Under the pieces are notes generated by a model. It was not told where the DNA came from. It searched no databases and saw only the letters and a list, made by a program, of their open reading frames with translations. Position numbers and translations under genes: made by a program. This document shows, piece after piece, positions 1-38,610 of a stretch of 38,610 nucleotides of DNA; within the stretch, counting starts at the first letter, position 1, and each line of letters starts with the position of its first letter. Origin of the DNA: an uncultured Rickettsiales bacterium (lineage in GTDB: Bacteria > Pseudomonadota > Alphaproteobacteria > Rickettsiales > UBA1997); NCBI GenBank assembly GCA_905478245.1, contig CAJQHT010000044.1, positions 1 through 38,610 on the forward strand. Direction: 5' to 3'.

Positions 1-217
1 ACTATATCGTTATAACCACCTACTTCCTTAAGGTTTTTCCTAAAATTTCTTCAGGATCAATATTGTATCCTGAAAAAAATTCTTGATATGCATTTATGAC
101 TCTTTTTGGAGTGTCTAGCAATCCTTCGCGATTGGGGTCTTCTCCAATCCAGGCTAATACTGTTTTTATAGCTGATTCTGCTTCTTGTCTTGTTGGTTTT
201 TTATTGTTTTTTGTCAT
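1..217 (-). pseudogene. folE: GTP cyclohydrolase I, N-terminal part, frameshifted (partial at window edge)
   Basis: GTP cyclohydrolase I makes 7,8-dihydroneopterin triphosphate, the first step of folate (pterin) synthesis. The 65 residues in frame match the N-terminal helical part of the family, including [15 protein letters not shown]. The frame then hits a TAG at 20-22, but the next frame continues with the expected family sequence [10 protein letters not shown] up to the window edge. The break is at a TTA AGG site near 28-33, where restoring one T in the run would rejoin the frames. The gene is therefore either a fresh pseudogene or carries a sequencing error; the catalytic zinc and His residues lie outside the window. 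It lies 81 bp downstream of pabA in the same direction, so the two probably form a folate unit. Confidence 0.85.
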
Positions 218-250
218 TTTAACAGATAGTTCAATTATTTTTTAAAAAAA

Positions 251-290
251 TATGATTTTATAATAGATAGTATGATTTTATAATAGATAG
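251..290. repeat. Exact tandem duplication of a 20-bp unit
   Basis: Two identical, adjacent 20-bp units (TATGATTTTATAATAGATAG) lie in the 81-bp gap between pabA and folE. Each unit contains TATAAT on the plus strand. The exact identity suggests a recent slippage or duplication event. Whether it changes folE expression cannot be told from the sequence. Confidence 0.9.
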
Positions 291-298
291 CTAGATTA

Positions 299-877
299 TT
301 AAAAACAATCTAAAAAATTCTTAATTAGGTTATGCCCATATTCCGAGGCTATTGATTCTGGATGAAATTGTAATCCGTAAATATCAAATTCTTTATGTTG
401 CACTGCCATTATAATATTGTCCTCAGTTTTTGCGGTTATATTTAGGCAATCAGGTATGGAATTATTTTCTATTATAAGAGAGTGATATCTGGTTGATTTA
501 AATGGAGATGGTATGTCTTTAAAAATACCAATATTATCGTGATAAATTTGGCTAATTTTGCCGTGCATTGGTTCGGTTTTGATTATTTTTCCACCAAATG
601 CCTGCCCTATTGTTTGATGTCCTAAACAAATTCCTAATATTGGAATCTTTCCTTTAAATTCATTTACTATATCGATACAGATGCCGGCTTCTTTAGGTGT
701 GCACGGCCCTGGTGATAAAATTATTGCTTCTGGATCTAATTCCTTAATTTCGTTTTTAGTAATTTTATCATTTCTTGTTACCATTATGTCATCTTTGTCG
801 TATCTATCGCTGCATTCTATCAGGTAGTGATATAGGTTAAATGTAAAGCTGTCGTAATTGTCAATTAGAATAATCAT
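299..877 (-). CDS. pabA: Aminodeoxychorismate/anthranilate synthase glutamine amidotransferase subunit
   Basis: This class I glutamine amidotransferase supplies ammonia from glutamine to a chorismate-using partner (PabB or TrpE). The protein is 192 residues, the usual single-domain length. It begins MIILIDNYDSFTFNL, the family hallmark. The nucleophile elbow GICLGHQ places the catalytic Cys at residue 84, and the HPE motif places His and Glu at about 172 and 174. Sequence alone does not separate PabA from TrpG. The downstream folE, a folP at 36605 and the absence of any tryptophan gene here favour the p-aminobenzoate (folate) role. No partner PabB gene is in the window. Confidence 0.9.
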   Translation of the reverse strand: MIILIDNYDSFTFNLYHYLIECSDRYDKDDIMVTRNDKITKNEIKELDPEAIILSPGPCTPKEAGICIDIVNEFKGKIPILGICLGHQTIGQAFGGKIIKTEPMHGKISQIYHDNIGIFKDIPSPFKSTRYHSLIIENNSIPDCLNITAKTEDNIIMAVQHKEFDIYGLQFHPESIASEYGHNLIKNFLDCF

Positions 878-989
878 ATTTTTATCATTGATATTTCTTA
901 TAGTGTCTGTTAAATTTAGAACTATTAAACTTTTATTACAATTAAATTATTAAACTTTCTTGCAGTTTTTTAAATCCTGCTTGGGGTAA
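878..989. other. Non-coding leader between pabA and the first repeat element
   Basis: This is the first part of a 320-bp gene-free stretch between the divergent pabA and ialB genes. It is AT-rich and must hold the pabA promoter, but I see no clean -35/-10 pair. The rest of the stretch (990-1153) is a complete repeat element, followed by a 44-bp ialB leader. Confidence 0.5.
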
Positions 990-1153
990 TACCAATAAAA
1001 TGGGTTAAAATAATAAATAATCTAACTTTATATTTTTTGATTAAAATCATAAAAAGCCTTGTTAAAATATATACATACTGACGACTCTTTTTTATAATTT
1101 TTCTTACAAAAAATATTTTGCCTGTATTATTCATTAAAGAATGGGATTTGGTA
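990..1153 (+). mobile_element. MITE-like element, near-complete copy 1
   Basis: This copy starts TACCAA and ends TTGGTA, and is flanked on both sides by TAA (987-989 and 1154-1156), a 3-bp target duplication. The interior matches the other copies (AATAATCTAACTT, AAAAAGCC, ACAAAAAATATTTTG, CATTAAAGA). About 10 bp of the left terminal repeat (the ATCCCATCTT part) are missing, which explains 164 bp rather than about 171. It lies between pabA and ialB and interrupts no gene. Confidence 0.85.
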
Positions 1154-1197
1154 TAAGTTAAAATATTATAAATATTCGTAATTTTACAAAATTTTCT

Positions 1198-1731
1198 ATG
1201 ATTATTGGCAGAAAAAATGGGATTAGATTATTCACTCTATTCTTATTGATTTTTTTATTAAATCCTAAATTTATTTTTGCTCAAATTATTGATAGTATTC
1301 ACTATTCTTGGCATGTTTTTGAATTTAAAGAAAAGATTGAAGATGAATTGGAGCCAATAAGAAGATGCTATATTATGTCTGATCCTAAAAATAGCCAAAC
1401 TAGCTATACAGGTAAAAGAGATGCATATTTGTCAGTTACTAGATTCGAAAATGAAAGAAAAGAAGAAGTTAGTATTTCTGCTGGTTTTGAATTTAAATTA
1501 AGCAGTAAGATTAATGTGGTTGTAGGAAATAAGGATTTTAAGTTTTTTACCAAATTTAATGCGGCTTGGTTGAATAGTGGATATAAGGATAAAGAATTTA
1601 TTGAAGAGATGTTAAAAAATGATTTCGTTAAGATAAGAAGTGATTCTGCTGTTGGTTCTTACGCTATTGATGAGTATTCCTTAAAGGGTTTTGCGCGTGC
1701 TTATAAAAGAATGAAAGAGCTCTGCCCTTAA
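1198..1731 (+). CDS. Secreted invasion-associated locus B (IalB) family protein
   Basis: This is a 177-residue exported protein. It has a basic N-terminus, a hydrophobic stretch at about 10-27 and a likely signal-peptidase site at FIFA|Q (after residue 28). The mature part has the IalB-family pattern: a tryptophan near the start (SWHVFEF), an RRCYIMSDPK segment, a central beta-rich region, an AAWLNSGY segment, and a C-terminal YSLKGFARAYKRMKELC. The two mature-domain Cys, one near the start and one at the very end, could form a disulfide. IalB was named from Bartonella, where it affects erythrocyte invasion; in other alphaproteobacteria its biochemical role is unknown. It is probably monocistronic, with repeat element copy 1 just upstream. 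Confidence 0.8.
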   Translation: MIIGRKNGIRLFTLFLLIFLLNPKFIFAQIIDSIHYSWHVFEFKEKIEDELEPIRRCYIMSDPKNSQTSYTGKRDAYLSVTRFENERKEEVSISAGFEFKLSSKINVVVGNKDFKFFTKFNAAWLNSGYKDKEFIEEMLKNDFVKIRSDSAVGSYAIDEYSLKGFARAYKRMKELCP

Positions 1732-1792
1732 AAAAAATAAGATCTCTATTTTGAAAGAGAAGGGTCAGTACTAATAAAATGTTTAAATAATT

Positions 1793-2902
1793 ATGATAAT
1801 AAAAAAAATTAACAATCAAAAAGATTTTGAGAATCTTTGTAAATCAATCACAAAAGATGATATAGTTGCCTTTGATCTTGAATTTATGCGCAATAAAACA
1901 TTTTATCCAATATTATGTTTAATTCAAATCAATATTTCTGATAAAGGAACATACATTATTGATCCATTTCTTGATAATTTTAATATCAAGCCTTTTGCTA
2001 AGATTTTACAGAATCGTAAAATAAAGAAAGTTTTACATTCTTCATTTCAGGATCTTATAGTTTTATTTCAAGAGACAAAAATCATTCCTCGGGCAACTTT
2101 TGATACGCAAATTATGGCTAATTTCTTAGGATTTGACTTTAATATTAGTTATGCAGCCATTGTTAAGGAATTTTTAAATGAAGAGATTAATAAAGAGCAG
2201 CAAGTAAGTAATTGGAAGAAAAGACCTTTACATGAGTCGCAGATAGAATATGCTGCCATTGATGTAAAATATTTGCTCAAGATATATAAAATAATGGAAT
2301 CCATGCTTGCTGATCAAGGAAAAATGAAATATTTTTTGAAGGAGATGAAAAATATTTTGAAAAAGAAAGAATATAACTTGGAAAAACAAGATCCTTTTAA
2401 GAAATTTTCTTTTATTAATAAAAATGCCCAATATCAATCTAGTGTAACAGCTTTAGTAAAATGGCGTGATGTTATTGCAAGAGAAAAGGATATTCCTCGT
2501 AGTTTTGTGCTGAAAGACTTAGCTTTGGACAGAATGGCAAAAAAAATTCCTGATAATATCAGTAATCTGGATAAGATATTAAATATATATAATATTAATA
2601 AAAAACCCAATATTAAACAAGATATATTGAATCTATTACAAAAATCACGATTAAGCCCCAAGAAAGCCAAGAAAATTAAATTAGAGGCCTATAAAATGAG
2701 GGCTAGACATCAGAAAATTTATCAGAATGCTCAAGATATATTATTAAGTAATTCTGAGGAATCTAAAATTAGCTCAAAATTTATAATTAATAGCCCTGAT
2801 TTAAAAGATATAATTTTAGGAAATATTAGTCTAAAAAAAATCTTATTTGGCTGGAGATATAAAATATTTGGCAAGGATCTGAAATATTTTTTAAAGAATT
2901 GA
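1793..2902 (+). CDS. rnd: Ribonuclease D
   Basis: RNase D is a 3'-5' exoribonuclease that trims tRNA and other stable RNA precursors in the cytoplasm. The 369-residue protein has the DEDD exonuclease fold first. Exo I is AFDLEFMR (D28, E30), Exo II is SSFQDL (D88), and Exo III is YAAID (Y153, D157), so it is the DEDDy type. An HRDC domain follows at about 215-290 (WRDVIAREKDIPRSFVLKD). The length is usual. It is the first gene of a tight run, with coaE starting 1 bp after its stop. The ATG has no clear Shine-Dalgarno. Confidence 0.93.
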   Translation: MIIKKINNQKDFENLCKSITKDDIVAFDLEFMRNKTFYPILCLIQINISDKGTYIIDPFLDNFNIKPFAKILQNRKIKKVLHSSFQDLIVLFQETKIIPRATFDTQIMANFLGFDFNISYAAIVKEFLNEEINKEQQVSNWKKRPLHESQIEYAAIDVKYLLKIYKIMESMLADQGKMKYFLKEMKNILKKKEYNLEKQDPFKKFSFINKNAQYQSSVTALVKWRDVIAREKDIPRSFVLKDLALDRMAKKIPDNISNLDKILNIYNINKKPNIKQDILNLLQKSRLSPKKAKKIKLEAYKMRARHQKIYQNAQDILLSNSEESKISSKFIINSPDLKDIILGNISLKKILFGWRYKIFGKDLKYFLKN

Positions 2903-2903
2903 T

Positions 2904-3518
2904 ATGTTAATAATTGGCTTAAGTGGTACCGTAGCAAGTGGTAAGAATTTTATAGCTAATATATTTAAAGATTTTGGTGCGGTAGTCTTTGACGCTGACT
3001 TGGAAGTGCATAAACTTTTAAGCAATGATGATGAAATTATCAAGAAAATTGCACAATATTTTCCAAAAGCTGTCATTAGCAATAAAATTAATAGAGAAAT
3101 ACTTGGCGGTCTTGTCTTTGTAAATAAAGAAAATTTAATAATTCTAGAGAATATTATTCATCCAGAAATTACCAATATGCGTCAAAAATTTATTTCTAAT
3201 GCTAAGTTGGAAAATAATTCAATGGTAATATTAAATATTCCATTATTATTTGAAAAAAAAATATATAAGGAGTGTGATTATAATATTTTAATTAAATCTT
3301 CGGTTTCTTTGCAAAGAGCGCGCTTTATTGCTCGTGAAGTAAAGAAAAATCCTGATTTAAATAAAAATGATATTATTGCTAAATTTGAAAATATATTGCA
3401 AAATCAATCAGAAAATTCTCAAAAAGAGAAGTTGGCAGATTTTATATTGCAAAATAATCAAGATAAAAGCATTCTTTTAAAAAATATAAAAGAAATTTTT
3501 AATAACATTAATAAATAA
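2904..3518 (+). CDS. coaE: Dephospho-CoA kinase
   Basis: CoaE phosphorylates the ribose 3'-OH of dephospho-CoA, the last step of coenzyme A synthesis. The 204 residues match the family in length and order: a P-loop at 8-15, a FDADLEVHKL segment at about 29-38 (substrate Asp), the lid region, and LNIPLLFEKK at about 112. The P-loop reads GTVASGKN, with Asn where Ser or Thr normally coordinates Mg2+. That residue is odd but the rest of the protein is intact, so I expect a functional enzyme. It starts 1 bp after rnd and ends 9 bp before tpiA, so translation is probably coupled. Confidence 0.92.
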   Translation: MLIIGLSGTVASGKNFIANIFKDFGAVVFDADLEVHKLLSNDDEIIKKIAQYFPKAVISNKINREILGGLVFVNKENLIILENIIHPEITNMRQKFISNAKLENNSMVILNIPLLFEKKIYKECDYNILIKSSVSLQRARFIAREVKKNPDLNKNDIIAKFENILQNQSENSQKEKLADFILQNNQDKSILLKNIKEIFNNINK

Positions 3519-3527
3519 TTCAAGAAA

Positions 3528-4391
3528 ATGACTAAAAATATTATTATTGCTAATTGGAAGATGAATCAATCATTTGATGAAGCTGAGAAATGGCTGAATG
3601 AATTTGGTGATGTTATGGCAAAATCAGTAACTTTACCGGATGTTGTTTTATGTCCACCTGTAATATTAATGGATTATATTGATGAGCTTTTACTATCAGA
3701 TGAATTGGATATTTTGCAAGAAAAAGATAAAAATATAGAAGAGTTGGAGGAAAAAGAGCTTGAGATTTTGACGGCTGGAATCAGGGTGCTGAATCTTGGG
3801 GGGCAAGATTGCGCTATTGAGCAAGAAGGCGCATTTACTGGTGATATTAGTGCAAAAATGCTAAAAGACGCAGGTTGTAATTATGTTATTATAGGTCATT
3901 CGGAAAGAAGGCGACATCATTTTGAAAATAACGAAATTGTTAGAAAAAAAGCCCTAGCAGCTTTAGATCAAGAGCTATTGCCAATTTTATGTATTGGGGA
4001 GTCTTTGGAATTAAGGCAGAATGGCAATTATCTTAATTTTATTAAAGAGCAAATCGAAAACTCTATACCTAAAGATACAGATGTTAATGATTTAGTAATT
4101 GCTTATGAGCCGGTTTGGTCAATTGGAACTGGTAAGGTTCCATCTATTTCCGACATTTCAGAAGTGGCGGATTTTATTTGGCAAGAAATTTCTGGCAATA
4201 AGGATTTTGCTAAAATTAAGAATTTTAGAATTGTTTATGGCGGTTCAGTTACTCTTGATAATTCTAAAGAAATATTAGAAATTAATAATATTGCTGGGCT
4301 TTTAATTGGTGGCGCCAGTCTTAAGGCTGATATTTTTGCTAATATTGTAAATTTGAGTGTTGGAAAGAATAATTCCAAAACCCATCTTTAA
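3528..4391 (+). CDS. tpiA: Triosephosphate isomerase
   Basis: TpiA interconverts dihydroxyacetone phosphate and glyceraldehyde 3-phosphate. The active-site residues are present: K11 in NWKMNQ, H124 in IIGHSERR and E194 in AYEPVWSIGTG, followed by the YGGSV phosphate-binding loop and GLLIGGASL. At 287 residues it is longer than the usual 250 or so. About 25-30 extra residues, very acidic (EEDK-rich), sit at about 56-82 before the conserved GGQDC. The last six codons (part of N282, then SKTHL and the stop) lie in the left terminal repeat of a MITE-like element, which has replaced the original 3' end. It is third in the rnd-coaE-tpiA run. Confidence 0.95.
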   Translation: MTKNIIIANWKMNQSFDEAEKWLNEFGDVMAKSVTLPDVVLCPPVILMDYIDELLLSDELDILQEKDKNIEELEEKELEILTAGIRVLNLGGQDCAIEQEGAFTGDISAKMLKDAGCNYVIIGHSERRRHHFENNEIVRKKALAALDQELLPILCIGESLELRQNGNYLNFIKEQIENSIPKDTDVNDLVIAYEPVWSIGTGKVPSISDISEVADFIWQEISGNKDFAKIKNFRIVYGGSVTLDNSKEILEINNIAGLLIGGASLKADIFANIVNLSVGKNNSKTHL

Positions 4392-4461
4392 AATCATTAA
4401 AAGTAATAAATAATCTAACTTCATATCTTATTACATCGTTCACTAAAGATGGATTTTGGTA
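4373..4461 (+). mobile_element. MITE-like element, internally deleted copy 2
   Basis: Both terminal repeats are present. The left end reads CCAAAACCCATCTTTAAA and the right end, reverse-complemented, TACCAAAATCCATCTTTAG. Only about 50 bp remain between them, including TAATAAATAATCTAACTT, and the central hairpin is lost. It begins inside tpiA and supplies its stop codon. The left flank is TAA and the right flank TTG, so the duplication is no longer exact. Confidence 0.75.
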
Positions 4462-4688
4462 TTGCTCATTTCTATTTGCTGGGACATATCAAATTCTTGA
4501 TTATTTAAAAAAAATATGTAAGAAAAAAGGATGTTACGCTAGATAAATAAAAGCTTAGTAGCTGTTTTAAGAAAGTAAAAATATTAAAAAATTAGAGGAT
4601 TATTTTAATTTGATTTGTAACAGTCTCTTGATATATTTATAACTCTCCTGCATTTTTATATAAAATAATTGGTTCATGTCTATAAAAT
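4462..4688. other. Non-coding spacer, convergent gene ends
   Basis: This AT-rich spacer lies between the repeat at the end of tpiA and the 3' end of the decarboxylase pseudogene on the other strand. I see no open frame with family resemblance, no strong hairpin and no promoter here. Confidence 0.4.
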
Positions 4689-5888
4689 CTATGGACGAGA
4701 TTCGCTAATGATAATTTTCTTAACTTCACCAAATCCATTAAAATTTGTGCGAGAAACCTCGCTATAGGCTCCTAACTTATCAAGTGAAATCCAATCACCA
4801 ACTTGTGCATCTTTTGGTAACATAAAAGGTCCTTTCATCATATCAACAGAATCACATGTTGGTCCTGCAAAGCGAAAAGGCATCAATTCCTCTTTGTAAT
4901 CATTTTCATAATTATGCCCTTCTTTTCTTATAAGGCGGGCTGGATAAGATAAGCCAATAGATCCTCCTGCCTCAAATAGGCCACCATAGGTACCATCATT
5001 AATATAAAGAATATCATCCTTCTTGCCCTCAATGCGAACCACTAAAGAACCGCCATTAGCCACTAGCCCACGCCCAGCTTCACATAATAGATTTACATTC
5101 TCTAAGCCTACATCGTCTAGGGCATTGGTAATAACATCCATATAGTTCTTAAGTGGCAGTAAAGGTTTGTTTATATTTAAGTCAGCGGGAAATCCTCCTC
5201 CAATATCTAAAGATTCAATAGTTACTCCGCTTTTTGCCACAAGATTTGCTACGTAGCGTATGGTAGTACCATAAATTTCTGGATCTATACAATTGTGTGC
5301 CAACATGAAAAGACACACCTAGAGATTTATATCTCAGGCGACAGGCTTTTAACAAAGAAACTGCGTCATCAAGTTTGGCGCCAAATTTAGTTGAAAAATC
5401 CTTGGCCACATTGCCTCCAGACAAGCCGATACGCACAAAGAGTTCTAAATCTTGAGCTTCTGGTAGAGTTTGCATAATTTTGTCAAGCTCGCCGCGACAA
5501 TCAAGCACAAAGGATCTGACGTCATGAGTATAATAAGCTGCAAAAATAGCTTCTGGAGATTTAATGGGGTGCATAAAGTAAATATTGGCTAGAGGTAATA
5601 ATTTGTGGATTAATTTAATTTCACCTAGTGAGGCAGCATCAAAACAATTAATGCCAAGAATTTAAGGAAGATCTTGTCTGGATTGCATTTTACCGCATAC
5701 ATAGTTTTACCAGGAACCAGCTCCACAAAATCCTGAGCTTGTTTTTGAATTAAATTTGTTTCAATTACTGAGATTGGAATTGATGAATTTAACTTTCGGA
5801 TCGAGTCATCACTTATGCCAAAGTGGCCATCGCCAAGAGTGGGTTTGTTAATAGTTGATTTTATTGTCTTGATTAAATCTAGCAGCAT
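4689..5888 (-). pseudogene. Ornithine/lysine/diaminopimelate-type PLP decarboxylase, frameshifted twice
   Basis: This is a fold-III (alanine racemase-like) decarboxylase, closest in pattern to ornithine decarboxylase, which makes putrescine. Family motifs run in order but across three frames: the PLP lysine in YAVKCNPD, then CFDAASLGEI, FHVGTQ, IGGGFPA, EAGRGLVA and GPTCDSVDMM with the catalytic Cys-Asp. The first break is near 5661-5663, where loss of one A in a run separates IFLK from ILGINCFDAAS. The second is near 5291-5294, where one extra T separates HVGTQ from CIDPEIYG. Repairing both gives about 399 residues, normal for the family. The likely start is the ATG at 5888, preceded by AAAGGA; a GTG at 5918 is possible. 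All catalytic residues survive, so inactivation is recent, or these are assembly errors. Confidence 0.88.
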
Positions 5889-6069
5889 ATTCCTTTCATA
5901 TAATGGTATTGATAACACAAACCGTTGCCAAGTGAGGAATTTCCTCAGGTTAACTAAAATTCACGTCATTACATTACCAATAAAGGAATCTGTATGTGCG
6001 TTGAAAATAAAATATATATTTTATTTTAATAATCAAGAAAAAACTAGTTTAAAAATATAACTTTGTAAG

Positions 6070-6954
6070 TTAAGGTTTTATCAGTCTCTTGATCAAGGAT
6101 AAAGCTATTCCACTAGCATTACACTCTGGATGAAACTGGGTTAACAAAAACATTTTAGGATGATTTTTATGCTCAACCGCCTCAATAATTCCATCTGGAG
6201 AAGTGGCAACTATTTTTAACTTATCAGAAATGTTTTCTGCAAAACATCCTTGGTGATGAATGCTTAATTCCTTTATGTTCTTTAAATCAATATTTGAGTC
6301 TTGCTCTTTATAAATCTGAGCAAGCAATGAGTTTTCCTCTACTGTCATTGAGTGAGTTCCTTGATATAGGCCATTCTTCCTTTCTCCATTTATAATTTGC
6401 TCAAAATTATTCTCAAAATCCTGCAGCTCATCATCTGTCATATCCTTTAAATCTTTATCATGGTGAGGATTATCTTCTCCAATAATTCTAGGATCATCTG
6501 GTAAGTGCTGCACTAATGAGCCGCCTAGAACAGCATTTATTAGTTGCATTCCTCCACATATTCCAAGAACTGAAATATCTTTCTTTTTTAATGCATATTG
6601 TAGCATCTTTATTTCCGTTTCTTGTCTTACGTTTAATTTATTTTGAGGCAGCCTTCTTTTAGTTTCTGGATGAATTTGTGATACCCCATAAAGACCAGGA
6701 TTAATATCTCTTTTATTGCCAGGAAATATCAAGGCATCACAGCTTTGTAAAATATTATCTACTTTCCCTAAATGAGCATCAATAGCCTTATCTAATTCTT
6801 TGTAACTAGCTGATTTGTCCCTAAGTATATTTTGATTTAAATACATGGGAATCAATACAGGAATAGCTCCGCATATTTCAATGAGTTTAACAATAAGTCG
6901 ACACCTCATTATGTCAGTGTCATCAGTGATTCCGATTCTAAATTTATTTTTCAT
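6070..6954 (-). CDS. PuuD-like gamma-glutamyl hydrolase (peptidase C26, class I glutamine amidotransferase fold)
   Basis: The 294-residue protein has the class I amidotransferase fold used as a stand-alone hydrolase, as in PuuD, which cleaves gamma-glutamyl-GABA. It starts RIGITDDTD and has an oxyanion segment LIFPGNKRDINP. The nucleophile C133 is in LGICGGMQ, with IHHQGC at about 227-232 and the catalytic His-Glu in QFHPE (about 275-277). PuuD in E. coli belongs to putrescine breakdown, and the gene sits beside the broken ornithine decarboxylase, so a link to polyamine handling is reasonable. The exact substrate is not provable from sequence. It is divergent from the RimK-type gene with 89 bp between them. 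Confidence 0.8.
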   Translation of the reverse strand: MKNKFRIGITDDTDIMRCRLIVKLIEICGAIPVLIPMYLNQNILRDKSASYKELDKAIDAHLGKVDNILQSCDALIFPGNKRDINPGLYGVSQIHPETKRRLPQNKLNVRQETEIKMLQYALKKKDISVLGICGGMQLINAVLGGSLVQHLPDDPRIIGEDNPHHDKDLKDMTDDELQDFENNFEQIINGERKNGLYQGTHSMTVEENSLLAQIYKEQDSNIDLKNIKELSIHHQGCFAENISDKLKIVATSPDGIIEAVEHKNHPKMFLLTQFHPECNASGIALSLIKRLIKP

Positions 6955-7043
6955 TTTTTAATTAAATTTATTTGTGTATTTAATTATTGCGAAGTAATAT
7001 TAAACTTATATTTATTAAATTAACAATATTTATTTACAAATAA

Positions 7044-7919
7044 ATGAAAATAGGATTATTAGTATCAGAAAAGGGATTATATTCCCATAAAAGACTAAAA
7101 GAAGAGGCGGAAAAAAGAGGTCATAAATTTAGGATCATTAACCTTGCCGAATGTTTTGTTAATATCACTAATGATACGCCAACAATTTATGATAAAAATG
7201 GCAAACCAATTAGAGACTTAGATGCTGTTATTCCAAGAATTGAGCCTTCTATTACTTTTTATGGTACAGCCCTGCTTAGGCAGTTTGAAATGCAGGGAGT
7301 ATATTCTTTAAATAGTTCTGTGGCCGTTCTGAACGCTAGAGATAAGCTAAAATCATTACAAATTTTAGCAAAGAATGATATTCCAATGCCATCAACTGGC
7401 ATCGCAAATTCTCCAACTACCATTGATGCAATTATTAAATCTCTTGGAGGAGCTCCATTGATAATTAAATTAGTTGAAGGAACTGAAGGGGAAGGAGTAG
7501 TTCTGGCTGAAACAGATAGTGCTGCAAGAAGTGTTATTTCAGCGTTCAAACAACTTCATGCCAATGTAATTGTGCAAGAGTTCATTAAAGAATCTAGTGG
7601 TAGAGACCTAAGATGTTTTGTTATTGGCAATAAAGTTGTTGCCTCGATGGAAAGAATTGCTAATGAAGGTGAGTATAGAGCAAACTATCACCTTGGGGCA
7701 ACTGTGCAGCCAGTTACTATTACTAAAGAAGAAAGGGCTATGGCTATTAAAGCAAGTAAGGTGATGGGTATGGATGTTTCAGGTGTTGATATTTTGAGAT
7801 CAAATCGTGGGTCACTTGTTCTTGAGATAAACTCCTCTCCGGGTCTTGAGGGAATTGAGAAAGCTACTCAAAAGAATATTGCAGGCTTTATAATTGAGTA
7901 TATTGAGAAGAATGTCTAG
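7044..7919 (+). CDS. rimK: RimK-type ATP-grasp glutamate ligase
   Basis: RimK adds glutamate residues to the C-terminus of ribosomal protein S6 and can make poly-alpha-glutamate. The 291 residues align along the whole family length (about 300). It begins MKIGLLVSEKGLYSHKRLKEE, has VIPRIEPSITFYGTALLRQFE in the pre-ATP domain, then the ATP-grasp domain with LIIKLVEGTEGEGV, VQEFIKESSGRDLRCFVIG, and Mg-binding VDILRSNRGSLVLEINSSPGLEGIE. This motif set fits RimK better than glutathione synthetase or MptN/CofF, but the acceptor is inferred. It ends in a 302-bp convergent gap facing ftsY. Confidence 0.85.
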   Translation: MKIGLLVSEKGLYSHKRLKEEAEKRGHKFRIINLAECFVNITNDTPTIYDKNGKPIRDLDAVIPRIEPSITFYGTALLRQFEMQGVYSLNSSVAVLNARDKLKSLQILAKNDIPMPSTGIANSPTTIDAIIKSLGGAPLIIKLVEGTEGEGVVLAETDSAARSVISAFKQLHANVIVQEFIKESSGRDLRCFVIGNKVVASMERIANEGEYRANYHLGATVQPVTITKEERAMAIKASKVMGMDVSGVDILRSNRGSLVLEINSSPGLEGIEKATQKNIAGFIIEYIEKNV

Positions 7920-8005
7920 GTCTTGAGTGGAATTCTAAGCTTTTTTGTCCGACCCATCATTGTTGTATGAATTATGTTCTATTTTGTGATAAAATCACTA
8001 CTACC

Positions 8006-8089
8006 TACCTGACCCATTTAGATTTGAGTTAATATAAAGGCTGTATTTACGACAGTACCCTATATAGAATTATAGATTGGGATTTGGTA
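8006..8089 (+). repeat. Decayed MITE-like copy 3 (short form)
   Basis: The right end GATTGGGATTTGGTA is well kept. The left end TACCTGACCCATTTAGATTT is a poor but recognisable match to the terminal repeat. The interior keeps AAAGGCTGT...ACGACA, similar to the stem of the central hairpin. Total about 84 bp, like the short copy at tpiA. Confidence 0.45.
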
Positions 8090-8170
8090 TTATATAATAG
8101 CCTTGTTAGTAGTTTACCACAAGTTAAATGCTAGAAAATTAGATGATTGTTTAGAAATAGGATTCAGTAG

Positions 8171-8221
8171 TACCAAAAAATATTTTGTTATACTTGTCCT
8201 GTTGAGGAATAGAGTTTGGTA
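8171..8221 (+). repeat. Right-half MITE-like fragment abutting the ftsY stop codon
   Basis: It contains the family segment AAAAAATATTTTGTTATA and ends GTTTGGTA. The next three bases, TTA, are the reverse-strand stop codon (TAA) of ftsY and also fit the target-duplication pattern of the family. The left half is missing. Confidence 0.6.
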
Positions 8222-9154
8222 TTAACTTATACCTACAAGTGATTCAGCGTAGCTTTTAGCGCAAAATTCTTGTAAATCTTCAATATTTTCTCCAACCCCA
8301 ACGGCATATATTGGTTTTTGAAATTCTTGAGTCAAGGAGACTAGTATTCCTCCTTTTGCTGATCCGTCAAGTTTAGTAATGATTAATCCGGTTATTTTGA
8401 CTATTTTATCAAAGATTTGTAATTGATTTTTGGCGTTCTGTCCTGTGGTTGCATCTAATACTAGAATATTTTCATAAATATCTTCATCATCGTCAATTTT
8501 TCTTAAAACATTATTGATTTTTTTAAGCTCATCCATGAGATTTTGTTTATTTTGCAATCTACCCGCTGTATCTACTAATAAAATATCGGCATTAGATTCT
8601 TTTGCTATTTTAAAAGCCTTAAAGGCTACTGATGCCGGATCTTGATTGGACTTTTCACTTTCAACGATTTGACAATTAGCTCTATCGGCCCAGACCTTTA
8701 ATTGATCTGCCGCCGCTGCCCTAAAGGTGTCGCAGGCTGCTATTACAACTTTTTTGTTTTCTTGTGTTAGTTTCTGGGCTATTTTGCCAATTGTAGTGGT
8801 TTTGCCGGAGCCATTTACGCCGTTAAATATTATTACCTTTGTTTTATTGCTGTTAAGATTAATATTTTTTTGACAGGGTGCTAATATTTCTGTGATATTC
8901 TCTGCTAGAAATAATTTTATTTCATTTTCATTGATTTTTTTAGAAAATTTATTTTTTTTAAGATCATCAATGATTTGTGTTGTGCTATTAGTTCCTACAT
9001 CATTCATTAATAATAAATCTTCTAAATTTTGCAGGGTATCTTCATCTAATTGCTTTTTAATAAATATATTGTTAATTCTGGAAGAAATAGATTTAGGGCC
9101 TTTGTTTGATTTATTTGATGTTTTTGATTTGGAAAATATTTTGAATAATGACAT
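8222..9154 (-). CDS. ftsY: Signal recognition particle receptor FtsY
   Basis: FtsY is the membrane-docking GTPase that receives ribosome-nascent chain-SRP complexes and passes them to SecYEG. The 310-residue protein lacks the long acidic A domain of E. coli FtsY and keeps the NG domain, as is common in alphaproteobacteria. The N domain is a helical bundle at about 25-95. The G domain has the P-loop GVNGSGKTT at about 112-120, a DTFRAAA motif, LLVDTAGRLQ, and ITKLDGSAKGG. It ends LVGIS directly at the edge of a repeat fragment. It lies 17 bp downstream of the nlpD-like gene and is probably co-transcribed with it. Confidence 0.96.
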   Translation of the reverse strand: MSLFKIFSKSKTSNKSNKGPKSISSRINNIFIKKQLDEDTLQNLEDLLLMNDVGTNSTTQIIDDLKKNKFSKKINENEIKLFLAENITEILAPCQKNINLNSNKTKVIIFNGVNGSGKTTTIGKIAQKLTQENKKVVIAACDTFRAAAADQLKVWADRANCQIVESEKSNQDPASVAFKAFKIAKESNADILLVDTAGRLQNKQNLMDELKKINNVLRKIDDDEDIYENILVLDATTGQNAKNQLQIFDKIVKITGLIITKLDGSAKGGILVSLTQEFQKPIYAVGVGENIEDLQEFCAKSYAESLVGIS

Positions 9155-9171
9155 TATTTGTTATTTGCAAA

Positions 9172-10068
9172 TTAATTTAGATATGATTTTGGATTAACAG
9201 CTTCCCTTCCTTTTCTGATGCCAAAATATAGTTGTGGAGAATTGACATTTCCTGTTGATCCAACTTTTGCTATTATTTGTCCCTTAGTCACTTTGGTGCC
9301 AACTTTTACATTGGTATTTTCAAGGTGGGCATATGCAGATACCCAGCCACCTGAATGTTTTACTATTATTAAATTGCCGTAACCTCTTAATTCATTTCCA
9401 GCATAGGCAATTAGGCCATCTTCTACTGCTTTAACAGGTGTAGATTTTTGTGCCTTAATGTTTATGCCATCATTGTACAGTCCGCCAGGTTTTTGGCCAA
9501 AACTAGAAATGATTTTTCCGGTAACTGGCCAGATAAATTTGTTATTTTTATGAGGTAGTTTAGTTTTTTTAGCTTTTATTCTAGCTGTTTGGAGATTCTT
9601 TTGTTTAATTTTTTTATTAGAGGCTGCTTTAAATGAAGAATTTGATATTCTTAATTTTGATCCAATAATTATATTGTAGGGTTTTCTTAGATTATTAATT
9701 TTTATTAAATCATTAATGTTCATGCCATACATTCTGGAGATTTTATGTAGATTTTCTCTTTCTTTCACGGTGTGATACTTGGTGCTTGGTAGATTTAATT
9801 TGCTATTTATTTTAAGAATATAAGGTGGTTCTAAGTCATTAGCGTCAATTATGTCTCTAATGGAGGAGTTGTATTTTTTGGCAATATTGTAAATATTATC
9901 ACCTGATTTTATAATTATGATATTTTTTTGAGATATTCGTTGTTGTTTGTTATTTTTGCTATAATTATTATAGCCTTTTATCATAACAGGGGCAGGTCTT
10001 TTCTGGGTGCAGGACATTATGGTGGTGAAGCATAATATTAATAAAATAATGTAATTCTTAAAATTCAT
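9172..10068 (-). CDS. nlpD: NlpD-like lipoprotein with two LysM domains and a degenerate M23 domain
   Basis: This is a probable outer-membrane lipoprotein that activates periplasmic amidases for daughter-cell separation. It has a hydrophobic signal with lipobox IMSC (Cys20). A LysM domain follows at about 51-94 (IIKSGDNIYNIAKKYNSS) and a second at about 97-142. A LytM/M23 domain fills about 173-298 (WPVTGKIISSFG to the end). The zinc-binding HxxxD of active M23 peptidases reads YNDGINI, and the usual HLHFE-type motif reads QLYFGIR, so the metal ligands are lost, as in the E. coli activators NlpD and EnvC. RGYGNLIIVKH...SAYAHLE also resembles NlpD closely. It sits upstream of ftsY. Confidence 0.85.
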   Translation of the reverse strand: MNFKNYIILLILCFTTIMSCTQKRPAPVMIKGYNNYSKNNKQQRISQKNIIIIKSGDNIYNIAKKYNSSIRDIIDANDLEPPYILKINSKLNLPSTKYHTVKERENLHKISRMYGMNINDLIKINNLRKPYNIIIGSKLRISNSSFKAASNKKIKQKNLQTARIKAKKTKLPHKNNKFIWPVTGKIISSFGQKPGGLYNDGINIKAQKSTPVKAVEDGLIAYAGNELRGYGNLIIVKHSGGWVSAYAHLENTNVKVGTKVTKGQIIAKVGSTGNVNSPQLYFGIRKGREAVNPKSYLN

Positions 10069-10317
10069 TAAAAAAAATTAACTTGAATAAATAAAATAAT
10101 ATAGTTACTTTTGTCTCGATTAAAATACTAATAGATAAATAAACTTTAATAGAAAATTTCGTAAAATAGATTTGAAATTTTTTAAGAATTATAAAACCGC
10201 AATAGATATTATTAAAAGATAGTTACTAAATTACAATAACTTTACTTAAGCTTGTTAGCTAGTTTTGTTTATTGTGTATTAAATAGTAACAATTAAATTA
10301 AAATTAGCAATAATTAA
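10069..10317. other. Divergent intergenic region, nlpD-like / prepilin peptidase
   Basis: This 249-bp AT-rich region must carry promoters for both flanking genes. A weak candidate for the plus strand is TTGTTA followed 17 bp later by TGTATT near 10248-10276. No repeat element or open frame is recognisable. Confidence 0.35.
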
Positions 10318-11115
10318 ATGATGACAATCTACTATAACATTGACTTAATTGTAATTATTTTACTTGGAATGGCTATGGGAAGTTTTATGACAATGGCTAG
10401 CTATAGATTATCCGTAAGAGATAAAAAATATTTAGATTTACTATTTTCTCCTTCGAGTTGTCCTAAATGCTCAAATAGATTAAGAATGTCTAATATGGTT
10501 CCTATTTTTTCTTGGATATTTCAAGAGGGAAAATGTTCTTTTTGCAAATCTCCTATTCCAGCCAGATACCCAATAATTGAATTTGCTTCTACTTTATCAT
10601 TTATAATTATATATTTTGCACTAGATAGAAATATTGATGCTAAGATGATTTTAGCATTGTTAATTTTTTCTGTTTTGTTTTTAATGATAATTACAGATTT
10701 AGAGCATTATTTTATATCTGATGTGAATCAAATAATTTTCTTTATTTTGATAGCAATTTATCATTTTCTTATAACATTTAACCAGAATAATTTTGATTAT
10801 TCTATTTGGTATTATATCTATTCTGGGTTCTTATATTTATTTTTTGGAATTGCTCTTCATTATATTTTTAAATTAGCAACTAAGAGAGACGGTATAGGGG
10901 TTGATGATATAAAGTTTTTTGCAATAGCTGGATTTTCTTTAGGTATTGATCAATTTGCTATTTTTATGTTTTTGAGTGGTTTTCTTGGTATAATTTTTGG
11001 AGTGATATGGCAAAAAGTTAAAAATGATGATAGCTTTCCTTTTGCTCCGGCTTTAATTGTGGCATGGGTAATTACTTTTGTGGTAAATTTTGAAAAATGG
11101 CGATTATTTTATTGA
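10318..11115 (+). CDS. pilD: Prepilin leader peptidase/N-methyltransferase (A24 family)
   Basis: This inner-membrane aspartic protease cuts and N-methylates type IV pilins or type II pseudopilins. The 265 residues include the N-terminal methylation domain with two CxxC pairs (C48/C51 and C73/C76). Hydrophobic segments follow. The two catalytic Asp lie in ITDLEH (D127) and in GIGVDDIK (D197), where other members have GxGD. Length and topology are normal. The secretin gene begins 75 bp downstream, suggesting a shared role in a pilus or type II-like machine. No pilin or assembly ATPase is in the window. Confidence 0.92.
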   Translation: MMTIYYNIDLIVIILLGMAMGSFMTMASYRLSVRDKKYLDLLFSPSSCPKCSNRLRMSNMVPIFSWIFQEGKCSFCKSPIPARYPIIEFASTLSFIIIYFALDRNIDAKMILALLIFSVLFLMIITDLEHYFISDVNQIIFFILIAIYHFLITFNQNNFDYSIWYYIYSGFLYLFFGIALHYIFKLATKRDGIGVDDIKFFAIAGFSLGIDQFAIFMFLSGFLGIIFGVIWQKVKNDDSFPFAPALIVAWVITFVVNFEKWRLFY

Positions 11116-11190
11116 TTAAAATTAACTAGTGTTGTATAATATGGGCTATAGATCTTTAGCTATATAACCTCTAAAATTATTCTTAATTCA

Positions 11191-12735
11191 ATGTTGAGTA
11201 AAGTCATAAAATATTTTTTAATAAGTATCTTATTTTGTGTTTTTGGCTGCTCACAACAATCTGGCAAAGAAATTAATTTTGACAAAGCCGAAAAACTAGA
11301 ACCATCTTCGGAAAGGAATTTTATTTTAGCAGGGGATAATGCTAAGACCCCTATATCGGATGAAATATTCCAAGGCATGTTTGTGCCAGAAATGTCTGAT
11401 ATGTTAGCCTTTCCCGAGCCTCCAAAATTTACACAAGGTAATCAAATTATATCTTTTTCAGTTACTCAAAATGTGGATTTGAAAGATGTCTTAATTGAGC
11501 TAAGCAGGGTTTCTGGTCTTGAAATTGATATAGATCCAAAAATATCTGGAGGAATTATTATTAATGCCAGAAATCGTCCATTGACTGAAGTGATAGATAG
11601 AATTTGTAATCTTGGAAATATTAGATATGAATTTAAGAATGGCGTTTTAACTTTTTATAATGATTATAGTTTTGCTAAGCATTATCTGGTTAATTATTTA
11701 GCTGAAAGTAGCTTATGGTCTGATGTTCAAGCTAATTTAAGAAATATTTTAAAAAGTGTTAGCAAAAACAATACTTCTATCACATTAAACAAGTCAGCCG
11801 GCATTGTAACTGTGTTTGCTAATCAAAAAGGTCAAAAAGCCATTAAAAGTTATCTAGATAAGGTCAAAAGAATTTCTTCATCTCAGGTATTGCTAGAAGC
11901 AAAAGTGGTAGAAGTTTCTTTGAGTGATGAATATTCAGCAGGCATAGATTGGAGTATTCTTGATAGTAATGGTAATGGTACAAAAGTACTTGGAAGTGAG
12001 GCAGCTTCTACTTTTGATGAGGGCAATCCAGCTGCCGCTGTATTTAGCGTTGCCGGAAGTAGTGTTTTTGGAGGAGATGGAAAAATGACCATAAGTGCTT
12101 TGGAAAAATTTGGTGAAGTAAAAGCTGTATCTAGCCCTAGAATTAGCACCCTGCATAACAGAAAAGCTAAATTAGATTTTATTGATAAATTGATATATTT
12201 TACGATATCAACTGACAGCACTACTGATACCAGTGGCAGTAGTGGCACCGTGGTCAGCGAATCAGTTAGTGCAGAAATGCATGAGGAGCCAGTCGGGGTG
12301 GAGCTATCAATAACACCTTCAATAGATCTAAAGAATAATGAGATTACTTTAGAAGTTAACCCTAAATTATCAATAAATAGCGGAGAGGTGGCAAAAGATC
12401 CGTCTGTTGGTAGTGATGGAGAGAATTTAGGAAATGAAATACCGATAATTCAAACTAGAGAAATTAAAACTTTTGCTAAAATAAAAAGTGGAGATACTTT
12501 GGTTGTAGGTGGTTTAATGAAAGAATCTGTTAATAATAACGAAACAGCTGTTCCATTTTTAAGTGATATCCCATTCATTGGCAATTTATTTAAATATGTC
12601 AATAAAAGTACTTCAATGGTTGAAACCGTGATTTTTATCAAGGCTACAATTGTTGATAGCGCCTCTGGCCTAAATCGTTTTGATCAGAGGTTTCATAATA
12701 AATTTTTAAAAACAAGAAATAATATACTAAAATGA
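11191..12735 (+). CDS. Lipoprotein secretin (type II/IV pilus MshL/PilQ-like outer-membrane channel)
   Basis: The protein forms the multimeric outer-membrane gate of a type II secretion or type IV pilus system. It has a lipobox VFGC (Cys20). An STN-like short N domain lies at about 85-155 (SFSVTQNVDLKDVLIELSR). The C-terminal secretin domain lies at about 230-495, with VLLEAKVVEVSLSDEYSAGIDW, VKAVSSPRISTLHNRKA, and the signature VPFLSDIPFIGNLFKY. At 514 residues it is close to MshL-type secretins and shorter than PilQ with AMIN domains. Its stop codon overlaps the next ATG by 4 bp. Which system it serves cannot be settled here. Confidence 0.9.
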   Translation: MLSKVIKYFLISILFCVFGCSQQSGKEINFDKAEKLEPSSERNFILAGDNAKTPISDEIFQGMFVPEMSDMLAFPEPPKFTQGNQIISFSVTQNVDLKDVLIELSRVSGLEIDIDPKISGGIIINARNRPLTEVIDRICNLGNIRYEFKNGVLTFYNDYSFAKHYLVNYLAESSLWSDVQANLRNILKSVSKNNTSITLNKSAGIVTVFANQKGQKAIKSYLDKVKRISSSQVLLEAKVVEVSLSDEYSAGIDWSILDSNGNGTKVLGSEAASTFDEGNPAAAVFSVAGSSVFGGDGKMTISALEKFGEVKAVSSPRISTLHNRKAKLDFIDKLIYFTISTDSTTDTSGSSGTVVSESVSAEMHEEPVGVELSITPSIDLKNNEITLEVNPKLSINSGEVAKDPSVGSDGENLGNEIPIIQTREIKTFAKIKSGDTLVVGGLMKESVNNNETAVPFLSDIPFIGNLFKYVNKSTSMVETVIFIKATIVDSASGLNRFDQRFHNKFLKTRNNILK

Positions 12736-13496
12736 AAACAATATTAAAATATATCTTACTTACAGCTATAAGAGATAAATTATATCTAGGAATTTTATTC
12801 CTACTTGCTGCGGCCTTTGGAATTTCATCTATTTTAGGCGATACTTCAGCAGTTGAAAAAGTGGAAACTTCAATAATTTACATAGCCGGCTCGGCAAGAA
12901 TGATTTTTGCTGTTGGCATGATATTATTTACCTGCTTTTATGTTAGAAAATCATTTGATAATAAAGAAATTGAATTTATCTTATCTAAATCAGTAGCTCG
13001 TCATCATTTAATTATTGCTTATTTGCTTGGTTTTGGCTTAGTGGCTTTATTTATTTTTATCCCAATAGCTGTAACATTATTTTTTCTGAAAGCTAATCAT
13101 ATTGGCTTGGCTTTTTGGTTACTTAGTGTTTTTTTTGAAATATTTATTTTAATTGCCATTGCCTTACTTACCTCCTTGATATTAAAGAGTGCGGTTACGA
13201 GTATTTTGGCTACTTTGGGTTTCTATATTCTGTCTAGAATGATGGCTTTTTTTGTTCTAACTATTAAAATTCCTGATGCTAGTTTGGATTTTAGTAATTG
13301 GCAAACATTTTTAAATGCTGTTTTAAAGCTAATGTCATTTATCTTTCCTCGTTTAGATTTATTTGCTAAGAGTGATTTATTAATATATGGCGTAATGGAT
13401 TATCAATATATAATTATAACTTGTATTCAGGGTTTAATTTATATACCATTATTGACATTTATGTCATTTTCTGATTTTAATAAAAAACAATTTTAG
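12732..13496 (+). CDS. Polytopic membrane protein resembling an ABC-2 type permease
   Basis: This 254-residue protein has about six hydrophobic segments (roughly 18-33, 45-68, 93-116, 122-150, 155-178 and 228-246). A short basic/acidic loop FYVRKSFDNKEIEFILSK after the second segment resembles ABC-2 permeases of the NatB/CcmB-like sort. No ATPase gene lies beside it. It overlaps the secretin by the ATGA junction and is followed 8 bp later by the next gene, so it is translated as part of the same operon. A role in assembling or exporting a pilus-related component is a guess from position only. Confidence 0.6.
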   Translation: MKTILKYILLTAIRDKLYLGILFLLAAAFGISSILGDTSAVEKVETSIIYIAGSARMIFAVGMILFTCFYVRKSFDNKEIEFILSKSVARHHLIIAYLLGFGLVALFIFIPIAVTLFFLKANHIGLAFWLLSVFFEIFILIAIALLTSLILKSAVTSILATLGFYILSRMMAFFVLTIKIPDASLDFSNWQTFLNAVLKLMSFIFPRLDLFAKSDLLIYGVMDYQYIIITCIQGLIYIPLLTFMSFSDFNKKQF

Positions 13497-13504
13497 GTTC
13501 ATTT

Positions 13505-14260
13505 ATGTCTTGTAATTTATTTTTCTATAAACATATAAGGAAAGTTTCCTTAATATTATTTTGTACTTTTCTATCTTTACAAATATTATTTCAATTCAAA
13601 ACTGAATATGTTAAGCCTAATTTACATATAGTTCCTCCAGTTCCTAATCAATATTTAGCTAATGCTATTTCTCTTGGTGATAAGGAATTTTATTTTAGAG
13701 TTTTGGCTCTTAAAATTCAAAATGCTGGTGATACATTTGGTCGTTTTCCACCTTTAAAAGATTATGATTATAAAGAATTATATGATTGGTTTACTTTCTT
13801 AGATACATTAAATAATAAATCTTCGATAATACCTTTTATTGCTAGCTATCATTTTTCTCAAACTCAAAGAAAAGAAGATACTAGATATGTTGTTAAATAT
13901 TTAGACAATTATGCTTCAAGAGATATAGACTTACATTGGTGGTGGATGCATCAAGCTATTTCAGTTGCACAATTTTCTTTGGAGGATAATGATTTGGCTC
14001 TTAAGCTTGCTTATAAGTTAAGCGAGAGCAAGGCAGAAAATGTACCACTTTGGACGAAGCAATATCCAGCTTTCATTCATTTAAAATTAAATGATTCTTG
14101 TAGTGCTTTTTTTGTAATTAATCAAATTCTGTCAGAGAGTAATGACGAATATGAAATATCAGCGAAAGAGATGGATTTTATGCGTCATTTTATTGAATCT
14201 AGACTGAATAAATTGAAATCTGAAAAATTTGATCCAAGAAAATGTCAAAAGAAGAGTTAA
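13505..14260 (+). CDS. Unknown protein with one N-terminal membrane anchor
   Basis: I do not recognise the family. The 251-residue protein has a basic start, one hydrophobic segment at about 15-29 (VSLILFCTFLSLQIL), and a mostly helical soluble part with many aromatic residues (HWWWMHQ, YDWFTFLDTL). The rhythm of A/L-rich helices between about 105 and 215 suggests TPR-like helical repeats, with no clear consensus. It would face the periplasm if the first segment is an uncleaved anchor. It sits 8 bp after the ABC-2-like gene and overlaps nadC by 19 bp, so it belongs to the secretin operon. It may be a structural partner of the secretin or its membrane neighbour. Confidence 0.7.
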   Translation: MSCNLFFYKHIRKVSLILFCTFLSLQILFQFKTEYVKPNLHIVPPVPNQYLANAISLGDKEFYFRVLALKIQNAGDTFGRFPPLKDYDYKELYDWFTFLDTLNNKSSIIPFIASYHFSQTQRKEDTRYVVKYLDNYASRDIDLHWWWMHQAISVAQFSLEDNDLALKLAYKLSESKAENVPLWTKQYPAFIHLKLNDSCSAFFVINQILSESNDEYEISAKEMDFMRHFIESRLNKLKSEKFDPRKCQKKS

Positions 14261-15147
14261 ATATCAGATTTGATAAGATGCTAGATGATTATAAAATTAA
14301 TAAAATTATAGATTTAGCGATAGAGGAAGATTTAGGTGATGATGGTGACGTTACTTCAAATTTAACAATTGATAAAGATAGTGAGATTAATTTTAAAATA
14401 TCTAATCGCGAAGATATAGTCTTGTGTGGAGTTGATTTTGCTTTGTTGGTATTTCAGAAAATTGACAAGAATCAGCAAATTTCTTTGACGCGGCATTTTA
14501 ATGATGGTAGTAAATTAGCTAAAAATAGTGTCATAATATCTGGATTTGGAAATGCTCGCATTATATTTGCTGCAGAAAGAATAGTGCTTAATTTAATGCA
14601 ACATCTTAGTGGTATTTCAACAAAAACCAGTAAATTTGTAGCACAAATAAATGGTAAAGCCCAAATTCTTGATACTAGAAAAACAATTCCTGCTTTTAGA
14701 GAGTTACAAAAATATGCAGTAAAAATAGGGGGAGGAGGAAATCATAGGATGAATTTGCATGAATCCATTTTGATAAAAGATAATCATATAGCAGCAGCTG
14801 AAGGTATAAAAAATGCTATCAATAAGGCAAAAAATAATATTAATAATTTAAAAATTGAAGTTGAGTGTGATAATTTAGAACAAGTTTCTGAAGTTCTGGA
14901 GGTTGGTGGCGTTGATGTGATTATGCTTGATAACATGAATTTAGAAAAAATAAAAGCGGCAGTAAAATTGATTAATAAAAAAGTAAAAATTGAAGTTTCT
15001 GGCAATATAACTCTAGAGAGGGTGGCGGAAATCTCAAATTTAGAAATTGATTATATTTCAGTTGGAGCTTTAACTCATTCAGTTAATGCGGTTGATATTG
15101 GTTTAGATATATTATACCAAGATCCATCTTTAAACTATAATAACTAA
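14242..15147 (+). CDS. nadC: Nicotinate-nucleotide diphosphorylase (carboxylating)
   Basis: NadC converts quinolinate and PRPP to nicotinate mononucleotide, a step of de novo NAD synthesis. The 301 residues show DLGDDGDVTS near the N-terminus, ERIVLNLMQHLSGIST, the PRPP/quinolinate site DTRKTIPAFRELQKYAVKIGGG, NHRMNLHESILIKDNH, VEVECDN-like EVECDN, and ISVGALTHSV at the end of the barrel. The family normally stops at about DIGLDI. The last ten residues here (292-301) are encoded by the left terminal repeat of a MITE-like element, which also supplies the stop codon. It overlaps the preceding gene by 19 bp. Confidence 0.94.
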   Translation: MSKEELNIRFDKMLDDYKINKIIDLAIEEDLGDDGDVTSNLTIDKDSEINFKISNREDIVLCGVDFALLVFQKIDKNQQISLTRHFNDGSKLAKNSVIISGFGNARIIFAAERIVLNLMQHLSGISTKTSKFVAQINGKAQILDTRKTIPAFRELQKYAVKIGGGGNHRMNLHESILIKDNHIAAAEGIKNAINKAKNNINNLKIEVECDNLEQVSEVLEVGGVDVIMLDNMNLEKIKAAVKLINKKVKIEVSGNITLERVAEISNLEIDYISVGALTHSVNAVDIGLDILYQDPSLNYNN

Positions 15148-15285
15148 AATAACTTATATTCTTTATCTTTTTAACCATAGATCATCAAAAAGCCTTACAC
15201 CCTATGCACATAGGGAGATAAGTTTTTTAACAATCTATGTCTAAAAATATTTTGAATATAAGTTATTTAAAAATGAATCTTGGTA
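15115..15285 (+). mobile_element. MITE-like element, full-length copy 4, spanning the nadC end and murU leader
   Basis: This copy is 171 bp, the same length as the copy at 23612. It starts TACCAAGATCCATCTTTAAA and ends AATCTTGGTA. It is flanked by TTA on both sides (15112-15114 and 15286-15288), a target duplication. It is strongly diverged inside but keeps ATCAAAAAGCCT and CTAAAAATATTTTG at the expected places. The murU start codon follows 5 bp after the element, so the element forms the murU leader. Confidence 0.85.
15194..15228 (+). terminator. Hairpin plus T-run inside repeat copy 4 (possible nadC terminator)
   Basis: CTTA...TAAG and CCCTAT...ATAGGG form a two-part stem around a GCAC loop, followed by TTTTTT. 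The stem occupies the place of the central hairpin of the repeat family but uses different bases, so pairing has been kept while sequence has changed. It fits an intrinsic terminator after nadC. Confidence 0.6.
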
Positions 15286-15290
15286 TTATA

Positions 15291-15977
15291 ATGATAAAGC
15301 AGGTTTTTATTTTAGCGGCAGGTAGAGGATCTAGAATGATGCCTTTAACAAAAAATATACCAAAGCCATTAATAGAAGTTAATGGCGTGTCGATGCTGGA
15401 TAGAATTCTTGCTAAAGTAAATCATTTAAATAATATTGAAAATATAGTTGTTAATGGTTTTTATCTGGCTGATAAATTAGAATCCCATATTCATAACTTA
15501 AAAAATCATAAAATAAGATTTGTAAAAGAAAATGAGCAGCTTGAAACAGGAGGCGGACTTGTGAATGCCTTGCCGTTTTTTGACAAGAATGAGCCTATTC
15601 TAATTATAAATGGTGATATTGTTTGGAGTAATGACGATCTTTTAGAGAATTTTATCAATGTTTTTGAGGAGGGTAGTGCTGATATTCTGCTTGGAGTTAA
15701 GAAAAAAGAATCATTCTTAGGTTATAATGGTGATGGTGATTTTGATATAATTAATAATTCTGTTATTAGAAATAAGTCTGGAGCTTATGTTTATACTGGG
15801 ATTCAAATATTGCATCCCAAGATTCTGGAATTGGTCAAATTACCCGAAGCCCCCTTCTCTTTAAGCTATTTCTTTAATAATAGTGGTAAAATAAAATTAG
15901 ATGCTATAGAGTTACGGGGCAATATGTTTCATATCGGTGATCCTGAATCTTTGCAAAAATATAATGATGCCATTTAA
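15291..15977 (+). CDS. murU: Sugar-1-phosphate nucleotidyltransferase (MurU-like)
   Basis: The protein has the nucleotidyltransferase signature at its start, VFILAAGRGSRMMPLT, followed by KPLIEVNG, TGGGL and LIINGDIVW with the metal-binding Asp. MurU-type enzymes make UDP-MurNAc from MurNAc-1-phosphate in peptidoglycan recycling; a mannose-1-phosphate guanylyltransferase role is the main alternative. I place the start at the ATG at 15291 because the signature then follows directly. An in-frame ATG at 15237 would add 18 residues encoded by the inserted repeat. The result is 228 residues, usual for MurU. rlmE begins 25 bp downstream. Confidence 0.8.
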   Translation: MIKQVFILAAGRGSRMMPLTKNIPKPLIEVNGVSMLDRILAKVNHLNNIENIVVNGFYLADKLESHIHNLKNHKIRFVKENEQLETGGGLVNALPFFDKNEPILIINGDIVWSNDDLLENFINVFEEGSADILLGVKKKESFLGYNGDGDFDIINNSVIRNKSGAYVYTGIQILHPKILELVKLPEAPFSLSYFFNNSGKIKLDAIELRGNMFHIGDPESLQKYNDAI

Positions 15978-16002
15978 AATGGCATAATTTGATAGATGAA
16001 TA

Positions 16003-16677
16003 ATGGTTATTAGAAATAAATTTACCAAAGTTAAAACTGCTAAAGGTCGAAAGAAATCTTCTACCGCTTGGCTACAAAGACAATTGAATGATCCTTATGT
16101 TTTAAAAGCGAGACAAGAAGGCTATAGATCTCGTGCTGCTTATAAATTAATACAAATCAATGAGAAATTTAAACTATTAAAGAAGAATAAGATTATTATT
16201 GATTTAGGGGCTACTCCTGGAGGATGGAGTCAGGTTGCAGTTGAGATTGTTGGAGAGGATAATGTTATAGCAGTTGATATTCTGCCAATGGAATCTTTGG
16301 CTGGAGTTCAGTTTGTGCAGCAGGATTTTTTAGCAGATGATGCCCACGAGGTTATAATTGATGTTATTAAGAATGAGTTAAAGCAAAATAGAAAATGTGA
16401 TGTGGTCTTAAGTGATATGGCTGCTAATAGTAGCGGCGATGCTAAAACGGATCATTTAAGAATAATTACGATTTTGGAAGAAAGTTTAGAATTCTCAAAG
16501 AAGATTCTGGCAAAAGAAGGTAGTTTTGTAGGTAAAGTATTTCAAGGAGGTGCTAGCGCTGGTATGTTAACAATTTTTAGAGAGAATTTTAAAAATGTTA
16601 AACATTTTAAGCCTGATGCTTCAAGAAAGAAATCAGCAGAGAATTATATAATCGCACAAGGATTTAAGGGCTCTTGA
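16003..16677 (+). CDS. rlmE: 23S rRNA (uridine-2552-2'-O)-methyltransferase
   Basis: RlmE (FtsJ/RrmJ) methylates U2552 in the A loop of 23S rRNA during late 50S assembly, using S-adenosylmethionine. The 224 residues contain the K-D-K-E catalytic set in SRAAYKL, LSDMAAN, VGKVFQGG and SAENYI, and the AdoMet-binding loop IIDLGATPGGWSQVA. The N-terminus is basic (KVKTAKGRKKSS), as in alphaproteobacterial members. It follows the MurU-like gene by 25 bp. Confidence 0.95.
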   Translation: MVIRNKFTKVKTAKGRKKSSTAWLQRQLNDPYVLKARQEGYRSRAAYKLIQINEKFKLLKKNKIIIDLGATPGGWSQVAVEIVGEDNVIAVDILPMESLAGVQFVQQDFLADDAHEVIIDVIKNELKQNRKCDVVLSDMAANSSGDAKTDHLRIITILEESLEFSKKILAKEGSFVGKVFQGGASAGMLTIFRENFKNVKHFKPDASRKKSAENYIIAQGFKGS

Positions 16678-16681
16678 TTGT

Positions 16682-16767
16682 AATGTGGTATTTTGATACA
16701 GTAAAATGTAGTATTTTAATACATACTGTATAATTTTAATACAGTATAATGTGGTATTTTGATATAT
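16682..16767. repeat. Four tandem imperfect 21-22-bp repeats with a central palindrome, upstream of metZ
   Basis: Four adjacent units of about 21-22 bp share the core GTATTTTGATACAGTA with small changes (starts near 16682, 16704, 16726 and 16747). The third unit includes an inverted repeat, ATACTGTAT (16723-16731) and ATACAGTAT (16739-16747), with a 7-base loop. The array ends 15 bp before the metZ ATG, so it covers where a promoter or operator should be. It could bind a regulator, or be a slippage product after rlmE. Confidence 0.8.
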
Positions 16768-16781
16768 TTATAAATTAATAA

Positions 16782-17981
16782 ATGACAAATTATAAAAATA
16801 AAAATATAAATTTTGATAATGTTTCATTGGAAACAAAATTAGTTAGAGGTGGAACGGCTCGTTCTAATTTTGGTGAAACTTCGGAAGCAATTTTCTTGAA
16901 TTCTGGATTTTGTTATAATGATGCCTATGTGGCGGAAAGTAGATTTAATGGTGAAGATCCTGGTTTTGTTTATTCTAGATATACCAATCCCACCCTCAAA
17001 TCCTTAGAAGATCGCTTGAAATTATTGGAAAATGCGCCAGCTTGTACTGTTATGGCCAGTGGAATGGCGGCAGTTTTTGCTTCAATTATGTGTCAAATGA
17101 AAGCAGGTGATCATTTTATTGCTTCAAGAGTTCTTTTTGGTTCTTGTTATTATATTGCTACTCAAATCTTGCCAAATTACGGCATTGAGGTTACCTTAGT
17201 TGATGGCACTGACTTAAATGAATGGAAAAAAGCTTTTAAAGATAATACTAAATTAGTATTTATAGAAACTCCTTCTAATCCTAATTTAGAAATTCTAGAT
17301 ATTAAGAAGATTGCTGATTTATCTCATAAAAATCAAGCAAAATTAATCGTAGATAATATTTTTGCTTCATCTAATATTCAGAAGCCATTCGAGCTAGGTG
17401 CTGATATTGTGGTATATTCAACCACTAAACATATTGATGGTCAGGGCAGAACTATGGGTGGCTGCGTTATGGGAGAGACTGAATTTATGGAAGACACCCT
17501 GTTACCTTTTCATCGCCACACAGGACCGGCTTTAAGTCCATTTAATGCTTGGGTAATTTTAAAAAGTATTGAAACATTCACTTTAAGAATGGAAAAACAT
17601 TGCTCTAATGCCTTGAAGGTAGCAGAATTTTTAGAAAATCATTCAAAAATCGTAAGAGTTATTTATCCTGGACTTAAATCTCATCCTCAATATGATATCG
17701 CTCAGAAGCAAATGGCAAATGGTGGAGCTATGTTAGCTTTTGAAGTTAAGGGTGATAAAGATGATGCTTTTAGATTTATGAATAAATTAAATATTATTGA
17801 TATTTCTAATAATTTAGGTGATGCAAAATCCCTTATTACTCATCCTGCTACCACTACTCACTCAAATATTGAAGAAGAGGAAAGAGAAAAAATAGGGATT
17901 ACGCAAAATATGTGCAGATTATCTGTTGGCCTTGAGAATGCTGATGATTTAATTAATGATTTAAAGATAGCTCTTTCATAA
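16782..17981 (+). CDS. metZ: O-succinylhomoserine sulfhydrylase (Cys/Met metabolism PLP enzyme)
   Basis: MetZ makes homocysteine directly from O-succinylhomoserine and sulfide, bypassing cystathionine. The 399-residue protein has the family landmarks: LVRGGTARSNFGETSEAIFL at the start, FVYSRYTNPT, the MASGMAA loop, ETPSNPNLEI, VDNIFASSNIQKP, and the PLP lysine in YSTTKHIDGQGR, followed by LITHPATTTH and GLENADDLI near the end. The N-terminal pattern and the KHIDGQGR motif suit MetZ; cystathionine gamma-synthase or O-acetylhomoserine sulfhydrylase are the alternatives. No other methionine gene is near, but asd at 25168 feeds the same branch. A tandem-repeat array lies just upstream. Confidence 0.85.
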   Translation: MTNYKNKNINFDNVSLETKLVRGGTARSNFGETSEAIFLNSGFCYNDAYVAESRFNGEDPGFVYSRYTNPTLKSLEDRLKLLENAPACTVMASGMAAVFASIMCQMKAGDHFIASRVLFGSCYYIATQILPNYGIEVTLVDGTDLNEWKKAFKDNTKLVFIETPSNPNLEILDIKKIADLSHKNQAKLIVDNIFASSNIQKPFELGADIVVYSTTKHIDGQGRTMGGCVMGETEFMEDTLLPFHRHTGPALSPFNAWVILKSIETFTLRMEKHCSNALKVAEFLENHSKIVRVIYPGLKSHPQYDIAQKQMANGGAMLAFEVKGDKDDAFRFMNKLNIIDISNNLGDAKSLITHPATTTHSNIEEEEREKIGITQNMCRLSVGLENADDLINDLKIALS

Positions 17982-19207
<1,226 letters not shown>

Positions 19208-19230
19208 TAATCTAAATTTAAGTTTAAAAA

Positions 19231-20400
19231 ATGAATATACATGAATATCAAGCCAAGGGAGTATTAAAAAAATACGGAGTTCCAGTCCCTGAGGGTTATC
19301 CAGCTTTTAATGTTAATGAGGCCGTTGAAGCGGCAAAAACTTTAAATAGTAATGGTCATAGTGTTTTTGTAGTAAAAGCTCAGATTCACGCTGGTGGAAG
19401 AGGTAAAGCTGGTGGCGTTAAAGTTGTTAAAACTATTGATGATGTTAAAATTCAGGCTTCTGAAATATTAGGCAAAACTTTAGTCACACATCAAACTGGC
19501 CCAGAAGGTAAAGAAGTTAAAAGACTTTACGTAGAAGCTGGCTCAAATATTAAAAATGAATATTATTTATCTGTTGTTTTGGATAGGGCTTCTAAATCTG
19601 TTGTTTTTATGGCTTCTACTGAGGGTGGAATGGAAATAGAAGAGGTTGCAGAAGAGGATCCAGATAAAATAGTTTCGGTTACAGTTGATACAGCTGCTGG
19701 AATTCAAGGGTTTCATGCTAGAAGGCTTGGTTTTGCCCTTGGATTTAAAGGTGACACATTAAAGAAGTTTACTAAAATAATATTTTCTTTATATAAAGCA
19801 TTTTTAGCAACTGACGCTTCACAATTAGAGATTAATCCTTTAGTCGAAACTGAAGAAGGTGATATTATAGCTCTTGATGCAAAATATAATTTTGATGATA
19901 ATGCTCTTTATCGTCAAGCTGAAATTAGAGAATTGCGAGATTTAGAAGAAGAAGATCCTTTAGAAATTGAAGCTTCAAATTATGATCTAAATTATGTAAA
20001 AATGGATGGTGAGATTGGTTGTATGGTCAATGGTGCTGGCTTAGCAATGGCAACAATGGATATTATTAAGCTTTACGGCTCTTCTCCTGCTAACTTTTTA
20101 GATGTTGGTGGTGGCGCCACTACTGAAAAAGTTACAGCAGCTTTCAAGATTATTTTATCTGATCCTAATGTAAAAGGTATTTTGGTTAATATTTTTGGTG
20201 GAATAATGCGTTGTGATATTATTGCTAACGGTATTATTGAGGCTGCAAAAGAGGTTAGTCTTGAAATACCTTTAGTGGTTAGATTAGAGGGAACTAATGT
20301 TGATTTAGGTAAAGAAATTCTTTCTGAGTCTGGTTTAGCAATTATTCCTGCTGATGATTTAGCGGATGCTGCCAAAAAAATTGTGGAAGCAGTTAAGTAA
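19231..20400 (+). CDS. sucC: Succinate-CoA ligase (ADP-forming), beta subunit
   Basis: SucC carries the ATP-grasp and part of the succinate site of the succinyl-CoA synthetase heterotetramer, which makes ATP from succinyl-CoA. The 389 residues begin [20 protein letters not shown] and show [17 protein letters not shown], the metal/nucleotide site [20 protein letters not shown], and [27 protein letters not shown] near the C-terminus. Length is normal. It is translated from an ATG without a clear Shine-Dalgarno. sucD starts 28 bp after its stop. Confidence 0.97.
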
Positions 20401-20428
20401 TATAAATTAAAATTAAAATAATTAAAAT

Positions 20429-21310
20429 ATGTCAGTATTAGTTAATAAAAATACAAAACTTATATGTCAAGGCTTTACAGGAGCCCAGGGCACATTTCAT
20501 TCAGAGCAAGCAATAGCATATGGAACTAATATGGTTGGTGGAGTTACACCTGGCAAAGGTGGTTCTGAGCATTTAAATTTACCAGTTTTTAATACAGTTT
20601 GGGATGCAAAAAAGAAAACTGATGCCAATGCTTCAGTAATCTACGTTCCCCCTCCTTTTGCTGCTGATGCAATTCTAGAAGCAATTGATGCTAACATTGA
20701 ATTAATTGTTTGTATTACAGAAGGGATTCCTGTTTTAGATATGGCTAAAGTAAAAAAAGCTTTAATTGGTTCAGGATCAAGATTAATTGGTCCAAATTGC
20801 CCTGGAATTATTACTCCTGGTGCATGTAAAATTGGTATTATGCCTGGTCATATTCATAAAAAAGGTTCTGTTGGCGTTGTTTCAAGATCTGGAACTTTAA
20901 CTTATGAAGCGGTTCATCAAACTACTAAAGCTGGACTTGGTCAAACTACCTGTATCGGTATAGGTGGTGATCCTATTAATGGTACTAACTTTATCGATTG
21001 CCTAGACATGTTCTTAAGCGATGACGAAACACAATCAATGATTATGATTGGTGAAATTGGCGGTAGTGATGAAGAGGAAGCGGCAGAATTTTTAAAACAA
21101 GAGGCTAAAAAAGGTCGTAAAAAACCTTGTGTTGGTTTTATTGCTGGTAAAACTGCGCCTCCAGGAAAAAGAATGGGCCATGCTGGTGCTATTATTGCTG
21201 GCGGCAAAGGTGGCGCTGATGATAAAATTGAAGCTATGAAATCAGCTGGAATTGCTGTTGCTGATAGCCCAGCTTCTCTTGGATCTACTTTAGTCGAATT
21301 ACTTAAATAA
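20429..21310 (+). CDS. sucD: Succinate-CoA ligase, alpha subunit
   Basis: SucD carries the CoA-binding Rossmann domain and the phosphohistidine of succinyl-CoA synthetase. The 293 residues show [17 protein letters not shown]-like sequence at the start ([17 protein letters not shown]), [59 protein letters not shown], and the active-site His in [13 protein letters not shown]. Length and order are normal. It follows sucC by 28 bp. In many alphaproteobacteria sucA and sucB come next, but here recA follows. Confidence 0.97.
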
Positions 21311-21350
21311 TATTATTTACCATAAATATCAATAATTAACCCAATAAATT

Positions 21351-22406
21351 ATGACAGATACAAATAGACAAAAGGCCTTAGAGGCTGCAATGGCACAAAT
21401 TGACAAGCAATTTGGTAAAGGTTCAGCTATGATGCTTGGACAAAAGCCAGCCATGGATATCGAAACCATATCAACCGGTTCTTTAAATCTAGACATTGCT
21501 CTTGGTGTTGGCGGTTATCCTCGAGGTAGAATTGTTGAAATTTATGGCCCTGAAAGTTCTGGAAAAACTACTTTAACAATTCATGCTATTGCTGAAGCGC
21601 AAAAACAAGGATTATCTTGTGCTTTTGTTGATGCTGAACATGCTTTTGACCCTGTTTATGCTAAAAATCTTGGTGTTAATATTGACGATTTAGTTATTTC
21701 TCAGCCTGATTGCGGTGAAGCTGCTCTTGAGATTTCTGATACTTTAATTAGGTCTGGAGGTGTTGATCTTCTTATTGTTGATTCAGTTGCTGCTTTAGTT
21801 CCTCAAGTTGAATTAGAAGCTGGAATGGCTGATAATCAAATGGGCTTACAAGCCAGATTAATGAGTAAAGCTTTAAGAAAATTAACAGGCTCAGTTTCTA
21901 AAGCTAATTGTACAATTATATTTATTAATCAAATTAGAATGAAAATTGGGGTAATGTTTGGGTCTCCTGAAACTACTACTGGTGGAAATTCTTTAAAATT
22001 TTATTCCTCAGTTAGGCTTGATATTAGAAAAGGTGCAGCCATTAAGGATAAAGATGAGATCTTGGGTAATGACACTAGAGTCAAGGTTGTTAAAAATAAA
22101 GTTGCCCCTCCTTTTAGAATGGCAGAATTTGAAATTATTTATGGAGAAGGAATTTGTAAAATAGGTGAAATCATTGATCTTGGTGTAAAATCTGATATTA
22201 TTGATAAATCTGGCTCTTGGTATGCCTATAAGGGTAATAAAATTGGTCAAGGTAAAGAAAATGTTAAGAAATATCTAAAAGATAATGCGGAAATTGCTAA
22301 AGAGATTGAGGAGCTAGTGAGAGCTAAAGCTTCTGACGATTCGTCTGATGATTCTTTAAAAGATAAATCAAAAGACAAGAGTAAAGCTAAGGCTGTAGCT
22401 GCTTAA
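21351..22406 (+). CDS. recA: Recombinase RecA
   Basis: RecA forms the DNA-bound filament for homologous recombination and triggers LexA-type self-cleavage. The 351 residues have the N-terminal helix, the Walker A loop GPESSGKTT (about 66-74), [13 protein letters not shown] (Walker B), the L1 and L2 loop regions around [17 protein letters not shown] and [19 protein letters not shown], and a Lys/Asp/Ser-rich tail. No SOS-box-like repeat is obvious upstream. It lies 40 bp after sucD and may be read through from the TCA genes, which is unusual company for recA. The ATG has no Shine-Dalgarno. Confidence 0.97.
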
Positions 22407-22451
22407 TCTATAAAAAGTGATTAAAATATTAATTTAAGAAATCAAAATTTT

Positions 22452-22528
22452 GCACCCGTGGCTCAACTGGATAGAGTACTTGACTACGGATCAAGAGGTT
22501 AGAGGTTCGAATCCTCTCGGGTGCACCA
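22452..22528 (+). tRNA. tRNA-Arg (anticodon ACG)
   Basis: The 77-nt sequence folds into a full cloverleaf. The acceptor stem is GCACCCG paired with CGGGTGC, the D arm reads GGCTCAACTGGATAGAGT, the anticodon stem CTTGA/TCAAG carries the loop CTACGGA (ACG), and the T arm contains GGTTCGAATC. CCA is encoded. ACG would be edited to ICG by TadA. A repeat element starts three bases after the CCA. Confidence 0.97.
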
Positions 22529-22531
22529 TAA

Positions 22532-22664
22532 TACCAAATATCATTTTTAAAATTAAGTTAAAATAATAAATAATCTAACTTTATATTTTTTGATAAAAAT
22601 CTATAAAAAGCCTCGTTAAAATATCAACATATTGAAGACTCTTTTTTATAATTTATTGTTACAA
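22532..22664 (+). repeat. MITE-like copy 5, right end missing, between tRNA-Arg and fieF
   Basis: The left end TACCAAATATCATTTTTAAA is followed by the standard interior, AATAATCTAACTTTATAT, AAAAAGCCTCGTTAAAATAT and ACTCTTTTTTATAATTT. Homology stops around TTACAA, two bases before the fieF ATG, so the usual right terminal repeat is absent. TAA precedes it, as at other copies. It forms the whole leader of fieF. Confidence 0.8.
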
Positions 22665-22666
22665 TA

Positions 22667-23554
22667 ATGAAGCACAATAAAAGTAAAATTATTAAAAAAA
22701 ATAATCAGCTGAATGTTAGTGCTATTTTATTACCCATTGTTATTTCGGTAATATTATTATTGATTAAGTTATATGGTTATTTTATTACTGGTTCTTTAAG
22801 TATTCTTTCCTCATTTTTAGATTCATTCATGGATGCTTTTGTCTCTGGATTAAATATGGCTGCAGTAATTTATGCTTCAAAACCACCAGATGAAGATCAT
22901 CCTTTTGGTCATAATTCTATAGAAGATATTGTTGGTTTAATTCAGGCAACATTTATTGCTACCTCTGCTATTTTTATCTTATATAAAGCTTTTGATAATA
23001 TCGTAAATCCTCAAATTATAGAAAATAATATTATTGGTATTTGGATAATGTGTATTTCTTTAATATTATCATTATTTATCGTAATTTATCAAAAATATAT
23101 TATCAGAAAAACTAATTCTGTTGTAGTGGAATCGGATATGATGCATTATTTAACAGATGTTTTGGTATCTGGGGCAATAATTATTTCATTATTCTTGGCT
23201 GCTTATCCTATGTTAGGTTTTATGGATCCAATTTTAGCTAGTCTAATCGCTTTTTATATATTATCTGCCGCCCTTAGAATTGGAAAAAGATCTTTTAATA
23301 ATTTAATGGATAAAGAATTAAGCTTAAGTGAACAGAATAAAGTTAAGAAAATCATTGCTAATAATAAAGATGTTAAAGGATATCATGCTTTTAAAACGAG
23401 ACGTTCTGGCAATAGGGTGTTTGTGCAGATGCATGTAGATTTAGATAAAAACCTTAATTTATTGAAGGCTCATGATATTATTGATGAATTGGAGCATAAA
23501 ATTTCTGATTTATGGCTTGAATCTGATGTTATTATTCATATGGATCCAGTTTAA
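22667..23554 (+). CDS. fieF: Cation diffusion facilitator family efflux protein
   Basis: This inner-membrane antiporter exports Zn2+, Fe2+ or related divalent cations. The 295 residues have about six hydrophobic segments, the metal-site motifs DSFMD (DxxxD) in the second segment and HYLTD (HxxxD) in the fifth, the DEDHPFGH loop, and a cytoplasmic C-terminal domain from about 210 with HAFKTRRSGNRVFVQMHVDLD. This pattern fits the FieF branch; the metal is not certain. The start codon sits directly after a truncated repeat element. It stands alone as an operon. Confidence 0.88.
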   Translation: MKHNKSKIIKKNNQLNVSAILLPIVISVILLLIKLYGYFITGSLSILSSFLDSFMDAFVSGLNMAAVIYASKPPDEDHPFGHNSIEDIVGLIQATFIATSAIFILYKAFDNIVNPQIIENNIIGIWIMCISLILSLFIVIYQKYIIRKTNSVVVESDMMHYLTDVLVSGAIIISLFLAAYPMLGFMDPILASLIAFYILSAALRIGKRSFNNLMDKELSLSEQNKVKKIIANNKDVKGYHAFKTRRSGNRVFVQMHVDLDKNLNLLKAHDIIDELEHKISDLWLESDVIIHMDPV

Positions 23555-23565
23555 TTCTGGCGCAA

Positions 23566-23908
23566 TGCCAGATCACATCTTTAAAATAGGTGAAAATAAT
23601 AAATAATCTAATACCAATTCCCATCTTTAAAATGGGTTAAAATAATAAATAATCTAACTTTATATTTTTTGATTAAAATCATAAAAAGCCTCGCGAAATA
23701 TGTACATATTACGACTCGTTTTTTATAATTTTTCTTACAAAAAATATTTTGTTATATCATTCATTAAAGACGGGAGTTGGTATAACTTCATATTTTTTGC
23801 TTAAAACTACAAAAGGCCTCGTATAATATGAACATACTACAACTCATTTTTTACCAATTTTACCATAAAAATATTTAGCATTTAATTTATTTATAAGTTA
23901 AAATGGTA
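23566..23908 (+). mobile_element. Old MITE-like copy 6, interrupted by a younger copy and forming the lpxB 3' end
   Basis: The left part (TGCCAGATCACATCTTTAAAA to AATAATCTAA) and the right part (CTTCATATTTTTTG to ATGGTA) join into one element of about 169 bp once the younger copy at 23612-23782 and one TAA are removed. The old copy is flanked by CAA on both sides (23563-23565 and 23909-23911). Its right end lies in lpxB, where it encodes YHFNL and the stop codon. Confidence 0.85.
23612..23782 (+). mobile_element. Young MITE-like copy, complete, nested in the older copy
   Basis: The 171-bp copy runs from TACCAATTCCCATCTTTAAA to GGGAGTTGGTA and is flanked by TAA on both sides (23609-23611 and 23783-23785). 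Its target is intact on either side and can be rejoined without gaps, which proves insertion. It has the best-preserved ends and interior, so I use it as the reference copy. Confidence 0.92.
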
Positions 23909-25078
23909 CAATATTTCAATGGCAGCTTTCTTGCTTGGCTGTTCTTTAGAGTTTAGCCCTAGGGTTTTTAATATTTCTTGACTTTCTTTAATTTGTTCCT
24001 CTTGCTTCTCTTTATTTGTCATTAATTGTTCTAATTTTTGGGCAATTTTTTCAGCTTTGCAATTATCTTGTAGCATTTCTGGTATAAGTTCTCTGTTTAA
24101 GATTAGGTTAATTATGTTAGCAAATTTAACTTTCACCAATCTTCTTAAGATGAAATAGGTTAGGGCATTTGTTTTATAGGCGATGATCATTGGTATTTTA
24201 TAAAGAGCTATTTCTAGAGTGTTAGTTCCTGATTTAGCAAGAGCAAGGTCTGTATTATTAAATAACTCTATCTTATCTTCTTGATCGATTATAATTGACT
24301 TAAAATTATAATTTTGTGATATTTTGCTAATTATACCTTTTGTTCTTGCTATAATTGGTAAGCAAATCGTTAAATTTTTATGGGTTTTTTGAATAATTTG
24401 AATAGCTTTAATCATTTCCGGGAAAATACGTTTAATTTCTCCTATTCTGCTTCCTGGGGTTAGGCAAATTATTTTATTAGTAGTATCTATTTTGTATTTT
24501 TCTCTAAAATTACTATTTTTAATTAGAGTATAATTTTCAACTATGGGGTGGCCAATGAATTTGGTTTTTAGACCATATTTTTTAAAATATGGCGGTTCAA
24601 AGGGTAATATTACTAGCAGTAAATCAAATAATTTAGCTATTTTCTTTGCCCTTTTTGCACGGTAGGCCCAAACTGTTGGAGCTATAAAATGTATTTTCTT
24701 AATTCTCTGAGATATTTGATATTGTTGTAATTTTTTAATGACACGGAAGCAGAAATCAGGAGCGTCAATGGTAATAACGATATCAGGTTGAAATTTAATA
24801 ATTTCTTGGGTAGTTTGATTGATTCTTCTAATTAATTTTGGAATATGGGGTATTATTTCAAAAAATCCCATTAATGATAATTCTGACATGTCAAAAATTG
24901 ATTTTAAACCTTCTTTTTCTAAATCTGGACCACCAACTCCACTGATTTTTAACTGTTTTCCTGCAAAATCTGGATTATCTTTTATTTCATCTTTGATATT
25001 TTTTAGTAACTTGCCTCCAAGTACATCTCCTGAGGCCTCCCCTGCTATTACAAATAATTTAATGGTATTTTTACTCAT
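23891..25078 (-). CDS. lpxB: Lipid-A-disaccharide synthase
   Basis: LpxB joins lipid X and UDP-2,3-diacylglucosamine to make the lipid A disaccharide at the inner membrane. The 395 residues have the GT19 pattern: FVIAGEASGDVLGGKLL at the start, SLMGFFEIIPHIPKL, VITIDAPDFCFRV, HFIAPTVWAYRAKRAKKIA, FIGHPIVENY, TPGSRIGEIKRIFPEMI and AKSGTNTLEIALYKIPMIIAYK. It implies the organism makes lipopolysaccharide, unlike Anaplasmataceae. The last five residues and the stop codon come from an inserted repeat element. It is convergent with fieF and divergent from asd. Confidence 0.95.
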   Translation of the reverse strand: MSKNTIKLFVIAGEASGDVLGGKLLKNIKDEIKDNPDFAGKQLKISGVGGPDLEKEGLKSIFDMSELSLMGFFEIIPHIPKLIRRINQTTQEIIKFQPDIVITIDAPDFCFRVIKKLQQYQISQRIKKIHFIAPTVWAYRAKRAKKIAKLFDLLLVILPFEPPYFKKYGLKTKFIGHPIVENYTLIKNSNFREKYKIDTTNKIICLTPGSRIGEIKRIFPEMIKAIQIIQKTHKNLTICLPIIARTKGIISKISQNYNFKSIIIDQEDKIELFNNTDLALAKSGTNTLEIALYKIPMIIAYKTNALTYFILRRLVKVKFANIINLILNRELIPEMLQDNCKAEKIAQKLEQLMTNKEKQEEQIKESQEILKTLGLNSKEQPSKKAAIEILYHFNL

Positions 25079-25167
25079 TTTTTTGCTGAAGAAATAATTG
25101 ATTTTTAATTTAATTTATCTATTATACTAATATAAATCAATTTATTAAAAGATCAAAGTAATTTATT

Positions 25168-26184
25168 ATGACAAGAAAAATAGCGGTTGTTGGTGCAACA
25201 GGAAATGTTGGTAGAGAAATATTATCAATTTTATCAGAAAGAAATTTTCCGGCTGATGAGGTTGTTGCTTTAGCCTCAAGTAGATCAGTTGGTAGAGAGG
25301 TTAGCTATGGCGATAAAAAAATTCTAAAGATTCAGGATTTAGAGAAGTATGATTTTAATGGAACTGCTATTGCCCTATTTTCTCCCGGAGGTTCAGTTTC
25401 AGCTATTCATGCTCCTAGGGCTGCTAAATCTGGCTGCGTAGTTATAGATAATACTTCACATTTTAGAATGCATGATGACGTTCCTTTAATTGTGCCAGAG
25501 GTTAACCCTGAAGATATAGGAAATTATAAAGAGTCAAATATTATTGCTAACCCTAATTGCTCTACTATTCAGATGCTTGTAGCTTTAAAACCTCTTCATG
25601 ATCTTGCTATTATTAAAAGAATCGTTGTTTCTACATATCAGTCAGTTTCTGGTGCTGGAAAAGACGCTATGGATGAGTTATTTAATTCTACCAAGAAAAT
25701 CTACCAAAATGAAATGGCGCCACCAAAAAATTTTACTAAAAGAATTGCTTTTAATGTTATTCCTCATATCGATGTTTTTATGGAAGATGGCTCAACCAAG
25801 GAAGAGTGGAAAATGAGAGTTGAAACTCAGAAAATTCTAGACAAATCTATTGAAGTTAGTGTTACTTGTGTTAGGGTTCCTGTATTTGTATCTCACGCTG
25901 AGGCTATCAATATTGAATTTGAAGAAGAAATTTCAGTGCAACAGGCTCGTGAAGCTTTGAGGGAAGTTGATGGGATTATGGTACTTGATGATCCTTCTAG
26001 AAATATTTATTCAACACCAGCTGAGGCTGCAACTCAAGATCCTGTTTTTGTTTCTAGAATCAGAAAAGATGATACTGTTAAAAATGGCTTAAATATTTGG
26101 GTAGTTGCTGATAATTTAAGAAAGGGAGCGGCTCTTAATGCTGTGCAAATCGCAGAGATTCTAGTAAAAGAACACGGGTTATAG
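25168..26184 (+). CDS. asd: Aspartate-semialdehyde dehydrogenase
   Basis: Asd reduces aspartyl phosphate to aspartate semialdehyde, the branch point to diaminopimelate/lysine and homoserine/methionine. The 338 residues have the NADP-binding AVVGATGNVGREIL at the start, ALFSPGGSVS, the active-site Cys131 in NPNCSTIQM, the YQSVSGAGKDAMDEL stretch, RVPVFVSHAEAINIEFE with the conserved RVPV and His, and a C-terminal LRKGAALNAVQIAE. Length is normal. It is the first gene of a short plus-strand run with xerC, 43 bp away. It is needed for peptidoglycan even if methionine is imported. Confidence 0.96.
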   Translation: MTRKIAVVGATGNVGREILSILSERNFPADEVVALASSRSVGREVSYGDKKILKIQDLEKYDFNGTAIALFSPGGSVSAIHAPRAAKSGCVVIDNTSHFRMHDDVPLIVPEVNPEDIGNYKESNIIANPNCSTIQMLVALKPLHDLAIIKRIVVSTYQSVSGAGKDAMDELFNSTKKIYQNEMAPPKNFTKRIAFNVIPHIDVFMEDGSTKEEWKMRVETQKILDKSIEVSVTCVRVPVFVSHAEAINIEFEEEISVQQAREALREVDGIMVLDDPSRNIYSTPAEAATQDPVFVSRIRKDDTVKNGLNIWVVADNLRKGAALNAVQIAEILVKEHGL

Positions 26185-26227
26185 ATAGCCAGTATTATTT
26201 TTAAATGTTTAATATTTTAATCATTTT

Positions 26228-27172
26228 GTGTTATTAAATATTGCTGTAACAAATTCAGTTGATAGATTAATTAATGATTTTTTGCTATTTCTAGCTAGTG
26301 AAAAAAGATACTCAAAAAATACCATTATCTCCTACAGGACTGATTTAAATATCTTCTTTTCTTTTTTAAATAAATATTTAGGTAAGAAAATAGATATGAA
26401 TGATTTAGAGGAATTAGAGAATCAGGATTTTAGATCGTTTTTGGCGCAGCGACATGATGAGGAGATTGCTAATATCTCTAACGCTAGAACTGTCAGTGTT
26501 TTACGCTCCTTCTTTAGATATTTAAATAAATCTAAGAAAATTCTAAATAATAAGATTTATAATATTAAAATACCCAAAATACCTAAATCTTTACCTAAGG
26601 CAATTGAGGAAATTGATATTAACCAAATGTTATCCTTAATTAAAGATTTCAATAAAGAGGAATGGTGTTATTTGCGTGATTTGGCTCTAGTTACCCTTAT
26701 TTATGGAGCTGGTCTGCGACTATCTGAGGCTCTAATGATAACTAAAAGCGATCTTTGTAACGATGAATTTATTTTAATTAAAGGCAAGGGAGGCAAGGAG
26801 AGAATGGTTCCTATTTTACCAATTATCCTAAAAAGAATTAATAATTATTTACAAACTTGTCCCCATGGGATTTCTAAATATGATGCTGTCTTCTTAGGAA
26901 AAAGAGGTGGAGCTTATAATCCAGCCTTATTTCAGTCGCTAATTAGAAAAATTAGGAAATATTTACAATTGCCAGATTATGTCACTCCTCATGCTTTTCG
27001 TCACTCTTTTGCAACTCATTTACTAGAAGAAGGCGGAGATTTACGTTCTATTCAGGAATTACTGGGTCATTCTAGTCTTTCTACAACACAAAAATATACA
27101 GCGGTAAATAAAAGAAGGATATTAGATGTTTATGCTAAGATAAATCCAAGAGATAATGACTCTGCTATTTAA
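26228..27172 (+). CDS. xerC: Tyrosine recombinase XerC-like
   Basis: XerC/XerD recombinases resolve chromosome dimers at dif before division. The 314 residues have the SAM-like N-terminal domain (VDRLINDFLLFLASEKRYSK) and the catalytic domain with Arg in GAGLRLSEAL, Lys in KGKGGKERMVP, HxxR in HAFRHSF, His in LLGHSSLSTTQ, and the nucleophile Tyr in TQKYTAVN. It starts at a GTG; no ATG lies in frame before residue 58, so the GTG is preferred. XerC rather than XerD is the better reading of the N-terminus, at moderate certainty. It is a housekeeping gene, not part of a phage or island. Confidence 0.87.
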   Translation: MLLNIAVTNSVDRLINDFLLFLASEKRYSKNTIISYRTDLNIFFSFLNKYLGKKIDMNDLEELENQDFRSFLAQRHDEEIANISNARTVSVLRSFFRYLNKSKKILNNKIYNIKIPKIPKSLPKAIEEIDINQMLSLIKDFNKEEWCYLRDLALVTLIYGAGLRLSEALMITKSDLCNDEFILIKGKGGKERMVPILPIILKRINNYLQTCPHGISKYDAVFLGKRGGAYNPALFQSLIRKIRKYLQLPDYVTPHAFRHSFATHLLEEGGDLRSIQELLGHSSLSTTQKYTAVNKRRILDVYAKINPRDNDSAI

Positions 27173-27304
27173 AAATTAGATTTTCTTGAAAGCTAAATAT
27201 CTATTAATTTTTAGCATTAATGTTGAAATTGGTTGCATTTTATTTAATTATAAAATAATATTGCAAAAATCCTACCCAGATTTATAGATATTTATAAATT
27301 TAAA

Positions 27305-27379
27305 GGCCCCTTCGTCTAATGGTTAGGACACCACCCTTTCACGGTGGGAATACGGGTTCGAATCCCGTAGGGGTCACCA
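27305..27379 (+). tRNA. tRNA-Glu (anticodon TTC)
   Basis: The 75-nt sequence folds as a cloverleaf. The acceptor stem GGCCCCT pairs with AGGGGTC (one G-T pair), the D arm contains GTCTAATGGTTAGGAC, the anticodon stem CCACC/GGTGG holds the loop CTTTCAC (TTC), and the T arm has GGGTTCGAATCCC. CCA is encoded. It lies 3 bp from the end of a convergent gene. Confidence 0.97.
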
Positions 27380-27382
27380 TCT

Positions 27383-27931
27383 TTAAATTTCAGTTATAAC
27401 AATATTGGCAAAAACATGATTTGTGGAGCCATTACCTATTATTTGTAGATAAGCCTTTTCTCCTTTTGGTACTAGGGTTTGTTGATATAATGCTATTTCT
27501 GTTTCCTTTTCAATTTTAATGATACCGTTAATATAAGAAGCAGTGTGAAATCCTGAATTTGCTATTGTTCCAGTTAGTAATTTATCGCTCATTTTAGGAT
27601 TGTCAGTTTTTTTCATAAGCATTGCATAACCGGGCATATTTTTTGCACCTTTGCCCATGGGTACAATTTTTGATATAGCCATGATCCGATAATAGCCTTT
27701 TGATAGTATGATGCTGGATTTGGTGTATTTTATGCCTCGAGCGTGAACTTTGTCGAATTCTCTAATATTTAATTGTCCCTTAATATATTCTTTATTTTTA
27801 GTACCATATTCTTCCATGCTAATAAATTTCTTACCGCTATTCTGATTTAATAGTGCACATCCTGATAAAGAAATACATAGGATTAATAAAGAAGAAATTT
27901 GAGAATTCTTGCTTATTAAATATTTTATCAT
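27383..27931 (-). CDS. Small lipoprotein of unknown function, downstream of virB4
   Basis: I do not recognise the family. The 182-residue protein has a lipobox LSGC (Cys25) after a hydrophobic stretch at about 12-24. The mature part is rich in short strands with alternating polar and hydrophobic residues (SSIILSKGYYRIMAISKI, IIKIEKETEIALYQQ, HVFANIVITEI), consistent with a beta-sandwich. It starts 11 bp after the virB4 stop and is likely co-transcribed, so a role in the type IV secretion apparatus is possible but only inferred. VirB7 is the lipoprotein of that machine, but VirB7 is much shorter. Confidence 0.7.
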   Translation of the reverse strand: MIKYLISKNSQISSLLILCISLSGCALLNQNSGKKFISMEEYGTKNKEYIKGQLNIREFDKVHARGIKYTKSSIILSKGYYRIMAISKIVPMGKGAKNMPGYAMLMKKTDNPKMSDKLLTGTIANSGFHTASYINGIIKIEKETEIALYQQTLVPKGEKAYLQIIGNGSTNHVFANIVITEI

Positions 27932-27942
27932 AATTTTGAAAA

Positions 27943-30384
27943 TTAATTATTTATAGATTTCTCTGATTCAGAATTATTTTCTGGCTCTAGTAAATCTTTA
28001 ATTAGGGTTAAGAAGTGAGGAACCCAATCTTCTGATTTCTTACCAAATTTTTTCTTAATCTCATTCATTAGATATAAAGTGTTTGGAGTGGCAGCTAAAA
28101 TAGAAGCAACATCCATCATTTGAGATAAATCTAGGGTAGAGATTATGGTGTCATCTGCATGTTTTAATAAAAATTGCCTATTATTGATGTTTAGCTGTGG
28201 TAGAATTTGATATTCTTCATCGCTTAGCCCAAAAACAGTTTTATAATATTCGTTTGGCGCTGGATTTGGTAAAAATATTTGGGTAGCAATATTGTCGTGA
28301 ATGTCGCTTTTAGCGGCATCTTCGATATTTTTGGTAGCCAAGATAATCATACAATTCTTTTCCTTCATTCGTTTTAACCAGTTGTTAATATCTGGACCAA
28401 GGGCGTAATTATCTAGTAATTCCCATGCTTCGTCTAAAACTAATATAGAAGGAGAGCCATCAAGGCTATTTTCAATTTTTCGTAAGAGATAAGTTATAAC
28501 GGGGATTAAAATAGGCTTTTTATCAATTATGGGACTGAGATCTATTGCATTTACTCTGTTATCTCTAAAATTTGCTGGAACTTCGTGGTCAAACAGGAAT
28601 GAATATTTTCCTCCCGAATGCCAAGGTTGAAGTTTTTTATAGATATTTTGCGTGTCTTTAGTGTTAAATAATTCAGCTGCTTTGGATAAAAGTATAATAT
28701 TTTGTTTTATAATTTCATCAACAATATTAGGTATTAGATCTAATTCTTCTTGTACTATTTTTTCTTTTCCATATTTTGTTAAGCATACAAACCAATTATG
28801 TAGAAATAATCTATTTTCATCAGTTTTTTTAAGGCTTAAAGGGCACATTCTTAAAGTTTCAGCGTGATCTAGGTTTTTGCTTAAAGATAAATAATTGCCC
28901 TCGATAGCATTTATAAATATTTTACCAGATTTGTTATATCCAAAATAATATAATTTACTATTAAATTTTTCTGCTTGCGCTATTAGGAAATTGAGTAATA
29001 TTGTTTTCCCGGATCCTTTTGGTCCAATAATCATGGTATGACCGTTATCCTGATTGTGAAAATTAAAGAAATAAGGGGTTTCCATGATGGTTCTAAATAC
29101 TGTGACAGCATCTCCCCAGTGATTACCTGCTAAATTTCCAGCTGGAAAATTGTGCAAAGAGGCAAATCCACCTATTCTGCCAATATTAATAGGTTTCTGT
29201 CTTCTTAAAAAGGAGAAGTTACCCGGCAATTGTGACCAAAAACAGAGTTCAGTAAAAATATCCTCTCTTACTGTAACCAGACCTAAATCCTGCAATCTTT
29301 TTAATGAAATATTAAGATCTTGGGATAGGCCTTGAGAGGTTTTATTGATCAACATTATTGTTATTTGCTGTTTACCATAATCTGTAACAGATCCAGAATC
29401 TCCCCCTATTATATTTTTTAGGCCTGATAAATTTCTCATATTATTACTATCACTTACATCTAAGATATAATTCTGATAATCTAGATCAATTAACGCATCT
29501 TTTCTGCTGATGAAATCTATTGATTGTGTAACAATAAATTCTTGCGGCAATTGTAAAAAATTATCCAAAGCTGCCACTGAAATTTCTTGATATTCCTTTA
29601 CAGATAACATGCAGGCGTAATTTGCTGTATCATTTCCAGAAACGGCAATATTATTATTTCCAACTGCTAAACCATAATTTGATACTAATTCTTCAGACAT
29701 ATCTGTTGTGGTTAAAGGGTATCTGTCTTCATTTAAATTAATAATTTTACCGAAGAATCTCATGGGTTCTGAATAATATGCATTGCCAAATTTATTAACT
29801 CCTAGAATTTTAGCACCATAATGATTGAGGTCTTTCATTGCTTCCGTAGTTATCGTATTCAATTCTTTATAAGATTTTTCTAATTCTGTCTTATGTAGTT
29901 TTTTAATTGAAGAAAATGAGAAAGAATTCAATATATTTTTTACATTAGAAATAGACGTGTCATATCCCTCGATAATTACTGTAATATATAATTCATTAAC
30001 ATATTGATTATCTAATTTATTGACTTTATGCCAAGCTGAGTTTAGTTTTTGAGTAAATATATTTTGATATTCTCCTTTTGGGGCGATATTTTTCTTTCTT
30101 CTAATGGTACTAATCCATAAGGCAAACTTGTCTGATTTAATATTATCAAGTAAAGTATCGCGAATTGTTTCTCTAAGATTTATGAATTCTGATGATATAT
30201 TTTCATGATTAAAGCCAGTTATTCTGATGACTTTCATTAATTCGCCGTTTTTAGTAATAATGGTATTACGATTATAATAACCTATAAATGGTACAAAATC
30301 CGTATTAGGGTTTTCATAAGAAGCTGTTCTGGAGATTTTACTAGGATCTTCTCTTTGAGCTCTTCTTAATTTGAATTTTGACAT
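27943..30384 (-). CDS. virB4: Type IV secretion ATPase VirB4
   Basis: VirB4 is the largest energiser of VirB-type secretion machines and acts at the inner membrane. The 813 residues have an N-terminal CagE/TrbE-type domain (about 30-350) and a C-terminal ATPase domain with Walker A GPKGSGKT at 454-461 and Walker B ILVLDEAWEL at about 645. Length fits VirB4. In Rickettsiales the rvh secretion genes are scattered in small groups and virB4 is duplicated; this copy stands without virB3 or virB6, like the isolated copy. Its ATG follows the gltA stop with no gap, so its translation is coupled to gltA, and a lipoprotein gene follows. Confidence 0.94.
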   Translation of the reverse strand: MSKFKLRRAQREDPSKISRTASYENPNTDFVPFIGYYNRNTIITKNGELMKVIRITGFNHENISSEFINLRETIRDTLLDNIKSDKFALWISTIRRKKNIAPKGEYQNIFTQKLNSAWHKVNKLDNQYVNELYITVIIEGYDTSISNVKNILNSFSFSSIKKLHKTELEKSYKELNTITTEAMKDLNHYGAKILGVNKFGNAYYSEPMRFFGKIINLNEDRYPLTTTDMSEELVSNYGLAVGNNNIAVSGNDTANYACMLSVKEYQEISVAALDNFLQLPQEFIVTQSIDFISRKDALIDLDYQNYILDVSDSNNMRNLSGLKNIIGGDSGSVTDYGKQQITIMLINKTSQGLSQDLNISLKRLQDLGLVTVREDIFTELCFWSQLPGNFSFLRRQKPINIGRIGGFASLHNFPAGNLAGNHWGDAVTVFRTIMETPYFFNFHNQDNGHTMIIGPKGSGKTILLNFLIAQAEKFNSKLYYFGYNKSGKIFINAIEGNYLSLSKNLDHAETLRMCPLSLKKTDENRLFLHNWFVCLTKYGKEKIVQEELDLIPNIVDEIIKQNIILLSKAAELFNTKDTQNIYKKLQPWHSGGKYSFLFDHEVPANFRDNRVNAIDLSPIIDKKPILIPVITYLLRKIENSLDGSPSILVLDEAWELLDNYALGPDINNWLKRMKEKNCMIILATKNIEDAAKSDIHDNIATQIFLPNPAPNEYYKTVFGLSDEEYQILPQLNINNRQFLLKHADDTIISTLDLSQMMDVASILAATPNTLYLMNEIKKKFGKKSEDWVPHFLTLIKDLLEPENNSESEKSINN

Positions 30385-31680
30385 TTATTTTTTATTATTA
30401 ATATAATCTCTTTTAATATGTCCTGTATATAATTGGCGAGGTCTGCCTATTTTGAATTCTTTATCTTCCACCATTTCTTTCCATTGAGCTATCCAGCCAG
30501 AGCAACGAGCAATGGCAAAAATTGCTGTAAATAATGTTACGGGAATATTGAGTGCTTTATATATAATTCCAGAATAAAAATCTACATTAGGAAATAATTT
30601 TCGTTTGATAAAATACTCATCGTTTAAGGCTATTCTTTCTAATTCAACGGCTATATCTAATAGTGGATCATTTTTAATGCCAAGTTCGGCAAGAATTTCA
30701 TCGCAAGATTCTTTTAAAACAGCTGCTCTTGGATCATAATTTTTATAAACCCGATGACCAAATCCCATTAATTTAAATGGATCGTCTTTGTCTTTGGCGC
30801 GTTTAATGAAACCGGCTATGTTATTTTTGGAACCAATTTGTTTTAACATTTCTATTACCGCTTCATTAGCTCCTCCATGACTAGGGCCCCAAAGCGAGGC
30901 TATTCCAGCACCAATGCAGGCAAAGGGATTTGCTCCAGAGGATCCGGCGAGCCTTACGGTGGAAGTAGATGCGTTTTGTTCGTGATCTGCATGAAGAATT
31001 AATATTTTCTCCATTGCTTTAGAGATGGCTGGACTAACTTTATAATTATTTATTGAAGTAGAAAATAACATATTTAAGAAATTTTCTGCAAATCCTAAAT
31101 CTGGTCTTGGTCTAACTATAGGTTCTCCAATAGAGTATTTATATGCCATTGCTGCCAATGTCGGTAATTTTGCTATAATTTTATATACAATTTCATTTCT
31201 ACCATCTGAAGTTGAGGTTTCTGCGGTATCATGATAAAATGCAGATAAAGAAGCTACGGCTCCAACAAGAATTGCCATTGGGTGAGCTCTTCTTGGGAAT
31301 CCTCTATATAAGAATTGTAACTGCTCATGAATAATCATGTGTTTTTGAATATTATGCTCAAAATCATCATATTCTTTTTTCTTTGGAAGATCGCCGTTAA
31401 CAAGCAAATAGCAGGTTTCTAAATAATTGCTCTGAGTAGCTAGATCTTCTATTGAATAGCCGCGATGACGCAAAATTCCTTTATCTCCATCGATATAGGT
31501 TATTTTAGATTTGCAAGATGCAGTTGAGATGAAGCCTGGATCATAAGTGAATTTATTGCTCTCTTTTAGTAAAGATGTGATATCAATGACATCTTGTCCA
31601 ATTGATGCCTTGTGAATAGGAAAAATGATCTCTTTACCGTCCGGTAAGATTAATTTTGCTTCATTTTTAATATTTCCCAT
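30385..31680 (-). CDS. gltA: Citrate synthase
   Basis: GltA condenses oxaloacetate and acetyl-CoA in the TCA cycle. I choose the ATG at 31680 because AGGAGA stands five bases before it and the protein then has 431 residues, the usual length; an upstream ATG at 31785 would add 35 unlike residues and overlap the mnmA start. The protein shows [24 protein letters not shown], the catalytic His in [42 protein letters not shown] and [13 protein letters not shown] near-consensus promoter lies about 55 bp upstream. The stop codon abuts the virB4 ATG. Confidence 0.96.
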
Positions 31681-31734
31681 TTTTCTCCTAATTAATTTAT
31701 TACTTGATTTTAATATCAAATTTATATTATTATG

Positions 31735-31763
31735 ATTATAATATTTTATATTTATTTTTTCAA
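31735..31763 (-). promoter_or_regulatory. Sigma-70-type promoter of gltA-virB4-lipoprotein
   Basis: On the minus strand TTGAAA (31758-31763) is followed after exactly 17 bp by TATAAT (31735-31740). Transcription should start around 31728, giving a leader of about 48 nt with AGGAGA near its end. The -35 box lies just 13 bp before the mnmA ATG on the other strand, so the mnmA and gltA control regions overlap. Confidence 0.7.
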
Positions 31764-31775
31764 TTAATTTGTTCA

Positions 31776-32927
31776 ATGAATTCACTGAATTTTCAAAAAA
31801 AAGAAAAAGATACTAGGGTTGTAGTTGCTATGTCTGGAGGAGTTGATTCTTCTGTTGCGGCTGTAATGCTAAAGAAGCAAGGATATGAGGTTATTGGAAT
31901 TACTTTACAGCTATATGATCATGGTGCAGTAATTAATAATAAGAAAGCTTGTTGTGCTGGTCTTGATATAAAAGATGCAAAAAATATTGCTTTAGAGTAT
32001 AATTTTCCTCATTATGTTCTGGATTATGAAAGTATTTTTAAGGAATCTGTTATTGAAGATTTTGCTGATAGTTATCTAAGGGGTGAAACGCCAATTCCAT
32101 GTATAAAATGTAATCAGTCAGTAAAATTTAAAGATTTATTTAAAGTGGCAAAAGATTTGGGGGCAGATTGTTTGGTTACTGGCCATTATGTGCAAAGAAT
32201 ATTTGATAATAAGGAGATTAAGATGTTAAAAGGAATTGATCAAAATAAAGATCAGAGCTATTTTTTATTTGCAACAACCAAAGATCAATTAGATTTCTTA
32301 AGATTTCCTTTGGGAGATAAAACAAAAAAAGAAACTAGAAAAATAGCTAAAGAATTTGATATAAAAATTGCCGATAAGCCAGATAGTCAGGATATATGCT
32401 TTGTTCCCGATGGAAATTATCAGAAAGTTATTAATAAAATTCGTCCTACTTCTTTTAAATCTGGTGATATTATCGATTTATCAGGAAATATTTTAGGCAA
32501 GCATGATGGTATTATTAACTATACTATTGGTCAAAGAAAAGGTCTCGGTATTTCAAATAAAGAGCCGCTTTATGTAGTGAAAATTGATCCTAAAAAAAAT
32601 CAAGTCACAGTTGGTTATGAGCATGATTTATTGGGACAAGAATTTGCTATTAAAGAGTTAAATTGGCTAGGAAATGATGATATTTTTAATAATGAAATAG
32701 AATTTGAAGTTAAATTAAGGTCGGTAGGTAATTTACAAAGAGCTATTATAAAGGCAGATAAAAATAATCAAACTGCAATTATAAAAATGGTAAAGTCAAC
32801 CAGAGCAATTACTAAGGGGCAGGCTTGCGTTATTTATGATGGTGATCGCGTTATGGGTGGAGGTTGGATCAATGAGGTTATGCCTCCCATTTTACAGATG
32901 GTGCAATATGAAGAGGAAAATGCCTAA
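31776..32927 (+). CDS. mnmA: tRNA-specific 2-thiouridylase
   Basis: MnmA (TrmU) thiolates U34 of tRNA-Lys, -Glu and -Gln using ATP and a sulfur relay. I start at the ATG at 31776, where the protein begins shortly before the ATP-pyrophosphatase motif [20 protein letters not shown]; the frame is open upstream to 31704 but those 24 residues are hydrophobic and unlike the family. The two catalytic cysteines are in [14 protein letters not shown] and [13 protein letters not shown]. The central TGHYVQR motif and the C-terminal GQRKGLGIS and [19 protein letters not shown] are present. Length (383) is normal. The window also has a substrate, tRNA-Glu(TTC). Confidence 0.95.
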
Positions 32928-33149
32928 TAATATAAGGCGGAAAAATCAAGAAGCAGCCGCAGAAGCGGCAGAAGCAAAAAAAAGTAGAAGTTTCACAGCA
33001 ATTTTACCATAAAAATATTTAGAATTTAATTCATTTATAAGTTAAAATGGTATTATTCATGCTTCTGCTGTAGGTAGTCTTGAGAAGGTGAAGATGATAA
33101 TATCAAGCCAAAAGGATGTTCTCCTAAATTTACAACAAAGGAGGAGGCC
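32928..33149. other. Gap with decayed coding-like sequence around a repeat fragment
   Basis: Sequence with coding character lies on both sides of the repeat fragment at 33001-33052: EAAAEAAEAKKSRSF just after mnmA, and HASAVGSLEKVK followed, in a second frame, by KPKGCSPKFTTKEEALNKL. Neither has a start codon and a stop of its own in a sensible place. I read this as the remains of a lost gene, at low certainty. GCCGC-AGAA-GCGGC makes a small GC-rich hairpin just downstream of mnmA. Confidence 0.4.
33001..33052 (+). repeat. Right-half MITE-like fragment, copy 7
   Basis: Fifty-two bases match the right end of the older copy at lpxB almost perfectly: ATTTTACCATAAAAATATTT, a slightly variable middle, and GTTAAAATGGTA. 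The left half is absent. It belongs to the older sub-type of the family, with ATGGTA rather than TTGGTA at its end. Confidence 0.75.
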
Positions 33150-33875
33150 TTAAATAAATTGACCAATGATAGCAAGAGCGCTAATTATAGCCGTATCTGA
33201 TCTTAAAATCCTATTTCCCAAGCTAATTTTGTGAATATTCTGCATTTTATAAAAATTTTCAAATTCTTTTTTTGAAAAACCGCCCTCTGGGCCAATAAAA
33301 ACTATAATCTCTGCTGTATTTTTGAGATCTATTTTATTTAAAACCTCATTAGCATTATTATTTTTAATGGATTCATCACATAAAATTAGAATCTGTTTTT
33401 CATTTAAATTATTTAAATATTTATTTAATTTTGTTATTGGTAATAATTCTGGAATATCAATTCTTTCACATTGTTCGCAGGCTTCTTTGATATTAGCTAG
33501 AAAACGTTTCTGATTAATTTTGTCAATAACAGAGTGATTAGTTATTATTGGCTGAAACTTGTTAACCCCCATTTCCGTTGCCTTTGCTGCCACAAAATCA
33601 ATTCTAACATTTTTTACCGGGGCAAAGGCTAGAGTTATATTTGATGAAATATCCTGTTTTTTAGTTTTGGAAATAATTTTAACAAGGCAATCTTTTTTGT
33701 TAATCTGAGTGATTTGCGCCTGAAATTCACCATCAATACCATTGAAAATGAGAATTTCATCATTTATTTTTAATCTCATAACTTTAATTAGATAATCAAA
33801 ATCGTTATTTTTGATTTCAATTGAACTATCTTTGATGATATTTTCTTGATAAATAAATAATCTTGTTAGTTTCAT
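33150..33875 (-). CDS. rsmE: 16S rRNA (uracil-1498-N3)-methyltransferase
   Basis: RsmE methylates N3 of U1498 in the decoding region of 16S rRNA. The 241-residue protein has the PUA-like N-terminal domain (RLFIYQENIIKD..., HYLIKVMRL-like DYLIKVMRLKINDEILIFNG) and the SPOUT knotted methyltransferase domain with AAKATEMGVNKFQPIIT, FIGPEGGFSKKEFE, and the terminal SLGNRILRSDTAIISALAII. Length is normal. It is convergent with mnmA and alone. Confidence 0.94.
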   Translation of the reverse strand: MKLTRLFIYQENIIKDSSIEIKNNDFDYLIKVMRLKINDEILIFNGIDGEFQAQITQINKKDCLVKIISKTKKQDISSNITLAFAPVKNVRIDFVAAKATEMGVNKFQPIITNHSVIDKINQKRFLANIKEACEQCERIDIPELLPITKLNKYLNNLNEKQILILCDESIKNNNANEVLNKIDLKNTAEIIVFIGPEGGFSKKEFENFYKMQNIHKISLGNRILRSDTAIISALAIIGQFI

Positions 33876-33956
33876 GTTGGATTTATTCTTGTTTTTAAAA
33901 AATTTTAATATATAAAATATAGAAAATTCTAAATTAAAATTCTATAGTGTTAATTA

Positions 33957-34128
33957 TACCAAATCCCATCTTTAAAATGGGTTAAAATAATAAATAATCT
34001 AACTTATATTTTTTGATTAAAATCATAAAAAGCCTCGTTAAAATATGAACATACTGACGATTCTTTTTTTATAATTTTTATCTAAAAAATATTTTGTTAT
34101 ATTATTCATTAAAGATTAAGAATTGGTA
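33957..34128 (+). mobile_element. MITE-like element, full-length copy 8, upstream of pstC
   Basis: The 172-bp copy runs from TACCAAATCCCATCTTTAAA to TTAAGAATTGGTA with the full interior. TTA precedes it and TTG follows it, one mismatch from a target duplication. Its terminal repeats pair over about 19 bp. It is the cleanest single copy after the nested one, and fills much of the 313-bp gap between rsmE and pstC. Confidence 0.88.
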
Positions 34129-34143
34129 TTGTTATTTTTAACT

Positions 34144-34165
34144 ATTTTAAAGATGAATTTTGGTA
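34144..34165 (+). repeat. Isolated right terminal repeat next to copy 8
   Basis: TTTTAAAGATGAATTTTGGTA matches the right terminal repeat of the family, followed by TTA. It may be what remains of an older element. It ends about 25 bp before the pstC ATG, so it is part of the pstC leader. Confidence 0.55.
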
Positions 34166-34188
34166 TTAATTCAAAATATTGATATTTT

Positions 34189-35364
34189 ATGTATTTCTTG
34201 GCTCTAGCAATAATTTTAATATCAATTAATTTTCTTTTTCTAAGAAAGAAATTAGAAAATATTAATGTTAATAGTAATTCTAAATCATTAAAGCCACATT
34301 ATTTATATTGCTTTATTTTATGGTCTGCAATATTTATTATTTTATCTTTGTTTGCTATAAATGATATAAAATTCTTGTTAAAATTTATTATTTTAGCGAT
34401 ATTGCTATTTTCCTCTTCATTCCTCACTTTATTTTTACTAAAAAAAGGCTTTAATGCCAAGAAGCATCTAGAGGGTTTTACAAGATATTTGATGATGATC
34501 TGCACTTTATGTGGAATTATAATAACTCTGCTTATAACTTTTTCAATATTATTTGAAGCAATTAGATTTTTTAAAATAGCAGGATTTTTTAATTTTATTT
34601 TAGGCACAAGCTGGAATCCTCAAATCGCAGTTTATGAGGGGCAAGCTGTCAGTGATAGTTCTTTTGGTATGATTCCAATTTTTACAGGAACTTTATTAAT
34701 AACATTTATTGCGATGATTTTTGCTGCTCCACTTGGTTTATTTGGTGCAATTTATCTTTCGCAATATGCCAAAAAATATGTTAGAGATATTCTGAAGCCA
34801 ATATTAGAGATATTAGCTGGAATTCCTACTGTGGTTTATGGCTATTTTGCTGCAGTGGTAATTGCCCCATCTTTAAAAATATTTTTTAATTATTTTAATA
34901 TCAATATAGCCTCAGAAAGCGCTCTTGGCGCAGGATTTGTTATGGGTATAATGATTATTCCATTTATTTTATCTCTTTCTGAAGATGCAATTAGCGCTGT
35001 TCCTGCGTCTCTTAAAGATGGAGCATTAGCACTTGGAAGCACTAAATCTGAAACAATAAAAAAAGTAATATTAGCTAGTGCATTTCCAAATATTATTAGT
35101 GCGATGTTACTTGCTGTCTCAAGGGCAATTGGTGAAACGATGATTGTAGTAATGGCGGCTGGGTTAGTTGCTAAATTAACTGTTAATCCTCTAGAGTCTG
35201 TGACAACAGCAACTGTGCAAATCGTTACACTTTTGGTTGGAGATCAAGAGTCTGATAGTCCAAAAACACTTGCTGCATTTGCTCTGGGTTTAGTGTTATT
35301 CGTAACAACATTAATTTTAAATATTATAGCCTTAATAACTGTTAAGAAATTTAAAGTAAAATGA
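34189..35364 (+). CDS. pstC: Phosphate ABC transporter permease PstC
   Basis: PstC is one of the two inner-membrane permeases of the high-affinity phosphate importer. The 391-residue protein has an N-terminal region with about three hydrophobic segments ahead of the family core, then the permease domain with SFGMIPIFTGTLLITFIAM, the LEILAGIPTVVYGYFA stretch, and the EAA-type loop DGALALGSTKSETIKKVIL. The long N-terminus is typical of the alphaproteobacterial type. It overlaps pstA by 4 bp. No pstS, pstB or phoU gene is in the window, so the other parts are encoded elsewhere. Confidence 0.93.
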   Translation: MYFLALAIILISINFLFLRKKLENINVNSNSKSLKPHYLYCFILWSAIFIILSLFAINDIKFLLKFIILAILLFSSSFLTLFLLKKGFNAKKHLEGFTRYLMMICTLCGIIITLLITFSILFEAIRFFKIAGFFNFILGTSWNPQIAVYEGQAVSDSSFGMIPIFTGTLLITFIAMIFAAPLGLFGAIYLSQYAKKYVRDILKPILEILAGIPTVVYGYFAAVVIAPSLKIFFNYFNINIASESALGAGFVMGIMIIPFILSLSEDAISAVPASLKDGALALGSTKSETIKKVILASAFPNIISAMLLAVSRAIGETMIVVMAAGLVAKLTVNPLESVTTATVQIVTLLVGDQESDSPKTLAAFALGLVLFVTTLILNIIALITVKKFKVK

Positions 35365-36611
35365 TGAAGATACAGGATCAGATAAAATTAAGTTTACAAA
35401 AAAGACATAAGCAGGAGAAGATTTTTAAGGCTGCTGGAATTTTTGCAATAATATTATCATTGTTATTTTTGATTATTTTATTTGCATCAGTTATATCAAA
35501 GGGTTACAGTGCTTTTCTTAGTAATAAGATTGCAATTGAATTTGAGGTAAAAGAAGAATATTTGACTAAAAAAGCAAGATATAGAAAAATTACTAAAAAC
35601 ATTATATTAGAAAAATTTGGAAATATTGAAGATAGGAGTGACAGACTTCAGCTAATGGGTTTATTCAGCAGATCCTTTAAAAAAGAATTGAAGGATTTTT
35701 TAGAGAGTAATCAGGATAAAGTTAATCAGAAGGTAAGAGTATGGTTTACTGCATCTTCAAATGTTGATATCTTTTTAAAACAATTTCTTAATAAAAAACA
35801 ATTTGAAATTAACGAAACTAATTTAACAAAAAGACAAATAAATTGGATTAATGAATTATATAAAAATGACAATATTAAAGAAGTCTTTAATATTAATTTT
35901 TTGAAAAATGCAGATTCTAGAGAGTCGGAAATAGCAGGTATTGGAGCTGGTATTACTGGATCATTCTTTACAATAATTATATTTTTACTTTTTGCATTTC
36001 CAGTTGGGGTAATGGCGGGAATATATTTAGAAGAATTTGCTAAGAAGAATATTGTTACAGATATTATTGAAATATCTATTAATAACTTGGCTGCCATACC
36101 TTCAATTTTATATGGCTTGCTTGGTTTGATTGTTTATTTAAATATGATGCATTTACCCAGATCTTCAGCTATAGTTGGTGGATTAACACTATCTTTGCTG
36201 GTTTTGCCAATAATAATTATTGCAACCAGAAATGCTATAAATACAATTCCAACTTATATTAAAGATGCTGCAATTGCTCTTGGGGCATCAAAAATGCAGA
36301 TTATTTTTCATTATATATTTCCTCTTTCACTTCCTGGAATAATGACTGGAACTATTTTAGCTATTTCACGCGCTTTGGGAGAGACGGCTCCCTTAATTAT
36401 GATAGGAATGATTGCATTTGTTGCTGATGTGCCTACCTCTTTTAGTGATCCTACTTCGGTTCTGCCGGTTCAGGTTTACTTATGGTCTGATGCTCCAGAG
36501 CCAGGATTTGCTGAAAAAACAGCTGGTGCAATTATGATTTTATTGATATTTTTAATATCTTTTAATGCAATTGCAGTTTATTTACGTAAGAAATTTGAAA
36601 AGAAATGGTAA
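35361..36611 (+). CDS. pstA: Phosphate ABC transporter permease PstA (with N-terminal DUF3333 domain)
   Basis: PstA pairs with PstC in the phosphate importer. The 416 residues start with a cytoplasmic/periplasmic N-terminal extension of about 190 residues around one membrane segment (about 24-48), which matches the DUF3333 form found in alphaproteobacteria. The permease core follows with AGIGAGITGSFFTIIIFLL, NLAAIPSILYGLLGL, and the EAA loop DAAIALGASKMQIIFHYIFP. It overlaps pstC by ATGA and folP by 7 bp, a strongly coupled unit. Confidence 0.93.
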   Translation: MMKIQDQIKLSLQKRHKQEKIFKAAGIFAIILSLLFLIILFASVISKGYSAFLSNKIAIEFEVKEEYLTKKARYRKITKNIILEKFGNIEDRSDRLQLMGLFSRSFKKELKDFLESNQDKVNQKVRVWFTASSNVDIFLKQFLNKKQFEINETNLTKRQINWINELYKNDNIKEVFNINFLKNADSRESEIAGIGAGITGSFFTIIIFLLFAFPVGVMAGIYLEEFAKKNIVTDIIEISINNLAAIPSILYGLLGLIVYLNMMHLPRSSAIVGGLTLSLLVLPIIIIATRNAINTIPTYIKDAAIALGASKMQIIFHYIFPLSLPGIMTGTILAISRALGETAPLIMIGMIAFVADVPTSFSDPTSVLPVQVYLWSDAPEPGFAEKTAGAIMILLIFLISFNAIAVYLRKKFEKKW

Positions 36612-37390
36612 AATTAGTTGGAATATTAAATATTACTCCAGATTCATTTTCTGATGGAGGAAAATATAATACTATTCAGAATAGTATTTTAAGAGTGGAA
36701 GAGCTAATTATGCAAGGCGTAAGTATAATTGATATTGGAGCGGAATCAACTAGACCAGGTGCCTCACCAATTACACATAAAGAGGAGTGGCAAAGATTGC
36801 AATTTATTTTACCTTATGTCATTGAAATAGCTCATAAAAATAATGTTAGAATAAGTATTGATAGCAGGCATTACCTTACTATTAAAAAGGCTTTGGAAGA
36901 GTTTAACATTGATATCATCAATGATGTTACCGGCTTTAGAAGTACTAATATGTTAAATTTAGCTATTGCATCGCAAAAGCAAATAATTTTAATGCATAAT
37001 TTAGGGGTTCCGGTACTAAAAAGTAAAATAATGAAACCTAATTCTGATGTGGTTTGCTCAATAAAGCGCTGGATGCAAAGAAAAATTACTTTTTTAACAA
37101 ATAAGGGCATTAAGAAAGAAAATATTATTTTTGATCCAGGAATAGGGTTTGGTAAGAATATTGAACAATCTTGGCAAATATTAAATAATATGGATAAATT
37201 TCAAGATTTAGGTATTGAAATATTTGTTGGCCATTCCAGAAAAAGTTTCTTAGAATCTGACGATATTAGTTCTAAAGATGAAAAAACATTAGAAATATCA
37301 AAATTTCTAATTAGTAAAGGTGTTGATTATTTAAGAGTTCACAATGTTGAGTTGCATAAGAATCTTTTGGCGACTAATAACTTTCATTAA
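36605..37390 (+). CDS. folP: Dihydropteroate synthase
   Basis: FolP condenses p-aminobenzoate with the pterin pyrophosphate in folate synthesis, and is the sulfonamide target. The 261 residues have the pterin-site landmarks: GILNITPDSFSDGGKY, DIGAESTRPGASP, SIDSRHYLTIKKAL, IINDVTGF, LMHNLGVP (usually MHxxG), FDPGIGFGKN, GHSRKSFLE, and a terminal RVHNV (usually RVHDV). It overlaps pstA by 7 bp, an odd partner. It completes a folate set with pabA and the broken folE at the other end of the window. Confidence 0.95.
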   Translation: MVKLVGILNITPDSFSDGGKYNTIQNSILRVEELIMQGVSIIDIGAESTRPGASPITHKEEWQRLQFILPYVIEIAHKNNVRISIDSRHYLTIKKALEEFNIDIINDVTGFRSTNMLNLAIASQKQIILMHNLGVPVLKSKIMKPNSDVVCSIKRWMQRKITFLTNKGIKKENIIFDPGIGFGKNIEQSWQILNNMDKFQDLGIEIFVGHSRKSFLESDDISSKDEKTLEISKFLISKGVDYLRVHNVELHKNLLATNNFH

Positions 37391-37418
37391 AAATGGGAAA
37401 TGGCACAATAAAGTTCTC

Positions 37419-37447
37419 TTGACTATTAAAGTTTGAGGTTTTATGAT
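37419..37447 (+). promoter_or_regulatory. Sigma-70-type promoter upstream of rpmE
   Basis: TTGACT (37419-37424) and TATGAT (37442-37447) are exactly 17 bp apart. The start of transcription would be near 37454, giving a leader of about 120 nt that includes a repeat right-end remnant (GAAATTGGTA then TAA, about 37496-37508). AGGA stands just before the rpmE ATG. It may also drive the BioH-like gene. Confidence 0.6.
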
Positions 37448-37573
37448 GATGGATCAATTAATACTGCATTTCTTTAAGGGTTTTTTTAGAATCAAGAAAT
37501 TGGTATAAGATAAATATGTGATATCAATTTATAGATATATTTGATATTTTATTAAAATTAGTTTTTAGGAATT

Positions 37574-37831
37574 ATGGCACAGGTAGATATACATCCAAAA
37601 CAACATAAAATAGTTGCACAATTAAATGATGGCAGCAAGATTGATATTGTTACTAGCTATGGTAAAGATGGTGAAGTATTAAAATTAGATATTGATCCAA
37701 CTAATCATCCGGCTTGGCAGGCTGACGGTAAATCTTTCATTAATGTTAATGATGATAGGGTTAGTAAATTTAACAAGAAGTTTGGTGGTTTTGATTTTGG
37801 CGTTAAATCAGAAGCAGATTCGGATCAATAA
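37574..37831 (+). CDS. rpmE: 50S ribosomal protein L31
   Basis: L31 bridges the two ribosomal subunits. The 85-residue protein lacks the zinc-binding cysteines of the C+ form. The family is recognised by DIHPKQHKIVAQL near the start, HPAWQADGKSFINVN and the terminal SKFNKKFGGFDFG, which resembles the L31 of Rickettsia. AGGA precedes the ATG at a good distance. A DSDQ-rich tail of about 10 residues follows the family core. The BioH-like gene starts 43 bp downstream. Confidence 0.88.
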   Translation: MAQVDIHPKQHKIVAQLNDGSKIDIVTSYGKDGEVLKLDIDPTNHPAWQADGKSFINVNDDRVSKFNKKFGGFDFGVKSEADSDQ

Positions 37832-37874
37832 ATTCTAAACATTTTCAGTTTTTAATCTCAAATAATTTTGAATT

Positions 37875-38570
37875 ATGAAGAACAAAAAAGTTCTTTGTAT
37901 GTCTGGCTGGGCGCAAAAACCTGGCTCTCTATCTAGTCTATTGCAAAATAAATATAATAAATCTGATATTTTGGATTTTGATTATTCTGTTTTTGCAAAT
38001 ATCGATGATTTCTATAAAAATATATTCGATAATGAGTTAAATCCTGAAGTTGCAGTTGGGTGGAGTTTGGGCGGGCAATTGCTTTGTCGCTTGATTGAAA
38101 AAAAAATTATCAAACCAAAGCTTCTAATTTTAATTTCAACCCCTTTTCAATTTGTTAAATCGGCAAAAATTCCAGCGGCAATGCCCAGGAAATCTTTTGA
38201 TAAGTTTCATCATGATTTCGTTTCAAAGCCCGATAAAACATTAAAGAAGTTTGCATTATTGATGAATATTAATGATAAAAATGGAAAAGAGTTAGCTTCC
38301 AATCTTGATATTCATGATAAAAATCATCAAAATCTTGTATTTTGGCTGGATGAATTGGCAAGATTTTCTTGTTTTGATATTGATTTTAATAATTTTCCTA
38401 AAACTATTATTTTTCACGGAAAAGAAGACATGGTGGTTCATGAAAGTCAGAGTGCTTTTTTTAAAAACAATATTAATAAATCTTCTTTATTTTCAATAAA
38501 GGATTGTGGCCATGTTCCTATGTTAAATAATTCTGAATTTATTAGAAATACCATTAAAATAAATCTCTAG
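37875..38570 (+). CDS. Alpha/beta hydrolase of the BioH-like type
   Basis: The 231-residue protein has an alpha/beta hydrolase fold with the nucleophile Ser in VGWSLGGQL, an Asp in FHGKEDMVV and a His in DCGHVPML. The short N-terminus (VLCMSGWAQKPGS), the GWSLGG elbow, and the helical cap are close to BioH, the esterase that releases pimeloyl-ACP from its methyl ester in biotin synthesis. No other biotin gene is in the window, so the role is not confirmed; a generic carboxylesterase is the alternative. It stands 43 bp after rpmE, with a new repeat element starting at 38597. Confidence 0.7.
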   Translation: MKNKKVLCMSGWAQKPGSLSSLLQNKYNKSDILDFDYSVFANIDDFYKNIFDNELNPEVAVGWSLGGQLLCRLIEKKIIKPKLLILISTPFQFVKSAKIPAAMPRKSFDKFHHDFVSKPDKTLKKFALLMNINDKNGKELASNLDIHDKNHQNLVFWLDELARFSCFDIDFNNFPKTIIFHGKEDMVVHESQSAFFKNNINKSSLFSIKDCGHVPMLNNSEFIRNTIKINL

Positions 38571-38596
38571 CAAATAATCTAATACCAGTTGCAATA

Positions 38597-38610
38597 ATAC
38601 CAATTCCCAT
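38597..38610 (+). repeat. Left end of another MITE-like copy, cut by the window edge
   Basis: TACCAATTCCCAT is identical to the first 13 bases of the complete copy at 23612. Just upstream, AAATAATCTAATACCAG (38574-38590) repeats the junction seen where the young copy entered the old one. This suggests several nested copies here. Confidence 0.6.

Follow-up and report, generated by a model that had tools for sequence, protein, structure and literature searches.

The nearest described case to the repeats analyzed here is RUP of Streptococcus pneumoniae, a short non-coding repeat of 107 bp with 108 copies, terminal inverted repeats (TIRs) matching an IS630-family element, and a target containing TA. 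RUP has been attributed to IS630-Spn1, and its mobilisation in trans by this element was inferred indirectly (PMC2229807). The likeness is one of description. Unlike RUP, the Rickettsiales MITE family of this study spans 33 to 184 bp, duplicates 3 bp of the form TWA, and finds its matching IS630 only in another genus. Miniature insertion sequences are also described from the order Rickettsiales itself, namely mISOt1, mISOt2, and mISOt4 of Orientia tsutsugamushi, which share the TIRs of their parent elements; they are likened here by description, and the sections of that source drawn upon here do not tie them to IS630 (PMC10732058).

The length of the target duplication separates the family from its presumed relatives. 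IS630 and ISY100 duplicate TA, 2 bp (PMC2170065); they belong to the IS630/Tc1/mariner group, have an AT target, and represent the family to which the presumed partner transposase belongs (NF033545, PF13358). Unlike these, the MITE duplicates a 3-bp TWA, and two complete IS630 copies from related genomes (L245 and L242) show TAA on both sides. TAA duplications occur in most members of the Fot transposons of the pogo superfamily (PMC7386202), eukaryotic elements that share the IS630-Tc1-mariner group and are likened to the present family by description. The literature searched, which had ISfinder outside its scope, yielded no report of a 3-bp duplication made by a bacterial IS630. Measured against that same literature, the MITE family is of a known type and its unusual part is the duplication length.

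Nested copies in the window

The window is contig C44, a stretch of 38,610 nucleotides from the 1.41 Mb, 67-contig genome of an uncultured Rickettsiales bacterium (G000). Within it, a complete young MITE copy interrupts an older copy of the same family (Table 1).

Table 1. Positions of the nested copies and neighboring genes in the window, and of short, paired, and abutted elements elsewhere
Feature	Position	Strand	Size or basis
Cation-efflux gene	22667-23554	+	
Left flank CAA, older copy	23563-23565	.	sequence
Left part of older interrupted copy	23566-23611	+	direct repeat with young copy; alignment
Left target-site duplication TAA, young copy	23609-23611	.	sequence; consensus with single TAA here
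Young complete MITE copy, TACCAATTCCC...GGGAGTTGGTA	23612-23782	+	171 bp; aligned with 36 other copies
Right target-site duplication TAA, young copy	23783-23785	.	sequence; consensus comparison
Right part of older interrupted copy, including lpxB stop codon	23786-23908	+	alignment; frames
lpxB stop codon	23891-23893	-	
lpxB	23891-25078	-	
Right flank CAA, older copy	23909-23911	.	sequence
Short element, same ends, TAA both sides	L086:1096-1129		34 bp
Short element, same ends, TAA both sides	L100:1028-1060		33 bp
Short element, same ends, TAA both sides	L101:1018-1111		94 bp
Pairs around a single TWA (G000)	C3:144, C3:3569, C8:33867, C9:52804, C10:1018, C12:43523, C57:17342		
Abutted junctions (G000)	C4:60, C4:9478, C4:9650, C7:25714, C32:2501, C38:15937, C62:15280, C65:109		

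When the young copy and one TAA were taken out, the older copy was restored at 169 bp. It aligned continuously with the family consensus from end to end, with 132 of 169 positions identical, and its halves rejoined without loss or gain. In the young copy, 160 of 170 positions were identical to the consensus, and the divergence from the consensus amounted to 22% for the older copy and 6% for the young copy. At the interrupted place, the family consensus (38 aligned rows) reads AATAATCTAACTTTATA with the unbroken target CTAACTT, and TAA is single in uninterrupted copies and double in the nest. As the consensus holds TAA once and the nest holds it twice, the family itself provides a paralogous empty site and identifies the nest as a true insertion. 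A lone match of TAA with TAA would be weak evidence because targets are almost always TAA or TTA; it is the empty site in the consensus that makes the case for insertion decisive.

The earlier note had described a 171-bp young copy flanked by TAA inside a 169-bp older copy flanked by CAA, and every coordinate and flank it gave was right. The alignment of the restored older copy that it proposed was run, with the continuous match reported above. Its claim that the family moved as a unit at least twice is supported by the nesting together with 3-bp duplications at both levels. The nesting also bears out the relative age order it had drawn. The two divergence values agree with this order but could by themselves reflect an older subfamily, and the order depends on the nesting. 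As a clean natural record of transposition, the nest fixes both the element boundaries and the 3-bp duplication without a related strain.

Nesting itself is ordinary. By estimate, approximately 110 elements of approximately 170 bp cover slightly more than 1% of the genome, giving about one internal hit per 110 insertions, so that one nest needs no special targeting.

The MITE family and its neighboring copies

The copy survey was search-based and drew on approximately 70 sequence stretches; about 45 strong copies were found in the 1.41 Mb genome. Full copies are mostly about 84-99% identical genome-wide and carry the TIRs TACCAAWTCCC...GGGAWTTGGTA. A scan for the 19-nt terminal repeat with at most 2 mismatches resulted in 221 matches, 109 forward and 112 reverse, while the reversed terminal-repeat pattern, used as a control, had 0 matches in G000. 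Identical 3-bp flanks occurred in 35 of the 37 copies with both flanks readable, 19 of them TAA and 16 TTA, compared to 46% when left and right flanks from different copies were paired as a chance control. With the element recurring genome-wide and its flanks matching this often, the nested structure in the window is far beyond chance. Identity of the flanks over a fourth base occurred in 0 of 37 copies. A 2-bp TA duplication was considered for the family and rejected, as the third base matched too in 35 of the 37 copies.

Elements come in three size classes, 33-34, 94, and 170-184 bp, which have their ends and TWA flanks in common; the units of 33-94 bp could be in-place internal deletions rather than separate jumps. 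All units (33-184 bp) are non-coding and too short for a transposase gene. Together with the TIRs, the fixed-length target duplication, and the high dispersed copy number, this lack of transposase coding capacity places the hairpin-forming family among the MITEs. Other MITE families are also present in G000. The right copies of L229 and L232 have ends like those of the IS630 elements of G004 C20 and G039 C75, and another family occurs at positions 15115-15285 of the window with the ends TACCAAGATCC.

Seven pairs of elements flank one single TWA, and two of these pairs join different MITE families. Pairs of this kind are far more common than random landing would give, and they are read as separate insertions beside an existing copy because two of them unite different families. 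TA was found beside the target in 14 of 33 cases against a background of 21% (p ~0.005), a preference that was sought post hoc and is suggestive only. At eight junctions, the copies are abutted, with GGTA directly followed by TACC and no TWA between them; seven of these junctions are head-to-tail and one, on C62, is head-to-head. The two-copy array on C32 is bordered by TTA on either side as one unit. In several contigs, the contig ends inside abutted arrays.

Presumed partner transposase and alternative explanations

Neither the PF13358 profile nor the G004 protein used as query detected an IS630/DDE_3 transposase in G000, where an unassembled IS630 copy is possible because the assembly is in 67 contigs. 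Autonomous candidates in this genome, defined as paired TIRs 1.1-2.2 kb apart, were rejected as host genes between two MITEs (alaS and an ABC-type ATPase). Across 61 genomes of the family, the terminal-repeat scan gave many matches in G000, G008, G041, and G012, fewer in G004 and G042, and few or none elsewhere. In G008, from another genus, the MITE TIR encloses a different interior. When a 22-nt terminal repeat was searched in genome contigs, the only match was the assembly of G008, an uncultured Rickettsiales MAG, in a search from which the window's own records were perhaps excluded.

The link to IS630 comes from G004, a genome of another genus in the same family. Seven contig ends of G004 carry TACCAATTCCCATCTTTAATAC joined to both ends of a transposase gene, and the MITE TIR and these IS630 ends are identical over 19 nt. 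The G004 IS630 copies with the exact MITE TIR are all cut by contig ends. An intact related domain in the same genome was assigned to IS630 (NF033545, 4.1e-42, over the cut-off; PF13358) and shares 81% identity with the contig-end copies. The target in G004 is read as TNA, since the flank triplets at the contig-end copies are TAA, TTA, TCA, and TGA. Complete IS630 copies were found in G004 (L245, 1103 bp, TIR TACCAAGATTCATCTATAAT vs. TACTAAAATTCATCTATAAT) and in G039 (L242, 1090 bp, perfect TIR TACCAATTATCAAATTTAAC), both with the flanks TAA/TAA. Their TIRs are of the TACCAA type and related to the MITE TIR but not identical to it, and G000 also has MITEs with ends resembling both complete elements. 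Inward of the terminal repeat, the MITE has no resemblance to the visible IS ends. The family is IS630-linked and not a typical IS630 derivative, given its 3-bp TWA duplication.

From these sequence comparisons we infer mobilisation of the MITEs in trans, by IS630-type transposases that have since been lost or were not assembled. Supplied in trans, such a transposase of the IS630 family (DDE) would bind the 19-nt TACCAAWTCCCATCTTTAA ends, excise the element, and insert it where TWA, or more broadly TNA, has been opened by a staggered cut of 3 bp; repair of this cut would make the 3-bp duplication. In G004, the complete partner IS630 would bear TACCAATTCCCATCTTTAA at both ends. The nest would be one more such insertion, which by chance took place at a TAA within an existing copy. 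Very probably, then, the young copy is a non-autonomous MITE that entered an older family copy by DNA transposition, with an IS630-family transposase presumably acting in trans.

Several other explanations were weighed against this insertion. Adjacent and abutted tandem copies in G000 show that copies can be rearranged, and the interruption might accordingly stem from recombination or slippage between two copies. This is extremely improbable, as the young copy extends intact to both TIRs and is accompanied by an exact duplication of 3 bp that are single in the consensus, and the seamless rejoining of the older halves leaves boundaries that would not be expected from recombination. Mobilisation of the MITE by an IS5/PIF-Harbinger-type transposase is very unlikely. 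This group has 3-bp TWA or TNA targets, which the observed TWA duplication fits, and the sole DDE_Tnp_1 match in G000 is indeed a frameshifted IS5/IS1182-like transposase remnant (C9:18613; L117:761-2123). The remnant, however, has different ends, GGGGACCGTCGCAAA, and PF13359 had no match in G000, so that the searches with PF01609 and PF13359, yielding only this remnant, largely refute a partner of the IS5/Harbinger type. The IS630-type gene that adjoins the exact MITE TIR in G004 and the related IS630 copies with TAA duplications likewise argue against it.

The repeat could also be kept for a function, as a bidirectional terminator or an RNA hairpin between convergent genes, with its mobility incidental or past. 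On either strand, folding of the young copy is far stronger than that of shuffled sequences (z -7.3 and -7.4), and the nest does lie between convergent genes. Strong hairpin folding is, however, expected of any MITE because of its long inverted repeats, copies occur in many contexts, and decay has left the older copy at 78% identity with a degraded right end. In the Rfam search, no family scored above threshold, from which it follows only that the element fits none of the described families; a single sub-threshold tRNA match lay outside the element. Retention for such a function is considered unlikely.

For a broader reading of the family, the chances appear about even. Under it, an IS630 lineage in this Rickettsiales family would use a 3-bp TNA/TWA target rather than the 2-bp TA and would drive several MITE families across genera. 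New copies would repeatedly land in the duplication beside existing ones (at least seven pairs, with different families joined in two), and arrays of abutted copies lacking a duplication would form as well. The analysis ties a large MITE family of an uncultured Rickettsiales to an IS630 lineage in which the duplication has apparently shifted from 2 to 3 bp.

Gene ends within the elements

The convergent genes on either side of the nest are a cation-efflux gene and lpxB, and lpxB terminates within the older copy, which supplies the stop codon and the last five lpxB codons, YHFNL. Most LpxB relatives stop at the preceding EIL or close to it. The LpxB relatives returned were at most 56% identical, with none from a same-genus genome. 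A cation-efflux gene beside lpxB was not found in the other 28 lpxB loci, each of which was available with only about 1.5 kb of flank, and a syntenic relative for reading an orthologous empty site was not present in this set.

Among the 37 copies, elements end open frames of at least 160 codons in at least 7. That small elements of this kind provide ordinary genes with their stop codons is relevant to annotation. In the window, the stop codons of tpiA, nadC, and lpxB are located inside elements (positions 4391, 15147, and 23891, respectively). A decarboxylase-like gene, its identity guessed from sequence, seems to be split over three frames on the minus strand at positions 4689-5918 of the window and is perhaps decaying.
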